The notes under the pieces were generated by a model. The model worked only from the letters and a program-made list of their open reading frames with translations, was not told the origin of the DNA and ran no database searches. This document shows, one piece after another, positions 1 through 64,000 of a stretch of DNA of 64,000 bases; within the stretch, counting starts at the first letter, position 1, and each line of letters opens with the position of its first letter. This stretch comes from Nitrospirota bacterium (GTDB taxonomy: Bacteria; Nitrospirota; Thermodesulfovibrionia; Thermodesulfovibrionales; UBA9159): the NCBI GenBank assembly GCA_021790195.1, contig JAJYIF010000016.1, positions 1 through 64,000 on the forward strand. The letters are read 5' to 3'. Both the position numbers and the translations under genes were made by a program.

Positions 1-1572
1 CTGTCCAATCACAAGATTAGCAGTCCCTGAATTTGATACAGTAAAAGTTTGAGGCGATGAAGTACTGCCGACATTGACTGACCCGAAATCAGCGCTTGCC
101 GGAGAAACCGAGATCGCCTGAAAACTTTGAGACGTCAGTGCACGAAAGGCGTTGATCCTACCCCCTGTCATTATTTGCCCGCTGAGAGAGGGCAATGGAT
201 CGACGCTGTTCAGGATTATGCTTCTGACCTGAGAGTACGACAGATTCGGATTTTGACTATAGATAAGACCTGCAAGACCCGAAACAAACGGGGTCGCCAT
301 AGACGTGCCGTTGCAGAACTCATATCCCTTCCAGGGGGAACCATCACAAAAAGGACTGCCCAAGCTTAAGGGAACCGTACTCAGAATGTTTTCTCCGGGA
401 GCCGCGACCTGGACGGAGTTGAGGCCATAGTTGCTAAAAGTAGATTTGTTGTCGCTCTGGTCGGTGGAAGCAACAGAAATGATATTCGCAAGGGCAGGAA
501 GAACTTGTGTGCACTCACCCGGATCTCTCAGACTTGGGTTGTTAAGATATTTGTCGTTTGGGTTGCTGAAGCTCGCGGGGTAACATGGCGAAGTGTCGGT
601 ATCGGCACCGATCCCGCTATCACATAGAGAACCGCCTCCATTGCCCGCAGCGGCCATAAGCAAAACCCCCGAAGAACTGGCCTTCGCTATTGCATAATAC
701 TCTGAACATGAGAAGCTCCCTCCGGCAAAACTTGCGTTCATAATCTTGGCGCCGTTAGCGACCGCAAACTGAATTGCTGAAATCTCATCGGCAGTTGACC
801 CGGTCCCGGTTGCATCAAGGAACTTTACAGGCATGATATGGACGCCCCACATTATACCGGCAATTCCCGTGCCGTTGTTCCCGACCGCGCCTATGATGCC
901 TGAGACATGGGTCCCATGGCCGTTGTCGTCCGTTGTATTGGTGTTCCCAGCAATATAATTATAACCCTGGACAATATTCGAAGAATGATCCAGAGCAAAA
1001 AAATCGGGATGGGTAGAATCGATTCCCGTATCGAGGACCGCCACTATAACATTCCTGCTGCCGGTTGTTATGTCCCAAGCCTGAGTCGCCTTTACGTCCG
1101 CGCCGGAAATGCCCGATATCCCCTCTATAGCCTGACCGGTGTTGAGGAGCGCCCATTGCTGGCCGAAGTAAGGATCGTCAGCCTTCATGGAAGCGCGCTT
1201 CAAATAATTCGGCTCCGCATATTCGACAGTGGGATCGTTCATATATTGTTTAATTGCGTCCTGAACAGAAAGTCCGGCCGGAAGCTTCACATGTTCGAGG
1301 TTCGGCACGACTGAAAACCTCCTGAGCGAGGCTGCCCCCACCGCTCTGTTTGTCTTTGAAGAAGACGCGGCTACAACGCCTGACTTGAATTTGACAAGGA
1401 GTTCCCCCTCTGCGTATTTCCCTTTCCCCATGCCGGACAGGATCGACTCAGCAGCGCCTCTGGCCGAAGAAGCGCCGACTCCCTGAGAAGAGTTCCCGGA
1501 AATACCCGGCGTATTGTCGCTTCCGCAGGACGTCATAAGCAAAACCAGCACAAGATAGATTATCTTCTTCAT
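1..1572 (-). CDS. Secreted S8 (subtilisin-like) serine protease lipoprotein, C-terminus outside window
   Basis: The frame is open from an ATG at 1572 to base 1 (524 codons), so the 3' end is cut off. The N-terminus is a lipoprotein-type signal (MKKIIYLVLVLLMTSC, Cys at 16). A fervidolysin-like propeptide follows (GELLVKFK...VEYAEPNYL, about residues 58-128), then the peptidase S8 domain. The catalytic triad is visible: Asp181 in VLDTGID, His219 in NGHGTHVSG and Ser424 in NGTSMATPF. After the protease domain comes SVSPASADFGSVNVGS, the start of an ASH/choice-of-anchor-D type beta domain. It is a paralogue of the protease at 2331-4307, about 760 bases downstream of it on the same strand with the CPBP protease gene between. 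Likely exported and membrane anchored, degrading extracellular protein or maturing surface proteins. The missing end may carry a C-terminal sorting tail like that of its paralogue. Confidence 0.9.
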   Translation of the reverse strand, partial: MKKIIYLVLVLLMTSCGSDNTPGISGNSSQGVGASSARGAAESILSGMGKGKYAEGELLVKFKSGVVAASSSKTNRAVGAASLRRFSVVPNLEHVKLPAGLSVQDAIKQYMNDPTVEYAEPNYLKRASMKADDPYFGQQWALLNTGQAIEGISGISGADVKATQAWDITTGSRNVIVAVLDTGIDSTHPDFFALDHSSNIVQGYNYIAGNTNTTDDNGHGTHVSGIIGAVGNNGTGIAGIMWGVHIMPVKFLDATGTGSTADEISAIQFAVANGAKIMNASFAGGSFSCSEYYAIAKASSSGVLLMAAAGNGGGSLCDSGIGADTDTSPCYPASFSNPNDKYLNNPSLRDPGECTQVLPALANIISVASTDQSDNKSTFSNYGLNSVQVAAPGENILSTVPLSLGSPFCDGSPWKGYEFCNGTSMATPFVSGLAGLIYSQNPNLSYSQVRSIILNSVDPLPSLSGQIMTGGRINAFRALTSQSFQAISVSPASADFGSVNVGSTSSPQTFTVSNSGTANLVIGQ

Positions 1573-1671
1573 TTCATTCCCTTTCAATCAGCATTTGCAA
1601 AAACAGAAACATAAAGCTTTAATCATGGACATCCTCCGGCTCGACTGGGGATACAGTACATACCTAAAGAT

Positions 1672-1708
1672 CCGGATTCCTGGGTTCCACCTCGGAAATG
1701 ACGGCTTA
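1672..1708. repeat. Decayed palindromic repeat copy
   Basis: The stretch holds GATCCGGATTCCTGGG and, further on, GGAAATGACGG. These resemble a worn copy of the ATTCC...GGAATGAC palindromic repeats that are intact at 44.0-44.7 kb. The remainder of the 182-base gap between the two flanking genes shows nothing else recognisable except a modest AAGGGA ribosome binding site before 1572. Confidence 0.35.
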
Positions 1709-1754
1709 TGATCATCTTCAGGACGATTATGACTCTTTAAATTTTCCGCTAAAG

Positions 1755-2261
1755 TTAGAGTATATCACAAAAGCCGAGAAACACAATGTTAGACAGGAAA
1801 TGGAAGATGGTCGAGGGCAATATATTAGAGGTCCGGCAATAAAGAAAGCCCATGACGATTGAAGGGAAGAAGGTCATAAGAGAATAGGGGTCGCCATAAA
1901 AAATGAGCCTCGGGAGATGAGTGAGGGCAAAGAGAACGCTGACGGCGAGCGCCCCTTTCATGGTGTTGCCGACTCCCTGTTGAAGAAACCCCCTGAAATA
2001 AGCCTCTTCGGGAAGAGAGATCCCGACGAGCTGAAAAAGGGCCGCACTTCCCGGAAGAAAAAAAAAAGGCTTCCCCGCATGCGAGAAGAAAAGAGCGAGA
2101 GGCAGCAACACGACGGCCGATGCGATGACGCCTATTGCGCCGTCCTTCAGAGAGAACTTGAAATTGATCCGTCCCTGAAATAAATATGGAACCGTGTAAA
2201 GGAAAAGGGGGATCGAGTATTTGAATACAGACAGGGAAGAGGCATGATATACGAAAGCCAA
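1755..2261 (-). CDS. CPBP-family glutamic intramembrane protease, MrtJ/myxosortase-like
   Basis: A small, strongly hydrophobic protein of 168 residues from the TTG at 2261. It carries the three CPBP (ABI/Rce1-like) active-site motifs in order: EEAYFR (Glu85, Glu86, Arg90), FALTH (His115) and HFLSN (His154, Asn158). This family cleaves substrates within the membrane; some members are dedicated sorting proteases for Cys-containing C-terminal tails (the MYXO-CTERM and JDVT-CTERM systems). The gene lies directly downstream of an S8 protease whose last 35 residues form such a tail, so a dedicated processing role is inferred. The start is uncertain. The same frame is open for 23 more codons up to the stop codon of the upstream gene, encodes hydrophobic residues just before the TTG, and contains no ATG or GTG. 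A CTG at 2310-2312 preceded by AAGGA is one alternative. Confidence 0.82.
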   Translation of the reverse strand: MAFVYHASSLSVFKYSIPLFLYTVPYLFQGRINFKFSLKDGAIGVIASAVVLLPLALFFSHAGKPFFFLPGSAALFQLVGISLPEEAYFRGFLQQGVGNTMKGALAVSVLFALTHLPRLIFYGDPYSLMTFFPSIVMGFLYCRTSNILPSTIFHFLSNIVFLGFCDIL

Positions 2262-2330
2262 CCCGAAAAGTATCGGGTATGTATATAATGCCTTTTTCCC
2301 CTGACTATTCAGTCTGCAGTTGTCCTTCTG

Positions 2331-4307
2331 CTATCTCTTGTTCTTCCGCCTCAGGACCGCGATGAAGAGCAGAGGCGTAAGCAGTATCAAAGTGTCTGCA
2401 AAAGCAGTCGGGGAATTCTGCCTTGCTCCGATGGAGCATCCCCCTCCTCCGCCGCCCGAAGAAGTTTCAGGGGCCGGCGAGTCTCCGGACAAGGTCGTTT
2501 GAGAAACTTCCACCGGGTTCGACTCAGCAACAGGAGCGCCACTGCCCGGGGGGTCCGGAAGCTGGCTGAATGCCGTAAGCCGGTAATAATAGGTCGTAGA
2601 TGGGCTTAGTCCTGAATCCGTAAAGGAAGCAGTACCGCGATACAATGTCACGATTCGAACAAAATCGCCGCCTGAAACCTTTCGCTCGATAAAGAATCCG
2701 TCCTCACCCGTAGAATTGATTGTCCATGATAGAGAGATCTTATCAGATGAAAGAGGGGTGGCAACAAGGTTCGTTGGAGCCAACAAGGAAGAGAGGGCCT
2801 TAAAAGCATTGATCCTCCCGCTAGTGAATATTTTGTCCTTAACCGTCTCCAATCCTGGATATCCATCTTCCGCCTTGTCAACATACTTCAATATCATGCC
2901 GCGCACCTTGGTATAGCCATACGGATCCGTCATAAATCCGGGATAAGCACTGTAAAGCAGTCCTGCAAGACCGGATACAAACGGGGCGGCCATCGACGTA
3001 CCGCTACAATAATCGTAATCCGCAAACTCTGAGCTTGTGCAGACTGAGATGAAAGAGGACGCGACACCGGCTGAGGGGACTGTGCTCAGGATATAAGTGC
3101 CGGGCGCCGCAACGTGAACGGAAGCGGGTCCAAAATTGCTGAAGGCCGCCAGACGGTCGTTCTGGTCAGTAGCGGCCACGGAAATGATATTCGGAAGGCT
3201 GTATGACGCTGGATAGTAAGGAGCAATGTCGTTGTTCGTACCGTTGTTGCCGGCGGCGGCTACAAAAAGAATATGAGCAGCGTTTGCGGCCGCGATCTCA
3301 TCTTCCAAAGATTGAGAGAAAACATTACCGCCAAGGCTGGCGTTTATTACTTTCACGTTCTTCGAGACCGCATATTCTATGCCCTCTTCTATCGCACCGA
3401 GCGGACAGCCGCCCAGAGACACGTCGCAAACCTTCAGCGCCATTAACTGCACTTTCCACATCAGACCTGCGATACCAAGGTTATTGTTCCCCACAGCCCC
3501 TATAATTCCCGCTACATGCGTGCCGTGCCCCCAGTCGTCAAAGGGGTCGTTGCAATTCTCATTCTTCACCGGATCTTCCGGGAACTGATCGCAAACCCCG
3601 TTGCCGTTCTTGTCGACAAACACAAAATTCCATCCCCTCCAGTCATCCACTTTTCCATCCCCGTCGTCGTCCACTAAGTTGGTGCGCTTGTCATGTCCTG
3701 ATGCGTCAGAACCCGTTTCTCCCGGGTTCGTCCAGATATTTCCAGCAAGATCAGGGTGCGTATAGTCTATTCCTGTATCGAGGACCGCGATGACGACACT
3801 CCTGTCGCCGGTGGTTATATCCCATGCCTTCGGCGCTTTGATATCGTCTGATGCGGTGCCGCCGGCAAAGCCGCTATTCTGCAAGGCCCACTGCTGCGGG
3901 CTGAAAGAGGTATCATTGGGAATGATGGAGGGAGAAAACAAGTAATTCGGTTCTGCGTAAACTACGTTCGGGTCGGACATATATCTTGTAACAGCATCCT
4001 TTACGGATAAGTTTGCCGGAAGTTTCACCTGCTGAAGGTTCTGAACGAGCGCAAAATTCCTGATCAGTGAAGCCCCAATGCTCTGATTTATGCTCGAAGA
4101 CGTTGCGGGCGTCACGTCAGGCTTGAACTTGACGAGGAGCTCTCCATCTTTATAGCTCCCCTGATCCATAGCAGACAATATAGACTGAACGGAAACCTTT
4201 GATGAACTGGAAGATATAGGAGCATCGGAAGAAAGGCTTGTTGTCTTGCCGCTTCCGCAAGACGCCAATAAAAGAACCATGAAAAGATGAAGGATCTTGT
4301 TTCTCAT
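2331..4307 (-). CDS. S8 serine protease lipoprotein with FN3 domain and Gly-Cys C-terminal sorting tail
   Basis: A protein of 658 residues; the ATG at 4307 is chosen because AGGAGAGGAT sits just upstream and the lipobox signal MRNKILHLFMVLLLASC starts there. Order: signal peptide (Cys17), propeptide (about 54-123, DGELLVKF to AEPNYL), S8 domain with Asp177 (VLDTGID), His261 (WGHGTHVAG) and Ser438 (SGTSMAAPF), an acidic Ca-binding-like insertion (DDDGDGKVDD), and a fibronectin type III domain (about 515-610). The C-terminus is GGGGGGCSIG, then a hydrophobic helix, then RRKNKR, with Cys 35 residues from the end. This tripartite tail is typical of CTERM-type protein sorting signals. The CPBP protease encoded immediately downstream in the same frame is the obvious processing candidate. 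Having both an N-terminal lipobox and a C-terminal sorting Cys is unusual. Confidence 0.93.
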   Translation of the reverse strand: MRNKILHLFMVLLLASCGSGKTTSLSSDAPISSSSSKVSVQSILSAMDQGSYKDGELLVKFKPDVTPATSSSINQSIGASLIRNFALVQNLQQVKLPANLSVKDAVTRYMSDPNVVYAEPNYLFSPSIIPNDTSFSPQQWALQNSGFAGGTASDDIKAPKAWDITTGDRSVVIAVLDTGIDYTHPDLAGNIWTNPGETGSDASGHDKRTNLVDDDGDGKVDDWRGWNFVFVDKNGNGVCDQFPEDPVKNENCNDPFDDWGHGTHVAGIIGAVGNNNLGIAGLMWKVQLMALKVCDVSLGGCPLGAIEEGIEYAVSKNVKVINASLGGNVFSQSLEDEIAAANAAHILFVAAAGNNGTNNDIAPYYPASYSLPNIISVAATDQNDRLAAFSNFGPASVHVAAPGTYILSTVPSAGVASSFISVCTSSEFADYDYCSGTSMAAPFVSGLAGLLYSAYPGFMTDPYGYTKVRGMILKYVDKAEDGYPGLETVKDKIFTSGRINAFKALSSLLAPTNLVATPLSSDKISLSWTINSTGEDGFFIERKVSGGDFVRIVTLYRGTASFTDSGLSPSTTYYYRLTAFSQLPDPPGSGAPVAESNPVEVSQTTLSGDSPAPETSSGGGGGGCSIGARQNSPTAFADTLILLTPLLFIAVLRRKNKR

Positions 4308-4359
4308 TTTATCCTCTCCTTTAAAGTCCGCCGACGGCGGGTTTTCCATTTCAGCTTAA

Positions 4360-4388
4360 ATTGAATCATATTAATTCTTTATTGTCAA
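4360..4388 (-). promoter_or_regulatory. Sigma70-type promoter of the S8 protease/CPBP cluster
   Basis: On the minus strand TTGACA (4383-4388) is followed after 17 bases by TTCAAT (4360-4365). The predicted leader contains a short near-perfect hairpin, CCGCCGTCGGCGG (about 4330-4342), just upstream of the ribosome binding site. It could fold into a small leader stem-loop. The surrounding 120 bases are very AT-rich. Confidence 0.55.
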
Positions 4389-4429
4389 GTATTTTTACGA
4401 ATTTATTAGAGTTTTTTATTAAGGTTTGT

Positions 4430-4816
4430 CTATTTCTGGAAGCGATGCGGCAGGAGCTCGGAAACAGAGAACTTTTTTATCCCTTTTGGGGAGGCCAGAT
4501 ATATATCAAGGCCGGGAGCGAATTCGGCCAGCATCTGTCTGCATGATCCGCACGGGAAACAATATCTGCCGTCGCCGGAAACAACGGCCATGGCCCTGAA
4601 TCTTTTCTCCCCCTCCGTGAGTGCCTTTATCAGAGCGGCCCTTTCAGCGCAAAAGCTCAGCATAAGGGAGATATTCTCTATGTTACATCCGGCGTATGTC
4701 TTTCCGTCGATTGTTATCAGGGCCGCCCCCACCCTGAAGCGTGAATACGGCACGATGGCCGTGTCTCTCGCCTTTTCGGCCTCTTTAACTAATCTTTCTA
4801 TTTCGGAAGGGAGCAT
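4430..4816 (-). CDS. cdd: Cytidine deaminase
   Basis: A protein of 128 residues, the usual size of the short homotetrameric cytidine deaminases. It hydrolyses cytidine and deoxycytidine to uridine and deoxyuridine in pyrimidine salvage. The zinc site is complete: CAERAA carries the first Cys and the catalytic Glu, and PCGSCRQ gives the other two Cys ligands. YSRFRVGAAL and the NIEN substrate loop are also present. The ATG at 4816 is preferred over an in-frame TTG two codons upstream. The upstream sequence is a repeat, so its promoter could not be identified. Confidence 0.95.
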   Translation of the reverse strand: MLPSEIERLVKEAEKARDTAIVPYSRFRVGAALITIDGKTYAGCNIENISLMLSFCAERAALIKALTEGEKRFRAMAVVSGDGRYCFPCGSCRQMLAEFAPGLDIYLASPKGIKKFSVSELLPHRFQK

Positions 4817-4829
4817 AATCAAGATAAGG

Positions 4830-4918
4830 CAAAGATTAAGATCAAGGTTAAGACTAACAGCGGATTTCCCAACCTAACCTTACCCTCAACCTTAACCTTT
4901 ACCTTGGTCTCAACCTGT
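4830..4918. repeat. Low-complexity inverted repeat (AAGGTTAAG/CTTAACCTT)
   Basis: The gap between cdd and the TPR gene is filled with degenerate AAGRTTAAG units on one side and AACCTTAACCTT units on the other. AAGGTTAAG at 4844-4852 and CTTAACCTT at 4891-4899 are exact inverse complements, so the region can form a stem-loop. It resembles in design the CTACTGCCTACT-type palindromes at 9.4 and 30.4 kb. Confidence 0.6.
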
Positions 4919-4920
4919 CG

Positions 4921-5649
4921 TCAATAGTTCATTATCTCGAGCAGGTCGTCCAGGTCCTTCATCTCATCTCCTCTTACGAGGAGTCTCTTATCATTCAAAT
5001 CTTTGATCGCCTTTTCCTTGTCGCCCTTATAGTTCGGGTCGAGTTCGAGGGCCTTCTTCAGGGCGGTAGCGGCGTCACCGTATCTTCTCAGCGCGTTGTA
5101 AGACAGGGCCAGACCATAATAGGGGGGGTAGAAGTCCGAATATCTCCTGATGGACTCCGTATAGGACTCGACCGCGTCGTTGAATTTCCCCATCCTGTAG
5201 TATGCCCGTCCGAGGTTATAGAAGGCCTTTTCAGCGTTTCTGTAAAAGGGGTTCTTCAGCGCGGTCTTATAGGCCTCCACTGCATTCGAAAACTTTCCGA
5301 CTTTTTCGTAGGCGGAACCGAGGTTGTTCCAGGCCTCGGCATAATTCTCGTCCTGCTTGATGGCCTTCTGAAAGAATTCTACGGCCTTCGGATAGTCATC
5401 GAGCTTCAAAAGATAGATAAGACCCACGGCATTCAGGGTCTCTTTGTTGTCGGGGTTATATTCGAGGGACTTCTGAAACTCCACAAATGCCGGCTGAATG
5501 TTGTTCTCGTTGAGATACGACACGCCAAGCTGGTAATGGGCCGTCGACCTCTCAAGTTTTTCCTCGCCCGACAAACCTGAACAGGCAGTCACAAAGAGCG
5601 CCGCAAGAGACAGCGCCAGCACCTTCATCGCGATTTTCGGTCTTACCAT
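4921..5649 (-). CDS. TPR-repeat lipoprotein, PilF/PilW-like
   Basis: A protein of 242 residues. The start at 5649 is chosen for AGGGAC upstream and because the lipoprotein signal (ALSLAALFVTAC, Cys23) then lies at the N-terminus. At least five tetratricopeptide repeats follow (LGVSYLNENN, LNAVGLIYLL, WNNLGSAYEK, FYNLGRAYYR, YYGLALSYNA), the arrangement seen in the type IV pilus biogenesis lipoproteins PilF/PilW, which help secretin assembly at the outer membrane. The NPFYRNAEKAFYNLG stretch is characteristic of that group. It lies 49 bases after mfd on the same strand. A general TPR scaffold role cannot be excluded. Confidence 0.85.
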   Translation of the reverse strand: MVRPKIAMKVLALSLAALFVTACSGLSGEEKLERSTAHYQLGVSYLNENNIQPAFVEFQKSLEYNPDNKETLNAVGLIYLLKLDDYPKAVEFFQKAIKQDENYAEAWNNLGSAYEKVGKFSNAVEAYKTALKNPFYRNAEKAFYNLGRAYYRMGKFNDAVESYTESIRRYSDFYPPYYGLALSYNALRRYGDAATALKKALELDPNYKGDKEKAIKDLNDKRLLVRGDEMKDLDDLLEIMNY

Positions 5650-5698
5650 GTGTCCCTGTAAAATTATCAGAAAGCCCCTTAACAAGTAAAGGGGCGTC

Positions 5699-8600
5699 TC
5701 AGACGACAAGACTCGAGAGCGCCCTGTGCACCTCCCTGTGGGCGTCGTCCCGCGCGAGTCCGCTGAGGTTCATCTCGAAGCCGTCCTTATGAAACCGGAT
5801 GCCCCGAAAGGTCTTCTGAAGCTCCAAAATCTTTTCAGGAGCCGCCGGAGCGGATTCCGAGAAGGTGAATCTTATCCTCCGGTCGGTCTCGGAGATGTTG
5901 ATTATGGACAGCCTTCTCGCCATGAGCTTAAGCTTCATAATTTCGAGGAGTCTGCGCGCCTCCTCCGGCAATGCGCCGAAACGGTCCGCCATTTCCGCTT
6001 CTATATCCTCAAGGCCTTCGACTTCCTTTGCATTGGCAATCCTCCTGTACATGCTCAAGCGGAGGGTCATGTCTTCGATGTAATAATCGGGTATGAGCGC
6101 GCTCACCTTCAGGTTGATGGACGGCTCCGCTTCCTCCCTGACCTCCTCGCCCTTGAGTTCGGCAACTGCCTTTTCGAGCATCTCCACATACATCTCGAAA
6201 CCCACTGCATGGATATGTCCTGACTGCTCGGGTCCCAGGAGGTTGCCGGCGCCCCTCATCTCAAGGTCCCTCATCGCAAGTCTGAACCCCGCTCCGAGAA
6301 AGCTCATCTCGCTTATCGCCTGCAGTCGCTTCTTTGCCTCTTCACCCACAATGTCCTTCCCCGGGATCAGGAAATACGCGTAGGCCCTGATATTACTCCT
6401 TCCAACGCGTCCCCTTAACTGATAAAGGTCTGAAAGTCCTATCTTATCCGCCCTGTCTATGATGATCGTATTGGCCGTAGGAATGTCGATGCCGGAGCCT
6501 ATTATCGTCGTGGAGACCAGCACGTCTATCTCTCCCTCGATGAACTTCAGCATGACCTCTTCCAGTCTCCGCTCCGCCATCTGACCGTGGGCTGTGCCGA
6601 ACCTTGCCTGAGGGACAAGCCGCTTCAGTCGCTCAGAAACCCTCTCTATATCGAAGACCGAGTTGTGAACGAAGAGGACCTGTCCCCCCCTTTGAAGCTC
6701 CCGCTCGATCGCCTCCCTCACCAGGTCTTCACCGAACACCGATACAACGCTCCTGACAGCGAGTCTTTCCTCAGGTGGGGTCTCAATAACGCTCATGCCT
6801 CTGATGCCGGACAGCGCCATGTGAAGGGTCCTGGGTATAGGGGTGGCTGTCATGCTGAGGACATCGATCCCTCTCTTCAGCTCTTTGATACGCTCTTTCT
6901 GGCCTACGCCAAACCTATGCTCCTCGTCGATAATGAGAAGACCGAGGTTGACGAAAGAGACCTTCTTGCCGAGCAGGCCGTGAGTGCCTATAACAATGTC
7001 GACCTTTCCTTTCGCTACTGCCTTGAGTGTCAGGTCGCGCTCCCTCTTGGGTTTAAACCTGCTCAGGTAGTCTATCTTCACAGGGAAGGCGGAGAACCTG
7101 CTCTTGAAGGTCAGATAGTGCTGTTCGCACAGGATAGTCGTAGGGACAAGCACCGCTACCTGCTTGCCGTCATAAACCGCCTTGAAAGCGGCCCGCATGG
7201 CCACTTCGGTCTTGCCGTAGCCCACGTCTCCGCAGAGAAGTCTGTCCATCGGCCTTTCGGCCTCCATGTCCCTGCTTATCTCCTCAAAGGCCCTTATCTG
7301 GTCCGGGGTCTCCTCATAGGGAAAGAAATCATAAAACTCTCTGTGCAGCTCTATATCGGGGCTGAAGGAAAAACTGTCCGCAACCGTGCGCTCCGCATAG
7401 AGCTTGAGGAGTCTTTCCGCCATCTCCCTGACGGCCTTTTTCACGCGCTCCCTTTTTCTCTGCCAGGTCTTTCCTCCCAGTCTGTCAAGTAGGGGAAGGG
7501 CTTCTTCTTCAGCCCTATACTTCTTTATCTTGTCAATGTTGTAAAGCGGTATATAGAGCCGGTCTCCTCCGGCATAGTCGAGGACGATCAGGTCGCTCTC
7601 GAAATCTCCGAAAACTTCCTTCCTGATGCCTGTGAACCTGCCGATACCGTGGTCCTTGTGGACCACAAAATCTCCGGGGACGATATCGTCCATTGAAGTG
7701 AGCAGCTCGGAGACCTTTGATTTCTTCATGGCCCTGTACGCAGGCCTCTCGCCGAAGATCTCCCTTTCCGTCAGGAGCAGGAAACCCGGAAGGTAAAGAC
7801 CGGACGAAAGCCTGCCTTTTGTAATTGCAACGCCGCCCTCGTACCCCAAGACATCTTTCTTGTCGACAACCGGCGCCACAATCCCCCCTTCAAAAAGGAT
7901 CTCCTTCACCCTCTCGGTCTGTCCTTCGGAAGAGGCAACTATTGTAATGCGCGCATCCCTGCTGAGGGCCTTGAGGGCGCCGGCAAGCTCATTCAAGGAC
8001 TTTCTCTCATCCGGATATACGCCCAGTCCGCGGATAGAGAGCAACCCGGCATTATGTCCCTCATCTTTAATGTCGAACCTCGAAAGGAAAATAGAATCGT
8101 CCGCCCGCTCATCTTCAGGGACGTCCAACAGAAATGATCTCCCCTTCACAATTGAAGCAAGCGAAACCCCGGAAGACGGCTCCGCCGCAGGCATGACCAA
8201 GAGCGAATCGATCCTGCTCAGGGACCTCTGGGAGCCCACGTCAAAGGGCCTCATCTGTTCGATCTCATCACCGAAGAATTCGAGCCTCACAGGGAGCTCG
8301 GAGGCGGCCGGGAAGATGTCCATGAGCCAGCCCTTGGCGCTGTATTCCCCTTCCTCCATGACTACGGAGACCCGCCTGTAACCGAGGCTCCTCAGACCCT
8401 TCTCGATCCTGTCGCGCTCCATCTCCTGCCCTATCGCCAAAGAAAGACAGTCCCTCTCCAAATCTCCGGGAAGCCACAAGGCAGAATTCTTGCCGCTGAC
8501 GGAGGCCACAACCGAATCTCCCGGCCGCACGCAGCGAACGACTTCCGCTCTCCTTCCGGAAGACTCGGGAGCGTTCGGGTCCGGAAGGAAAAATACTCTA

Positions 8601-8812
8601 CCGGAAGGTCTATCTTCCAGCTCCAGGAAGAATCTCATGTCCTCGTATAATTTGAGCGCCTTGTCTTCGGTCTGCTCGACCGCAATAAAAGGCTCTCTTT
8701 GCAAGGAGAGAAACAGGGCAGCGGAAGAGCCGGACAGGTTGTAGACACCTGATGTGCCGGCAGGCATGTCGGCGAAGCCAAACAAATTCTTGCTGTCTGT
8801 TAAAGACGTCAT
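5699..8812 (-). CDS. mfd: Transcription-repair coupling factor
   Basis: A protein of 1037 residues, somewhat shorter than the E. coli protein because the N-terminal UvrB-like part is compact. Mfd removes RNA polymerase stalled at DNA lesions and recruits UvrA. Visible parts: UvrB-homology region (about 1-330), RNA polymerase interaction domain (GDFVVHKDHGIGRFTGI, about 375-440), RecG-like motor with Walker A GDVGYGKTE (about 527-535), DEEH box (LLIIDEEHRFG), SMTATPIPRTL, the QLRGRVGRS motif VI, and the C-terminal TRCF domain (IPDYYIEDMTLRLSMYRRI). Start ATG at 8812 lacks a clear ribosome binding site. Downstream is the TPR lipoprotein, upstream rfaE2. Confidence 0.97.
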   Translation of the reverse strand: MTSLTDSKNLFGFADMPAGTSGVYNLSGSSAALFLSLQREPFIAVEQTEDKALKLYEDMRFFLELEDRPSGRVFFLPDPNAPESSGRRAEVVRCVRPGDSVVASVSGKNSALWLPGDLERDCLSLAIGQEMERDRIEKGLRSLGYRRVSVVMEEGEYSAKGWLMDIFPAASELPVRLEFFGDEIEQMRPFDVGSQRSLSRIDSLLVMPAAEPSSGVSLASIVKGRSFLLDVPEDERADDSIFLSRFDIKDEGHNAGLLSIRGLGVYPDERKSLNELAGALKALSRDARITIVASSEGQTERVKEILFEGGIVAPVVDKKDVLGYEGGVAITKGRLSSGLYLPGFLLLTEREIFGERPAYRAMKKSKVSELLTSMDDIVPGDFVVHKDHGIGRFTGIRKEVFGDFESDLIVLDYAGGDRLYIPLYNIDKIKKYRAEEEALPLLDRLGGKTWQRKRERVKKAVREMAERLLKLYAERTVADSFSFSPDIELHREFYDFFPYEETPDQIRAFEEISRDMEAERPMDRLLCGDVGYGKTEVAMRAAFKAVYDGKQVAVLVPTTILCEQHYLTFKSRFSAFPVKIDYLSRFKPKRERDLTLKAVAKGKVDIVIGTHGLLGKKVSFVNLGLLIIDEEHRFGVGQKERIKELKRGIDVLSMTATPIPRTLHMALSGIRGMSVIETPPEERLAVRSVVSVFGEDLVREAIERELQRGGQVLFVHNSVFDIERVSERLKRLVPQARFGTAHGQMAERRLEEVMLKFIEGEIDVLVSTTIIGSGIDIPTANTIIIDRADKIGLSDLYQLRGRVGRSNIRAYAYFLIPGKDIVGEEAKKRLQAISEMSFLGAGFRLAMRDLEMRGAGNLLGPEQSGHIHAVGFEMYVEMLEKAVAELKGEEVREEAEPSINLKVSALIPDYYIEDMTLRLSMYRRIANAKEVEGLEDIEAEMADRFGALPEEARRLLEIMKLKLMARRLSIINISETDRRIRFTFSESAPAAPEKILELQKTFRGIRFHKDGFEMNLSGLARDDAHREVHRALSSLVV

Positions 8813-8915
8813 TCGATTAATCAGTTACACAGGGTGCTTGATGCGGGAATTTCTGTCGGCAACTCCTGATCAACGTCCATACCGGAATCTGACTCTCGGG
8901 ACAGATGCCGAGGGG

Positions 8916-9377
8916 TCACCTGCAAAGTTTCTTGATCTTTTCGACTATCTCCGTTGTAGATATGCCGTGGATGTAAGGGAGCGAATAGGTCTCAGGAACA
9001 ATGTCCGAGCCGACGATCTCCTCTTTCTTCCAGTCACCACCCTTTACCAGGACGTCCGGCCGCAGAAATTCTATTAATTCCGCAGGGGTCTCATCACTAA
9101 ATAATGTAACATAATCCACCATTACGAGACTCGAAACGACTTCAGCCCTCTGGGCCTCGGGGACAATGGGCCTCCCGGGTTTTATCCGGGCTACGGAAGA
9201 ATCCGTGTTCAGCGCCACGACGAGAACGGAGCCGCGCCCTCTGGCTTCTTTAAGGTACCGCACGTGGCCTACGTGAACGATATCAAAACAACCGTTTGTG
9301 AAGACGATCTTCTTCCCCTCCGCCTTCAACCTGTCGATCTCTGCCTTCAGCTCGTTCCAGCCCAGAATCTTACCCAT
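8916..9377 (-). CDS. rfaE2: D-glycero-beta-D-manno-heptose-1-phosphate adenylyltransferase
   Basis: A stand-alone cytidylyltransferase-fold protein of 153 residues, equivalent to the C-terminal half of HldE. It makes ADP-heptose for the lipopolysaccharide inner core. FTNGCFDIVHVGHVRYL holds the HxGH nucleotide-binding motif; ALNTDSSVARIKPGRP and the ISTTEIVEKI ending match the family. The kinase half (HldE N-terminal domain) is not encoded nearby, so it must lie elsewhere. About 100 bases separate it from mfd, and a palindromic repeat separates it from the Nudix gene upstream. Confidence 0.95.
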   Translation of the reverse strand: MGKILGWNELKAEIDRLKAEGKKIVFTNGCFDIVHVGHVRYLKEARGRGSVLVVALNTDSSVARIKPGRPIVPEAQRAEVVSSLVMVDYVTLFSDETPAELIEFLRPDVLVKGGDWKKEEIVGSDIVPETYSLPYIHGISTTEIVEKIKKLCR

Positions 9378-9379
9378 GA

Positions 9380-9465
9380 CTCAGCAGGTAGTAGACAGTA
9401 GGTAGTAGGTAGTAGTGGAACCTTGGCCTTTTCCACTGCCTACTACCTGCTACATGCTGTCTACT
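9380..9465. repeat. Intergenic palindrome of GTAGTAGGTAGTAG/CTACTACCTGCTAC units
   Basis: The left arm carries GTAGACAGTAGGTAGTAGG and ends GTAGTGGAA; the right arm starts TTCCACTGCCTACTACCTGC and ends TGTCTAC. The loop is CCTTGGCC-like, so almost the whole gap between rfaE2 and the Nudix gene can fold into one long stem. The same vocabulary returns at 30361-30452. Confidence 0.75.
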
Positions 9466-9904
9466 TTCCTGACAGCATCTCCTTTGCCTTCTGCACTATC
9501 TCCTGGTCCCCTTTGTAACTCAACCTCCTCAGCGCCTCGCGTATAGGGAACCACTCCGCCTTATCGACTTCCCAGTTGTGGTCCGAGGTGCTGCCGCTTA
9601 CATACTCAAGCAAGAAGAAATGCACGGTCTTCCTGCACTTTGCGTTGTCTTCTTTAATGTAATACCAGTAAGTGATGTCGCCGACTTTCTCAATGATCTT
9701 CCCCGAAAGTCCGGTCTCTTCCCTGACTTCCCGCACCGCGGTCTCGGAGGCCTCCTCGCCTTTTTCCATCAGTCCCTTGGGAAGGGACCAGACCTTCCCG
9801 TCCTTAACGGCAACAAGGGCTATCTCTACCTCCTTGCCTATCTCTTCCCTGTAGATCACGCCGCCAGAGGATACCTGGGTCTTTATTGTAGCGGGTCTCG
9901 TCAC
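9461..9904 (-). CDS. Nudix hydrolase
   Basis: A protein of 147 residues with a canonical Nudix box: GLMEKGEEASETAVREVREE followed by TGL, fitting GX5EX7REUXEEXGU. The WSLPKG lead-in and the QVSSGGVIYR start resemble the diadenosine tetraphosphate hydrolase-like group, which removes Ap4A or related nucleotides; the exact substrate is not readable. It starts with GTG inside the TGA of rseP (GTGA, 4-base overlap), so the two are translationally coupled. Confidence 0.9.
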   Translation of the reverse strand: MTRPATIKTQVSSGGVIYREEIGKEVEIALVAVKDGKVWSLPKGLMEKGEEASETAVREVREETGLSGKIIEKVGDITYWYYIKEDNAKCRKTVHFFLLEYVSGSTSDHNWEVDKAEWFPIREALRRLSYKGDQEIVQKAKEMLSGK

Positions 9905-11247
9905 GGGATCATCTTTCCCGTAATCAATCTCATTATGTCGTTATAGAACGCGAAGACCATCAAAGTTATTATTGCGGTAAGCCCTGCCCTCTGGGCAACC
10001 ATCATCACCTTTTCGCTGAGAGGCTTCCGTCTTATGGCTTCGATGCCGAGAAAGAGTATATGACCCCCGTCGAGCACAGGGATGGGCAGAAAATTGAGAA
10101 CGCCGAGGTTGATGCTGATGACAGCCATAAATGTAAAGAAACTCAAGGCTCCGTGGGAAGCCTGCTCCCCTGCCATCTGGACTATAAGTATCGGCCCCCC
10201 TATGGTCTGGGCGGGGATAATGCGTTCAATAAGCTTTATTATCGAGACAATAGTGAGCACCGACACCTCCCAGGTCTTTCTTACTCCCAGCCAGAGGGAA
10301 GAAGGCAGGCTGTACCTCCTGATAAAGTCATTCCCCTCGGGCCTGACCCCTATAAGACCGATTGTCTTCTCTTCACCGCCCGGCATCTTCACCGTGCTCT
10401 TCTCCGGGGTTATTGTCAGATCGAGGGTGCTGCCGTCCCTCTTTATCCTAAAGGTCAGGGGTTTGCCCGATTTACCATAAATCACCGAGGTCATGTCCTG
10501 CCATGTCTGAAGCGGCTTGCCCTCCACCTCAAGTATCCGGTCGCCTTTCTTCAAACCCGCCTTGTCGGCCCTGGATCCTTTTATCACTTCTCCGACAACC
10601 GGATAAAGGAGAGGCGAGGCCCCGATGTCCCACACTTTCTTCTTTTCTCCGAATATATTGTCTTCGGATTCCTTTTGCGGAGCCACAGGAACTTCAAGGA
10701 CCTTGCCGCCCCGGTCGATCTTGAAAAGCATGGTCTTTCCGGCGCTTTCATCCAGGGCCAGATCGACGTCGTCCCAGCTCTTCACGGCGCTGCCGTCTAT
10801 TTCCAGAATCCTGTCGCCTGTCATAAGTCCGGCCTTGAAGGCAGGGGATTGCTCCGTGATCTTCCCCACGTCGGGATAAGGCAGCGGGATGCCAGATAAG
10901 AATATGACAACGAAGATCAAAGCGGCAAAGAACAGATTAAAGACAGGCCCCGCCAATACGATCAGGGCCCTCTTCCAGGCCGGCTGAAAATTGAAGGCCC
11001 TTGCCTTTTCCTCTTCCGCGATTTCGCCCTCTGAGTCTTCACCCAGCATCTTCACATATCCGCCGAGGGGGAAAGCGGATATCAGATATTCGGTCTCGCC
11101 GCTCTTCGTACCGAGAAGTCTGGGGCCGAACCCCAGCGAAAACTTCAGGATCTTAACGCCCACCAGCTTTGCAAACAGAAAGTGTCCCAGTTCATGCACA
11201 AAGATCAGGACGCCAAAGAGGACTAATGCAGATAAGAACGTCACCAT
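9901..11247 (-). CDS. rseP: Site-2 zinc metalloprotease (regulated intramembrane proteolysis)
   Basis: A polytopic inner-membrane protein of 448 residues. HELGH (18-22) supplies the zinc ligands and catalytic Glu; two PDZ domains follow (about 110-185 and 200-275); the second active-site motif is NFLPIPVLDGGH near the C-terminus. Family members cleave anti-sigma factors such as RseA and clear signal-peptide remnants. The ATG at 11247 is chosen because the protein then begins at the first membrane helix. It lies in the uppS-cdsA-dxr-rseP order widespread in Gram-negative bacteria, 88 bases after dxr. Confidence 0.95.
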   Translation of the reverse strand: MVTFLSALVLFGVLIFVHELGHFLFAKLVGVKILKFSLGFGPRLLGTKSGETEYLISAFPLGGYVKMLGEDSEGEIAEEEKARAFNFQPAWKRALIVLAGPVFNLFFAALIFVVIFLSGIPLPYPDVGKITEQSPAFKAGLMTGDRILEIDGSAVKSWDDVDLALDESAGKTMLFKIDRGGKVLEVPVAPQKESEDNIFGEKKKVWDIGASPLLYPVVGEVIKGSRADKAGLKKGDRILEVEGKPLQTWQDMTSVIYGKSGKPLTFRIKRDGSTLDLTITPEKSTVKMPGGEEKTIGLIGVRPEGNDFIRRYSLPSSLWLGVRKTWEVSVLTIVSIIKLIERIIPAQTIGGPILIVQMAGEQASHGALSFFTFMAVISINLGVLNFLPIPVLDGGHILFLGIEAIRRKPLSEKVMMVAQRAGLTAIITLMVFAFYNDIMRLITGKMIP

Positions 11248-11335
11248 ATCACAACTGACTCGCGTCTGACCGGCGATATGCCCGGTCCAGATAAACATAC
11301 TATTTCTTGACTCATCGCTTTCACTCCCGACACGT

Positions 11336-12493
11336 TTACGCCCCGCGCCTCTTTATATAGTTCTCGGCCCTTTCCCTGGCCCACCTGTCGGCTTCAATGA
11401 TATCATCGAGGCCCACGGCCTTCGTCGTCTCGTGCGAATGCATGACTTTTTTAATTATATCAGGTATGGAGTTAAAATCTATCCGCCGCTGCAGAAACGC
11501 CTCCACGCCCGCTTCATTTGCAGCATTGAGGACCGCAAGCATCGTTCCACCTTCATCGAGGGCGTCATAGGCCAGCGCCAAACATGGAAAGTTCCTGAAA
11601 TCCGGCCTGTAAAAAGTAAGGCTCTCAACGTCCGCCAGCTCAAGAGGGGGCACCGAATTCTCAAGCCTGCGCGGATAGGACAGGGCATATGCGATAGGTC
11701 CCCTCATGTCCGGCACGGACACCTGCGCCAGAAGTCCGCCGTCGCTGAACTCCACAAAGGAATGGACTATGCTTTGAGGATGCACCAGTACGCTTATCCT
11801 CTCTCCGGGCAGACCGAAAAGGCGGGCTGCCTCTATCACTTCGAGCCCCTTGTTCATCAGAGTGGCAGAGTCGATAGTGATCTTCCTTCCCATCTTCCAC
11901 TTCGGATGCATCAGCGCCTTCTCGGGAGTGACATCCTTCAGCTCTCTCTTCTTCTTGCCCATGAAAGGCCCTCCCGATGCCGTGAGGATCACCCTCTTCA
12001 GAAAACTCTTGTCATGACCCTCCACGCACTGGAAGATTGCGCTGTGCTCACTGTCGACCGGCAGTATCTTTGCCCCATGCGACCTCGCTTCGGAAAGGAC
12101 GATATCTCCCGCGCTCACCAGGGTCTCCTTATTCGCGAGTCCTATTACCTTTCCGGCCCTGATGGCTTCAAGGGTCGGAGCCAGGCCGCTGAAGCCTACC
12201 ATCGAGGAAAGGACAAAGTCCGCGCTCTCGAAAGCGGCGACGGTCTTGATGCCTTCCTCCCCGGCGCAGACCCTGACGCGCCTGCCCACTCTCTTCCGAA
12301 GTTCCGAAGCGGCCTTCTCTTCGGCAACAGCAACGATCCGGGGCGTAAAAAGCCCGATCTGCTCTTCGAGGAGATCGATGTTCCTGCCGGCAGCGAGTCC
12401 GACGACCGCGAATTCGTCTCTGTGCCTGGATATTACATCGAGGGCCATTTTGCCTATCGATCCGGTTGAGCCCAGGATGGAGACGCGTCTCAT
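11336..12493 (-). CDS. dxr: 1-deoxy-D-xylulose-5-phosphate reductoisomerase
   Basis: A full-length protein of 385 residues, the second enzyme of the MEP isoprenoid pathway. It converts DXP to 2-C-methyl-D-erythritol 4-phosphate with NADPH. ILGSTGSIG is the NADPH-binding loop, LPVDSEHSAIFQ holds metal and substrate residues, and ATLMNKGLEVIEA is the conserved helix. Its ATG overlaps the cdsA stop (ATGA). Together with uppS and cdsA it links isoprenoid precursor supply to undecaprenyl carrier and phospholipid synthesis. Confidence 0.97.
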   Translation of the reverse strand: MRRVSILGSTGSIGKMALDVISRHRDEFAVVGLAAGRNIDLLEEQIGLFTPRIVAVAEEKAASELRKRVGRRVRVCAGEEGIKTVAAFESADFVLSSMVGFSGLAPTLEAIRAGKVIGLANKETLVSAGDIVLSEARSHGAKILPVDSEHSAIFQCVEGHDKSFLKRVILTASGGPFMGKKKRELKDVTPEKALMHPKWKMGRKITIDSATLMNKGLEVIEAARLFGLPGERISVLVHPQSIVHSFVEFSDGGLLAQVSVPDMRGPIAYALSYPRRLENSVPPLELADVESLTFYRPDFRNFPCLALAYDALDEGGTMLAVLNAANEAGVEAFLQRRIDFNSIPDIIKKVMHSHETTKAVGLDDIIEADRWARERAENYIKRRGA

Positions 12494-13281
12494 ACGATCA
12501 CGCCCATGGCGCGGGAGACCCAGTAAAAGACAGGCCCCGCGAAAAGGACCCCGTCTATCTTGTCAAGAATTCCGCCGTGCCCCGGGATGATGTTGCTCGA
12601 GTCCTTGACACCCGCGTCCCGCTTGAACATCGACTCTACGAGATCGCCAACGATCGTCACTGCTCCTATTACGAGGCCGCCGGCGACAGCCCTCCATCCA
12701 CCTAATGCGTGAACGAGAACAGCGTCCAGAAACCATCCCGCCAGGCAACCTCCCAACAAAGAGCCGACGGCCCCTGCGACCGTCTTATTCGGACTTACCG
12801 CCGCATACAATTTCCGCTTCCCGACTGCTTTCCCTATATAGTAAGCAAAGCTGTCGGCTATCCATACGCAGCCGAAAAGAAATATTATCCACTCAGGCCT
12901 GTCATGCCTGAGCGAAAGCTGGAAGGACAAGAGGCCCGGGATATATAACACCGCAAGGACCGTTGAGGATACGTCGCGCAGGGAAGAGACCGGGTCTCTC
13001 TTTCCAAACAGTCTTATGACGAAGATGGCCATAAATGAATAAATTAAAACCGGGGCAAAAGGCCGCTGTAAGAGGTATGCCGATAAAAGGGCGAGGACGC
13101 CGGAAAACATCCCCGAGTTCTTCATCAGACCGGACACGTGATACATGGAATAGAACTCCCACTGGGCAACAACGGACAGCGTCAGGAGAAGGGCCAGGAA
13201 AAACGCCTCCGGAAGCTTCATTATGTAAAAGTAAAAAAGGGGCAGGAGGAGCGCCGCGGTTGCAATCCTCTTGAGGTGCAT
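12490..13281 (-). CDS. cdsA: Phosphatidate cytidylyltransferase
   Basis: An integral membrane protein of 263 residues with about eight hydrophobic segments. It makes CDP-diacylglycerol from phosphatidate and CTP, the branch point of phospholipid synthesis. The family signature is present near the C-terminus as SMFKRDAGVKDSSNIIPGHG followed by GILDKID; Lys replaces the common Arg in the D[RK]xD element. It is one base downstream of uppS and overlaps dxr by four bases. Confidence 0.95.
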   Translation of the reverse strand: MHLKRIATAALLLPLFYFYIMKLPEAFFLALLLTLSVVAQWEFYSMYHVSGLMKNSGMFSGVLALLSAYLLQRPFAPVLIYSFMAIFVIRLFGKRDPVSSLRDVSSTVLAVLYIPGLLSFQLSLRHDRPEWIIFLFGCVWIADSFAYYIGKAVGKRKLYAAVSPNKTVAGAVGSLLGGCLAGWFLDAVLVHALGGWRAVAGGLVIGAVTIVGDLVESMFKRDAGVKDSSNIIPGHGGILDKIDGVLFAGPVFYWVSRAMGVIV

Positions 13282-13282
13282 T

Positions 13283-13999
13283 CTATGTTTCTGCCCTCGA
13301 ATGCACCGTGCCGAACCTGCGCTCCCTCAGCTGGTAGTCGTGAAGGGCCACGAAAAACTCCTCTCTCGTAAAATCGGGCCACAGTGCATCCGTGAAATAG
13401 AATTCGGAATAGGCGGCCTGCCAGAGGAGAAAATTGCTTATCCTTTTTTCGCCGCTGGTCCTTATGATCAGGTCAGGAGCAGCCATACCAGACGTATCCA
13501 GAAGGGAACTGAAATAATCCTCGGTGAGAGCCTCAGGTACGACTCCGAGGCTTATCGCCTTCCCGACGGCTCGCAGGATCTCGTTCCTGCTGCCGTAGCT
13601 CAGGGCCATGACAAGGGTCATCCCCTTATTGCGATACGATCTTTCTTCCATCTCCTTCAGAAGGGCCTGCAGGTTCTCCGGCAGTCTCCATACTTCCCCG
13701 ATGCTTTTGAAAACGATTCCCCTCCTTATCGACTCCTCGAATTCCTTCCTGAGGTAGAATTCGATAAGCCTCATCAGCATCGAAACCTCTTCCCCCGGCC
13801 TCTGCCAGTTTTCGAGAGAGAAGGCATAGAGCGTAAGGGTCTTCACGCCCACTTCCATGGCCGCCGCGATAACCTCTCTTGTCCTTTCGGCGCCCCTTTT
13901 GTGTCCCTCGATCCTGGGGAGGCCGCGCATCTCGGCCCACCTTCCGTTTCCGTCCATTATTATCGCCACATGATCGGGAATCCTCCCGGATAACAGCAT
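13283..13999 (-). CDS. uppS: Undecaprenyl diphosphate synthase (cis-prenyltransferase)
   Basis: A protein of 238 residues that condenses farnesyl diphosphate with isopentenyl diphosphates to make the C55 carrier of peptidoglycan and O-antigen units. IIMDGNGRWAEMRG contains the catalytic Asp and diphosphate-binding Arg; GHKRGAERTREV, LYAFSLENWQRP and PDLIIRTSGEKRISNFLLWQ are the other conserved regions. GGTAGGATAGG lies directly before the ATG at 13999. First gene of the uppS-cdsA-dxr-rseP-Nudix unit. Confidence 0.97.
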   Translation of the reverse strand: MLLSGRIPDHVAIIMDGNGRWAEMRGLPRIEGHKRGAERTREVIAAAMEVGVKTLTLYAFSLENWQRPGEEVSMLMRLIEFYLRKEFEESIRRGIVFKSIGEVWRLPENLQALLKEMEERSYRNKGMTLVMALSYGSRNEILRAVGKAISLGVVPEALTEDYFSSLLDTSGMAAPDLIIRTSGEKRISNFLLWQAAYSEFYFTDALWPDFTREEFFVALHDYQLRERRFGTVHSRAET

Positions 14000-14130
14000 C
14001 CTATCCTACCTCAGACCCGAATCTGTCAGTATATTCATAGTAATTGCACATCATTCTCAACATCCAAAGACATAAATCACAGTTTCTTGAGGCGCTTTCG
14101 CCTTCCGTCTTGCGCAACAATAGACCATCT

Positions 14131-15879
14131 CTATCTTCCCGCCAGGGAATATACGTACAGCATGCTCCCGAACGGACTTTGGCCTTTGAGGATGTTCTCG
14201 GGCTTGACACCGAACAAAGGCTTGCTCAGAACAATAAGCTTGTCCCCGTAACAGGCGTAATCGATAAGCCCTCCCGAGATCCCCTCAATAAGGGTATTCT
14301 CCTCCATCGAGAAACCGGTCCACCAGAGCGCCTTTATTTCAGAACTCTTATATCCGAGGCCCCTTGCCATACTCGCGAGCGGGTTCCTCTTCACTGCAAA
14401 GGCCTCCCTGTTCTTAATGAACAGCCTGTCCTTTATAGACCATTCCCCCCTGCCCACCATCACTGTAGGAGAAGTCTTTTTGAATGTCTCAGGGAACCCG
14501 CCGTAGTTCTCCCTGCTCTGCCAGATCCTTAAACCCGTTTCGTCATAGAGGTTCAGGCGGCCCGAATCATCGTAGGCCAGTATATACCTTGTCCCGTCCG
14601 GACCGTCCAAGTATACGAAATCATAAATATTGATGCCCTTGGGCAGCTTGATCTCTTCACCCGGCTTAAACCCGCCGGACTGATAACTGATACGGAACAC
14701 GGGACCCTCGAAACCGCCCCCCTCCTCATATTTCTGGGCCACGAGCCCAAAAGGAGGAAGGACCCTCATAAACAGGTTCGCCTTCCAAAGCAGCGAAAAC
14801 TCGGCGCCCTTCAGGCCATATACATATGAGACCAGACGGCCTTCATCCTTGATGGTCTGCGTCATGGATTCTCCGGTCGTGTCCACGCTTCTGCCTCTCA
14901 GAGAGGTCACGACCAGCTCGTCCCTGCCGTCGCCGTTGACATCCATCGTATCGACCCATAGAAAATCGTCGTCGGACGATCCCTTGATCTCATAAAGGTT
15001 TTCTAGACTTGCCCCAAGGGTGTATATCCGCAATTCCCTGCTGGTGCCGATAACCAGCTCCTGGTTTCCGTCTCCCTTGAAATTGCCTGCCGTCACCAGC
15101 TTGCCGCTGAACGGAAGGTCAAAGAAGAGCAGGGCGTCGCTTGCCGAAGAGACCGGGGCAGTCACAGGATTGGCGTCCCTGAGTCCCTTGATATAGGTGG
15201 AGGCGACTTTTATCTGAGCGTCGAGAAGCCTTGATGCATCGTCCGTCCACAAGATCCTTAGCCTGAGCTGGCTCTCCTTTTCCGAGTCTTTTTCGGTAAG
15301 GATAAACGCAGCCTCGGCATTGTCCTTCTTTGCCTCGGCCAGGATGCTTGCGTCATCAGCAGAGTCGAGAGATGTATCGACCATATGGAACCGTCCACTG
15401 TCTTTCACCAACTGGTAATATGAGTCTCCGAGGTTCCAGTCCACGCTCCTGTCCTGATAAAAGAGGATCCGTATCTTCATCTCCGGGATCCTGATTATGT
15501 CGTCCGTCTTTGCCTCTCCGCTCACGATTTTCAATGTGGCTCCGTCGTCCCTGACTTCCTCGACCTCGGCCCTTCCCGCAGGGGTTTCCACCTTTCCCAT
15601 GGGCTCCTTCGTCACAGGGTGGAGGAAGGGGACACCCTCTCTGAAAACTGTCACCCTCATACCTTTCTTGATCCCGGTCTTCGCGCCGAGATCTGTGACA
15701 AAAGAGCCGCCTTCCACAGAGACGATTTTCCCCTTCAGGGGCTTAAAGTAACTTAAGGTCTCATCCTTCAGCTGGACCAGAGGGTCTTGAGCAAAGGAAA
15801 CGCCGGACGAAAAAAGCAGGAACGAAACCATCAGCGCCCAGCAGACAAAAAATAACGAACAACGAATCTTGTTTCTCAT
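14131..15879 (-). CDS. Exported FG-GAP/VCBS-type beta-propeller protein
   Basis: A protein of 582 residues with a Sec signal peptide ending near GVSFAQD (about residue 31). The N-terminal part (about 35-240) has a beta-rich segment (KGKIVSVEGGSFVTDLGAKT) and no family I can name. The C-terminal half contains FG-GAP-like Ca loops, FKGDGNQELVIG and DVNGDGRDELVV, which suggest a propeller. The ATG overlaps the TGA of the GH57 gene (ATGA), so both are coupled and probably act together, perhaps at the cell surface or periplasm. The function is unknown. Confidence 0.8.
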   Translation of the reverse strand: MRNKIRCSLFFVCWALMVSFLLFSSGVSFAQDPLVQLKDETLSYFKPLKGKIVSVEGGSFVTDLGAKTGIKKGMRVTVFREGVPFLHPVTKEPMGKVETPAGRAEVEEVRDDGATLKIVSGEAKTDDIIRIPEMKIRILFYQDRSVDWNLGDSYYQLVKDSGRFHMVDTSLDSADDASILAEAKKDNAEAAFILTEKDSEKESQLRLRILWTDDASRLLDAQIKVASTYIKGLRDANPVTAPVSSASDALLFFDLPFSGKLVTAGNFKGDGNQELVIGTSRELRIYTLGASLENLYEIKGSSDDDFLWVDTMDVNGDGRDELVVTSLRGRSVDTTGESMTQTIKDEGRLVSYVYGLKGAEFSLLWKANLFMRVLPPFGLVAQKYEEGGGFEGPVFRISYQSGGFKPGEEIKLPKGINIYDFVYLDGPDGTRYILAYDDSGRLNLYDETGLRIWQSRENYGGFPETFKKTSPTVMVGRGEWSIKDRLFIKNREAFAVKRNPLASMARGLGYKSSEIKALWWTGFSMEENTLIEGISGGLIDYACYGDKLIVLSKPLFGVKPENILKGQSPFGSMLYVYSLAGR

Positions 15880-18053
15880 TTGGCACCGCCGAAATCCATA
15901 GTAAACCCTAACCTCTTTGTTCCGCTAAAATCAAGCCTGTTCACAAACAGGAATCCCGTGCCCTGGTAGATCCTTTCCACACCCTCCTCCGAGAGGGACA
16001 CCGTTTCAACAGGATAATGCCGGAGAGACATCTCCCTGTCGAACCTGAAGTCCAGGTCCAAACCCAGGAAGCCATCCCTGACTGAAAACCCGGCGACCGG
16101 CTCGTGAGAACCGCTGTTTCTTACGGGCAGGTCCAGGTCTCCGATATGGATGGAAGCGTCTGGCGAGCCCAGCAGGGATATATTGAATTCGACCCCGAAA
16201 AATCCCGCATATTTCCCCTTCAATTCATAACTCACCCCGACACTCGAATCATAGAACCTTACCGTCTTTTCGATCTTCAGTCTCCTGCCCGAAGCATTAC
16301 CCTCTCTTTTAAATCTAATCTGGGAGTATTCGCTCCTCTTAAGGAAGGTCATATCGTAAATCCCGCCGATAAAATCGCCCGTGTCCTCGCATCTGCCCTT
16401 CATAAGGGAGTCCGGATCAGGGTCCCGGTCGAAGAAGCGGTCAAGGAGCGACGTCCTTCTATAACCGTCATAAACAAGGTAATCCGAAAGACCCGCTTCC
16501 TTCGCGCTGAGCCTTTCATGGATCGTGCGCGCGGAACCGTCGTCCTTCACGGCCTCCGACAGCCTTGAGTGGTATGCCTCCGGTCTCCTGGAGAGGGTGT
16601 CGAGGATATTCACAGACCCCTTTCTAAGGGAAAGCTCCACAAGGCTCCCGCCCTTCTCCGTAAGAAAGGCCGTCATATTCTTATTGCCCACGCAAATGTC
16701 GCGAAAGCCGTTGCAATCGATGTCGCCCTCGACCTTCCATGCGGATCCCCCGTTAGTTCCCTTTTTCCTGTTCAGCACTTCTTCGGCAAGCGCCTCTGCC
16801 GCTATAAGATGCCGGTAGAGCGAAGAGCGAAGGTGGGGAAGGTACAGTCCCCCGAATATGCCGTGCCAGTAAGCATCGTTGCATTGACCCATCCAGAGTT
16901 CCTGCAACAATGCATTACGGATCGAGGCATCCGAGGCCTGCGACTTTTTTGACTCTTGAACCCGGGAGCCCTGGAATTTTGAACCCGGGACTTGAAGTCT
17001 CTTAACGGCCTCATGCGCTTTTGCGCTTATCATCAGCATGCGCTTATGAAGATGATTTGACTCAGGGTATTTCGATAAAAAAGACCGCCAGATCCCCCCT
17101 CTCAACATACCCTTCGACCTCTCACCGAAAAGCTTTTCCATCTCGCCCAGGACCTGCTCATATTCAAGCCCCTTCTGCGGAGGGAGCACCCACTCGCCCA
17201 TCTCCCTGTACGATGCCGTCGGAAGGTAGACAGAGCCGCGCGGGCGGAAGGCCTCTGCATATTCGGAAAATGTAGTTGTTTCGACCCAGTCGGAATTGCC
17301 TTCGAGCGCGGAAAAGAACTTTTCGAGCCAGCCGTCCTCGTAGCAATGCTTATACGTACCCGGCCATACGCCGAACTTCTCGCCGTCGTCAGCCATGGTA
17401 AGAAGCGGCTTGCCGCCGGACCTGAGCGCGGTCCTGTTGCTGAAATCGCCGAAATAGGAAACTATCTCGTCCACGCCCCTGAACGGAATGAGATACCTGA
17501 GCTTCTCGCTTCCCGGAAAGACCTTCACGGAGAAACCGTTGTCCTCCGTCACAAAACAGCCCGAGAGGTCGTCTTCATCAAGACCGGAGAGTTTGAAATG
17601 GTAATCGTCGAGGGGGAAGTACTCAACTCCCGCCGCCGAAAGACACTTCGGCATCTGCGGCTCCCATACCCGCTCAGCAAGCCACATCCCGCGCGGCCTG
17701 TAATGAAGGAGACCCGAAATATATTCTGTCAGCCCCTTCACCTGCATAATACGGTCGGCCTCCGGGAGCACCGACAGTATCGGCTCATAGAAACCGCCCG
17801 AGAGAAACTCCGCCCTGCGCGCCTTGACAAAGCCCCTGAGGATGTCCACTGCCTCGGGGTGTCTCTTCTCCATCCATGAAAGAAGGCCGCCCGAATAATG
17901 AAGGACCACTTTCAACGAGGGGTGTCTCTGGAGAAGCTGGAGAAAAGGCAGGTACGCCTTATTATAGGCGTCCTCGAGCACATGGTCGAAATTTCCCACA
18001 GGCTGATGATTATGGATCGCGAGGATAAGGTGAAGCTTTGAACTGCCGCCCAG
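15876..18053 (-). CDS. Glycoside hydrolase family 57 (4-alpha-glucanotransferase/alpha-amylase type), probable CTG start
   Basis: A protein of 725 residues if started at CTG 18051-18053. The GH57 motifs are HNHQP (14-18), GGFYEPIL, WLAERVWEP (nucleophile Glu127) and ADDGEKFG (acid/base Asp near 222-223). The C-terminal half is the beta-sandwich region of the Thermococcus litoralis glucanotransferase type. HNHQPVGNF must be translated, yet no ATG, GTG or TTG lies between it and an in-frame TAG at 18066-18068; AGGAGG stands eight bases before the CTG. The protein carries an in-frame repeat-derived segment (VPGSKFQGSRVQES, from 16941-16999). No signal peptide is seen, so a cytoplasmic role in glycogen or maltodextrin remodelling is likely. 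It is coupled to the propeller gene downstream. Confidence 0.88.
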   Translation of the reverse strand: MGGSSKLHLILAIHNHQPVGNFDHVLEDAYNKAYLPFLQLLQRHPSLKVVLHYSGGLLSWMEKRHPEAVDILRGFVKARRAEFLSGGFYEPILSVLPEADRIMQVKGLTEYISGLLHYRPRGMWLAERVWEPQMPKCLSAAGVEYFPLDDYHFKLSGLDEDDLSGCFVTEDNGFSVKVFPGSEKLRYLIPFRGVDEIVSYFGDFSNRTALRSGGKPLLTMADDGEKFGVWPGTYKHCYEDGWLEKFFSALEGNSDWVETTTFSEYAEAFRPRGSVYLPTASYREMGEWVLPPQKGLEYEQVLGEMEKLFGERSKGMLRGGIWRSFLSKYPESNHLHKRMLMISAKAHEAVKRLQVPGSKFQGSRVQESKKSQASDASIRNALLQELWMGQCNDAYWHGIFGGLYLPHLRSSLYRHLIAAEALAEEVLNRKKGTNGGSAWKVEGDIDCNGFRDICVGNKNMTAFLTEKGGSLVELSLRKGSVNILDTLSRRPEAYHSRLSEAVKDDGSARTIHERLSAKEAGLSDYLVYDGYRRTSLLDRFFDRDPDPDSLMKGRCEDTGDFIGGIYDMTFLKRSEYSQIRFKREGNASGRRLKIEKTVRFYDSSVGVSYELKGKYAGFFGVEFNISLLGSPDASIHIGDLDLPVRNSGSHEPVAGFSVRDGFLGLDLDFRFDREMSLRHYPVETVSLSEEGVERIYQGTGFLFVNRLDFSGTKRLGFTMDFGGAK
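16941..16999. repeat. In-frame dispersed repeat inside the GH57 gene
   Basis: TTGAACCCGGGA occurs twice, at 16956-16967 and 16979-16990, a 23-base period. On the coding strand this reads as QVPGSKFQGSRVQES, a low-complexity peptide with no counterpart in the GH57 fold. It sits in the linker after the catalytic domain. Confidence 0.65.
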
Positions 18054-18090
18054 AAAAAATTCCTCCTAAAAAAACGATGCGGAACCCCAC

Positions 18091-18128
18091 AAAATTGTCC
18101 GGGACACATCAGAATAAAGAACAATTTT
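18091..18128. repeat. Inverted repeat AAAATTGT/ACAATTTT in divergent promoter region
   Basis: AAAATTGT (18091-18098) and ACAATTTT (18121-18128) are perfect inverse complements, and a third related copy AAATTGT stands at 18161-18167. They flank the GH57 promoter and lie in its predicted leader, so they could be an operator or a leader hairpin. No regulator gene is nearby. Confidence 0.5.
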
Positions 18129-18138
18129 ACAACATGAG

Positions 18139-18149
18139 ATTATAACACA
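18139..18149 (-). promoter_or_regulatory. Extended -10 promoter of the GH57/propeller operon
   Basis: The minus strand reads TGTGTTATAAT, a perfect -10 with the TGn extension and no good -35 box. Transcription would start about 80 bases before the CTG start of the GH57 gene. Confidence 0.6.
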
Positions 18150-18222
18150 CACTCCAGACCAAATTGTGCGCGTCCAGTCTCACTGGCGCAAGCTCCGGCG
18201 ACCGGCAGTATACTCATCGCCG

Positions 18223-18233
18223 TATGATAGAAT
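18223..18233 (+). promoter_or_regulatory. Extended -10 promoter of the GT2/wbaP genes, leaderless arrangement
   Basis: TATGATAGAAT ends eight bases before the ATG at 18242. Transcription would begin at or next to the start codon, and no ribosome binding site precedes it. This supports the shorter start for the glycosyltransferase. Confidence 0.5.
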
Positions 18234-18241
18234 ATAAACTC

Positions 18242-19090
18242 ATGAGGATTTCACTCATAATACCCACATTGAACGCCGGCCCGCAGATAGAAGACCTCCT
18301 CGGCCGTATTTCCCGGCAGGACGTCAGACCTTTCGAGGTCATAGTCATCGATTCCTCGTCCAGCGATGATACCGTTGAAGCCGCGGAGCGCTCGGGCGCC
18401 AGGACCGTGGTCATTCCAAGGCGGGCCTTCAACCACGGGAAGGCGAGAAACACGGCGGCCCTGAAGGCCGGGGGGGACGTACTCGTCTTTATGACGCAGG
18501 ATGCAGTGCCGCTCAATAACGCCCTGCTTGCCTCTCTGACCGCCCCGCTCCTTCATCCGGATATCGCCGCGGCGTATGGAAGGCATGTGCCGGGGCCCGG
18601 GGCGTCGCCTATCGAGACATTTGCGCGGCAGTTCAACTATCCGGATTCGCCTTCGATAAAGAAGATGGATGATATCGTGAGGGATGGGATAAACAGAGTG
18701 ATTTTCAGCGACGTATGCTCGGCGGTCAAGCGAGAGGCGTTTATGGAGGCCGGGATGTTCCCCGAGGTCCGGGCCAACGAGGACATGCTGATCGCCCTGA
18801 AATTGATCCTGCTCGGCTATAAGGTTGCATATGTTCCGGGGGCGGAGGTTTTACATTCTCACGACTACTCGCTTTTACGGCAGTTCCGGCGTTATTATAA
18901 TATCGGTTCGTCCCTGAAGCGGAACCCGTGGGTCCTGAAATACGCGCCTGCAGAGGGGGAGGGCCTGAAGTTCCTGGCGGGCCAGTTGCGTTTTATTCTG
19001 AAGGAGCGAAGACTGCTCTGGCTGCCTTATGTCATTTTGGAAGCCGCAGCTAAATATGCGGGATACAGGACCGGGATAATAGCGGGATGA
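18242..19090 (+). CDS. Family 2 glycosyltransferase, rhamnosyltransferase-like
   Basis: A protein of 282 residues. MRISLIIPTLNAG and VIVIDSSSSDDT give the GT-A nucleotide-sugar fold; FMTQDAVP holds the metal-binding Asp region, and VRANEDMLIALKLILLGY is the acceptor/catalytic ED motif. The pattern with YNIGSSLKRN resembles rhamnosyl transferases for O-antigen or exopolysaccharide. In-frame ATGs exist at 18164 and 18224, but the shorter start fits family N-termini and the promoter position. Its last four bases overlap wbaP, so the two probably act in one surface glycan pathway. Confidence 0.88.
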   Translation: MRISLIIPTLNAGPQIEDLLGRISRQDVRPFEVIVIDSSSSDDTVEAAERSGARTVVIPRRAFNHGKARNTAALKAGGDVLVFMTQDAVPLNNALLASLTAPLLHPDIAAAYGRHVPGPGASPIETFARQFNYPDSPSIKKMDDIVRDGINRVIFSDVCSAVKREAFMEAGMFPEVRANEDMLIALKLILLGYKVAYVPGAEVLHSHDYSLLRQFRRYYNIGSSLKRNPWVLKYAPAEGEGLKFLAGQLRFILKERRLLWLPYVILEAAAKYAGYRTGIIAG

Positions 19091-20532
19091 TAGAAATCGT
19101 AAAGTTCCTGAGAGGACTTTTTAAGGCCGTATGTCTTATCGTTATCGACCTTCTCGCCTTTTTCCTCTCTCTCCTTTCGGCGTGGGCGATCAGGACGGAG
19201 GTCCTTCCGTCCTTTGTCCCGAATCTCCCGGGATTCCCCTTTTCGTTCCCCTATTTCCTTTCCTTATGGTGGCTGCCGGTCATATTTATATTCTTCATGC
19301 TGTACGAGGGTCTTTACGAAAGCAACCTCCCTTTCTGGGACGAGGCCAAAACCACGGTCAAGGCGATCGCCCTCTCAACAGTGACCGTGATGACAATCGT
19401 CACTCTCGGCAAGATGCAGGACAAGGTATCGCGTCTCGTCCTTCTCGGCATGTCCGCGGCTTCCCTCTTCATATTCCCGGTAATGAGGCTCTGGGGAAAG
19501 AAACTCCTTTATCGCATGGGCGTCTGGAAAGAGCGGGTGCTGATCCTCGGTGCGGGAAACGCGGGTCGCCTCGCGCTGGAGGGGCTCACGAGGGAGAAGC
19601 ATATGGGATACGAGGTCATCGGATTTCTCGACGACAATGAAAAGAAAAGAGGATCGGTCATCGCAGGCAGGAAGGTCTTCGGCAAGATAAGACATTTCCC
19701 GAAGTTCGTGAAGGACCTCGATATCACGACCGTTATCGTGGCTATGCCCTCGGTGCCCCCGGACAGGCTCTCGGCACTGACCGCATCGGTCCAGAACCAT
19801 TCGACGAATACCGTGGTCATTCCCGACCTAAAGGGCATCGCCCTGATCAATACCGACCTCTTCCACCTTTTTTACGAGGAGCTGTTTCTGATGAACATCC
19901 GGAACAACCTTAAGTCCCTGCCCAACAGGTTCGTCAAGAGGCTCTTCGACATGACCGTGAGCATCTTGTCAATGCCCCTGCTTCTGCCGCTGATAGGAAT
20001 AATCGGGGCGGCGATCCGGCTGGAAACTCCCGGTCCGGCCATATACTCCCATGACAGGATCGGCAAGAACGGGAAGACGTTCCGGTGTTACAAATTCAGG
20101 ACGATGCAAAAGGACGCCGAGGAGAGACTGAAGGAGATCCTCGAAAAGAACGAGGAAATCCGCACCGAATGGGAGAAGAACTGGAAGCTCAGGGACGACC
20201 CGAGGATCACCAGGATCGGCGGTTTCCTGCGAAAGACCTCCCTTGACGAGCTCCCCCAGATATTCAATGTCATTAAAGGGGACATGAGCCTGGTCGGTCC
20301 GAGGCCTTATCTTCTGCGCGAGCTGAATACCGTCGGCCAGCAGCTTCACGTCATCTGCAGCACAAAGCCCGGGATAACGGGACTGTGGCAGGTTTCCGGC
20401 AGGAGCAACACGGGATACGAGCACAGACTGAAGCTTGACGCCTGGTACGTCATGAACTGGTCCCTCTGGTTCGACATCGCCATAATCTTCAAAACGATCA
20501 GGGTTGTCGCAAAGATGGAAGGGGCGTACTAA
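19087..20532 (+). CDS. Polyprenyl glycosylphosphotransferase, WbaP-like
   Basis: A protein of 481 residues that loads the first sugar-1-phosphate onto undecaprenyl phosphate for a surface polysaccharide. There are about five N-terminal membrane helices (1-135), a Rossmann-like domain (VLILGAGNAGRLALEG, about 155-255), a further membrane hairpin (about 290), and the catalytic domain with RIGKNGKTFRCYKFRTM, TSLDELPQIFNV, GDMSLVGPRP and GLWQVSGR. Galactose-1-phosphate is the substrate of the founding member, but specificity cannot be read from sequence. Translation is coupled to the GT2 gene by a 4-base overlap. Confidence 0.93.
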   Translation: MIEIVKFLRGLFKAVCLIVIDLLAFFLSLLSAWAIRTEVLPSFVPNLPGFPFSFPYFLSLWWLPVIFIFFMLYEGLYESNLPFWDEAKTTVKAIALSTVTVMTIVTLGKMQDKVSRLVLLGMSAASLFIFPVMRLWGKKLLYRMGVWKERVLILGAGNAGRLALEGLTREKHMGYEVIGFLDDNEKKRGSVIAGRKVFGKIRHFPKFVKDLDITTVIVAMPSVPPDRLSALTASVQNHSTNTVVIPDLKGIALINTDLFHLFYEELFLMNIRNNLKSLPNRFVKRLFDMTVSILSMPLLLPLIGIIGAAIRLETPGPAIYSHDRIGKNGKTFRCYKFRTMQKDAEERLKEILEKNEEIRTEWEKNWKLRDDPRITRIGGFLRKTSLDELPQIFNVIKGDMSLVGPRPYLLRELNTVGQQLHVICSTKPGITGLWQVSGRSNTGYEHRLKLDAWYVMNWSLWFDIAIIFKTIRVVAKMEGAY

Positions 20533-20540
20533 AAACGCGT

Positions 20541-20551
20541 TGTGATATAAT
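20541..20551 (+). promoter_or_regulatory. Extended -10 promoter of the gsp operon
   Basis: TGTGATATAAT lies between wbaP and gspE, identical in its 11 bases to the murJ promoter at 47980-47990. Transcription would start near 20558, about 30 bases before gspE. No consensus -35 is present. Confidence 0.6.
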
Positions 20552-20589
20552 GAAAGAGTTCATGACCTATCATAGAAAATGTCCGGAGG

Positions 20590-22128
20590 TTGCTGAAGCA
20601 GTCCGTGCTTAAAGAAATACGTCACCTGAGTTCCGAGGACCTGCCGAAGGTCCCCTTCGTTGTAGATGGGGTGTCCTCCCGCTTCATCCGAGAGTATATG
20701 GTGATCCCTCTGGAACTAAAGAACAATGTCCTGAAGGTTGTCATGGCAAATCTTGAGGACAGGCAGACACTGGACGCCCTGAGGGTCGCCACCTCGGCCG
20801 ATATCGCGGTATATACCGCGGACACGAAGGTCGTGGAGGAATACATATCGAGGTTTTACGGACAGGAATCGCAGAACATAAACAGGATAATCGAAGACAT
20901 CGGCGAACACGACATCGAATTCATCCGCGAGGAAGAGGAGGACATCGGCCATCTCAAAGACCTTGCTGCGGAAGCTCCTATCATAAAGCTCGTGAATCTG
21001 CTCATAACGAGGGCCGTTGAGGGAAGGGCAAGCGACATACATATAGAGCCTTTTGAAGACGAGATGAAGGTCAGATACCGGATAGACGGCGTGCTCCACG
21101 ACATAGAATCCGCGCCGAAGCGGCTCCAGGCGGCAATCGTCTCAAGGATTAAGATAATGGCCAAGATGAATATCGCCGAGAGAAGACTCCCCCAGGACGG
21201 TCGCATTCGTCTTAAGGTCGGGGAGGGAGAGATCGACCTGAGGGTCTCGACTATCCCGGTGCTCCACGGAGAGAGCGTGGTCATGAGAATCCTTCGGAAG
21301 GAAGGCATCGTAATAGACCTCGATCTCCTTGGGTTCCCGGCTGACACCCTCGGGGGCTTCAACCAGCTTATCGCCAAGCCGCACGGCATAATCCTTGTCA
21401 CCGGCCCCACGGGCAGCGGAAAGACCACTACGCTTTACGGCGCACTGGACAAGATAAATTTTCCGGACAGGAAGATTATAACCGTAGAGGACCCTGTTGA
21501 ATATCAGCTTAAGGGAGTGAACCAGATACAGGTGAAGCCGCAGATCGGCCTGAACTTCGCAAGCACGCTCAGGCACATCGTGAGACAGGACCCCGACATT
21601 ATCATGATCGGGGAGATAAGGGACCTCGAAACAGCCGAGATAGCCATACAATCCGCGCTGACCGGACATCTCGTCTTCTCGACACTGCACACAAACGACG
21701 CGCCGAGCGCCATCACAAGACTCATCGACATGGGAGTGGAGAACTTCCTGCTCTCTTCCACCATCAGGGGTATACTCGCGCAGAGGCTGGTCAGGGTACT
21801 CTGCCATGCATGCAAGGAGATCGATCATGCCTCCGCAAACAGGGATGAGCTGAGCATCCTCGGTCTCGGCAGCGATGCGACCCTTTTCAGGGGAAAGGGC
21901 TGTGAGCAGTGCACGTTCACCGGCTATTACGGAAGGACGGGGATATTTGAACTCCTCATGGTGACCGAGGGAATACGCAAACTGATCCTCAAGGGGTCGG
22001 ACGCCAACGAGTTAAGGGACGCGGCGAGGCAGCAGGGAATGCGCACCCTTTTCGAAAACGGGGCCGAGAAGATAAAGTCCGGGGTCACTACCCTGAGCGA
22101 GGTCCTGAGGGTCACGCAGGAGGCATAG
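20590..22128 (+). CDS. gspE: Type II secretion ATPase
   Basis: A protein of 512 residues, the hexameric ATPase that powers pseudopilus assembly. An N-terminal GspE domain (1-140) precedes the motor domain with Walker A GPTGSGKTTTLYG (about 272), Asp and His boxes, Walker B GEIRDLETAEIA and the tetracysteine zinc finger (CHAC about 404, CEQC about 439), which is typical of GspE and PilB. The TTG at 20590 abuts the GGAGG element with no spacing, so the start is uncertain; no in-frame ATG is near. It ends right before gspF. Confidence 0.95.
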   Translation: MLKQSVLKEIRHLSSEDLPKVPFVVDGVSSRFIREYMVIPLELKNNVLKVVMANLEDRQTLDALRVATSADIAVYTADTKVVEEYISRFYGQESQNINRIIEDIGEHDIEFIREEEEDIGHLKDLAAEAPIIKLVNLLITRAVEGRASDIHIEPFEDEMKVRYRIDGVLHDIESAPKRLQAAIVSRIKIMAKMNIAERRLPQDGRIRLKVGEGEIDLRVSTIPVLHGESVVMRILRKEGIVIDLDLLGFPADTLGGFNQLIAKPHGIILVTGPTGSGKTTTLYGALDKINFPDRKIITVEDPVEYQLKGVNQIQVKPQIGLNFASTLRHIVRQDPDIIMIGEIRDLETAEIAIQSALTGHLVFSTLHTNDAPSAITRLIDMGVENFLLSSTIRGILAQRLVRVLCHACKEIDHASANRDELSILGLGSDATLFRGKGCEQCTFTGYYGRTGIFELLMVTEGIRKLILKGSDANELRDAARQQGMRTLFENGAEKIKSGVTTLSEVLRVTQEA

Positions 22129-23322
22129 GTGGCCACCTTTTCTTACAGGGCGACCACGATGGAAGGCGCCATCGTGGAAGGCGTCGTCGAAGCGGCGGAC
22201 GAGAAGACCGCAGTCGAAAAACTGAGGAACACAGGCGTTATCCCCTTGAAGGTCTCCTCCCCGAGAGAGGGCGGGAAGCTAGGGTTTTCCCTGAGACCCC
22301 ATAAAGGCGACCTCCTTATCTTCACTACAGAGTTGTCCGCGCTCCTGGGCGCGGGCCTTCCCCTCGACAGGAGCCTGAACATCATCTCCGAGATATCCGA
22401 AAGCAGGGAGATGAAAAGTGTGATACAGTCCACCCTCAAATCCATCAGGGAGGGGAGCTCCTTCTCCGACGCGCTCCAGAAACATCCCAGGATGTTTCCC
22501 AAGATTTATATAAGCATGGTGCGCGCAGGCGAGGCGGGTGGCGTGCTCGACGTGGTGCTGGAGAAGCTGAATGAGTTCCTGGAATCCTCTAAAGAGCTGA
22601 AAGAGCATGTGGTTTCCGCCATGATCTATCCGGTCATACTCACGGTGGCAGGCGGGGCATCCATTATTTTTCTCCTCACCTTTGTCCTTCCGAAATTCTC
22701 GTCCATCTTTGCAGAGCTCGGCACTTCCTTGCCGCTTGCCACGAGGATCGTCCTCGGCGCAAGCAAGGCGATCAAGCTTTATTGGTGGGTTGCCCTTCTG
22801 GTGGGAGTGCCCGGCTGGACCCTCTTCAGGAGCTATCTCAGGTCCGCCTCCGGCAGGTATAAATGGGACGCCTTCAAGTTGACGCTAATGGGCGAAGTCA
22901 TCAGGAAACTCGAGACCGCCCGTTTTTCGCGGACCCTCGGCACCCTTCTCAAGAGCGGTGTGCCGCTGCTGCAGGCCCTCGGCAATGCAAAGGACGTTAT
23001 AAACAACCAGGTCATCGCCTCTTCCATAGACGCGGTCGCAAAGGGCGCCAAAGAGGGCAAAGGCATAGCGGTCCCGCTGACGAACTCCAACGCTTTTCCG
23101 CCCCTCGCTCTTTCCATGATCAAGGTCGGCGAGGAGACGGGTCAGTTGGACACCATGCTATTGAAGGTCGCCACTACTTATGAGAAGAGCCTCAGGCTTG
23201 CGGTGAAGAGATTCGTGAGTTTCCTCGAACCGGTAATGATCCTCATAATGGGTCTCGTTATAGGCTTCATCGTAGTATCCATGCTTATGGCCATATTCAG
23301 CATAACCCAGCTGCCGTTTTAA
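22129..23322 (+). CDS. gspF: Type II secretion inner-membrane platform protein
   Basis: A protein of 397 residues with two GspF/PilC four-helix domains (about 68-190 and 270-390), each followed by membrane helices, ending GLVIGFIVVSMLMAIFSITQLPF. GAGLPLDRSLNII and VRAGEAGGVLD are conserved. It starts with GTG immediately after the gspE stop; CAGGAGG five bases before it confirms this start. Confidence 0.95.
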   Translation: MATFSYRATTMEGAIVEGVVEAADEKTAVEKLRNTGVIPLKVSSPREGGKLGFSLRPHKGDLLIFTTELSALLGAGLPLDRSLNIISEISESREMKSVIQSTLKSIREGSSFSDALQKHPRMFPKIYISMVRAGEAGGVLDVVLEKLNEFLESSKELKEHVVSAMIYPVILTVAGGASIIFLLTFVLPKFSSIFAELGTSLPLATRIVLGASKAIKLYWWVALLVGVPGWTLFRSYLRSASGRYKWDAFKLTLMGEVIRKLETARFSRTLGTLLKSGVPLLQALGNAKDVINNQVIASSIDAVAKGAKEGKGIAVPLTNSNAFPPLALSMIKVGEETGQLDTMLLKVATTYEKSLRLAVKRFVSFLEPVMILIMGLVIGFIVVSMLMAIFSITQLPF

Positions 23323-23326
23323 TCCC

Positions 23327-23824
23327 ATGCCTGATATAAGGCACAAGATTCGCGGTCAGCGTCACAATGCAGCAAGAATCATGCATCGTGCATCTTTTTC
23401 GGATGGTTTTACTCTCCTCGAAATGATCATCGTGCTGTTCCTGGTGTCGATCATGCTCGGCATAGCAGGCGTCTTCTTCTCCAAAACGCTATCCTCCAGT
23501 AAACTTGATGCCGCGGCAAGAGAGATTTCCGCGGCTATAAGGCAGGCGAAGTCTATGGCCGCGACAAAGGGCGAGAAAGAGACCGTTACAATAAACCTGG
23601 ACTCGAAACAATACGGGATACCAGGACGTGGAAGCAGGAGCCTTCCCCGGGACGCCCAGGTCATGGTCATAGATCCCTTTTCGGGAGAGATACGAAGCGG
23701 GGAATACAATATTACCTTCCAGCCCTACGGAGGAGTGCAAGGAGGCACGGTCGTCCTGTGGAACGGCAAAAAGACCGTGAGCATACAGTTAGACCCGGTG
23801 ATAGGATCCACCGTAATAAAATAA
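23327..23824 (+). CDS. gspH: GspH-like minor pseudopilin
   Basis: A protein of 165 residues. GFTLLEMIIVLFLVSIMLG is a type III prepilin signal cut by prepilin peptidase between Gly and Phe; Glu at mature position 5 is present. The soluble part ends with the beta-rich ...KKTVSIQLDPVIGSTVIK, as in GspH/FimT. With the ATG at 23327 the leader is 27 residues; an internal ATG at 23381 would give a more usual 9-residue leader. The extra N-terminus includes short ATGCATC-type repeats. Confidence 0.85.
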   Translation: MPDIRHKIRGQRHNAARIMHRASFSDGFTLLEMIIVLFLVSIMLGIAGVFFSKTLSSSKLDAAAREISAAIRQAKSMAATKGEKETVTINLDSKQYGIPGRGSRSLPRDAQVMVIDPFSGEIRSGEYNITFQPYGGVQGGTVVLWNGKKTVSIQLDPVIGSTVIK

Positions 23825-24259
23825 ATGAAGAAGCGCACTCTGTCTTCTCTTAGTTCAGGTCTTCCGGTCTTGAGATCCGGCGCAGGCTTTACGCTTTTTG
23901 AAGTGCTTATAGCAGTAGCCATCCTGGGCATTGCGATAACGATGGTCCTTCAGCTCTTCTCGGCCGACCTGAGGTCGATCTCCGCATCTGAGGACTACGT
24001 CTCTGCTGCCGTAACAGCCGAGGCAAAGATGAGGGAGGTGCTCGACGATGATCAGCTGTCCGAAGGGTCTTCCTCCAGCGAGACGACTAGCGACGGATAC
24101 AGGACAACCGTGTCGGTCTCCAAGACGCTCGAAGACAGGACGGAGAATCTCCCCGTAGAGCTCCTCAATATAACGGTCACCGTATATTGGACAAAAGGCC
24201 TGGGAGAGAAGTCCCTGACCCTGAATACGATGAAGATGGTTGCGAGGCAGATAGACTGA
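23825..24259 (+). CDS. gspI: GspI-like minor pseudopilin
   Basis: A protein of 144 residues with the prepilin signal AGFTLFEVLIAVAILG at about 20-35. In type II systems GspI forms the pseudopilus tip with GspJ and GspK. It begins directly after the gspH stop, and its stop overlaps the gspJ start. The identity as GspI rests on order, size and the signal; the soluble domain alone is not diagnostic. Confidence 0.83.
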   Translation: MKKRTLSSLSSGLPVLRSGAGFTLFEVLIAVAILGIAITMVLQLFSADLRSISASEDYVSAAVTAEAKMREVLDDDQLSEGSSSSETTSDGYRTTVSVSKTLEDRTENLPVELLNITVTVYWTKGLGEKSLTLNTMKMVARQID

Positions 24260-24933
24260 TGCGTGATCCATATATGAGAACGATAGCGAACAAGATCCCA
24301 TCCCTGCGGACTTCGCTTTCCGGAGAAGGCTTCACGCTTCTCGAACTCGTGATATCGATCGCGATCATCGGCATAATCGTGCTTATCATCTCGGGCGCTA
24401 TGAGACTCGGCTTCCGCTCCGTGGAAGCCGGCGAGAAAAAGATCGAGTCCATCGAAAGGACAACGGCATCCCTCAGCATCCTTGATGCCCAAATCCAGTC
24501 TGAATGCCCGGTTACGTATACCGACGAGGACGGCTCCAGGCGATATTATTTCAAGGGTGACAGGACTTCTATGGTGTTCTCGACGAACTATTCCCTGTGG
24601 AGCGGTGAGACAGGCTATGTCCTGGTCCATTACTCGGTCGCTCCCGACGATTCAGGACGGCAGTCCCTGTTTGTGTCCGAGAACCTTATCGGCATCGACA
24701 GCATGAGGGAGACGAAGCTCTTCGAGGCCTTCGACGAAATATATTTCGAGTATTTCTACAAAGGCCCCACGGATGAGAAGGGGAACTGGGTCGATGAATG
24801 GACAGAGGACACCGACATTCCGGAGAAGGTTAAAGTGCACCTTGTACAGGGGACAAGGGACATCTCCCTGATCATCCCGATGAGGGCAAGGGGAACGCTC
24901 GTCCCTCAGGGGTTGATTCCTCCCCAGACTTAG
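24259..24933 (+). CDS. gspJ: GspJ-like minor pseudopilin
   Basis: A protein of 224 residues starting at the ATG that overlaps the gspI stop (TGATG), preferred to an upstream in-frame ATG at 24187 inside gspI. The prepilin signal is EGFTLLELVISIAIIGIIVL; the soluble domain has the YFKGDRTSMVF and LVHYSVAPD stretches seen in GspJ. It is part of the presumed GspI-J-K-H tip complex. Confidence 0.85.
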   Translation: MRDPYMRTIANKIPSLRTSLSGEGFTLLELVISIAIIGIIVLIISGAMRLGFRSVEAGEKKIESIERTTASLSILDAQIQSECPVTYTDEDGSRRYYFKGDRTSMVFSTNYSLWSGETGYVLVHYSVAPDDSGRQSLFVSENLIGIDSMRETKLFEAFDEIYFEYFYKGPTDEKGNWVDEWTEDTDIPEKVKVHLVQGTRDISLIIPMRARGTLVPQGLIPPQT

Positions 24934-24941
24934 CTTTGACT

Positions 24942-25925
24942 ATGAGAAGAACTTCCTATAAACATTACGGGATCAATTCGAGCGCCATTGAGACACATGA
25001 GGCGGGCGTAGCCCTGATCATGGTGCTTTGGGTGCTTGCTATCCTGATGGTCATAGCGCTCTCTTTCTCGTATCTGACAAGGACCGAGACCCATTCGGCG
25101 CTCTCTTTCAAAGAAGGCGTGGAAAGAAAATTCCTGGCCGAGGCCGGCGTCGAGAGGGCACTGACAGAGATCTTTTACAGGAGACAGAACTTCGCTATCG
25201 AAGGAAACGATTCCTGGAAAGTGGACGGCACGCCCCATTCAGACCATCTTGGAGACGGTGAATATACTGTGAAGATCACTGACGAGACCGGGAAGATAGA
25301 CATAAACGCCATAAACGACAATTCTGGTATAATACTCAAGAATCTGCTGATGAACTCCGGCGTTCAGGAAGAGACTGCGAACACCATCGTAGATTCGGTC
25401 CTTGACTGGAAAGACAGCAGCAGTACAGGGGCGCACCGGCTCAACGGCGCTGGCGATGATTACTACATGTCTTTGCCGAACCCCTACAAAGCCAAACATG
25501 CTAATTTTGACACACTGGAGGAACTCCTGCTGGTGAAGGGCATTACCCCCGAGATACTTTACGGCGACAGCGAGAAGAAAGGTATCATCAACTTTCTCAC
25601 GGTTTATTCCAACATGCCTACAATTAATGTGAACGCGGCGCCGAAAGAGGTGCTGATGGCCGTTCCGGGTATTACTCCGGAGATCGCCGACGCGATAATA
25701 AGTTTCAGGGAAAACAAGAGAGTGACCAATTTTCAGGAGGTGGGCATACCGCCTCAAAGCGCACAGTATATTAATTTTTCGGACAGTTACGTATTCTCGA
25801 TAGAGTCTGTAGGAAAGAAGAGCGACGGCAAAGCGGGTTATCCGGTGAAGGCGACGGTTAGGCTCGATGCGAATAATAAGTACAGGTTTGTCTATTACAA
25901 GAGTCCGGCGGCGGTGGGCGGATGA
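24942..25925 (+). CDS. gspK: GspK-like pseudopilin tip protein
   Basis: A protein of 327 residues from the ATG at 24942 (a TTG lies two codons upstream; neither has a ribosome binding site). After a short leader comes GVALIMVLWVLAILMVIAL, the degenerate prepilin helix of GspK. GKIDINAIND, the Ca-binding region, and a helix-hairpin-helix-like NVNAAPKEVLMAVPGITPEI segment confirm the family. It overlaps gspL by four bases. Confidence 0.92.
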   Translation: MRRTSYKHYGINSSAIETHEAGVALIMVLWVLAILMVIALSFSYLTRTETHSALSFKEGVERKFLAEAGVERALTEIFYRRQNFAIEGNDSWKVDGTPHSDHLGDGEYTVKITDETGKIDINAINDNSGIILKNLLMNSGVQEETANTIVDSVLDWKDSSSTGAHRLNGAGDDYYMSLPNPYKAKHANFDTLEELLLVKGITPEILYGDSEKKGIINFLTVYSNMPTINVNAAPKEVLMAVPGITPEIADAIISFRENKRVTNFQEVGIPPQSAQYINFSDSYVFSIESVGKKSDGKAGYPVKATVRLDANNKYRFVYYKSPAAVGG

Positions 25926-27463
25926 CGGGGACTATTGCTGCCGAAAAACTCTTGTCAGTCCTGTCGGACTCTGCCGCAAAGCTAAAGAGACTTTGGCGCC
26001 CCCTGCAGAGACTGCTCACGTTCAGCCTTGCCGACGAGAGCATTTCACCGGCGAAAAATGTCTCGGTTTCGATCGACAAGGGGTCAGTGTCCGTTGCTTA
26101 CGGTTCGAGATTCCTTTCGCGCATACGCGTCAAAGGGATCAAGACCTACCCCCTCGACGACAGGTATCCTACTCCGGAGGGCCTTGCATCGTCGGTGTCG
26201 ATGGCCCTGAGTAGTTTCCGGGTTTCAAAGACGGCAATAACCCTGAGCGTGCCCAAATCGTGGGTAGTCATAAAGCTTGCGGAGTTCCCCATCACTGTAA
26301 AGGACAACCTCCCGGATGTTGTTTCCTATGAGATGGACAGACTGACGCCCTTCTCTTCGAGCGAGGCCCTTTATGATTCAAAGATACTGAAAGAGGAAGG
26401 CAATAAGCTCACCGTCGTTATTGTTGCGGCCAAGTCCGACTTGATAAACCCTTATATAAATGCGCTGGGAGAACGGGGTTTCAGCGTCGGCAGGGTCACG
26501 ATAAACCTCGCCGGGCTGGAGACGCTTTGTTCGTATTCCGGCAAGCCCGGTGACGCCCTTATCTTCAAGATAAGCGGGAAGGAATACGAAGCGGGACTCT
26601 TCTCGGGAGGCCTTGTCACCGCCGCGATAACAGGGAGTCTGGGAGAGGGGGACGAGAGGTCCCGGATTGACGCGATTATAAGTGACATGGAGATGCTCAT
26701 GCAGGAAGGGAGGAAACAGGGGAAATCGCCCGGTGTAATTCTTTCCATGAAGGACTGCAGTCCTTCATTCAGAGAGATGTTGAAGACAAGAATGGATTTG
26801 CCTTACAAAATACTGGAAGAGAGCTGCAGCACCCTAGGTCTTTCGGCGGAAGAGATCCGCTACGAGGCGGCCGGTGGAATATTTTCATCGCTCTGGCCCG
26901 CGGCAAGCGGATTGGACCTTTTGAAAAAAGGCCGCCTGGAAAAGGCAACGATCCCCCTGACGCTTTCGGTGGTTCTCGTTTCCGCAATATTGGCGATATG
27001 GATCGTCTCGGTCTTCGTTCCGGTGAGCGTTGAGGAAAGGAGGCTCGCCGATATCCAGGGCGAGATCGCAGCGAGAAAGGCGGAGGTCAAGAAGATCGAG
27101 ACGCTGCAGACGGAAGTCGCGGCGGCTGAAAAGGACGTTTCCGATATTGAAAACTTCAAGGGCGGCAGGCCGATGACCCTCGATGTCCTGAAGGAGCTCA
27201 CACGCGTTCTCCCGAAGACGACGTGGCTTTCCCGCGCGAGGATCACAGAGACGACAGTGGAGATAGAGGGGTACTCGGCCTCTGCCACGGAGCTCCTTCC
27301 GAAACTCGAGGCATCGAAATACTTAAGGAAGGTTGAATTCGCGTCTCCGACCTTCAGGGACGTCAGGATGAATTCGGAGCGGTTCAACATAAAGATGGAT
27401 ATAGAGGGCGCCCAGAAGATCGAGGTAAAACAGCCGGCGGCCGGAGGCGCCGTCAAGAAATGA
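25922..27463 (+). CDS. gspL: GspL-type assembly protein (PilM-like domain fused to PilN-like domain)
   Basis: A protein of 513 residues. The N-terminal actin-like part (about 40-330; SVSIDKGSVSVAYG, ITLSVPKSWVVIKLAEFP) resembles PilM/GspL cytoplasmic domains; one membrane helix (LTLSVVLVSAILAIWIVSVFV, about 345) precedes a PilN-like coiled coil and ferredoxin-like domain (LKELTRVLPKTTWLSRARI). In type IV pili these are two proteins, so here they are fused as in GspL. It links the ATPase to the pseudopilus base. Overlaps both neighbours by four bases. Confidence 0.88.
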   Translation: MTGTIAAEKLLSVLSDSAAKLKRLWRPLQRLLTFSLADESISPAKNVSVSIDKGSVSVAYGSRFLSRIRVKGIKTYPLDDRYPTPEGLASSVSMALSSFRVSKTAITLSVPKSWVVIKLAEFPITVKDNLPDVVSYEMDRLTPFSSSEALYDSKILKEEGNKLTVVIVAAKSDLINPYINALGERGFSVGRVTINLAGLETLCSYSGKPGDALIFKISGKEYEAGLFSGGLVTAAITGSLGEGDERSRIDAIISDMEMLMQEGRKQGKSPGVILSMKDCSPSFREMLKTRMDLPYKILEESCSTLGLSAEEIRYEAAGGIFSSLWPAASGLDLLKKGRLEKATIPLTLSVVLVSAILAIWIVSVFVPVSVEERRLADIQGEIAARKAEVKKIETLQTEVAAAEKDVSDIENFKGGRPMTLDVLKELTRVLPKTTWLSRARITETTVEIEGYSASATELLPKLEASKYLRKVEFASPTFRDVRMNSERFNIKMDIEGAQKIEVKQPAAGGAVKK

Positions 27464-28149
27464 ACAAGAACAGAACGCTTATCATCGGCATACCCCTCAT
27501 ACTGATGCTATTCGGTCTTGTCATCTACCGTTACGGATATCTGAGGGCGCATACGGAGATAGCCTCCATCCGGGAAGAGCAGTCAATGGGCGAGAAGACC
27601 CTCGGAAAGTATGTGGCGCTCATCGCCGAGAAACCGCAGCTTGAAAAGAGACTCGCGCAATTGACGGAAACGCGCAAGGCCGACGATGCCAAACTCATAG
27701 AAGGTCAGACCCTTTCCTTGGCGGCTGCGAACCTGCAGGACACGGTAAAAGGCATAGTTTCTTCGAGAGGGGGGACCATATCCAGCGAAAGGGTCGGCAA
27801 GCCCGAAGACCTCGACAAGTTCAAGGTCATAACTACCTCCATCGACGCGGTTGTCCCGGATGTGAGGGCGCTCAGTGATATCCTTTACTCCATCGAGACC
27901 CAGACCCCGTATCTCGTCGTAAAGGAGCTCGACACGAGGGTGAGGGACTTCAGAAATCCGAGAGAGCTCATGATAAGAATGGATGTCTCGGCCTTGACCC
28001 GGCCCGGAGAAATAGTGCGCCTGCCGTCTCAGGAGCCGGGGATCAAAGGTCAGAAGCCGGGGGAGAAGCAGATCAAGGGCCCGGCGGAGAAGGAGAAGGC
28101 CGGCGTGCCTGCGCCTCCTCCTCACGAGGCCGGGGCTCCGGGGAAGTAG
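27460..28149 (+). CDS. gspM: GspM/PilO-like assembly protein
   Basis: A protein of 229 residues with one N-terminal membrane helix (LIIGIPLILMLFGLVIYRYG), a coiled coil (about 35-80) and a ferredoxin-like fold (VITTSIDAVVPDVRALSDIL...TPYLVVKELDTRVRD), the layout of GspM/PilO. The last 40 residues are Pro/Lys/Gly-rich and look disordered. It is the last gene of the cluster. No gspC, gspD or gspG follows. Confidence 0.87.
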   Translation: MNKNRTLIIGIPLILMLFGLVIYRYGYLRAHTEIASIREEQSMGEKTLGKYVALIAEKPQLEKRLAQLTETRKADDAKLIEGQTLSLAAANLQDTVKGIVSSRGGTISSERVGKPEDLDKFKVITTSIDAVVPDVRALSDILYSIETQTPYLVVKELDTRVRDFRNPRELMIRMDVSALTRPGEIVRLPSQEPGIKGQKPGEKQIKGPAEKEKAGVPAPPPHEAGAPGK

Positions 28150-28274
28150 TCCGCCGGCTATTGCGCCTGGGCAAAGGGTCTTCTTCCAATTTATATTCAT
28201 AACTGTATGCTACTGTCCAGAAGAAGTGCAACGTCCCGCATCGCCGGAGTTAAATATTAGTTCTTACGAAGCCA

Positions 28275-29534
28275 ATGGATAAACTGGAAATAGAAGGCGG
28301 CATCAGGCTCAAAGGCGAGGTATCGATCAGCGGCGCCAAGAACGCGGCCCTTCCCATTATGGTCGCCTCGATACTGGCCTCAGGGGAAAGCACCGTAGAC
28401 CGGGTCCCGGAGCTCGTGGATGTAAAGACCATGGGCAAACTGCTCGGCCATTTGGGCGCTGATTTTCGTTACAGTTCCGGAAAGGCCGTTATAGGAACGG
28501 ACCGTATAAACAATCATGTTGCGCCTTATGAACTGGTAAAGACCATGAGGGCCTCAGTACTGGTCCTCGGTCCGCTTCTTGCCCGCAGGGGCAGCGCAAA
28601 GGTGTCGCTCCCCGGAGGCTGCGCCATCGGGGCGAGGCCGATCAACCTGCATCTCATGGGCTTGAAGAAGATGGGCGCCGCCATAGAGCTGGACAGGGGA
28701 TACGTGACGGCCCGCTCCGACGGCCTCAAGGGCGCAGTGATTTATTTTGATATACCCACTGTCACGGGGACGGAAAACCTGCTGATGGCCGCATCACTCG
28801 CAAGGGGGGTTACTGTGCTCGAAAACGCCGCAAGAGAGCCCGAGGTCGTCGATCTTGCGAACGCGCTCAACTCAATGGGCGCCAGGATCTCCGGCGCCGG
28901 CGAAAGCGTGATAGAAATCGAAGGCGTCGATGCCCTCAGACCGCTGAAATACAAGATAATACCCGACAGGGTGGAGACCGCTACATTCATGATCGTTGCC
29001 GGCACAACGGGAGGAGAGGTTCTGATCAGGGAATGCAGGCCGGAACACAACGATGCGCTGATTACAAAACTTGAAGAGGCGGGTCTCACCATTGAAAGAG
29101 GAGAGGACCGGATTCGCGTAATCGGCCCGGACCGTCCTGTTGCAAGGGACATAAAGACGATGCCCTATCCCGGGTTTCCGACCGACATGCAGGCCCAGTT
29201 CATGGCCCTCATGTCCACGGCACAGGGGACGAGCGTCATCAGGGAGACGATATTCGAGAACAGATTCATGCACGTGGCGGAGCTGAAACGCATGGGGGCC
29301 GACATTGATATCGAAGGAGGCGTAGCCACCGTAAGAGGAGTTCCGAGCCTCAAGGGCGCAGATGTCATGGCGACGGACTTGAGGGCAAGCGCTTCACTCA
29401 TCGTTGCGGGCCTGGCAGCTCAGGGAAAGACCACGATCCACCGCCTGTACCACCTTGACAGGGGTTATGAAAGGATAGAGAAAAAACTCGAAGGGCTCGG
29501 GGCTAGCGTACGGCGGATGCAGAAAGATGCATAA
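28275..29534 (+). CDS. murA: UDP-N-acetylglucosamine 1-carboxyvinyltransferase
   Basis: A protein of 419 residues that catalyses the first committed step of peptidoglycan synthesis, transfer of enolpyruvate from PEP to UDP-GlcNAc. [13 protein letters not shown] contains the Lys-Asn substrate pair, and [13 protein letters not shown] has the active-site Cys, so the enzyme should be fosfomycin-binding. [13 protein letters not shown] and [12 protein letters not shown] are conserved. The 125-base gap before it shows no clear promoter. Its last 32 bases overlap the end of accD on the other strand. Confidence 0.97.
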
Positions 29535-30351
29535 TAATTTTTCGTAAGGCCTCCTTCATATCTTTCCTGTCGACAACCATGTCTAGCATCCCATGCTCAA
29601 GAAGGAATTCGGCTCGCTGAAAATTCTCCGGAAGCTGCTGCTTTATGGTCTGTTCGATCACACGCGGGCCGGCAAAACCTATCAGGCTCCTCGGCTCCGC
29701 AATTATAATATCTCCGAGCATGGCAAAACTCGCGGTTACACCGCCGAAGGTCGGATCAGAGAGGATGGATATATAGGGCACACCGCCCTCCTTGAGCTTC
29801 CCTATTGCGGAGGACACCTTCGCCATCTGCATGAGAGAAAAAATACCTTCCTGCATCCTTGCGCCGCCCGAGGACGCCACGGTAACAAGCGGGACCTTCC
29901 TGTCCAGGGCCGCCTCGGCGGCCCTGGCAATCTTTTCGCCCACTGCAGAGCCCATGCTGCCGCCCAGAAATGAAAAATCCATGACCGCCGCAATCACCGG
30001 ATAACCGCTGATGAGGGCCTCGCCGGCGAGGATCGCCTCTTTGAGTCCGCTCTTGCTCTGGCTTTCCTTGATCCTCTCCTTGTAAGGAAGCGTGTCCCTG
30101 AAGACGAGCGGGTCTCCGGACGTGATGTCCGCGCCTATTTCCGAAATGCTCCCGTCATCGACTATCAGTTTGAGACGTTCCCTTGCGCTTATCCTAAAGT
30201 GATAATTACACTTCGGGCAGACCTTAAGGTTCTTTTCGATTTCCTTCTTATAGACGATCTCTTTGCAGTTCTCGCACTTTACCCATAGGCCCTCCGGGAT
30301 CTTGACCTTCTTCTCGATCCTCTGCTCTTTTGTCTTCTTAAACCAGGCCAT
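29503..30351 (-). CDS. accD: Acetyl-CoA carboxylase carboxyltransferase subunit beta
   Basis: A protein of 282 residues. The N-terminal zinc ribbon (CENC...CPKC, residues about 26-48) and the crotonase-like core ([25 protein letters not shown]) identify AccD. With AccA it transfers carboxyl from biotin to acetyl-CoA, giving malonyl-CoA for fatty acids. It lies downstream of trpBA, separated by a palindromic repeat of 100 bases. Its tail overlaps murA tail-to-tail by 32 bases. Confidence 0.97.
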
Positions 30352-30360
30352 AATTTAAAA

Positions 30361-30452
30361 AAGTAGGCAGCACAAAGGATCCAGTAGACAGAAAGGATAA
30401 AAGGCAAGGAAAGCCCTCAGACCCTTCGTGCTGTCTACTGCCTACTGTCTGC
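30361..30452. repeat. Intergenic palindrome of AGTAGGCAG/CTGCCTACT units
   Basis: AGTAGGCAGCAC and AGTAGACAG on the left face GTGCTGTCTACTGCCTACTG on the right, so the accD-trpA gap can fold into a long imperfect stem. It shares the CTACTGCCTACT vocabulary with the palindrome at 9380-9465. Confidence 0.7.
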
Positions 30453-31228
30453 TATTTTATTGCCCTCCTAAGCTCTGAGACGAACTCTTCGAGGTCTTCG
30501 GCTGATTCGTTGATCTTCTTCACAATGGCGCTGCCCACGATTACACCGTCTGCGAGCCCTGACACTGATCCGGCCTCTTCAGGGTTAGACACGCCGAAGC
30601 CTATGGAGACAGGCTTGTCGGTGATCCTGCGAAGAGCGCTTAGTGATTCCCTTAACGAGTTGTCCAGCAGCAGTCTGGAGCCGGTAATTCCGGTCATAGA
30701 CACGTAATAGATAAACCCCTTTGACGCCTTGGCGACCTTCTTCATCCGGTCCTCTGTAGATGTCGGCGCAAGCAGGAACACGGTCGCGAAGTTCGCTTTC
30801 CCGGCCCTTGTCATCAGTCCCTCAGCCTCGTCGGGCGGAAGGTCGGGCACAATGACTCCGTCCACGCCCGCATCCACGGCATCCTTCACAAAAGACTCTT
30901 CGCCGTATTTGAAAATGGGATTATAGTAGGTCATAAGCAGAAGCGGGATCTGAGAGCGATGCCTGAGTTCCTTCACAAACCCCATGATCTTCCTCAACGT
31001 AACGCCAGCCTTAAGCGCCCTTTCCGCAGCCCTCTGGATCGTGGGCCCGTCCGCAAGGGGATCGGTGAAGGGCACACCAAGTTCGACAATATCCGCTCCG
31101 CACTTTTCGAACATAAGCACAATCTCGGCTGTCCTTTCGAGAGACGGGTCTCCGGCCATGACATAGGGGATGAACGCCTTCTTATTCCCGGCCTTTACCT
31201 TCTTGAATACCTTCTCTATCCTGTTCAC
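30452..31228 (-). CDS. trpA: Tryptophan synthase alpha subunit
   Basis: A protein of 258 residues that cleaves indole-3-glycerol phosphate to indole and glyceraldehyde 3-phosphate. [16 protein letters not shown] contains the catalytic Glu and Asp; [24 protein letters not shown] and [11 protein letters not shown] form the phosphate-binding and loop regions. Its ATG overlaps the trpB stop (ATGA), fitting equimolar synthesis of the alpha-beta complex. Confidence 0.97.
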
Positions 31229-32415
31229 AGTTGTATGCCTTTGATCTTAGCTACGTGCTGGACGTCCTTGTCCCCGCGACCAGAAAGGTTGACGATGACG
31301 ATCTCGTCCTTTGACATCTTAGGCGCAAGTTTTGCCGCCTCTGCAATGGCGTGCGCCGATTCAAGCGCAGGAGTTATTCCCTCCAGCCGGCTTAAGAGCC
31401 CAAAGGCGGACAATGCCTCTTCATCCGTGGCATAGGTATATTGGACGCGGTTGATGTCCCGGAGATAAGGGTGTTCTGGACCGATAGAGGCATAATCGAG
31501 TCCGGCGGACACCGAATGGGTTCCAAGGACATTGCCGTCCTCGTCCTGAAGGAGATAGCTCTTTGTCCCTTGAAAGACGCCCGCCGATCCTCCCGCAAAC
31601 CTCGCTGCGTGCCTGCCTGATTCGATACCTTCGCCGCCTGCTTCAACGCCGACCATCTTCACATCGTCCTCAAGAAATGCGTTGAACAACCCCATGGCAT
31701 TGCTCCCGCCTCCGACACAGGCGACCAGGCAGTCGGGAAGTCTTCCTTCTGCGTCAAGTATCTGTTTCCTGGCCTCTTTCCCGATGACCGATTGAAAGTC
31801 CCTCACTATCATCGGGAAGGGATGGGGGCCGAACACCGTGCCCATCACGTAGTGCGTGTTCCTGACATTCGTTGTCCAGTCGCGAAGGGCCTCATTTATG
31901 GCATCCTTCAATGTCCTTGAGCCGACAGACACCTCCACAACCTTTGCCCCAAGTAGTTTCATCCTGAAGACATTCAATGCCTGTCTCTGCATGTCCTCGG
32001 AACCCATGTATATCTCACATTCAAGCCCCATAAGCGCCGCGCCCGTCGAAGCGGCGACGCCGTGCTGACCCGCCCCGGTCTCGGCAATCAACCTCTTCTT
32101 ACCCATTCTCTCTGCGAGCAAGGCCTGCCCCAGGGCGTTGTTGATCTTATGCGCGCCGGTATGGGCAAGGTCTTCGCGCTTGAGATAAACCCTGGCCCCG
32201 CCAAGATGCCTGGTGATCCTCTCCGCGAAATATAGCGGCGTAGGTCTTCCTATATAGGTCTTTTGAAGATGCGCAAGCTGCTTCTGAAACTCCCTGTCCC
32301 GGCTCGCTTCAAGATAGGACTTCTCGAGCTCCAATAGGGCAGGCATCAGTGTCTCGGGCACAAAGCGCCCGCCGTATTGGCCGAAGTATCCTCTTTTGTC
32401 AGGTAGCTTCTTAAT
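31225..32415 (-). CDS. trpB: Tryptophan synthase beta subunit, probable ATT start
   Basis: A protein of 396 residues if started at ATT 32413-32415. It condenses indole with serine using [22 protein letters not shown] contains the PLP Lys, GGGSNAMG binds the phosphate, and GRGDKD closes the protein. The family N-terminus [17 protein letters not shown] is encoded intact, but its frame has no ATG, GTG or TTG before the TGA at 32461; the first possible GTG is the Val of FVPETL. CGGAGG stands six bases before the ATT. Use of this rare start codon, known from infC, would tie translation to initiation-factor fidelity. Confidence 0.95.
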
Positions 32416-32448
32416 TATTTGCCTCCGGTCGGTTATTTGTAAGTTTTT

Positions 32449-32459
32449 ATTATAGCATA
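32449..32459 (-). promoter_or_regulatory. Extended -10 promoter of trpBA
   Basis: The minus strand reads TATGCTATAAT, with a perfect -10 hexamer and TGn extension. It is about 25 bases upstream of the trpB ribosome binding site. No leader peptide or attenuator fits in the short leader. Confidence 0.6.
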
Positions 32460-32504
32460 GTCAGCCACGGTGACTCGGCTGAAGACGTTTCCAAAGAGAG
32501 CACT

Positions 32505-32948
32505 TTATTTCCGCTTTACTCTTATGGTGACAGGTCTTCCTTCTTCGCCGGTATAAAACACTATAAGCTTTACAGGAACCTTCCCAAGGTTCTTTCCGTT
32601 GTGGACCGCATTTACCGCTTCAAAGATCGCTTCACCTTCTTTGTAATCTCTGCTTTCACCTCTTTCCATTTCGACCGTGATCGTGCCGGAAAGGACATAG
32701 GCGTAGACCGGCACCGGATGAAGGTGCCAGCCCGTCTCGCCGCCCGGCGGGATCTCGACCAAAAGCGCAGTCACTTCGGGGTGGTCGGTCTTGAGATACT
32801 CCATCTTTTGCCCGTTTGCCGTGGTCGTGGACTTCTTTATTACAGTGACCTTCGCGCCGGCATAATCATCGCCCATTGCATTTCCGGCGATGCCAAGGAA
32901 GAGAAAGGAAATTAAGATTGCCACATAAATTCGCAGTGTCCTATTCAT
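32505..32948 (-). CDS. Periplasmic cupin-domain protein
   Basis: A protein of 147 residues with a signal peptide ending near GNAMGDD. A single cupin barrel follows: PPGGETGWHLHPVPVYAYVL supplies the His-rich motif 1, and VNAVHNGKNLG the second-motif His. Such small secreted cupins bind a metal, but substrates are diverse and unknown here. AGGAGG stands eight bases before the ATG. It has its own start region and lies between trpB and the ROK kinase on the same strand. Confidence 0.85.
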   Translation of the reverse strand: MNRTLRIYVAILISFLFLGIAGNAMGDDYAGAKVTVIKKSTTTANGQKMEYLKTDHPEVTALLVEIPPGGETGWHLHPVPVYAYVLSGTITVEMERGESRDYKEGEAIFEAVNAVHNGKNLGKVPVKLIVFYTGEEGRPVTIRVKRK

Positions 32949-33040
32949 AGCAAAATCCTCCTGCCTTAAACGAAATATTCTTTAGACATTTAAGATCAAT
33001 CCTTAGCCTTGATTCGTTCGGAACAAAAGATGCTACTTTG

Positions 33041-33901
33041 TCACTTGAACGAATCTTGTGCGGTCTTCCTCAGATTCTTCAGGAAATACATCGCGCCGTA
33101 AAGGCCTCCGAAATCTCCGAGAACCGCTCTTTCGACAGGCGGGACCTTTGGGAATATCTTCATTATCCTCCGGAGATGAAAACGGACCCTGTTCAGCGGT
33201 ATCCTGCGGGTCACCGAACCCCCGAGAATAACAATATCGGGAGACCAATGAACGATGGTGTTGTTAAGGCCATAGGCCAGTAACCTGGCCTCCTCTTCCC
33301 AGACCTTCGGATCAAAGATTTCATACGCCTTCTTCTTGTAACGCCTTTCAATAGCGGAACCTGAGATATATCTTTCAAGATAACCCGGTACGCTCTTACA
33401 GTCCGGGCAGAGCGAGCCGGTCGGATCGATGATCTGGTGGCCGGGTTCAAAACCCATCGCGCTTTCGTCTATCCTGCCGTTGACGATCCTTGAACCTCCG
33501 ACGCCGGTGCTGACAGTCATATATACCACGACCCGTTTGCCCTTGCCTTTTCCGAAAGCAGCTTCTCCCAACCCTACCATCGCCGCGTCGTTTTCGATAT
33601 AAACCTGCGCTCCAAGGGCCTTCTCAAGCTCCTTTTTCAAAGGTTTCCGGATCCATCCGGATATGTGGGGAGAATTCACGAGCATAGTCTTTTCCCTGTC
33701 GATGGGACCAGCTATCCCTCCAGCGACAGCCTCTATCTTCTTCCCGCCCGAAAGCTCAAGAGCTGCGTCTCTAAAAAGTAAGATGCCCTTTTCGAAATCC
33801 TTTGGAGTCGGAATGACTTTCGGCTCCCCGAAGGTCTTGCCTCCGGTCGAAAGAGCAATCCGGGTCTTTGTCCCGCCGATGTCGAAAAGCAAGTATCTCA
33901 T
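33041..33901 (-). CDS. ROK-family sugar kinase
   Basis: A protein of 286 residues. DIGGTKTRIAL is the ATP phosphate loop, ENDAAMVGLGEA contains the catalytic Asp region, and GFEPGHQIIDPTGSLCPDC matches the ROK signature with the zinc-binding His/Cys cluster. Members phosphorylate glucose, N-acetylglucosamine or related hexoses; glucokinase is the simplest reading given the GH57 gene in the window. It starts with AAGAGGA before ATG and is divergent from the CooT-like gene. Confidence 0.88.
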   Translation of the reverse strand: MRYLLFDIGGTKTRIALSTGGKTFGEPKVIPTPKDFEKGILLFRDAALELSGGKKIEAVAGGIAGPIDREKTMLVNSPHISGWIRKPLKKELEKALGAQVYIENDAAMVGLGEAAFGKGKGKRVVVYMTVSTGVGGSRIVNGRIDESAMGFEPGHQIIDPTGSLCPDCKSVPGYLERYISGSAIERRYKKKAYEIFDPKVWEEEARLLAYGLNNTIVHWSPDIVILGGSVTRRIPLNRVRFHLRRIMKIFPKVPPVERAVLGDFGGLYGAMYFLKNLRKTAQDSFK

Positions 33902-33910
33902 TCCTCTTAC

Positions 33911-33939
33911 TTTTTAATACTTCCTCCCGAAATAGTCAA
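33911..33939 (-). promoter_or_regulatory. Promoter of the ROK kinase
   Basis: TTGACT (33934-33939) and TAAAAA (33911-33916) are 17 bases apart on the minus strand. It stands back-to-back with the promoter at 33957-33985; the -35 boxes are 17 bases apart, so one bound regulator could affect both. Confidence 0.5.
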
Positions 33940-33956
33940 GAGTGGGCCGCAAGAGT

Positions 33957-33985
33957 TTGACACTGACTCTCCCATCTCTTATACT
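33957..33985 (+). promoter_or_regulatory. Strong sigma70 promoter of the CooT-like gene
   Basis: TTGACA (33957-33962), a 17-base spacer and TATACT (33980-33985) are near consensus. Transcription would start about 33992, leaving a short leader with AGGAGG at 34004-34009. Confidence 0.75.
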
Positions 33986-34015
33986 TCAACTATATTCCGA
34001 TTCAGGAGGAACATG

Positions 34016-34204
34016 ATGTGTGAGATAAATGCCTTTGTTATGAAGAACGGTGCAGAAGAGCTCTTCCTCGAAAACGTCAACCTGGCCAAGTCCGAAGACG
34101 GCAGGGTGCTTCTTAAGAACCTCTTTGGAGAGCAGAAGGTCTTCGAGGGCTCCATCAAGGAAGTCTCCCTCGTGAAAAACAGGATCGTGTTGGAGAAAAT
34201 GTAA
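34016..34204 (+). CDS. CooT-like small metal-binding protein
   Basis: A protein of 62 residues (MCEINAFVMK...LFGEQKVFEGSIKEVSLVKNRIVLEKM). It matches the CooT family, small homodimeric proteins in which the N-terminal MC places a Cys for nickel binding; CooT of Rhodospirillum rubrum helps mature carbon monoxide dehydrogenase. Start 34016 is chosen over ATG 34013 because it gives the MC terminus and a 6-base spacing from AGGAGG. No CO dehydrogenase genes are in the window, so this is an orphan copy. Confidence 0.8.
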   Translation: MCEINAFVMKNGAEELFLENVNLAKSEDGRVLLKNLFGEQKVFEGSIKEVSLVKNRIVLEKM

Positions 34205-34206
34205 TA

Positions 34207-34341
34207 ACCACAGAGAGCACAAAGTTCCCAGAGAAATGAGTTAAAGTTGAGAATTGCAGAACAAAAAAAGCAACGAGAAGTTTTTATTCTTGAAATCTGT
34301 ATTTTGTATTATTTGTCGTTCTCTGTGTCCTCCGTGGCATG
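34207..34341. repeat. Inverted repeat CCACAGAGAGCACAAAG / CTCTGTGTCCTCCGTGG
   Basis: The arms at about 34207-34223 and 34321-34338 are imperfect inverse complements that flank an AT-rich centre. The whole 147-base gap between the CooT-like gene and the lipoate ligase gene is made of this element. CCACAGAGG-type repeats are common dispersed elements in many bacterial genomes. Confidence 0.6.
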
Positions 34342-34351
34342 TTGAATATTT

Positions 34352-35140
34352 ATGACCGAATGGCGGTTTATTGATTCAGGTCCATGTACCGCCTTTTATA
34401 ACATGGCGGTTGACGAGGCCATCGCAGCCTCGGTACGAAGGGGAGATGCCCCTGCGACACTCAGGGTCTACGGATGGGACAGGCCGTCCGTCAGCCTCGG
34501 TTCATTTCAGAAGATCACCGATGTAGACCTCAATTTCTGCTCCGCAAACAATATATCCGTCGTCAGGAGACCCACGGGCGGAAGGGCGATCTTCCACGGC
34601 GATGAGCTTACGTACAGTTTCTCTTCCTCAAGCGCCGGAGCTTTTTCTAAGGGACTTCTGGATTCATATCGCCGGCTGAGCGAAGCCCTTAAGGCTGCCT
34701 TCGCCGCAATCGGCCTGCCGCTTTCAATGAAAATGGAACGCGAATCGGCAAGGAACCTGACGCGAAGCCCCCTCTGTTTCGAGTCGACATCCTATGGAGA
34801 ACTGTCTTTTAGGGGGATAAAGATCGTGGGTTCGGCCCAGAAACGCTGGAAGGACGGCCTTCTTCAGCAAGGTTCCATTCCTTTTGCGATTGATGAGGGA
34901 CTCACGGAAAGGATATTCGCGGTCTCGCTGCCGCAGGACTCGGGAAGCACGGTTGCAGGCTTGAGAAATATAGCAGGCGATCTCGACCCTGAAGAACTCA
35001 AAGAAGCCCTAAGGGCCGCATTCGAACAGACCTTTAAAACGAGGATTACGCCTGACTCTCTTTCTCCGGAGGAAGCTCGTCTTGCCCGTGAGCTGGAGCT
35101 TCGGAAATACCTGTCGCGGGAGTGGCTGCTTCAGCGGTAG
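34352..35140 (+). CDS. Lipoate-protein ligase A family protein (BPL_LplA_LipB)
   Basis: A protein of 262 residues that attaches lipoate or octanoate to lipoyl domains. VRRPTGGRAIFHGDELTYS is the lipoate-binding loop, and RGIKIVGSAQKRW contains the catalytic Lys. It lacks the C-terminal accessory domain of E. coli LplA, so it may be an octanoyltransferase (LipM-like) or work with a separate domain. ATG at 34352 follows the repeat without a clear ribosome binding site. Its last 95 bases overlap the membrane protein gene on the opposite strand. Confidence 0.88.
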   Translation: MTEWRFIDSGPCTAFYNMAVDEAIAASVRRGDAPATLRVYGWDRPSVSLGSFQKITDVDLNFCSANNISVVRRPTGGRAIFHGDELTYSFSSSSAGAFSKGLLDSYRRLSEALKAAFAAIGLPLSMKMERESARNLTRSPLCFESTSYGELSFRGIKIVGSAQKRWKDGLLQQGSIPFAIDEGLTERIFAVSLPQDSGSTVAGLRNIAGDLDPEELKEALRAAFEQTFKTRITPDSLSPEEARLARELELRKYLSREWLLQR

Positions 35141-36080
35141 GAGCAGGAGCTCCAGTAATCTGTTCTTCCCCGCCGGCCTTCGTCCCGGAATAGTAATACC
35201 AAAAGACTGCGGCCAGCATCACGAGTCCGAGGTAGCTCTGCAGGACATACACCCCGAAATGGTATATAAGGGCTATGAGAGGTCCGATAAGGGGGATATA
35301 TCCTATGGGATAGCTCATAAACCAGACAAAGAAACTAATAATGAAATAGCCCGTGAAGATCACACAATAGAAATAAAGCGCATCGCCGTGCTTATAAAGA
35401 TATCGCACCGCTTCCTTGAGCGACCTCGCCGCACCCTCTCTTTTTGAAACGAGGACCGCAGAGCCATAGACCGCAACCGATAATGTGATCAATATGAGGA
35501 CAAGGCCGACTACAAAGAGGATAAGGGAGAAGAATATCCCGAGGAAAAGCGCAAGGGCGGCCTCCTGCTCCTTTGCGATGGAAACAATGGCGGCTATTGC
35601 CCCGCCGAAGAGACCGAGGATAAAGGCTACGAAGGTGAACATCAAACCGGCCAATATGGTAAAACCTACTAGCGGGAAGAACAGTCTTTTGCCCTCTGAG
35701 ATGAAGGTCTTCATGTGGAACCTGTCGTCGCTTCCCTCCATTATCCTGTTTATGACACCGATGGACCCCCCGAACAGAAAAAGCCCAAGCGCGAGTACGA
35801 CCAGAAGATAGACCAGGAGACTCGAAAGGACAAGAACGACGAGCGCAAAATACTTCGAAAGTAGCTCGGCCGGCTCCCTGAAAGTTCTCAGGGCATCCTC
35901 TATGCGCGACAGTTCCGTAAGGTCCAGACCGAATATTATGAAGGCTATAGCCAGAGGAACTCCCACCAGGACCAGGAACCCGGCAAAACTCGCAAACATA
36001 GCGCCCACCTGAATAAGCACAAGCTGCCAGTTCCTGTTGATGATCCTGAAGCCGTTCCTTATGGCCTCCCTGTATCTCAT
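35046..36080 (-). CDS. Multi-spanning membrane protein of unknown function
   Basis: A protein of 344 residues with about six hydrophobic segments (for example around 20-48, 80-108, 135-170, 180-210, 245-275, 285-300). RSLKEAVRYLYKHGDALYFY resembles the cytoplasmic loops of YciC/glycerophosphodiesterase-membrane-type proteins, but no family is certain. The final 45 residues are Ala/Pro/Glu-rich. It overlaps trpF by four bases (ATGA), so it is co-translated with tryptophan genes without an obvious link, and its 3' end overlaps the lipoate ligase gene by 95 bases. Confidence 0.8.
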   Translation of the reverse strand: MRYREAIRNGFRIINRNWQLVLIQVGAMFASFAGFLVLVGVPLAIAFIIFGLDLTELSRIEDALRTFREPAELLSKYFALVVLVLSSLLVYLLVVLALGLFLFGGSIGVINRIMEGSDDRFHMKTFISEGKRLFFPLVGFTILAGLMFTFVAFILGLFGGAIAAIVSIAKEQEAALALFLGIFFSLILFVVGLVLILITLSVAVYGSAVLVSKREGAARSLKEAVRYLYKHGDALYFYCVIFTGYFIISFFVWFMSYPIGYIPLIGPLIALIYHFGVYVLQSYLGLVMLAAVFWYYYSGTKAGGEEQITGAPAPTAEAATPATGISEAPAHGQDELPPEKESQA

Positions 36081-36688
36081 ACCACGCTCTTCGCCCTCTC
36101 GATGAAGAGTTTCAGCTTCTTATAATCCTTCTTTCCCTTGTCCTCCTCGACGCCGCTGCTGACATCCACAGCATAGGGTCCGACCCGTCTGACGGCCTTT
36201 TCCACATTGTCGGGATTAAGCCCGCCCGCAAGGATTATCTTTCCGAACTGTTTAGCGTCCACCGCAATGTCCCAGTTAAATATCTGGCCCGTTCCCCCGA
36301 AAGACTCGGAGGCATAGGTGTCGAGGAGAAATGCCGAGACCTTGTATTTCCTCAAGGGCTCCAGGTCGCTCAACTCCTTCACCCTTATCGCTTTGATCAC
36401 CCTTCCGCTCAACATGCATGCCTCCGGAGACTCATGTCCGTGCAGCTGGGCCACATCCAGAGAAACGTATCTCATGATCCTTTCGATCTCCTCTGCGGAC
36501 CTGTCGACGAAGACGCCCACAGTCGTGAGATAAGGAGGGAGCTTCTTGATTATCTCCCTTGCCTCCTTATGAGAGATGCTCCTCGGACTGTTCTCATAGA
36601 AAACGAACCCTAAGGCATCGGCGCCGAAGTCGGCGGCGGCGAGGGCGTCTTCCAAATTCGTTATGCCGCAAATCTTGACTCTGACCAT
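36077..36688 (-). CDS. trpF: Phosphoribosylanthranilate isomerase
   Basis: A protein of 203 residues, the Amadori isomerase of tryptophan synthesis. VKICGITN (catalytic Cys), VAQLHGHESPE, FLLDTYASESFGGTGQIFNW (general acid Asp) and LAGGLNPDNV are all present. The ATG at 36688 is chosen for the family N-terminus and TAGGAT upstream rather than the ATG four codons earlier. It lies 30 bases after trpB2. Confidence 0.95.
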   Translation of the reverse strand: MVRVKICGITNLEDALAAADFGADALGFVFYENSPRSISHKEAREIIKKLPPYLTTVGVFVDRSAEEIERIMRYVSLDVAQLHGHESPEACMLSGRVIKAIRVKELSDLEPLRKYKVSAFLLDTYASESFGGTGQIFNWDIAVDAKQFGKIILAGGLNPDNVEKAVRRVGPYAVDVSSGVEEDKGKKDYKKLKLFIERAKSVV

Positions 36689-36718
36689 AATCCTACACAC
36701 TATGCGCTATACGTTTCC

Positions 36719-38074
36719 TTATCCGATTACCGGCAGTCTTGCGAGAGACTCCTTTATCCTCTCATCGGGATAGGCATAGTCCTCCAGCTTCCCCGAATGA
36801 TAGTCTGCATAGGCCGTAAGGTCAAGGTAGCCGTGGCCGCTGAGGTTGAAAAATATGGTCCTCTGCCTGCCCTCATCTTTGCACCGGACCGCCTCGTCGA
36901 TAACAGCCTTGATAGCATGCGACGTCTCCGGCGCGGGTATTATCCCCTCGGACTTTGCAAACGTTATCGCGGCCTCAAAGACCGCTGTCTGGCCGTAAGC
37001 CACCGCCTCTATCAGCTTATCGTGATAGAGCTGACATATAAGAGGGGCGTCGGCATGGTATCTCAGGCCTCCCGCGTGTATTCCCGGCGGCACAAAATCA
37101 TGTCCGAGGGTATACATCATAAGCAGGGGCGTAAGCCCTGCGGTGTCTCCGAAGTCATACCTGAACTGGCCCCTTGTGAGTGTAGGGCACGAAATGGGCT
37201 CGACGGCTATCACTCTTAGATCTTTCCCGTTTATCTTGTCGTGAAGAAAAGGGAAGCTCACCCCTCCGAGGTTGCTTCCTCCCCCGCAGCATCCGATAAT
37301 AACATCAGGATAATCGCCGGCAAGCTCAAACTGTTTCTTGGCCTCCAGGCCGATGACTGTCTGATGAAGAAGGACGTGGTTCAGCACAGAGCCGAGTGCG
37401 TAGTTGGTATCGTTATGCGTGGCCGCGTCTTCGACTGCCTCTGATATGGCGATGCCCAGACTGCCGGGGTTCTCCGGATCGGCCTCAAGGATCTTCCTGC
37501 CGGAATTCGTGACCGATGTCGGACTTGCGTGGACCGTCGCGCCCCATGTCTCCATGGCGATCCTCCGGTAGGGTTTCTGGTTGTAGCTGACCTTGACCAT
37601 ATATACGGTAACCTCAAGCCCGAAAAGGCTGCCCGAAAGAGCCATTGCAGAGCCCCACTGACCGGCGCCGGTCTCGGTGGCTATGCGCTTGATCCCGGCT
37701 TTCTTGTTGTAATATGCCTGAGGTATGGAGGTATTGGGCTTATGGCTTCCCGCCGGACTCACGCCTTCATACTTGTAATAGATCTTCGCGGGGGTGCCGA
37801 GCGCCTTCTCAAGTCTGTGGGCGCGATACAGGGGAGACGGCCTCCAGAGGCTGTATATATCGAGGACCTCATCTGGTATGTCTATCCACCTCTGAGTTGA
37901 GACCTCCTGCTCGATCAGCGCCATGGGGAAAATGGCCGAGAGGTCCTGGGGGCCTACCGGTTTCAAGGTGCCGGGATGCAATGGCGGCTTAGGCAAATTG
38001 GGCATATCGGCCATGATGTTGTACCACTGCTTCGGGATCTCTTTGTCTGGCAGAACTATCTTTGTTTCCTTCAT
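36719..38074 (-). CDS. trpB2: TrpB2-type tryptophan synthase beta chain
   Basis: A protein of 451 residues, longer than classical Trp[21 protein letters not shown] contains the PLP Lys, [11 protein letters not shown] the phosphate loop, and a family-typical N-terminal extension ([18 protein letters not shown]) is present. TrpB2 enzymes turn indole or phosphoserine/serine into tryptophan and usually do not bind TrpA. It sits between trpC and trpF, while a normal trpBA pair lies 5 kb away. AGGAGGACAAT precedes the ATG. Confidence 0.95.
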
Positions 38075-38118
38075 ATTGTCCTCCTGTCCTGGTTTCGCAT
38101 ATATAATGACATATACCT

Positions 38119-38901
38119 TCAGATTCCTCTGAGTTCGTCTATCTTTTTCCCTATGTCCTGAGACTCCATAAGCGTGGTCCCGATAAGCATCGCGTCCACC
38201 CCCTTCTCATCGAGTCTCATCACATCCTCTTTCGTCCTTATGCCGCTTTCGCTCACCACCAGCCGGTCAGGGGGAATCTCCTTCATAAGCAGAAACGTGG
38301 TTCCCAGGTCCACGCTGAGGGTCTTCAGGTCTCTGTTGTTTATGCCTATTATATCAGCATCGAGACGAAGCGCCTGCTCCAGCTCTTCGAAACTATGGAC
38401 CTCAAAAAGAACGGATAGGCCCAGATCGCGCGCAAGCCCGAGATAATCCCCGGCCTGGGCCGGGTCGAGCATTGCCGCAATGAGCAGGACCGCATCCGCA
38501 CCGTTTGCCCTCGATTCATAAATCTGATACTCGTCGAGTATAAAGTCCTTCCTCAGCACAGGCCTCGATACCGCCTTCTTGATCTCCGGAATGCAGCCGA
38601 GATCGCCCGAAAAGAAATCCTCCTCGGTCAGGACCGAGACTGCATCAACCGCCTTGTCCTCATATATCCTGGCTATGCCTACGGGATCGAAATCCTTTCT
38701 TATCACTCCCTTCGAAGGCGAGGCCTTCTTTATCTCTGCAATGAGCCTGATGTGCCGGTCTCCGCGTCTGATCGCAATCCCGAAGTCGCGCGGCTTTTCC
38801 GCATCCTGAATGCGGTCTTTAAGATCACGCAGGGGATTCCTGCCCTTCGCAATGCTCAGCCTCTCCCTCTTCTTTTCAGCAATCTTGTCGAGAATGGACA
38901 C
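38119..38901 (-). CDS. trpC: Indole-3-glycerol phosphate synthase
   Basis: A protein of 260 residues that closes the indole ring from Cd[18 protein letters not shown] (catalytic Lys), [25 protein letters not shown] and VVSESGIRT define the TrpC barrel. It begins with GTG at 38901, with no ribosome binding site; the promoter's -10 box ends six bases upstream, which suggests a leaderless mRNA. First gene of trpC-trpB2-trpF-membrane protein. trpE, trpG and trpD are not in the window. Confidence 0.96.
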
Positions 38902-38907
38902 TTATGA

Positions 38908-38936
38908 ATTTTAAGGCAAAACAGGGATTTTTACAA
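38908..38936 (-). promoter_or_regulatory. Promoter of trpC, leaderless arrangement
   Basis: TTGTAA (38931-38936) and TAAAAT (38908-38913) are 17 bases apart. The expected transcription start falls on or next to the GTG start codon. Confidence 0.6.
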
Positions 38937-39113
38937 TAGCCATGACGGCTTCCTCGGCTGGCTTAATTACCGGATAAGGCCGGTAAAAGAAGATCTTCGA
39001 CATTTCTGGCGAGCCCTGTTCTTTTGAGATGGCTCTCCGGGTGGGCGTATGGACTGCGTGATTGTATCTCGGGTAAATCTATTTCCAGGATGTTCAGACG
39101 CTCGTTCCCTTTC

Positions 39114-39314
39114 TCAACCGAGAGCCTTCAGCATTTCCATCTCTTTGCGCAACACGGTATTCACAACCTTATTCAGGTCGACATTCTTCTTCAATGCCTT
39201 CTTGCTGTAGAATGCCTTTAGCTCTTTATCGAGGTAAACCGGGATTTCAAGTTCTTCCACCGGCCTGCAGAACTTGCCCTGTTCAGCTTTCGAAAAATCG
39301 TATTCCTTTTTCAT
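39114..39314 (-). CDS. Small antitoxin-like protein
   Basis: A protein of 66 residues (MKKEYDFSKAEQGKFCRPVEELEIPVYL...). The MKKEYDFSK start and the DKELKAFYSKKALKKNVDLN segment recall BrnA/CopG-type DNA-binding antitoxins, but the assignment is by resemblance only. It follows a PIN toxin by 15 bases. No matching RelE/BrnT toxin is adjacent, so it is an orphan or a second partner of the PIN protein. Confidence 0.65.
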   Translation of the reverse strand: MKKEYDFSKAEQGKFCRPVEELEIPVYLDKELKAFYSKKALKKNVDLNKVVNTVLRKEMEMLKALG

Positions 39315-39329
39315 CTCTTAGTTACCCTT

Positions 39330-39743
39330 TCAAGCTTTCCCGCTTTTCAATATTTTCCTGGCTTTCTTCTTCATATCCTCATCAAATGTTATCAACCGCG
39401 AATCGAATTCTTTCGCCACCTGCACCACGACAGCATCCATGCCCCTAAGCCCCGACCTGGCGGCTATATCTGCCGCCTCAATCGCGGATTTGTCGTCAAG
39501 CATTACAAACGAAAGGTTTTCAATGCTTGTCAGTTCATCCTTGACCTGCATAGCCAACTGCTCAATGCCGGTTCTTCGTCTGACCGCCGACACTACTTCC
39601 ACCAAGATAGTGTAAGGCATAATGGCAAATGCCTTGCCGTTCAGGACTTCTTCCATTACTGCAGAAGCCTCTTTGTGCATGGGCTCACTCTCCAATAGAG
39701 ACGAGATAATAACCGAACTGTCAATAGTGAGCTTCCTTACCAT
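39330..39743 (-). CDS. PIN-domain ribonuclease toxin (VapC-like)
   Basis: A protein of 137 residues. Acidic residues of the PIN site are visible in LTIDSSVIISSLL, TILVEVVSAVRR, GLRGMDAVVVQVA and ITFDEDM. PIN toxins cleave tRNA or rRNA when not bound by antitoxin. The ATG at 39743 overlaps the end of the upstream antitoxin gene, and the arrangement antitoxin-toxin matches VapBC. Confidence 0.88.
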   Translation of the reverse strand: MVRKLTIDSSVIISSLLESEPMHKEASAVMEEVLNGKAFAIMPYTILVEVVSAVRRRTGIEQLAMQVKDELTSIENLSFVMLDDKSAIEAADIAARSGLRGMDAVVVQVAKEFDSRLITFDEDMKKKARKILKSGKA

Positions 39744-39946
39744 GTCTTTTCCCGCTGATAATTCATCTCTTCTTCGGCGGACATCTCGTCCCACTTTGAT
39801 GAAATCTTTTTACCCAGCGTTTTCCATGCCGTCAACCTATTCTTCGCGATCCTTGTCCTGGATATCTCCTTAAGAATCAGTTCTTTCTTTATCTCTTTTA
39901 TTTCATGTATCAGATTCGACAGCTTGTCTTCCAATGCCGTTGCCAT
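39737..39946 (-). CDS. Antitoxin of PIN toxin (VapB-like)
   Basis: A protein of 69 residues (MATALEDKLSNLIHEIKEIKKEL...MSAEEEMNYQREKTW). It is highly charged and mostly helical, with no clear DNA-binding motif. AAGGAGG eight bases upstream fixes the ATG at 39946. It overlaps the PIN gene by seven bases, which supports the antitoxin role; the family of the protein is not certain. Confidence 0.75.
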   Translation of the reverse strand: MATALEDKLSNLIHEIKEIKKELILKEISRTRIAKNRLTAWKTLGKKISSKWDEMSAEEEMNYQREKTW

Positions 39947-39972
39947 ATCACACACCTCCTTGTCACTTTTCT

Positions 39973-39981
39973 ATTTTACCA
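39973..39981 (-). promoter_or_regulatory. Extended -10 promoter of the antitoxin/PIN pair
   Basis: The minus strand reads TGGTAAAAT (within GATGGTAAAAT), 26 bases before the antitoxin ATG. No consensus -35 is visible. Confidence 0.45.
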
Positions 39982-40207
39982 TCTTCTCGGCTAAGGCATC
40001 TTAGCGCAAATGCCCTATACCAAACCCCTAGATTCTCAGCCTTTGTCAAATCCCTTCCCGACCACTGTCTGACTTTTTCCCTGCGATTGCGCAGACAGTG
40101 TCTTAATCCGACGATGTCCTCTTCGGCATGTCACTTCCCATTCCCCCCCTTTCAGCAATTCCTGCATCTCCTGAATCAGCTTAAGAATATTCCAAGCTCG
40201 CGTCTAC

Positions 40208-40498
40208 TCATTCCATATCGTCTTTATTCATCATCGAGCGGAGGCGTCTCAAAGCTGCTTCAATCGTTCTTCCATGGTCTTCAATTGACCCGAGAATCTC
40301 GACCGGTGTCCGCGTGTCGCGCTCTATATGTGCGCGGGGGTTTACCGCCTTGAGGTCATAAACTGCCGCATCGATCGAAGCCGCCTTTGCCTGCGCATCC
40401 CGCGCTGCCTTCTCCGCATAGGCGATTGAATCGCGGCACTCTGCTCGCGGGATATGGAGGTCGATCCAGCAACAAGCGGGAGTCCTATGAATCCGTTT
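40208..40498 (-). pseudogene. C-terminal fragment of an N-6 DNA methylase (HsdM-like), decayed
   Basis: An open frame of 96 codons ends at TGA 40208-40210, without a start codon. Residues about 20-90 contain AEKAARDAQAKAASIDAAVY, then DLKAVNP and RDTRTPVEILGSI. This is the conserved C-terminal part of type I/II N-6 adenine methylases. It continues in frame directly after the stop of the small antitoxin gene. The rest of the methylase is absent, and the 260 bases further on to the next gene contain only non-coding debris, so this is the scar of an earlier restriction-modification system. Confidence 0.5.
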
Positions 40499-40690
40499 CT
40501 ACGTCTTCTTCCCACCAGAGTTGGGCCTTACAGCTTTCACTCGGCCGTCCTGCCATATTGCAAGTGGGGTATTGGACCGCATCGCGGTTTCCCTGGCCTT
40601 TTTCGCCGCCCGCTTGAGTGCGGGAAGCGCGGCCTTGAAATCGGCATCATGGCGGGATGGACTTATAGTTCTTTTGGCCTTCAGACTCAT
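40499..40690 (-). CDS. Small partner (putative antitoxin) of zeta-like toxin
   Basis: A basic protein of 63 residues (MSLKAKRTISPSRHDADFKA...LAIWQDGRVKAV). The TPLAIWQDGRVKAV ending is typical of the small proteins that accompany zeta-like ATPases in many genomes. Its ATG overlaps the toxin stop (ATGA), so translation is coupled. The antitoxin role is inferred from position. Confidence 0.7.
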   Translation of the reverse strand: MSLKAKRTISPSRHDADFKAALPALKRAAKKARETAMRSNTPLAIWQDGRVKAVRPNSGGKKT

Positions 40691-41214
40691 CTGTTCACTC
40701 CTTCTTCGATAAGTTGTGGGCTCGGCCCCGAATTGTCGAAAAGAGCCCATTCATCCACAAGGTTCTTGTATATAGCGTGGAAATTCCTGATCCCTGCTGC
40801 AAAGCGGCGTTGTATCACTGGGACCGGGACATCATGCCCTCCCTGCGACACCCTTATCTTCACCCTGCTTATCGCAAGATCAACGCTGGGAAGGGATAGA
40901 AAAAACAGCTTAACCACATAGCCGCTTGCCCGCCACTTTGGTATCAATTGCACATACATTTTACCACTCAAGGTAGTTTCAAAGGCAAAGCTGCGGCCCT
41001 TGCGGACATGCTCGTAAATTTGCGCCAGCATCAGCCTGCCTGCTTTTATCGCGGCGACTTCAGGCGCAAACGGGCTCAAACCGGCGGCTATCAGATCGGC
41101 GTTCACAAAGTTGGGACACCCGGCCTCATTCGGCAGAAACTCCTTTGCGAACGAAGTCTTGCCCGCTCCATTAGGCCCGGCGATGATAATGATTTTCTTG
41201 CGTTTCCTATTCAA
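40687..41214 (-). CDS. Zeta toxin-like P-loop kinase
   Basis: A protein of 175 residues. IIIIAGPNGAGKTSFAKEFL is the Walker A motif, FVNADLIAAGLSPFAPEVAAI the zeta-type substrate region, and FAFETTLSGKMYVQLI is conserved. Zeta toxins phosphorylate UDP-N-acetylglucosamine, though family function varies. The start is TTG 41214, overlapping the stop of a small upstream ORF (TTGA); the protein starts a few residues before the P-loop, so this start is probable. Confidence 0.85.
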   Translation of the reverse strand: MNRKRKKIIIIAGPNGAGKTSFAKEFLPNEAGCPNFVNADLIAAGLSPFAPEVAAIKAGRLMLAQIYEHVRKGRSFAFETTLSGKMYVQLIPKWRASGYVVKLFFLSLPSVDLAISRVKIRVSQGGHDVPVPVIQRRFAAGIRNFHAIYKNLVDEWALFDNSGPSPQLIEEGVNR

Positions 41215-41360
41215 GCATTCGCCCCTCTTGTCTCAGCCATAAGCCATTTGATGGCCGCGTCCTCACTTTTTTCTATGGCAATTTCTACAGCGCGTTTACA
41301 CCCCGATCTAGCCTTCTCAATAGCGACCTTCAATTTTGTCCACCAGTTGCTTATAGACAT
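41211..41360 (-). CDS. Possible 49-residue protein bridging res and the zeta-like toxin
   Basis: A short frame, MSISNWWTKLKVAIEKARSG..., overlaps the last 44 bases of res in another frame and ends in the TTGA that starts the toxin gene. GAGG lies five bases before its ATG. It is amphipathic and helix-prone (IEKSEDAAIKWLMAE). No family is recognised. The coupling at both ends suggests it is real, but it may be an accident of the junction. Confidence 0.4.
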   Translation of the reverse strand: MSISNWWTKLKVAIEKARSGCKRAVEIAIEKSEDAAIKWLMAETRGANA

Positions 41361-43965
41361 TCCTGCCTCGCGCATCTTTCTTCTCCGCCATAAGGAAAAG
41401 GCCTTTCCCTTTACTTTTCTCTTCCCATAATTCGCCAAGATTCCGCTTTTCCTTCGAATCGTCGTTTGTAATATATTGCTTGCCTTTGTATTCAATCACA
41501 AAAATGCGTCCGTCCAATAACTCCGCCACAAAATCAGGCCAAAACATATCCGTTGATGTCGGTAAGCCAAAAGAATATTTGGACTTGGCTACGTTTTTGA
41601 TCCAGTGCTTCACCTGCGGCAGACTGTCCAATGCTTTTGCACACTCAAATTCCTCGCCGGATGATTCAAGCTCGCCGATAAGGGGATGAAAGTGTTTGCG
41701 GAATTTGTAAGGAGCCTGTTTATAGTAATAATTGGCAGCGTAATTGTTAAGGGTAAAGATAACTGGGAACTCATAGCTTGTCTCGACCGCAGCAGCCAGC
41801 CCGAAAAGAGTTGTCTGATAACCTTCTTCATGGGCTTTTTGATAATACTCCTTGATCTTCTCGATAAGCACCTTTGCCAGAGGGTACTGGCTTCTAATCA
41901 ACGCCGCAAGTTTGAATTTCCTTTGCTCCAGCAAGTAATCGATTGTGCGCCTCAAGAACTCCAGCATCACTTCTTGCCGCACAAACTTCTGGCGCACTTG
42001 TTTGTCCAGTTGGCGCGAAAAATCCCCGGCAGTCAACAAACTGGGAACGTCGCTTAAATCCAGTTGCCGTGAATCATCCACCAGGCCATAAACTACCTTC
42101 TTGCCCAGGATGTCCACTTCAAAGGTCCGGGCAGTCTCATTGATCGAGAACTCCGCCTCGGAAAGTTCGGCGGGATAGTCAAGAAGGCTCCATCCTTTCT
42201 CAGGTAGAAACAGCTCTTTCTCAACAAGCTCCAACTCGCCCTGAATCCAGATACAGAGTCGAGGCACGGTAAGTTTTTCGCCTTTTTCGGCCGGTGTCAG
42301 ATTACGCTTGCGAAGGCTGCGATAAACATGGACTCTTTTCCTCACATCCTCAATCCGGGCCGGCGGTACAGCGCCGATGATTTTCTCGGCAAGCTCATCG
42401 CTGATATCACCATTGACCTCAATCTTCACCTGACCGATCTCATCTTCTTTCACGTTTATCTGCGCGCTTTCTTCTTCGGTCATACAACCAAAGTCCGGCA
42501 TATCCTCAAGTGTAAATATCAAAGGCTCAGGCGCCTTATAAGTAAGCAAAGGCAAATCTGTTTCCTCAATGAGAGGAGGCTGCGACTGCTGAAGATAAGC
42601 GTCTATTTCCTCCTCTTCGAAACCCATAGACACAAGGCGGTCATGCAATTGGCTTGCGGCCAGGGCAAAGTCTGAAGACGACACATGGGCATACGCCCGG
42701 TTAAGTTCGTCGTGCTGCCGCTTCTTTGCATACGGCATCCTCAGCACTCTACCCAATAACTGCTCGACATCCTTGCTGGAATGTATGTTGGCTACGGAAC
42801 AAAAGACATATGCAAATGAACAGTCCCAACCTTCTTTTAGCGCCTCTACGGTAATCACATATTCAACCTTGCATCCGGGATCAAAAAGGTCAATCCCATC
42901 AAGCTCACGCTGGATGCCGGTTGCAACGGCAATGCTGCCGGGAGATATCTTCTCATTTTCGATCAGATGCTGTCTGAGCGCTTCAACCGTGACCTCTTTG
43001 TCCTTGCTCTCCGCCTGAAGCAGGACGATAGGGCGGATATATGACGCATCTTCTTTCGCCTTGAGCCCGAGCTTCTTGCAGGTCAATATCGCGTCGCGGA
43101 CCGCTTCCTGCCAATTATTATGTTCGGTCAGCATGATCGGCAGCTTGATCATATCCTCGGCCTTCAACTCCGAGGCGGAAACCCTGAAAAGCACGTTGCT
43201 TGCGGTTGCCTTGCCGGTGTCGGGCGTCGCCGTATACTCTACAATACATGCCGGGCGGACACGTTGAAGCACCTCAAAAGTCAGTGAGGTTCGGGCATTA
43301 TGTGCCTCATCCATAATTACAAGCGGCTTATGGATGTGCAGAAGATTTGCAAAAGAATATTTTATCTTTCCGGCATCGGGACCTTCTTCAATTAGTTCGA
43401 GGCCAGGCCTCGTGGGAGAGATTCGTGAGAAGTGTGGCTCGAAGTTTTCATTATGAGCGTATATCTTTCTGCCCTCCGTGTTATTTACCCGGAGAGTCGC
43501 CAGCGTGCCGACGATCAAACAAACCTTTTCCGTCAGGTCCTGAGGCCGAATCTGCTCTATTTCAGAGATATCGAATACCGCCACTCTTCCTTCAAAGGCA
43601 TTGTCTATCGCTTCACGACACGGATGAGAAGGCTTTCGTAAAACCTCAAGCGTCTGTTCCCTGATGGTGTTTGACGGCACGAGCCAGAGCACAACAGGGT
43701 AATCCTGTTCAAGATAGCTTCGGGTCTCGGCAATGCTGTATGCCGCGAGTACTGTCTTGCCTCCGCCCGTCGGAAGTCGCAAGCAAACATAAGGGACGTC
43801 ATCAAGGCCATCCACCGTGCGATAGGGTGGATGAAGTCTATCGGGCTCTCTTTTTCTCAAAGCTTCATCAAATGCCTGTTTCGGCCCGATAACACGCGCC
43901 TCTTCCAGAAATTCGCGCAGGACCTTCAGCGACGTCTTCTGGTAATCCTTTAACTCAAAAGCCAT
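41317..43965 (-). CDS. res: Type III restriction enzyme Res subunit
   Basis: A protein of 882 residues. The N-terminal SF2 helicase has Walker A LPTGGGKTVLAAY, the DEAH box (VIMDEAHNART), SAT-like EYTATPDTG and motif VI QLLGRVLRMPY. The C-terminal nuclease has FWPDFVAELLDGRIFVIEYK, fitting PD-(D/E)XK (Asp, then Glu-x-Lys). Such subunits translocate on DNA with Mod and cut next to unmethylated sites in opposite orientation. It is separated from mod by a GIY-YIG gene and a repeat cluster, which is not the usual adjacent mod-res order. Confidence 0.93.
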   Translation of the reverse strand: MAFELKDYQKTSLKVLREFLEEARVIGPKQAFDEALRKREPDRLHPPYRTVDGLDDVPYVCLRLPTGGGKTVLAAYSIAETRSYLEQDYPVVLWLVPSNTIREQTLEVLRKPSHPCREAIDNAFEGRVAVFDISEIEQIRPQDLTEKVCLIVGTLATLRVNNTEGRKIYAHNENFEPHFSRISPTRPGLELIEEGPDAGKIKYSFANLLHIHKPLVIMDEAHNARTSLTFEVLQRVRPACIVEYTATPDTGKATASNVLFRVSASELKAEDMIKLPIMLTEHNNWQEAVRDAILTCKKLGLKAKEDASYIRPIVLLQAESKDKEVTVEALRQHLIENEKISPGSIAVATGIQRELDGIDLFDPGCKVEYVITVEALKEGWDCSFAYVFCSVANIHSSKDVEQLLGRVLRMPYAKKRQHDELNRAYAHVSSSDFALAASQLHDRLVSMGFEEEEIDAYLQQSQPPLIEETDLPLLTYKAPEPLIFTLEDMPDFGCMTEEESAQINVKEDEIGQVKIEVNGDISDELAEKIIGAVPPARIEDVRKRVHVYRSLRKRNLTPAEKGEKLTVPRLCIWIQGELELVEKELFLPEKGWSLLDYPAELSEAEFSINETARTFEVDILGKKVVYGLVDDSRQLDLSDVPSLLTAGDFSRQLDKQVRQKFVRQEVMLEFLRRTIDYLLEQRKFKLAALIRSQYPLAKVLIEKIKEYYQKAHEEGYQTTLFGLAAAVETSYEFPVIFTLNNYAANYYYKQAPYKFRKHFHPLIGELESSGEEFECAKALDSLPQVKHWIKNVAKSKYSFGLPTSTDMFWPDFVAELLDGRIFVIEYKGKQYITNDDSKEKRNLGELWEEKSKGKGLFLMAEKKDARGRNVYKQLVDKIEGRY

Positions 43966-44001
43966 GATTATCCACTAACCGAATCATTCAGCATTCTCCC
44001 T

Positions 44002-44030
44002 ATTGTCATTCCGGCTTGTCCGGAATCCTT
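44002..44030. repeat. Palindromic repeat ATTCCGG-cttgt-CCGGAAT
   Basis: ATTCCGG at 44008-44014 and CCGGAAT at 44020-44026 form a perfect stem, flanked by GTC. It forms the stop region of the GIY-YIG gene and is the same element as the copies at 44338 and 44708, in inverse orientation. Confidence 0.75.
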
Positions 44031-44323
44031 CCGGCGATGTCTTCATATAGGTCTCTCATCAAGGGATTCTCTCTTTTTATGAGCTCTATCTTGCCTTGCC
44101 TGCCCATATTCTTAATTTGTTTCTCACGAATTATTGCATTCCAGCTATCAGCACACATCTCGTAATAAACCAGCTTGTGCAAGAAGTACCTGGCTGTAAA
44201 GCAATCAGGGTTAAGATTATTCTTATGCTCATAAACTCTTCGAATGAGATCATTAGTAACCCCGACATATAAGGTCGGTCTCGCATTGGCCATAATATAA
44301 ACAGCAAACGTTTTCTCCCTCAT
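44006..44323 (-). CDS. GIY-YIG nuclease domain protein
   Basis: A protein of 105 residues: [24 protein letters not shown] is the GIY-YIG core (as YIM...YVG) with the catalytic Arg; [19 protein letters not shown] carries the Glu/Lys elements. Such single-domain proteins are often found with mobile repeats and in UPF0213-like families. The last residues (RIPDKPE) come from the flanking palindromic repeat, so the gene end was made by repeat insertion. Confidence 0.88.
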
Positions 44324-44337
44324 CGGGCCATTATATC

Positions 44338-44736
44338 AGAAAGATTCCGGACAAGCCGGAATGACAGTATACATAGCGACTTAGTAAGTAAACTGTCATT
44401 GCGAGGAGTCTTCGACGTGGCAATCGCCTGTGAGGTTGCTTCGCTCCGCTCGCAATGACGCGCTGAGACTTACTGATAAGACCGTTAGTAAAGCCGCGTT
44501 TCTTGTCATTGTCCGACTTGATCGGGCAATCCAGAACGCCTCGAAAATGCTGGATTCCCGCCTTCGCGGGAATGACGGCGCGTGGGGCTCTACTTTTGGC
44601 CTCCTTAGTATGTCGTTGCGTATTATGACCAATTGATTCCTGCATAACTATTGACCTATGCATTTTCCACTCGATCTGTCACTCCCGCTTGTCGGGAGTC
44701 TTTCTGAAGAAAGATTCCGGACAAGCCGGAATGACA
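44338..44736. repeat. Cluster of dispersed palindromic repeats bounded by a 27-base direct repeat
   Basis: The segment between the GIY-YIG gene and mod consists of several short palindromes: AGATTCCGGACAAGCCGGAA at 44341-44360 and again at 44711-44730, GTCATTGCGAGG...CTCGCAATGAC at 44396-44459, GGATTCCCGCCTTCGCGGGA at 44552-44571, and CACTCCCGCTTGTCGGGAGT at 44680-44699. The two outer copies are direct repeats about 370 bases apart. They are non-autonomous repeat elements typical of intergenic space; no gene is seen in the segment. Confidence 0.8.
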
Positions 44737-44760
44737 AAATAAGAACCATCGGTTTCATGT

Positions 44761-46275
44761 TCATCTTGCCTTGATGTCATAGGGAATCTGCTTGAATATT
44801 ATACCTTCCGCCTGAAGGCGTTCGGCGCCAAGCCTCGTTGTTTCCCCGTAAATTACCTTCTGCCCCTCAAAAGGCGGCAGGTCTTTTAGAACCTTGCTCG
44901 TCAGGACATTGCCGCCGTCAGGCCTCTTGTCGCCGAGTATTCCGTTGAAAAGAAGATAATAGGCGGTCTCGTTATGAACGCCAAGTAAAGGAGATTTTGC
45001 CTTCTTGCCGATAGGCGTTTTGGTTTCGCAAAACCATACGTGCGCGGCGAGAGTGGCAAACCGTATGTTTTGGTTGATCTTGCCCGTTTCATCGAACACA
45101 GCATCACCGAGGCGATAGAAGCGAAACCCTCCTCCTCCCTGCCAGTTCACCGCTTTTGAAATTCCGCCCTGCTCGCCGTCAATCACCTTCTTCAGTCTCG
45201 GCACGCAATGAGTAACAGCATGCTCGCCCATTTCAATGCCTATATATCTTCGGCCCATCTTGTGCGCAACGGCACAGGTAGTGCCGGAGCCGAGGAAGGA
45301 GTCGAGAACGATGTCGCCGGGATTTGTGGCAATTTCGATAATTCTGCAGAGCAACCGTTCGGGTTTAGGAGTACCAAATGTAACATCCTTACCGAACAGA
45401 AGTTGACTTTCCTTCTTTGATTCATCTGTATGCCCGACTTCTTCATGGGACCACCATGTCCAAGGGACATGTCCTTCAACTTCGCTCAAGTATCTAATAA
45501 CGTTCGGCTGCGAATTATTATCTTTCCCAAAATATATCCTGCCTTGTTCTAATAGTTTCTTGTACTCTGATTCAAGTGTACTCCAACATCTCCCTTCAGG
45601 TGGTAAATGTACTTTACCCTTCGGCGTTGTTATGGAATACATTTGATTTGGCCGCCACCCTTGCGCAGTCATTGGAATACCACGCCAAGGCCCGCGGGGA
45701 TCATTATTTGGGTTCTTGTAAACCTTACGACTCTTTTCATCAAGACTTACTTTGTTTCGAGTAAGTTTAAATCGTTCTGGGTCTCTTGCATATATCATTA
45801 CATATTCATGTACATCCCCAATTGCTTCTCGATTTTCTCGTGAATACCGCTTCTGCCAAACGTTAGTTGCAACAAACTTCTTCCTTCCGAATATCTCATC
45901 CATTATCACCTTAAGATAATGTCCCTCGTTGTCGTCTATGGAAACCCATATGCTGCCGTCTTCCGAGAGGAACTCCCTCAGAAGTTCAAGGCGAGGATAG
46001 ACCATGGAGAGCCATTTTGAATGTTCGAGGTTGTCGTCGTAGTGCTCAAAGGCGCTTTTGGTGTTGTACGGTGGATCGATATATATGCATTTCACTCTAC
46101 CGGCATAATAAGGCAGCAGGGCCTTGAGCGCGTCGAGGTTGTCGCCCTGAATGATCATGTTTTCGGTCTGTGCGTCACCATAGGACAAGTCCGGTACGGC
46201 CTCCAAAAGCCGATACGGCGCCTTCTGGGCAAGTCTGATGTCAGCTTCACGCGTCAGCCACGTTAAGGTCGGCAT
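44761..46275 (-). CDS. mod: Type III DNA methyltransferase Mod subunit
   Basis: A protein of 504 residues of the beta-class N6-adenine methyltransferases. CIYIDPPYNT is the catalytic DPPY motif, and VLDSFLGSGTTCAVAHKMGR the SAM-binding motif, which here follows DPPY as expected for the beta class. The central region (about 150-300) is the target-recognition part. It is shorter than E. coli-phage P1 type Mod proteins. It starts five bases after the PIN toxin gene, so an antitoxin-toxin-mod transcript is likely. Confidence 0.92.
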   Translation of the reverse strand: MPTLTWLTREADIRLAQKAPYRLLEAVPDLSYGDAQTENMIIQGDNLDALKALLPYYAGRVKCIYIDPPYNTKSAFEHYDDNLEHSKWLSMVYPRLELLREFLSEDGSIWVSIDDNEGHYLKVIMDEIFGRKKFVATNVWQKRYSRENREAIGDVHEYVMIYARDPERFKLTRNKVSLDEKSRKVYKNPNNDPRGPWRGIPMTAQGWRPNQMYSITTPKGKVHLPPEGRCWSTLESEYKKLLEQGRIYFGKDNNSQPNVIRYLSEVEGHVPWTWWSHEEVGHTDESKKESQLLFGKDVTFGTPKPERLLCRIIEIATNPGDIVLDSFLGSGTTCAVAHKMGRRYIGIEMGEHAVTHCVPRLKKVIDGEQGGISKAVNWQGGGGFRFYRLGDAVFDETGKINQNIRFATLAAHVWFCETKTPIGKKAKSPLLGVHNETAYYLLFNGILGDKRPDGGNVLTSKVLKDLPPFEGQKVIYGETTRLGAERLQAEGIIFKQIPYDIKAR

Positions 46276-46280
46276 GCAGT

Positions 46281-46709
46281 CTACCTGAAATCCTTGAGCA
46301 GCATTATATGACCGCTCCCTTTGACCTTCTTATAATACGCTTCGTCCGCTGTTACTAACAGGCCCTTATGCTTTATCGCAAGCGCATGATAAACCGCATC
46401 GTAGAAAGTAGCGCCGCATCGTTTCATAATTTCAAATGTCTTGACACAGAGCGTCTGTGTAATTTCAACCGATGGGAAGCGATAGTCGATGAAGACTTCC
46501 ATAAGAGACCCCGCCATTTCCGGAACCTTCATCCCCAACACATTTGCAACTTCAAACACCCATAGGCCCGGCAGCAAAATCTCGTACTCGCCGGCGACCC
46601 ACCCTTCCAGAAGGATTTCTGCCTTTGCGCTATCATGCTCGTCAGGCACTGCATTGAAAGCCCATTTAAGGATGACTGATGCATCAGGGACGATGACCCC
46701 GTGTTTCAA
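46281..46709 (-). CDS. PIN-domain toxin (VapC-like) in operon with mod
   Basis: A protein of 142 residues. IVPDASVILKWAF, LWVFEVANVLG, TFYDAVYHALAI and LVTADEAYYKKVK hold the four acidic PIN positions. Only three bases separate it from the antitoxin gene and five from mod. Its placement directly ahead of a restriction-modification methylase is unusual. Confidence 0.9.
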   Translation of the reverse strand: MKHGVIVPDASVILKWAFNAVPDEHDSAKAEILLEGWVAGEYEILLPGLWVFEVANVLGMKVPEMAGSLMEVFIDYRFPSVEITQTLCVKTFEIMKRCGATFYDAVYHALAIKHKGLLVTADEAYYKKVKGSGHIMLLKDFR

Positions 46710-46712
46710 CAG

Positions 46713-46952
46713 CTAAGGCCTCGTCCTGTCGGCGTATATGGCAGTCACGATTTCTTTAGCAGTGACGAGAGGCATTTTCTTCCTGAGTTTCTTTAACTTT
46801 TCCGTAGCCTGCCGCCTTCTCAAAAAAGCAAGCTCCCTGGCAAGCGCCTCATTGACAACTTTACTTCTCATCCCCGCAGGGACAACGGCCTCAAATTCCT
46901 CGGCCAGGTCGGCTTTTATCATGAAGTTCAACCTCCGCGCCGCGGCTTTCAT
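46713..46952 (-). CDS. Antitoxin of PIN toxin (ribbon-helix-helix-like)
   Basis: A protein of 79 residues (MKAAARRLNFMIKADLAEEFEAVVPAGMRSKVVNEAL...). The RLNFMIKADLAEEFEAVVPA start looks like a ribbon-helix-helix strand and helix. AGAGGTGAT before ATG 46952 is the ribosome binding site and excludes an in-frame upstream ATG. VapB-like antitoxins repress their own operon; a palindromic AT-rich stretch at the promoter would suit this. Confidence 0.8.
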   Translation of the reverse strand: MKAAARRLNFMIKADLAEEFEAVVPAGMRSKVVNEALARELAFLRRRQATEKLKKLRKKMPLVTAKEIVTAIYADRTRP

Positions 46953-46984
46953 ATCATCACCTCTTCCATCAATATTATATATCA

Positions 46985-47013
46985 ATTATACACACTAATC
47001 TTATGTATTACAA
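46985..47013 (-). promoter_or_regulatory. Sigma70 promoter of the antitoxin-PIN-mod operon
   Basis: TTGTAA (47008-47013), 17 bases, then TATAAT (46985-46990) on the minus strand. It overlaps only the end region of the RadC-like gene (stop at 47028) by proximity. Expression of mod probably depends on this antitoxin-regulated promoter. Confidence 0.65.
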
Positions 47014-47027
47014 TGCTGCCCCGATCT

Positions 47028-47744
47028 TCATCGCGCAGCCTCATAAACAGGCAATGTCCCTTCTCTCGAAAAACTGTAAATTTGATCTCCGGCTACGATA
47101 ATATGATCAGCAACCTGAACGTTTATTCCTCCAAGCGCCTGGACAAGATTTCGGGTCATCCTGTGATCATGCGTGGACGGCTTAATGCCTCCGCCGGGGT
47201 GATTGTGCGCAAGAATTACGGACGCGGCCTTGTGCCTCACCGCAGCCTCGACGACATGCCGGGGATGAACAAGCGCATCCCTCACCGTACCCTCGCTTAT
47301 CAATGCCGGATAAAGAACACGCAACTGAGAATCGAGACAGATCGCGTAAAACACTTCCTCGGAACGGCCTGCCATAAGGGGGACAAGGTATTCGGCAGCA
47401 GCTTCAGAAGTATTGAGCGTCTTTCGTGAGTGCCTCACCCTGTCGTGAAAGTATCGCCGCGTGACTTGTGGGATCATAGACAGAAATACAGCGGCAGTTG
47501 AGCCCACGCCTTCAACAGATGCCAGATCTTTGGGGTCCGCCTCAAGCACGGCCGACAGACTGCCGAACCGCTGCATCAGCTTGTGAGCAATTGGATTAGT
47601 GTCGAGCCGAGGAATCGTCTGAAACAAAAGCAGTTCAAGGACCTGGTGGTCTTCGAAATTATCCAACCCTTCTTTAAGGAATCGACTCCTCAGGCGCTCG
47701 CGGTGGCCTCCGTGAAGGTCTTTGCCCGAGCATGAATCAGTCAC
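47028..47744 (-). CDS. RadC-like JAB/MPN metal-dependent protein
   Basis: A protein of 238 residues with the helix-hairpin-helix-like N-terminus (DPKDLASVEGVGSTAAV) and the RadC JAB domain. The metal motif is HNHPGGGIKPSTHDH, with His, His and Asp; it replaces the common [11 protein letters not shown]. RadC was once thought to be a repair protein, but its function is not settled, and island-borne copies are frequent. A canonical RadC is encoded at 55056-55739. It is at the edge of the defence island. Confidence 0.85.
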   Translation of the reverse strand: MTDSCSGKDLHGGHRERLRSRFLKEGLDNFEDHQVLELLLFQTIPRLDTNPIAHKLMQRFGSLSAVLEADPKDLASVEGVGSTAAVFLSMIPQVTRRYFHDRVRHSRKTLNTSEAAAEYLVPLMAGRSEEVFYAICLDSQLRVLYPALISEGTVRDALVHPRHVVEAAVRHKAASVILAHNHPGGGIKPSTHDHRMTRNLVQALGGINVQVADHIIVAGDQIYSFSREGTLPVYEAAR

Positions 47745-47979
47745 GGAACAATCCCCTGCTCACAGGAATAGGGGCGGACTCTTCTTTTGCGCCAGCGGAA
47801 ATTGACGACTCTACCTTGCTCTTTGTTCTATATACCAAAATCCCCTCTCCCAGTAATTATGTAATATTAAAGACTCACCTGACAAATTGCAACCGTCTTC
47901 TTCGCAAAAGACATCCCCCGAGCCCGACGGCGCATTGGATCATAAGTGGCAGCTGTGCAAAGCGTCCGTACCAAACTTC

Positions 47980-47990
47980 TGTGATATAAT
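47980..47990 (+). promoter_or_regulatory. Extended -10 promoter of murJ, leaderless arrangement
   Basis: TGTGATATAAT ends eight bases before the GTG start of murJ, so the mRNA would begin within a few bases of the start codon. No ribosome binding site is seen. The rest of the 250-base gap to the RadC-like gene shows no gene. Confidence 0.6.
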
Positions 47991-47998
47991 TCCGTATC

Positions 47999-49573
47999 GT
48001 GGATACCAAGGTCAGAATAGCGAAATCGGCCGGGGTCATGTCCCTGGCAACGTTTATCAGCCGGATTCTCGGGTTTGCAAGGGACATGATATTCGCGCTC
48101 TATTTCGGCGCAACCGGCACCTCGGACACCTTTTTTGCGGCCTTCAGAATCCCGAACCTGCTGCGCGAGCTCTTTGCGGAAGGGTCCATGTCTTCGGCCT
48201 TTATACCGGTCCTGACCGAGTACCGACAGAAGCACGGCGACGAAGAAGCCGGCAGGCTCGTGAAGATAACGTTCACTTTTATAGTCCTTGTGGTTGGGCT
48301 TGTATGTGCCCTTGGGATAATCTTTTCCCCGTCGATTGTCACTCTGATAGCTCCGGGGTTTGTGGCCTCCCCGGAAAAATTCTCACTGACAGTGCTTTTG
48401 ACCCGCATAATGTTCCCCTTCCTTTTCTTCATCAGTCTCGCAGCGCTCGTCATGGGCGCGCTGAACACGAGAAAGGTCTTCTTTGTCCCCGCCCTTGCTC
48501 CTGCGATGTTCAACATTGCCCTGATCGTGAGCATTGTCTTCTTTGAGTCGAGGTCCAGAGAGCCTATAACAGCGGCGGCGATAGGAGTCATAGCCGGAGG
48601 TTTTGTCCAGTTTGCCTTTCAACTCCCGTCTTTTTTTAGGAATGGATACAAACTCGGCTTCAACACGGCCTTCAGACACCCCGGGCTGAAGCGCATGTCC
48701 GTCCTGCTGGTGCCGGCTACGCTGGCCCTGGCGGTAAACCAGATAAACATAGTCGTGTCGAACATCCTCGCCTCCTTTCTGCCGTCCGGGAGCATTACAT
48801 ATCTTTTCTACTCGATGAGGTTGATACAATTCCCGGTAGGCGTGTTCGGCGTCGCCATGGGGATGGCCGTCTTGCCGAGCCTCTCGGAGCACGCGGTAAA
48901 GGGCGACATCGACAGGCTGCGGGAAGACTTTTCCTTCGCCCTCAGACTCCTTTTTTTCATAACAGTGCCTTCGATGATCGGTCTTATCGCGCTCAGGGAA
49001 CCGATAGTGAACCTGCTCTTCCAGAGGGGGAAATTTGATTATATTGCGGCGCAGAGGACGGCGGAGGCGCTGCTTTTCTATTCTTTGGGGGTTTGGTCTA
49101 TCGTGGGGGTACGGACGATCACTGCAGCGTTTTATTCGATGCAGGACACCAGGACGCCGGTGAAGATAGCTGTCGTGGGAATGCTTTCAAATCTCCTGCT
49201 CAGTCTTGCCCTGATGGGCCCTCTCAGACATTCCGGACTGGCCCTTGCAAATTCACTCGCCTCCGGAGTAAATTTTGTGCTTCTCTTTTATTTCCTGAGA
49301 CGCAGGCTGGGGAGGATAGACGCAAGAAGGATACTGAAGTCCTTCGCCAAGATAGTATTTGCTTCCTCCGTGATGGGCGCGGCCGGATGGTCCCTGCTGC
49401 ACGGAGATATCTGGACTGTTTCGGGAAGAGTGATACAGAAGGTATTTTATCTTTCCGGTACCGTCCTGTTATGCTTAGGCATCTACCTGTTTGTGAGTCT
49501 CCTGCTCAAGGGTGACGAAATTAATTATGTCTACTCGGCCATAATAAGCCGCATAAGACGGAGAACCGCATGA
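47999..49573 (+). CDS. murJ: Lipid II flippase (MurJ/MviN)
   Basis: A membrane protein of 524 residues with about 14 helices, of the MOP exporter superfamily. It flips lipid II across the inner membrane. The N-terminal SAGVMSLATFISRILGFARD and FRIPNLLRELFAEGSMSSAF are highly diagnostic. The GTG at 47999 is the only start that keeps this N-terminus. It overlaps the MBL hydrolase gene by four bases. Confidence 0.96.
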   Translation: MDTKVRIAKSAGVMSLATFISRILGFARDMIFALYFGATGTSDTFFAAFRIPNLLRELFAEGSMSSAFIPVLTEYRQKHGDEEAGRLVKITFTFIVLVVGLVCALGIIFSPSIVTLIAPGFVASPEKFSLTVLLTRIMFPFLFFISLAALVMGALNTRKVFFVPALAPAMFNIALIVSIVFFESRSREPITAAAIGVIAGGFVQFAFQLPSFFRNGYKLGFNTAFRHPGLKRMSVLLVPATLALAVNQINIVVSNILASFLPSGSITYLFYSMRLIQFPVGVFGVAMGMAVLPSLSEHAVKGDIDRLREDFSFALRLLFFITVPSMIGLIALREPIVNLLFQRGKFDYIAAQRTAEALLFYSLGVWSIVGVRTITAAFYSMQDTRTPVKIAVVGMLSNLLLSLALMGPLRHSGLALANSLASGVNFVLLFYFLRRRLGRIDARRILKSFAKIVFASSVMGAAGWSLLHGDIWTVSGRVIQKVFYLSGTVLLCLGIYLFVSLLLKGDEINYVYSAIISRIRRRTA

Positions 49574-50196
49574 TTGTCAGAAACCTCTCGGTAGGACCGC
49601 TTGAATCGAACTGTTTTGTGATCGGGGACGAGAAGTCCATGAAAGCGATCGTCGTCGATCCGGGCGACGAGCCGGACAGAATAATGGATGTTATAAAATC
49701 CGAAGGTCTCTTTGTCGATTATATCTATTGCACCCATGCGCATTTCGACCATGTGGGAGCCGTGCCCGAAATTAAGAAGGAGACAGGCGCAAGAGTCGCG
49801 GTCCATAGAGATGAGATCGAGATCTACCGGGGCGCCGCAGACATGGCGGCCTTTTGGGGATACAAAATCGAACCCCTTCCCGAGCCCGACCTTTTGGTGG
49901 AGGATGACGACGAGATCAAGGTCGGAGACCTGACTTTCCGGGTCTTGCACACGCCCGGCCACAGTCCTGGCGGCATATGCCTTTTCGGCGAAGGCATCGT
50001 GATCACGGGCGATACTCTTTTTGCGGGCTCTGTAGGAAGAACAGACTTCCACGGAGGGGACATGAATAAACTGAGGAGATCTTTCGAACGCTTGATGTCT
50101 CTCCCCCCTGAGACCAGAGTCCTCGCAGGGCATGGGCCGGACTCAACGATCGGGACGGAGCGTGCCGAGAATTTCTTCCCCAAATTATTCTCTTGA
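49570..50196 (+). CDS. MBL-fold metallo-hydrolase (glyoxalase II-like)
   Basis: A protein of 208 residues. THAHFDHVGA is the dinuclear metal motif HxHxDH; HTPGHSPGG, ITGDTLFAGSVGR and LAGHGPDSTIGTE complete the metal site. This short form resembles YcbL-type proteins, which hydrolyse thioesters such as S-lactoylglutathione with loose specificity. ATG overlaps the murJ stop. Confidence 0.92.
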   Translation: MIVRNLSVGPLESNCFVIGDEKSMKAIVVDPGDEPDRIMDVIKSEGLFVDYIYCTHAHFDHVGAVPEIKKETGARVAVHRDEIEIYRGAADMAAFWGYKIEPLPEPDLLVEDDDEIKVGDLTFRVLHTPGHSPGGICLFGEGIVITGDTLFAGSVGRTDFHGGDMNKLRRSFERLMSLPPETRVLAGHGPDSTIGTERAENFFPKLFS

Positions 50197-50221
50197 CAAA
50201 AACATTTTTAACTGGCATATT
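50193..50221 (+). promoter_or_regulatory. Promoter of the RRM protein
   Basis: TTGACA (50193-50198) overlaps the stop of the MBL gene; 17 bases later is CATATT (50216-50221). The leader would be about 105 bases long and contains a T-run directly before the ribosome binding site, reminiscent of the structured leaders of cold-inducible RNA-binding protein genes. Confidence 0.5.
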
Positions 50222-50333
50222 TAGCTTACATGTTGTGCACCATTAACGCACCAGGGTCCCCCAAAGATCTTTGATTGTTTGAGGCGCCTTGCCCAGGTCG
50301 ATATGACGTGGGATTCTTTTTTTAGGAGGAAGG

Positions 50334-50648
50334 ATGGGAAAGAAGCTGTATGTGGGAAATGTATCGTTTCAGGCGTCGGAGGATGACCTGAGGGAGCTCT
50401 TCGCAAAGGCAGGAGAGGTCGTGTCGGCAAAACTTATCACCGACCCAGCCACGGGCAGAGCGAGGGGTTTTGGATTTGTCGAGATGGGGTCCGACGCGGA
50501 GGCGCAGAAGGCGATTTCCATGCTGAACAGCACCAGTTTCATGGAAAGAAACATAATCGTGAGCGAAGCGAAACCTCAGGAGAAAAGAGAAAGAGGGACA
50601 AGAGATCGCGGCGGCTTTGGAAACAAACGCCCGGGGGGACGAAGATAG
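50334..50648 (+). CDS. RRM-domain RNA-binding protein
   Basis: A protein of 104 residues with one RNA recognition motif: KLYVGNVSF is RNP2 and RGFGFVEM is RNP1. The C-terminal tail (KRERGTRDRGGFGNKRPGGR) is Arg/Gly-rich. Such glycine-rich RRM proteins are single-strand RNA binders, often cold-induced. AGGAGGAAGG stands just before the ATG. Confidence 0.95.
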   Translation: MGKKLYVGNVSFQASEDDLRELFAKAGEVVSAKLITDPATGRARGFGFVEMGSDAEAQKAISMLNSTSFMERNIIVSEAKPQEKRERGTRDRGGFGNKRPGGRR

Positions 50649-50670
50649 TTTAGCTTCCCTGTGAACCAGG

Positions 50671-51516
50671 TCAGGCTTTCTTCAGAATCATAGAACCAAG
50701 AGACAGGCCCAATTCTTTCGAAACCACTTCACATTTGGACTGAAAAAGATAGTTTATTGTCTTTTCAGGGTCAGCAAGGGTTTCGAAGTTGCCCTGTCCC
50801 TTGCTGATGACAAATTGAAAGTGTCCGTAACGTTCTCGGAAGTCTCGGGATGTCCATTCTAGGATCGTCCCGACGGCGTCCGAGCCGTTGTCTATCACTT
50901 CACAAACTTCCGTCAGGCCGCTCTCGATAGCGTCGGCACGGGTGCAATCGTTCAGAACGGCCGCCCCTTTCACAACAGCTGTAACTTTAAGGCCGGGGGA
51001 AGTCAAGGTTTCGATCAGTATCCTGTCGAAAACGATTTCCCCGGCATTGTCCAGAAGATAAAGTATCTCGTCCGTCTCAGAGATTGAGGTTTTAAAGGAC
51101 CGATAGTCGTCTATGGATATCGGCCCGTGCAGCGCCCTCGCTATCGTGCCTTCTATATCGACCGAGGTGAATATGCCGAAATCGATCACGTTGCCGGCAA
51201 TAGCGAGTCTCGAGGCTGTCCAAAGAGGGTCGTCGCTTTCCTTGACCATCTTTTTTAGAGAGGGATAAAGTTTAAGAGCTATCTGATTGTATTCCGACTT
51301 GATCTCTTCAAAGGGGTCTTTCCCCAGCAGCTTTCTTATCTTCCTGTGGATAAAACTGGTGGCATAGGCCGGAGGCAGCGAGGTATCGGCGCGTTCCACG
51401 TCCTCGACCACCGCCTTCAGTATCTTTTCCTGCAACTCAGTGTCCTTTGTTCCCGACCTCAGGGCGATGATCGACTGCCTCAAAAAGCAGGGAAAACAGT
51501 CAAGGTGAATCCTCAC
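50671..51516 (-). CDS. DUF89/ARMT1-like metal-dependent phosphatase family protein
   Basis: A protein of 281 residues. DCFPCFLRQ at the N-terminus, ASRLAIAGNVIDFG, YLLDNAGEIVFDR, KGAAVLNDCTRAD and SKGQGNFE are the conserved stretches of DUF89, whose members bind Mn or Ni and hydrolyse phosphometabolites in damage control. The N-terminal CxxC form is the bacterial/archaeal subgroup. It starts with GTG overlapping the purE stop (GTGA), the last gene of the purine unit. Confidence 0.88.
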   Translation of the reverse strand: MRIHLDCFPCFLRQSIIALRSGTKDTELQEKILKAVVEDVERADTSLPPAYATSFIHRKIRKLLGKDPFEEIKSEYNQIALKLYPSLKKMVKESDDPLWTASRLAIAGNVIDFGIFTSVDIEGTIARALHGPISIDDYRSFKTSISETDEILYLLDNAGEIVFDRILIETLTSPGLKVTAVVKGAAVLNDCTRADAIESGLTEVCEVIDNGSDAVGTILEWTSRDFRERYGHFQFVISKGQGNFETLADPEKTINYLFQSKCEVVSKELGLSLGSMILKKA

Positions 51517-52007
51517 TTCTTCCTCAAGTCTTCAGCCTTCTTTTCGACCTCCAGGACCATTCTCTTTCTATGCGTCGCAAGCCTCCTCGCAATCTGCCTG
51601 TCGCACCTCGCTATGATCTGCGCCGCAAAGAAGGCCGCGTTCTTGGCGCCGGCCTTTCCCACTGCCATGGTCGCCACCGGGACGCCGGGCGGCATTTGGA
51701 CCGTGCTCAGGAGAGCGTCAAGGCCCTGGAGCGTAGATGAACTGATCGGAACCCCGATAACGGGCAGCAGGGTATGCGATGCTATAACCCCTGCGAGATG
51801 GGCCGCTCCGCCGGCTGCGGCGATTATCACCTCGATTCCCCTCTTCTCGGCCTCCGACGAAAGCCTCCTGACGAGGTCGGGAGTGCGATGCGCAGATGCT
51901 ATCGTCATCTCATAAGGTAGACCTATCATCTCAAGGGTTTTTCCCGTCTCTTCGACAACGGGCAGATCCGAGTCGCTTCCCATTACTACGAGGACCCTGG
52001 GTTTCAT
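51513..52007 (-). CDS. purE: N5-carboxyaminoimidazole ribonucleotide mutase
   Basis: A protein of 164 residues that moves carboxylate from N5-CAIR to C4 in purine synthesis. VVMGSDSDLP, SAHRTPD, AAAGGAAHLAGVIA and GVPISSSTLQGLDALLSTVQ are family hallmarks. GGAGGAAAT fixes the ATG at 52007. purK, which makes its substrate, is not in the window, so this could be the CAIR-independent class I form. Confidence 0.96.
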   Translation of the reverse strand: MKPRVLVVMGSDSDLPVVEETGKTLEMIGLPYEMTIASAHRTPDLVRRLSSEAEKRGIEVIIAAAGGAAHLAGVIASHTLLPVIGVPISSSTLQGLDALLSTVQMPPGVPVATMAVGKAGAKNAAFFAAQIIARCDRQIARRLATHRKRMVLEVEKKAEDLRKK

Positions 52008-52096
52008 ATTTCCTCCATTCGTCTCAGCGTCAGCGCACAGTGTCAAATAGCCGGCAAAATGATCTCGCCTTTACTAATCACCGACACTTACACTGA

Positions 52097-53371
52097 TCAC
52101 TGTCTTTTCAGCGCCCGTTCGGCGATATCTCTTCTGTAATGCATCCCTTCAAAATGTATCTTTTCTATCGCCTCATACGCCTTGTCGCGGGCATCCCGTA
52201 TGTCCTTGCCAAGGGCGGTCACTCCAAGGACCCTTCCTCCTGAAGTGACGACGCTGTTATTGTTAAAGGCGGTGCCCGCATGAAACACCTGGACATCTTT
52301 CCGGCCTTTGAGATCCTCAAGCCCCTTAATGGCCCTGCCCTTCTCATAATTGCCCGGATAACCCTTTGAGGCGAGGACCACACAGACCGACGCGTCAGGC
52401 AACCACTGCATTTCCATCTCAGACAATTTTCCGTCACAAATCGCAAAGGCGACATCGGCGAGGTCCGTTTCCATCCTCGAAAGTACCGGCTGGGTCTCAG
52501 GGTCCCCCATCCTGCAGTTGAACTCAAGGACATAGGGAGAGCCGTTCCTTATCATGAGTCCCGCATAAAGGACGCCTTTATAAACTATCCCCTCGGCCTT
52601 AAGCCCCCTCAGCACAGGCCACATGACTTTCTCCATGACCTCAGCTTCCATCTCCTTTGTTACTATAGGCGCCGGGCTGTAAGCTCCCATTCCTCCGGTA
52701 TTAGGCCCCTTGTCACCGTCAAATATCCTTTTATGGTCCTGCGAACTCGCCATGGGTCTCAGGGTCTTCCCGTCGCAAAAGGCCATAAACGACGCCTCTT
52801 CGCCGGCCAAGCACTCCTCGACAACCACCCTGTCTCCCGCCTCTCCGAAGATCCTCTCTTTCATAATAAGCTTCAGGGCCTTCATCGCCTCGTCGATGTT
52901 TGCCGCCACAAATACGCCCTTGCCGGCTGCAAGACCGTCGGCCTTGATCACTATCGGGGTCCCCTTCATCCTGACGTAGTCCTCCGCATGGACATAGGAC
53001 GAAAAGGTCCTGTATTCGGCGCTCGGAATGCCGTAGCGCTTCATAAAATCCTTGGCAAAGACCTTGCTCGACTCAAGCTGGGCCGCCTTTCTGTTGGGAC
53101 CCAGTATCCTCCTCCCCTCCCTCTCAAAGGCATCGACGATTCCCTTCGAGAGAGGGTCTTCGGGACCGACTATGGTAAGGTCGACCCATTCGTATTTCAC
53201 AAAATCCAGGAGCGCATCAAAGTCGCTTGTCGCTATATCTATGCACTCGGCTATCTCTGAAATACCGGCGTTCCCCGGTGTGCAATAGATCTTGTCAACA
53301 TGCCTGGAGCGGGACAACTTCCAGACTATAGCGTGTTCCCTCCCGCCGCCGCCTATAACCAAAAACTTCAT
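52097..53371 (-). CDS. purD: Phosphoribosylamine-glycine ligase
   Basis: An ATP-grasp ligase of 424 residues that joins phosphoribosylamine and glycine. VIGGGGREHAIVWKL is the N-terminal signature, FAKDFMKRYGIPSAEY and PIVIKADGLAAGKGVFVA begin the ATP-grasp domain, and EFNCRMGDPETQPVL is the metal-binding motif. AAGGTGAT precedes the ATG. It lies between purH and purE, with 128 bases to purH and no gene in that gap. Confidence 0.97.
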   Translation of the reverse strand: MKFLVIGGGGREHAIVWKLSRSRHVDKIYCTPGNAGISEIAECIDIATSDFDALLDFVKYEWVDLTIVGPEDPLSKGIVDAFEREGRRILGPNRKAAQLESSKVFAKDFMKRYGIPSAEYRTFSSYVHAEDYVRMKGTPIVIKADGLAAGKGVFVAANIDEAMKALKLIMKERIFGEAGDRVVVEECLAGEEASFMAFCDGKTLRPMASSQDHKRIFDGDKGPNTGGMGAYSPAPIVTKEMEAEVMEKVMWPVLRGLKAEGIVYKGVLYAGLMIRNGSPYVLEFNCRMGDPETQPVLSRMETDLADVAFAICDGKLSEMEMQWLPDASVCVVLASKGYPGNYEKGRAIKGLEDLKGRKDVQVFHAGTAFNNNSVVTSGGRVLGVTALGKDIRDARDKAYEAIEKIHFEGMHYRRDIAERALKRQ

Positions 53372-53499
53372 ATCACCTTTTCCTTTCCGCCGAACCCATT
53401 TTCACAAAAGAGGCCGCATCCTCTTCTAACTTACCATTTCTTTTGCCTTGCAGCCTTCGAAAAATTCAGACGCCTGTGCGGGGCGATACCTCTTGCTTT

Positions 53500-55041
53500 C
53501 TAATGCCTGAAATGTCTGACCCCGGTGATCAACATCGCCATATCATACTCATCCGCGGCCTTTATCACCTCGTCATCCCTCATTGACCCGCCGGGCTGCA
53601 CCACCGCAGTGACCCCCGCCTCGTGGAGGACATCGATTCCGTCCCTGAACGGGAAAAAGCCGTCCGAGGCGGCAACAGACCCTTTCACCGGCTCACCGGC
53701 GTTCAACATACCGGTCTGGGCGGAAAAGACCCTCTTTGTCTGCCCGATGCCGATACCTGCGGTCCTGTCTTTGAACGCATAAACTATGGCGTTTGACTTG
53801 ACATGTTTGCACACCTTCCAGGCAAAGACCATTGCTTCACGCTCTTCCTGAGTGGGCTGTCTCTTCGTGACCGCCTTGATCGAGTTGATGTCCTCTGTGG
53901 AAAAATCCCATTCCTGCAGCAGAAGGCCTCCCGCAATCCGCTTCATGTCCCAGGAAGCGGGCTTCCTCTTTGCAAGCATGTCCCGTATTTCGAGCAAACG
54001 GACGTTGGGCTTTTTGGAGAAGACTTCTAATGCCCCTTTTGTAAAGGACGGGGCTATGACCACCTCGAGGAAAAGGTCCACCATCTCCTTTGCGGCGGCC
54101 TCATCCACATCCGTATTGAACGCCACGACGCCCCCGAAGGCGGAAACAGGGTCTGTCTTTGCCGCCTTCTTGTACGCCTCGGCCGAGGTATCGCCCACTG
54201 CAACTCCGCACGGGTTGTTATGCTTTATTATGGAACAGGCCTTCTTGTCGAACTCAAGGGCGAGGAGCAGGGCTGAGTGGGTATCGAGATAATTGTTGAA
54301 GGACATCTCCTTTCCCTGAAGAACCTTTGCGTCCGGAAGAGATAGACCGCCCGACCTCTCTTTGTATATCGCCGCCTTCTGGGTCGGGTTCTCGCCATAT
54401 CTCAGCGACGCGACCCTCTTCATCGATACCGTAAAAAATTCCGGAAACGATCTTTCCTTTTCTGTCACACCCGAGAGATAGTCCGCAATAAGGGTGTCAT
54501 AACGGGCCGTGTGTGCAAAGACTTTCTTCGCGAGCTTCAGCTTTGTCTCCTTGCTAAGACCTCCGGCTTTCAGCTCCCGGAGCACTTCCTCATAATCTTC
54601 CGGATCGACCACCACTGCCACATCCTGGAAATTCTTTGACGCGGCCCTCAGCATGGTAGGCCCGCCGATATCGATGTTTTCGATCGCCTCCTCAAAGGTG
54701 ACGCCGGGCTTTGACACGGTCTCTTCAAAGGGATACAGATTAACCACTACCATGTCTATAGGCTTGATGTCGTGTTTTTTAATGTCTTCCATGTCCTTCG
54801 GATTGTTCCTTCTCGACAACAGGCCTCCGTGGATCTTAGGATGAAGCGTCTTTAACCTTCCGTCGAGCATTTCGGGAAATCCCGTATAGTCCGACACCTC
54901 GATGACCTGAACGCCTGCCTCACGGAGGGCCTTGGCCGTCCCCCCCGTAGACAGTATTTCCACTCCCATCCCGGACAGTTCCCCGGCAAACTCAACAACT
55001 CCCTTCTTGTTCGACACGCTCAGAAGCGCTCTCTTAACCAT
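53500..55041 (-). CDS. purH: Bifunctional AICAR transformylase/IMP cyclohydrolase
   Basis: A protein of 513 residues catalysing the last two steps to IMP. The cyclohydrolase part ([40 protein letters not shown]) is followed by the transformylase part ([27 protein letters not shown] with the catalytic Lys-His, [12 protein letters not shown]). GGAGGAATCTTT precedes ATG. It follows radC by 14 bases. Confidence 0.97.
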
Positions 55042-55055
55042 AAAGATTCCTCCTT

Positions 55056-55739
55056 CTATAACATTCCTCTTTCTTTAAGGCTGACATACCTTCCATCACC
55101 GATGATCACATGGTCGAGGACCGCTATCCCGACGATCTGACCGGCGTTTTTCAACTTCTCAGTAACCGCCAGATCATCCCTGCTCGGTTCGGGATCTCCG
55201 CTCGGATGGTTATGAACAAAGATTATCGAAGCTGCAGATTCCCTTATCGCCTCTTTAAATGCCTCGTGCGGGTGAATAAGAGAATTCGTCAGGGTCCCCT
55301 CCGAGATCTTCACTTCACGGACAAACCTGTTCTTTGCGTCAAGAAGGGCGCACAGAAATATTTCCTTCTTCATGTTTTTGACGACAGGCGCAAAAAATGA
55401 ATAGACCGAGCGGCTCGACGACAATACCGGCTTGTCTCCGAGAGTTTCCCTCATCAATCTCCTGCCGAGCTCAAAAGAGGCCCGTAACTGCGCTATCTTT
55501 GCAGTCCCAAGCCTTTTGACCCTAAGGAGATCGCCCGTGGCTGCGCCGTCCATGTTCCTCAATCCTCCGAAATCCTCCAGAAGCTGCATCGCGAGCGCAA
55601 TGACACCCTTGCCTCCTCCGCCTGTCCTGAGGATTATTGCGAGAAGCTGAGCGTCCGAGATGCCCGATGCTCCAAATCTGAGAAGCCTCTCCCTGGGTCT
55701 CTCATTTTCGGGCCAGTCTTTCACTCTGGGGTCGCTCAT
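55056..55739 (-). CDS. radC: RadC family JAB domain protein
   Basis: A canonical RadC of 227 residues. [21 protein letters not shown], the helix-hairpin-helix region ([17 protein letters not shown]) and the JAB metal motif ([17 protein letters not shown]) are intact. GGAGGAGGG directly precedes the ATG. It heads the purH-purD-purE-DUF89 unit in this genome. The biochemical role of the family remains unsettled. Confidence 0.95.
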
Positions 55740-55758
55740 CCCTCCTCCGATGCAGACT

Positions 55759-55767
55759 ATTTTATCA
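55759..55767 (-). promoter_or_regulatory. Extended -10 promoter of the radC-pur operon
   Basis: The minus strand reads TGATAAAAT about 20 bases before the radC start. The -35 position is not consensus. Confidence 0.45.
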
Positions 55768-55948
55768 ATTCCGTCCTATTTTTTGTGCAAAATTTTGGAA
55801 AGGAAGAGCTGACAATTCAGCGATATTACAGACCGATGGGTTATTTCGCCCAACCTAATCCTTCGGGCATTTTGCCGGAAGAGATGAAACTTTTCCCTGT
55901 CTTTAAGGGGGGAGCCATGCTTTTTCTCCGTAGATTCAAAGGTTTTAT

Positions 55949-55966
55949 TTTGGCATATCGTTTGCT
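55949..55966 (+). promoter_or_regulatory. Sigma54-type (-24/-12) promoter of the PilZ gene
   Basis: TTGGCATATCGTTTGCTT has GG at 55952-55953 and GC at 55964-55965, exactly ten bases apart, with TGGCA and TTGC elements as in the RpoN consensus. It is about 100 bases upstream of the PilZ start. The 200 bases before it hold two small hairpins (for example CTTCGGGC...GCCGGAAG near 55860-55880) that might be activator sites; no riboswitch was recognised. Confidence 0.6.
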
Positions 55967-56066
55967 TAAGTCTGACTCCGGAAACAATGCGGTGCAAGAT
56001 GTCACAGGATCAGAACTTGGTTAGACCGGAATTCTCAGATCGCCGAATGCGGCTTTGGATATTTAA

Positions 56067-56429
56067 TTGACAAAGGGTCGATTCATAGAGACAAGACGAT
56101 CTCAAAGGGTGAGAGTGAGTTTGCGGGCCGAGCACGTGTCTGAGAGCTCAAGCCGTCCGGTGTTCATAGAAAATGTTTCGGAGCATGGCGTCCACATGGT
56201 TACTCTCCATAAAAGCACCGATGGCCTCTTCTTCCCCGGAAAACATATCGAGCTAAAGCTTCGTCTCTCCTCGGGCGAGACCGTCCCTCTTCGCTGCCAG
56301 GTAAGATGGATGTCGGCCGAGATCCCGCCGGACGGCGTGACCGACAGCGTAGGATTAGAGATTGTCGATCCTCCAGCCGAATATGTCTCTTTCGTCAGGT
56401 ATCTTCAGACAAGCCATTTACCTCAGTAA
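56067..56429 (+). CDS. PilZ-domain protein
   Basis: A protein of 120 residues, a single PilZ domain. The c-di-GMP motifs are RRSQR (residues 10-14) and ENVSEHG (about 35-41), the RxxxR and (D/N)xSxxG patterns, so it should bind c-di-GMP. The start is TTG at 56067, the only one that keeps the RxxxR motif. It stands alone behind a sigma54-type promoter, which suggests control of motility or surface behaviour by an enhancer-binding protein. Confidence 0.85.
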   Translation: MTKGRFIETRRSQRVRVSLRAEHVSESSSRPVFIENVSEHGVHMVTLHKSTDGLFFPGKHIELKLRLSSGETVPLRCQVRWMSAEIPPDGVTDSVGLEIVDPPAEYVSFVRYLQTSHLPQ

Positions 56430-56540
56430 AAAACCTATGCTATTCTACCCCCTGTTTCATTTCCCATGCCAATGCATCATCGCACTTCTTTATTGATACT
56501 GGTAATGGAGCTTGTCCAAAAAGTACCGATCCCCACAGGA

Positions 56541-56606
56541 TTTGCCATTCCCCGACGGCGGGAGTCCAGTCTTTTCAAAATGTTCTGGATTCCGCGGTCG
56601 AGATAA
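56541..56606. repeat. Decayed copy of the GGATTCC palindromic repeats
   Basis: ATTCCCCGACGGCGGGAGTC and AAAATGTTCTGGATTCCGCG recall the intact CGAAAATGCTGGATTCCCGC block near 44541-44560. The rest of the region between the PilZ gene and hicB (about 56430-56690) has no gene. Confidence 0.45.
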
Positions 56607-56694
56607 GGGGATACCGAAAGCAGGGCGTTATCTTAAGAAGAGGGAAGCTGATACACGTAGCACGATAACAAAGAATATCACCATATAGAATCAG

Positions 56695-56721
56695 TTGACA
56701 ATCGGTTGTTTATGGTATAAT
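56695..56721 (+). promoter_or_regulatory. Promoter of hicBA
   Basis: TTGACA (56695-56700) and TATAAT (56716-56721) are 15 bases apart, and the -10 box is extended (TATGGTATAAT). The short spacing may be compensated by the extended -10. Confidence 0.65.
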
Positions 56722-56732
56722 TGGCCTATATA

Positions 56733-56761
56733 AAGCATCCCTCTCCATGAGAAGGATGCTT
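56733..56761 (+). promoter_or_regulatory. Stem-loop in the hicBA leader, possible operator
   Basis: AAGCATCC (56733-56740) pairs with GGATGCTT (56754-56761), and an inner TCTC/GAGA pair extends the stem. It lies just downstream of the expected transcription start. As DNA it is a fine dyad for HicB autorepression; as RNA it would be a 5' hairpin. Confidence 0.5.
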
Positions 56762-56801
56762 CTACCAAAAGGAGAGTGTGCAAGGGAAGGAGGCACGGAG
56801 G

Positions 56802-57152
56802 ATGGTAAGAAGATTCCTAAGGAGACATCCGTCCATAAGACTGAACGTTCTGATTTATCAGGAAGGGCAGGAATGGATAGCGCACTGTCTTCAGATGGAC
56901 CTCGTAACGACCGGCGCCAGCGAGCGTCAGGTTGAGCGGGAGGTTATCGATCTCATAAAGGCCCAAGTTATCTATGCCATCGAAAACGATAATCTTGGAA
57001 ACGTTTTCAGGCAGGCCCCGGCTGAGGATTGGGCGAAATTGGCACGGGCTACGAAGTGCGGAACTCGCAGGCTCAGGATTGATGTACCCGACAGAACTCG
57101 TGAGGCGACAATTCGTCCGCCTATTCAAGAGGTAGAACTCTGCGTTGCCTAA
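56802..57152 (+). CDS. hicB: HicB-like antitoxin
   Basis: A protein of 116 residues. LNVLIYQEGQEWIAHCLQMD is the partial RNase H-fold strand pattern of HicB, which binds and blocks HicA. The C-terminal part (RLRIDVPDRTREATIRP) shows no helix-turn-helix that I can recognise. AAGGAGG eight bases before the ATG at 56802 sets the start. It overlaps hicA by eight bases. Confidence 0.75.
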   Translation: MVRRFLRRHPSIRLNVLIYQEGQEWIAHCLQMDLVTTGASERQVEREVIDLIKAQVIYAIENDNLGNVFRQAPAEDWAKLARATKCGTRRLRIDVPDRTREATIRPPIQEVELCVA

Positions 57153-57399
57153 ACTTCAGCCCCACCCTCTTAAGCACAGAGAACTTTTAAAGAGATTAAG
57201 AGATTTCGGTGTTACAGAGGTCATGGTCCGGGGCAAAGGCAGCGAGAGAATGTTTGTCCTCAAGTCGGGCCTTAGCAGCAACTATAAAGGCCCGCAGATC
57301 CCCATCAAATTCCACGGCGACAGTACAGAACACAGTGTCCGAGTCATTGACAGCATCCTGCGGCGGTTTAATATAGCGGCGGGGGAGTTCTGGAAATAG
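57145..57399 (+). CDS. hicA: HicA-like toxin
   Basis: A protein of 84 residues with a dsRBD-like fold pattern: LLKRLRDFGVTEVMVRGKGS and RVIDSILRRFNIAAGEFWK match HicA mRNA interferases. The catalytic His after KGS in classical HicA (KGSH) is Glu here (RGKGSERM); another His occurs in KFHGDSTEH. It starts with TTG inside the end of hicB, the only candidate. Whether it is an active RNase is open. Confidence 0.75.
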   Translation: MPKLQPHPLKHRELLKRLRDFGVTEVMVRGKGSERMFVLKSGLSSNYKGPQIPIKFHGDSTEHSVRVIDSILRRFNIAAGEFWK

Positions 57400-57413
57400 T
57401 AAGGAGGGGAAAT

Positions 57414-57968
57414 ATGAAAAAGGCGTTCTTTGTTCTGGTTTTAGTTTTTTCACTTGTAGTTATTATTCCACGTCTCCATGCGGAGATTAAGAAATCTGAT
57501 GTCGACGGATGGGGAAAATCGAGATGGGGTATGACTGCTGATGATATAGTTAAGGTCTTCGCCGGTGAAGCCACTCTTATAAGTAATGCAAAAGACGGGA
57601 CGACACCAGGACTAAGCGGCCAATATGATGCACATATAGGGGCTACGATTAAGAAGATTCTAATTCAAAGTGATCCCTACAAAGTAAGTTTTGTTTTTGA
57701 TGATAAAACAGGAGGTCTAATACGCGTAATATTGGAGCCCTTGGGCGACTTCTCAGAGGTTCGATTTAATGCCTTAGAAGCGCTCCTTAGTGAGAAATAC
57801 GGTCCTGCTACATATAAGGAAGATGTTAAGCGGCCCTGTCATAGTTTAGAAAGAAGATGGGCGTTTTCTTCTACAACTATAAGATTTGATTTTCTCAACT
57901 GTGGCAGCGGCATTATTGCTTTCATTGCGTATCAGAAGAATATTATGACTGATTCAGATAAGCTTTAG
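57414..57968 (+). CDS. Small exported protein of unknown function
   Basis: A protein of 184 residues with a signal peptide (MKKAFFVLVLVFSLVVIIPRLHAE). The mature part contains KSRWGMTADDIVKVF, a short motif found in diverse periplasmic proteins, and two Cys (RPCHSL, FLNCGS) that could form a disulphide. AAGGAGGGG precedes the ATG. Base composition is AT-richer than the housekeeping genes, suggesting transfer. No function can be assigned. Confidence 0.8.
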   Translation: MKKAFFVLVLVFSLVVIIPRLHAEIKKSDVDGWGKSRWGMTADDIVKVFAGEATLISNAKDGTTPGLSGQYDAHIGATIKKILIQSDPYKVSFVFDDKTGGLIRVILEPLGDFSEVRFNALEALLSEKYGPATYKEDVKRPCHSLERRWAFSSTTIRFDFLNCGSGIIAFIAYQKNIMTDSDKL

Positions 57969-58000
57969 AATACGGCATATCCAATATTTTCTTAGGCATT

Positions 58001-58657
58001 TTGAGGTTCTTTTCGCGTCCACCTGATACGACAAATGCCAAACCTGAAACAGCATTCAACATTAAGGCTGAGGTTGTTGTTAAAGGCGGAGTCGGGCCGT
58101 CTGCCCTCATAGCGGCGGCACGGTCAGAATATGCTGCACGAGTTCAACAAATAGACACCCCTGTCACCGGCCTGACAGATGGACAAAAAAGAGCTGTTCA
58201 ACAGATCATTGCGGCCAACGCGGCCAAAGGGGCAAACCCTTTTAATGTTGCTGAGGAAATTGCGCACAAAATATCCGCTTTTCAGTGGTCGGAATTTGAT
58301 CTGTGGGCCAAGAGGTTCAAGAGATCAAGAGAGTGGCCTAATTTATGGTGGGACGTTGCCGGATACTTTGACAAGGATCAACTGGAAGAAGGTGAAGAAC
58401 TAACCGAAGATGATTTTCACCATTCAAAATGTGAACTGCTTGCGCATTACCTTTCCTCTGTCGCTATTGAGGAAAGCAAATTGAGGGATTGGCTGAAGTC
58501 GGGAACAAAGATGGTTGAACTTGGAACATCGCCAGATAGTTGCAGCTGGTGCAAAAAAAATGAAGGCAAGAAGATGCGCATTTCGACTCTTATTAAGAAC
58601 AAGAATTTCGTTGTTCATCCTGGCTGTCGTTGTTCTTTCTTGCCGGCAGTAGATTGA
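58001..58657 (+). CDS. Orphan protein with CxxC...HPGCRC zinc-like C-terminus
   Basis: A protein of 218 residues from a TTG at 58001, with weak initiation signals. The C-terminus SCSWCKKNEGKKMR...FVVHPGCRCSF resembles the CxxC/HPxCRC end of phage Mu F-like head morphogenesis proteins. The middle (FQWSEFDLWAKRFKRSREW) is not recognised. Its AT-rich composition matches the gene before it. It may be a relic of a phage or plasmid module or a domesticated zinc domain. The 277 bases to metG hold a short hairpin (CACCCG...CGGGTG near 58799-58818) and no gene. Confidence 0.6.
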   Translation: MRFFSRPPDTTNAKPETAFNIKAEVVVKGGVGPSALIAAARSEYAARVQQIDTPVTGLTDGQKRAVQQIIAANAAKGANPFNVAEEIAHKISAFQWSEFDLWAKRFKRSREWPNLWWDVAGYFDKDQLEEGEELTEDDFHHSKCELLAHYLSSVAIEESKLRDWLKSGTKMVELGTSPDSCSWCKKNEGKKMRISTLIKNKNFVVHPGCRCSFLPAVD

Positions 58658-58934
58658 TTTCAGTGGAGTAGAGAGCTGGCGCAGTAGCGGAATACTCTAC
58701 CTACAACGCCCCCTCACATTGACTAAGGGTCTGATTATAGCATTTCTCGCGGCTGTAGAATTGTAACAAAATGCACTAACTATTACTGGCGCGCAGCATC
58801 ACCCGTTTGACAGCGGGTGTGTAAGGCTTAGAGTATAGGGACCTGCCTTTGAGGACCATCACAGTTACTTTCTTCTTCCAACAGGAAATACCGAGGGAGA
58901 AAAGATTTCAGGCGAAATCCAGAATGTTGCCGGT

Positions 58935-60941
58935 CTACTTGACCCTTGATCCGGGTTTCACCTCTTTGTCCAGAACGAGAACAGAGGGAAGCCCGTCTTC
59001 GCCCGTCGCCGCAAGGAGCATGCCCCGGGATTCGACACCCATCAACTTGGCAGGCTTGAGGTTCGCGACCACAACGATTTCCTTTCCGACGAGGTATTCA
59101 GGATCATATGCCTTTCCGATCCCGGCCACGATCTGACGCTCCTCTCCTATGTCCACCTTCAACTTTATCAGCTTTTCGGACTTCTCCACTCGCTCGGCGC
59201 TGACCACACGCGCGATCTTGAGCTCCACTTTGGCGAAATCCTCTATCGAAATATAATTATCGGCAGCCGCCCTCTCGGCTGTTTCACCCTTTGCCCCGGA
59301 CATTTCTTCCATCTTGTTTCTTCCTCCTGTTTCTATCCTCGGGAAGAGCTGGCCCCCTTTAGAGATCCTGCTATCGCTTATTCTTAAATCTCCCCACTTC
59401 GGCAGCTCTCTCAGTTGTGTTATATCGCCCTTTATACCGAGCTGGTCCCATATTCTTTGTGCCGCAGACGGCATGAACGGGAAAAGATAAACTGCCACAA
59501 TGCCGAGCGATTCAGCGAGAGTATAAAGCGAGTTGAGAATAACACCTTGATCTTTTTCTTTCCAGGGCGCCGCATAATCTATATATCTGTTTATGTCATT
59601 AATCACCGACCAGATATAAGACAAGACCTCATTAAATTTAAGCTGATCTATCATACTCGAGATCGCGCTCAGAGACCCTTCATCAAATCTAGCCTGTATC
59701 CTCTTCTCATAAAACCTCTCCCTCTCGCTGTCACGGTCCTTGCTGTTTATCGGCTGCGGTATTTCCCCCGCATTGAATTTTTCGATCATCGTAAGAGAGC
59801 GGCTCAGGAGGTTCCCGAGATCGTTTGCGAGGTCCGTATTTATCCGGCGTATCAACGCATCCTCGGAAAAATCACCGTCCAGGCCAAATGGGACCTCGCG
59901 GAACAGGAAATACCTGAAAGCGTCCACTCCATATTTATCCACCATAGCGTTAGGGTCTACAACGTTGCCGACGGATTTCGACATTTTCCTTCCCTGCACG
60001 GTCCACCATCCATGCGCGAAGATATTTTCCGGAAGAGGCAGATCGAGGGCCATAAGCATTGTCGACCAGTATACGGCATGGGTCGTAAGAATATCCTTGC
60101 CCACAAGGTGGTGAGAGGCAGGCCACCAATTCAGCGACGAGTGACATGACAAGTTATCGGAATCCTTCTTATTCTTCTCGTCGTTCGTTACTCGCAACCC
60201 ATTACGGCCGGCTGCGAGATATTTCGTGGCCGAATAATAGTTGACCAGGGCATCGAACCAGACATAAGTTACAAAACCTTCATCAAAAGGAAGAGGGATA
60301 CCCCACGAAAGTCTATGTTTCGGTCTGGAGATGCAGAGGTCGCCGAGCGCATTGTTCTTCAGGAAACCGAGGACCTCGTTCCTGCGGGTTTCAGGCAATA
60401 TATAAGAAGGATGTTCCTCTATGTATTTGATAAGTCTTTCGTGATAACCCGACATCAGAAAAAAATAGTTCTCTTCCTGTATCCTTTCGACCGCCCTGCC
60501 GCAATCAGGGCAACTGCCGTCAACCAATTCCTTCTCAGTCCAGAATCTCTCGTCGGGTGTGCAGTACCATCCTGAATAGACCCTTTTTTCTATCACCCGC
60601 TTTTCCCAAAGCCTCTGCATCAGTTCCTGCACCGTCTTTATATGCCCGGAGTCCGTAGTGCGGATAAAGGCGTCATTGGAGACATCCAGCTTTCTCCAGA
60701 GCTGTTTGAAGTTCTCCACCATAATATCGGCATGTTCCTTCGGCGGCCGCCCTTTTTCAGCAGAGGCCTTTTCCACCTTCTGGCCATGTTCGTCGGTGCC
60801 GGTGAGAAAAAAGACCTCTTTCCCGATAAGCCTGTTTCTCCTTGCGAGTATGTCGGCGGCTATGGTCGTATATGCATGACCGATATGGGGTATGTCGTTG
60901 ACGTAATAGATAGGGGTTGTCACGTAGAACTTTTCAATCAT
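58935..60941 (-). CDS. metG: Methionyl-tRNA synthetase with C-terminal tRNA-binding domain
   Basis: A protein of 668 residues. PHIGHAYTTI is the HIGH motif, GRKMSKSVGN the KMSKS loop, CPDC the zinc element of the knuckle, and the C-terminal 110 residues (about 560-668, FAKVELKIARVVSAERVEKS) are an EMAP/Arc1p-like tRNA-binding domain. A low-complexity insertion (RNGLRVTNDEKNKKDSDNLS and on, about residues 243-274) interrupts the region before HLVGKDIL. Its ATG overlaps the ricT stop (ATGA). Confidence 0.96.
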   Translation of the reverse strand: MIEKFYVTTPIYYVNDIPHIGHAYTTIAADILARRNRLIGKEVFFLTGTDEHGQKVEKASAEKGRPPKEHADIMVENFKQLWRKLDVSNDAFIRTTDSGHIKTVQELMQRLWEKRVIEKRVYSGWYCTPDERFWTEKELVDGSCPDCGRAVERIQEENYFFLMSGYHERLIKYIEEHPSYILPETRRNEVLGFLKNNALGDLCISRPKHRLSWGIPLPFDEGFVTYVWFDALVNYYSATKYLAAGRNGLRVTNDEKNKKDSDNLSCHSSLNWWPASHHLVGKDILTTHAVYWSTMLMALDLPLPENIFAHGWWTVQGRKMSKSVGNVVDPNAMVDKYGVDAFRYFLFREVPFGLDGDFSEDALIRRINTDLANDLGNLLSRSLTMIEKFNAGEIPQPINSKDRDSERERFYEKRIQARFDEGSLSAISSMIDQLKFNEVLSYIWSVINDINRYIDYAAPWKEKDQGVILNSLYTLAESLGIVAVYLFPFMPSAAQRIWDQLGIKGDITQLRELPKWGDLRISDSRISKGGQLFPRIETGGRNKMEEMSGAKGETAERAAADNYISIEDFAKVELKIARVVSAERVEKSEKLIKLKVDIGEERQIVAGIGKAYDPEYLVGKEIVVVANLKPAKLMGVESRGMLLAATGEDGLPSVLVLDKEVKPGSRVK
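60128..60217. repeat. In-frame repeat-derived insertion in metG
   Basis: CGACGAGTGACATGAC at the left and TCGTCGTTCGTTACTCGC at the right are imperfect inverse complements (GAGTGAC against GTTACTC). The insertion adds about 28 residues before the conserved HLVGKDIL stretch of MetRS, with no frame change. Confidence 0.5.
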
Positions 60942-61903
60942 TGATGATGCCGTCTCCTGCGTCTCCTCCTGCGCCTGTGGAACTTCTTCTCATCGTCCGG
61001 GCCCTTCCCCTCGGCGCCTTCGCCCGCAGATTCACCAGTTTTTTCGCTTGCGGCGGATGTCCCGGCCTGAGTCTGCACGGCTTCATCCCCCGGAACCGGA
61101 GGCGCAACCGGATATCGTTGAACCGTCTCGCGTGTCTTCTTCTCCCGCAGCGCCGCCTCCGCCGGTTCAAGACGCCCTTCGGACAGCGGGGCCGCCTCGG
61201 CCACGACGATATCAGGCTGCGTATCTTCGCCTTGCGCGCGGACCACTGCAGCCCCTCCCTGAACAGAATCTTCTTCGCTATATTCGTAGCTGAGACAGCA
61301 CATCAGTCTCCCGCATACGCCTGACAGCTTGTTTGCATTGAGTACGAGTTCCTGGCTCTTCGCCATCTTTATAGATATGGGCTCAAATGTTGTGAGGAAC
61401 TTCTTGCAGCATAACTCCAATCCGCATATCCCGATACCGCCCAGCATCTTGGCCTCGTCCCTTACCCCGATCTGACGCATTTCGATCCTAGTCTTGAATT
61501 TGGCCGCAAGGTCTTTCACAAGCTCCCTGAAATCTATTCTTCCCTCTGCCGCAAAATAAAAGATAATACGCTTTCTGTCGAGAGTCGCCTCGGTGCATAT
61601 GAGCTTCATCGGAAGGCCCCTGGCCATTACTCTCTCCAGGCAATAAACCCTGGCATCATCCTCGATGCTTTCATTATCCTTTCTTTGCTTAAGGTCCTCT
61701 TCCCCCGCCTTCCTCAGGACTTTTTTCAAATGGTCTTTTGTCGCGCCGTCGAAGGGATGTTTCTCGACTACGACGTTGCCGATGCTGAGACCGAGTTCAG
61801 ACTCCACGACAACGGAGTCCCCCTTCCCGATCTCAAGTCCTTCAACCTCGAAATCGTAGATCTTCCCGCACGACTTGAACCTTATCCCCACAACTTCAGG
61901 CAT
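60938..61903 (-). CDS. ricT: PSP1/RicT (YaaT) family protein with Arg-rich tail
   Basis: A protein of 321 residues. The PSP1 domain has GIRFKSCGKIYDFE, YFAAEGRIDFRELVKDLA, RIEMRQIGVRDEAKMLGGIG, CGLELCC and SGVCGRLMCCLSYEY; the clustered Cys fit the Fe-S ligation described for the Ric complex. The last 100 residues are acidic/Ala-rich and end in nine consecutive Arg then HHQ. In firmicutes RicT acts with YlbF/YmcA in RNA processing; in Gram-negatives the role is open. The ATG at 61903 with GGAG five bases upstream is preferred over a TTG six codons earlier. It is between holB and metG, a common gene order. Confidence 0.93.
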   Translation of the reverse strand: MPEVVGIRFKSCGKIYDFEVEGLEIGKGDSVVVESELGLSIGNVVVEKHPFDGATKDHLKKVLRKAGEEDLKQRKDNESIEDDARVYCLERVMARGLPMKLICTEATLDRKRIIFYFAAEGRIDFRELVKDLAAKFKTRIEMRQIGVRDEAKMLGGIGICGLELCCKKFLTTFEPISIKMAKSQELVLNANKLSGVCGRLMCCLSYEYSEEDSVQGGAAVVRAQGEDTQPDIVVAEAAPLSEGRLEPAEAALREKKTRETVQRYPVAPPVPGDEAVQTQAGTSAASEKTGESAGEGAEGKGPDDEKKFHRRRRRRRRRHHQ

Positions 61904-61923
61904 ACGATCTCCAGTATTCAAGA

Positions 61924-63048
61924 TCAGCCGGCTCGCCCGGCGGGGACTCTGAACCTGAGGTTTCGCATCATGCCGGATACATAGTTCCAGGTGACTCCTT
62001 TGTTCAGATTAAAATCCAGCCGCGCACGAAGGAGGACCAATTTGCGATAAGCTTCCACCATACCGTCTATTTCAGAAGCCTTCGAAACCTGTAAGACATA
62101 ATCCCGGATGTCGCTGTTAAACAACGTCATGCCGGAACCGGCCTTTGCACGGGATGCTTTATTCTGGAAATCTTTCCCGGCGACCTTCAGCACCGTCATG
62201 TCTCTCAACATGATCAGAATCAAGTCAAGCCACCTTTCCATCTCTTCCTTATCCGTCCACGTTTCGCCACACACCCCGATCATGCTCTCGAGAAGAGAAA
62301 TAAACCGTTCACGCTCGCCGACTATATCCGCAGAGACCGCAAGCCCCGGCCTTCCCATGGAAAGCCTGACCATGACCTGAACCTCGTCGGCGCCGTCTGA
62401 GCGCTTCTTGTCCGGCCCTGCGGGCTGTCCAGCGACGGACTGAATGACCTTCTCGCACGCGTCTGGTGACAGGGGAGTGAAATTTACGCGGGAGCATCTG
62501 GACCTTATAGTCTCGGGCAACCTGTCGGCGTGTGCCGCCACGAGTATCAGCAGACTATCAACCGGAGGCTCCTCAAGCGTCTTGAGAAAGGCGTTCGCAG
62601 CGGACTGGTTCATGCTGTCGGCATCGTCAATGACAACGACCTTCTTCCTGCCCTCGTAAGGCTTGAAGGACAGCGCCTCTTCCACCGCCCTTATTTCAGA
62701 GACGCGTATTTCTCCTTTTTCCGGAGTTATCATCAAAAAGTCCGGATGGGCCCCTGATTCGATCTTTCTGCACGACGGACATTCATCACAGGAGTCAATT
62801 AGTCTATAGTCGACAGACTGAACGCCATCAATTGATTCGGCGCCGTTCCTTCGACCAATGACTGATGACTGCTGACTATCGACCGGCTTGAGACAATTTA
62901 TCGCCTTAGCGAAGTTGACGGCAGCGAATTTCTTTCCTATCCCGGACTCCCCCGAAAAAAGATACGCCGATGGCACCCTTCCCCTGCCAAGGGTCTGGAG
63001 AAGTATGCCGACAGACCTGTCCTGTCCTATAACGTCCCTTAAAGCCAT
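61924..63048 (-). CDS. holB: DNA polymerase III delta' subunit
   Basis: A clamp-loader AAA+ protein of 374 residues. FSGESGIGKKFAAV is the P-loop, CDECPSC starts the zinc-binding module, VVVIDDADSMN is Walker B, and TIRSRCSRVNF the sensor/SRC region. Residues about 54-85, between the P-loop helix and the zinc module, are a repeat-derived insert absent from the family. The ATG has no ribosome binding site, and a -10 box ends five bases before it. Confidence 0.93.
   Translation of the reverse strand: MALRDVIGQDRSVGILLQTLGRGRVPSAYLFSGESGIGKKFAAVNFAKAINCLKPVDSQQSSVIGRRNGAESIDGVQSVDYRLIDSCDECPSCRKIESGAHPDFLMITPEKGEIRVSEIRAVEEALSFKPYEGRKKVVVIDDADSMNQSAANAFLKTLEEPPVDSLLILVAAHADRLPETIRSRCSRVNFTPLSPDACEKVIQSVAGQPAGPDKKRSDGADEVQVMVRLSMGRPGLAVSADIVGERERFISLLESMIGVCGETWTDKEEMERWLDLILIMLRDMTVLKVAGKDFQNKASRAKAGSGMTLFNSDIRDYVLQVSKASEIDGMVEAYRKLVLLRARLDFNLNKGVTWNYVSGMMRNLRFRVPAGRAG
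62794..62889. repeat. Palindromic repeat inserted in frame within holB
   Basis: On the coding strand GTCGATAGTCAGCAGTCATC starts the element and GTCGACTATAGAC ends it (one mismatch between the arms). GAACGGC and GGCGTTC pair inside. The 96 bases (32 codons) keep the frame and encode a low-complexity peptide (PVDSQQSSVIGRRNGAESID and on). Confidence 0.7.
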
Positions 63049-63053
63049 TGTCT

Positions 63054-63064
63054 ATTTTACCACA
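63054..63064 (-). promoter_or_regulatory. Extended -10 promoter of holB-ricT-metG, leaderless arrangement
   Basis: The minus strand reads TGTGGTAAAAT, ending five bases before the holB ATG. A preceding hairpin (AACAGG...CCTGTT, 63067-63086) between selD and this promoter may end selD transcription, although its T-run is poor. Confidence 0.55.
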
Positions 63065-63119
63065 AGAACAGGACCAGGAGCCTGTTGTTTTGACCGGTGA
63101 GTGTGATAAAGTTGCGGCT

Positions 63120-64000
63120 CTAAACAACCAAAATCCGTTTGGTCTCTTTCACGCCGTCTTCCGTAATATCTCCGATATGTGCGGCGAGCAGGCCCTCTTT
63201 TACCAGGGCCGAAACGAGTCTGTCTTTTCTTAGTTCCGGGACAAAGATGACGAGTCCGCCTGAAGTCTGGGCGTCATGCAGCAGGATTCTGATCGTGTCC
63301 GTAACAACATCGGACCATCCGACATAAGGAGCATAGGTCTTTTCGTTTGCCCTTGTTCCGCCGGGTATTCTTCCGAGATCCGCTATCCTTATCGCTTCCT
63401 TGAAGAACGGCACCTTTTCCGAATGCAGAACGGCCCGGCAGCCGCTAGCGACAAGCACCTCGCTAAGGTGTCCGATAAGACCGAACCCGGTTATGTCAGT
63501 AGCTGTACTGACCCCAATCTCGATCATTATTTCGCTCGCCGTCTTATTCAGCATGGCCATGGATTTCGTGATCTCCGAGATGGTCTCTTCGCTGCACATG
63601 CCCGCCTTTATGCCGGTGGCGACGACACCGGTACCTACAGGTTTTGTCAGTATCAGTGCGTCCCCTTTTCTTGCCTTTGAATTGTCGTAGATCTTATCAG
63701 GGTGAATCATCCCCATCACCGCAAAACCGTATTTCGGCTCTTTGTCCTTAATAGTATGTCCCCCTATGATCGATACCCCTGCTTCAGCCATCTTATCTAT
63801 CCCGCCCTGCATGATCTTCCTGGCCACCGGAAGAAATTCGGCTTCACCCGGAAACGACGCGAGGTTCAATGCCACGATGGGCTTGCCCCCCATGGCATAC
63901 ACATCAGACAGGGAATTAGCGGCTGCAATCGCCCCGAACCAATAAGGATCGTCAACAATTGGAGTGAAATAATCCGCGGTAAGAACGGCTGCGATGTCGT
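63120..64000 (-). CDS. selD: Selenophosphate synthase, N-terminus outside window
   Basis: The frame is open to the window edge; about 293 residues are visible of an expected 345. AAVLTADYFTPIVDDPYWFG, AANSLSDVYAMGGKPIVALN, GGHTIKDKEPKYGFAVMG and LHDAQTSGGLVIFV are characteristic. SelD makes selenophosphate from selenide and ATP for selenocysteine or selenouridine. The catalytic Cys/Sec-containing segment lies outside the window, so it cannot be said whether SelD is itself a selenoprotein. Its presence implies selenium use. Confidence 0.96.
   Translation of the reverse strand, partial: DIAAVLTADYFTPIVDDPYWFGAIAAANSLSDVYAMGGKPIVALNLASFPGEAEFLPVARKIMQGGIDKMAEAGVSIIGGHTIKDKEPKYGFAVMGMIHPDKIYDNSKARKGDALILTKPVGTGVVATGIKAGMCSEETISEITKSMAMLNKTASEIMIEIGVSTATDITGFGLIGHLSEVLVASGCRAVLHSEKVPFFKEAIRIADLGRIPGGTRANEKTYAPYVGWSDVVTDTIRILLHDAQTSGGLVIFVPELRKDRLVSALVKEGLLAAHIGDITEDGVKETKRILVV

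Follow-up and report, generated by a model that had tools for sequence, protein, structure and literature searches.

A CTERM-type tail and a neighbouring myxosortase-like CPBP protease as a probable sorting pair for an S8 subtilase of Nitrospirota

The window, that is, the whole 64,000-nucleotide stretch of Nitrospirota DNA that was analysed, carries an S8 subtilase precursor gene whose product ends in a CTERM-type tail and, directly after its stop codon and on the same minus strand, a gene for a CPBP intramembrane protease. Do these two genes form a dedicated C-terminal sorting pair, in which the CPBP protein trims the tail near Cys624 and the lipid-anchored subtilase reaches the cell surface? 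From the sequence anatomy, the conservation of both cysteines of the subtilase, the predicted fold of the CPBP protein and the co-occurrence and adjacency of the two partners, all of which were observed here, we consider that they probably do. The features concerned are the following.

1..1572, minus strand: second subtilase lipoprotein, an S8 paralogue, truncated at its 3′ end where the contig stops
1755..2312, minus strand: myxosortase-like CPBP glutamic intramembrane protease, 185 aa, CTG start, AGAAGGA Shine-Dalgarno-like site
2331..4307, minus strand: S8 subtilase precursor gene, 658 aa, identified by its Pfam match
2334..2456, minus strand: C-terminal sorting tail of CTERM type, aa 618-658, from a profile and an alignment of 57 tails
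2889..3803, minus strand: S8 catalytic domain, aa 169-473, Pfam Peptidase_S8 (PF00082), 187.8 bits
3945..4172, minus strand: fervidolysin-like prodomain, aa 46-121, PF22148, 51 bits
4257..4307, minus strand: N-terminal lipoprotein signal MRNKILHLFMVLLLASC with lipobox LLASC17
aa 510-582 of the S8 subtilase: FN3 domain
20590..28149, plus strand: type II secretion genes gspE, gspF, gspJ-like, gspK, gspL/pilM-like and gspM
G000:C2:2-286 (another contig of the same genome): tail, directly before aroC

Along the S8 protein the lipobox Cys comes first, followed by the prodomain and then by the catalytic domain. The lipobox residue, Cys17 (codon 4257-4259), has no Asp at position +2, and the N-terminal signal, lipobox and Cys are together those of a bacterial lipoprotein, Lgt homologues being present in the genome. 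The C-terminal end, SSGGGGGGCSIGARQNSPTAFADTLILLTPLLFIAVLRRKNKR, is made up of GGGGGGC624SIGARQNSPTAFAD, a hydrophobic helix and RRKNKR, with the Cys624 codon at 2436-2438. An earlier, sequence-only reading of this DNA had placed a CTERM-like tail (GGGGGGC624SIG, helix, RRKNKR) and an N-terminal lipobox on one and the same protein, and both are confirmed. The AlphaFold model of the entire protein is of moderate quality (mean pLDDT 67.8) and was used for domain order only, with which it agrees: an N-terminal helix (residues 2-16) is followed by the prodomain, which is folded, by a linker predicted as disordered (124-162), by the FN3 domain and, at the C-terminus, by a disordered Gly-rich stretch that leads into a terminal helix (634-657).

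Both cysteines are strongly conserved. The tail Cys is kept in 49 of 50 homologous subtilases, the exception being the truncated paralogue of the window, and every homologue with a complete 3′ end has it; the lipobox Cys is kept in 48 of the 50, the exceptions being two neighbours in a single genome. The prodomain is present in 49 of the 50 and the FN3 domain in 46. At the sequence level, the pairing of a lipobox Cys with a tail Cys is thus supported as a conserved property of these subtilases. In the two neighbours without a lipobox Cys, both tailed (L188 169-2001 and 2041-3999, genome G063), the C-terminal Cys alone remains. Across six related genera, pairwise identity is 66% in the tail, 61% in the catalytic domain and 38% in the linker before the tail, and the best conserved part of the tail is the Cys in its GGGGC[SAT][IVLM] context (alignment A4, 57 tails). 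The complete tripartite tail goes beyond what chance would give, with only two copies in 3.3 Mb (profile E = 4.5e-24); a short degenerate DNA pattern of Gly-Gly-Gly-Cys-Ser-type codons, GGNGGNGGNTGYWSN, is not enriched genome-wide (13 matches vs 16 for the reversed control), and the genome-wide tail counts given here derive from profile searches.

The CPBP gene had been read as starting with a TTG at 2261, a start that is almost certainly wrong, as it truncates the conserved first helix. No in-frame ATG, GTG or TTG lies upstream of 2261 in this gene. A CTG (2310-2312, minus strand) has a counterpart at the same place of the alignment in about 11 of the 18 homologues that were inspected, those named being L126, L127, L129, L131, L133, L170-L172 and L174, and the first helix is intact in the fold predicted from it (mean pLDDT 95.4). 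On these two grounds the start is almost certainly the CTG at 2312, from which Glu85/86 of the earlier numbering become Glu102/103. The EExxxR, FxxxH and HxxxN motifs are intact, as had been noticed from the sequence, and the key residues E102/E103, R107, F128, H132, H171 and N175 are invariant in 70 homologues. The S8 and CPBP frames abut or overlap in several homologues, which would fit translational coupling. The CTG start itself may reflect deliberate low expression together with such coupling.

The CPBP protein is predicted to have the Rce1 fold. Its Pfam Rce1-like domain is recognised with 60 bits (cut-off 22.4), and the model aligns from end to end with MmRce1 (4cad; VIA Z 14.0, rmsd 3.0, 180 residues aligned). 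The top structural match is SpdC (6u0o; VIA Z 14.6), and the next row (Z 5) is unrelated. These two proteins were found by the slower VIA alignment; Foldseek of the same model against PDB gave no match at E<=0.001, and a profile of the CPBP set gave none at E<=0.01 against PDB sequences.

Does the CPBP gene go with the tail? When the searches used models derived from the window's family alone, 50 of the 230 genomes of the class had the CPBP protein and 42 had the tail (39 with both, 11 with CPBP only, 3 with tail only, 177 with neither; p = 1.8e-30, for genomes that are not independent of one another). The broader profile A4, built from 57 tails, matches in 49 of the 230 and gives 44/6/5/175 in the same order (Fisher p = 7e-35, to be read with the same dependence in mind), a count that is somewhat circular because some of the tails were located beside a CPBP gene. 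Several exceptions are incomplete genomes. One of the six with CPBP and no tail match at E<=1e-4 (G020) has a divergent tail, and the tail-only genomes are mostly incomplete, with one case being a broken 41-aa frame. Such co-occurrence with Cys-containing tripartite C-terminal tails is the mark of the myxosortase family, and the lack of it, which the sequence-only reading had named as the outcome that would speak against the pairing, is not what the 230 genomes show. At 30 of the 50 CPBP loci a tailed gene lies within 400 nt of the CPBP gene. Three arrangements occur (upstream on the same strand, 20; convergent, 9; downstream on the same strand, 6), and in the CPBP tree one group is mostly tandem and another mostly convergent. 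Several families have the tail gene away from the CPBP gene. Taken as a whole, genome content and gene order support the tail and the CPBP gene as a conserved pair.

The locus had also been described as a single-substrate module followed by a paralogous S8 lipoprotease. The paralogue is indeed present (1-1572), but its 3′ part is off the contig, and the part in the window stops within the first third of a HYDIN/VesB-type (choice-of-anchor-D) Ig-like domain. The contig C2 opens in the second half of the same Ig domain type, continues with the tail SSGGGCSIGGKENASSAVADSAVLLIPFIAVALLRRRRQ and then reaches aroC. Five related genera share the order S8(tail)-CPBP-aroC, three of them also having mfd and a TPR gene upstream, and the window contig reads mfd-TPR-cdd-S8-CPBP-S8′ before it breaks off. 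Since no sequence overlap was found between the window contig and C2, their join rests on synteny and domain content; the tail on C2 very probably belongs to the window paralogue, which would give S8-CPBP-S8′. Such a sandwich, with both subtilases tailed, occurs at five other loci (L127, L132, L136, L137 and L140). The single-substrate description is therefore given up in favour of two tailed proteins, the second very probably being the subtilase paralogue, and two tailed proteins per genome are found in about a third of tail-positive genomes.

Within the Nitrospirota class, tailed proteins are nearly all subtilases. Temptin-like proteins of genus g83, in which no lipobox was seen, also carry the tail and are a second client type. 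Four of these temptin-like tailed proteins are L178 5986-7296, L180 4845-6203, L182 4279-5514 and L198 3387-4973, some with CxxCH-like motifs. The named CPBP records are from Nitrospirota, plus a separate clade in Dadabacteria and Desulfobacterota, whose genomes encode as many as about nine tailed proteins each, most without a subtilase motif. These proteins (L255-L274, genomes of L046-L064, Dadabacteria/Desulfobacterota) have GGGC[SAT][IVL] tails and occur alongside the homologous CPBP protein, a multi-client version of the system.

This range of clients bears on whether the CPBP protein acts on the tail at all. CPBP proteins are known that act in immunity or regulation, as in some bacteriocin loci, and, together with SpdC as the top structural match, they allow the CPBP protein to be seen as a self-protection or regulatory protein for the subtilase, with the tail as an ordinary transmembrane anchor. 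We regard this as highly improbable, because the CPBP gene goes with the tail also on non-S8 proteins (temptin-like in g83; without subtilase motif in Dadabacteria), the catalytic residues are all invariant in the 70 homologues, and a plain anchor would not keep GGGGCS[IV]G...N..TA.AD.

If the two genes do form a sorting pair, to which of the known systems do they belong? The sequence-only reading had compared them with the MYXO-CTERM/myxosortase and JDVT-CTERM/MrtJ arrangements and proposed a search of tail and CPBP protein against the CTERM and Mrt models. The CPBP protein is indeed myxosortase-like and matches exist for both partners, but in NCBIfam (June 2026) the window proteins fall under the cut-off of every CTERM or Mrt model. 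All 70 CPBP homologues match Mrt_core (NF040914), MrtS, MrtC, MrtP, MrtZ and MrtJ, and 68 match MrtX; the best Mrt_core match among them has E 7.5e-24. The window CPBP reaches 57-60 bits on Mrt_core against a cut-off of 100, and scored singly neither it nor any of ten other homologues passes an Mrt cut-off. The two other CPBP proteins of the genome reach 22-28 bits on Mrt_core and are clearly less myxosortase-like.

For MrtX / MYXO-CTERM, the CPBP protein scores 33-35 bits against 180, and 7 of 57 tails match TIGR03901 (best E 0.014). For MrtJ / JDVT-CTERM, it scores 39.3 against 75 bits and the tail 14.3 against 27 bits. JDVT-CTERM is nevertheless the best model for the tails, with a weak match in 37 of 57 (best E 2.8e-5), and among the CPBP models MrtS gives the window protein its highest score, so that the pair could be a JDVT-CTERM/MrtJ or Synerg-CTERM/MrtS system that has drifted below the curated thresholds. 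This is unlikely in our view: the window scores are all about half of the cut-off or less (66.5 bits vs 130 for MrtS), the Synerg-CTERM model is matched by a single one of 57 tails (E 0.024), and the best model differs between homologues, being MrtS in most of those from Nitrospirota and Mrt_core or MrtP in others. Because the window proteins fall under every cut-off, we class the pair, by sequence, as a new sub-branch of the myxosortase kind, distinct from MrtX, MrtJ and MrtS; as a member of the CPBP superfamily it would work like the myxosortase system, with no curated model that covers the sub-branch. Apart from Haft 2024 on JDVT and related signals, where a passing mention is possible, we found no Nitrospirota CTERM/subtilase system in the literature.

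The closest known systems differ from it in instructive ways. GlyGly-CTERM / rhombosortase (VesB, Vibrio cholerae) has in common with it a surface serine protease, a Gly-rich tail, a helix, a basic end and a T2SS link, and the window paralogue shares the HYDIN/VesB-type Ig domain with VesB; however, the processing protease of that system is a rhomboid, and an invariant Cys is not known to define its signal. JDVT-CTERM / MrtJ (NF033191 / NF033192) shares the two-gene neighbourhood of protease and client and the Gly-rich Cys motif, but it is found in beta- and gamma-proteobacteria rather than in Nitrospirota and Dadabacteria, and here there are two clients, which are subtilase lipoproteins. Synerg-CTERM / MrtS (TIGR04564 / NF040589) provides the best protease model and a protein of similar length (170 and 185 aa), but hardly any of the tails match its tail model. 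MYXO-CTERM / MrtX (TIGR03901 / NF040593, Myxococcus xanthus) shares the Gly-Cys motif, the helix, the Arg-rich end, the CPBP protease, the presence of a T2SS and surface proteases among the clients (PMC11980579); it serves 35 client proteins, whereas here there are one or two, usually beside the protease gene. MrtX cleaves MYXO-CTERM clients, requires the Cys and functions in E. coli, while lipid attachment to the C-terminal Cys before cleavage is a proposal of the same study (PMC11980579).

For cleavage, lipidation, propeptide loss and surface location in the present system we infer the following course. The S8 protein would be exported by Sec as a lipoprotein precursor, with Cys17 lipidated via the LspA route, while the tail helix would hold its C-terminus with RRKNKR inside the cell. 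Cys624 would receive a lipid from a general acyltransferase, most likely before cleavage, and the glutamic, Rce1-like CPBP protease would cut the tail near or after Cys624. Anchored in the membrane by lipid, the subtilase could then reach the cell surface, probably through type II secretion; the T2SS cluster, with GspE and GspM over cut-off, lies ~18 kb from the S8/CPBP module, the gspD secretin is elsewhere in the genome, and this system is a candidate outer-membrane exporter. The prodomain would be removed after secretion, and self-processing would strip the N-terminal lipid.

Two Lgt genes are present (G000:C54:25044-25775 and C11:57765-58496), as in five of six other genomes of the family. 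A duplicated Lgt as the dedicated lipidating enzyme was considered and rejected: most tail-bearing genomes of other families have a single Lgt gene, Lgt copy number shows no association with the tail (10/46 vs 29/157 in an approximate count, p = 0.67), and this comparison across the class revealed no dedicated lipid transferase linked to the tail. The search result is compatible with a variant in which the CPBP protein cuts the tail and Cys624 is never lipidated, so that the tail does no more than keep the precursor at the inner membrane, while the final product is anchored by its N-terminal lipid or, after self-processing, secreted without any. Cys17 is about as conserved as Cys624, and a lipid on the C-terminal Cys is hypothesised in PMC11980579, which also leave room for it. 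We think it rather unlikely, since the part of the tail that is kept best is the Cys in its GGGGC[SAT][IVLM] context, and since an N-terminal anchor is unlikely to last when a prodomain separates Cys17 from the enzyme. The tail helix could also stay in place as a plain transmembrane anchor, an outcome counted against the sorting pair.

Returning to the sorting pair with a lipidated Cys624, that position of the prodomain means that the N-terminal lipid may leave with the propeptide, and the C-terminal lipid would be the lasting anchor of the mature protease. We therefore put forward, tentatively and as somewhat more doubtful than not, an anchor hand-over in which the N-terminal lipid is lost with the prodomain and a lipid on the C-terminal Cys, which the dedicated myxosortase-like enzyme would have exposed, then holds the active protease at the surface.

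In summary, the pair adds an unmodelled myxosortase-like clade, mainly from Nitrospirota with kin in Dadabacteria and Desulfobacterota, whose client set is small and mostly of a single type, the subtilases. Its two-gene unit of small protease and client could be transferred to E. coli, and since the normal lipobox of the client is an internal control, a possible action of Lgt on the C-terminal Cys would be open to a direct test. Should both ends carry a lipid, this would be an unusual double-anchored secreted protease, and if the hand-over is true, two lipid anchors would be used in succession on one protein with its own sorting enzyme.
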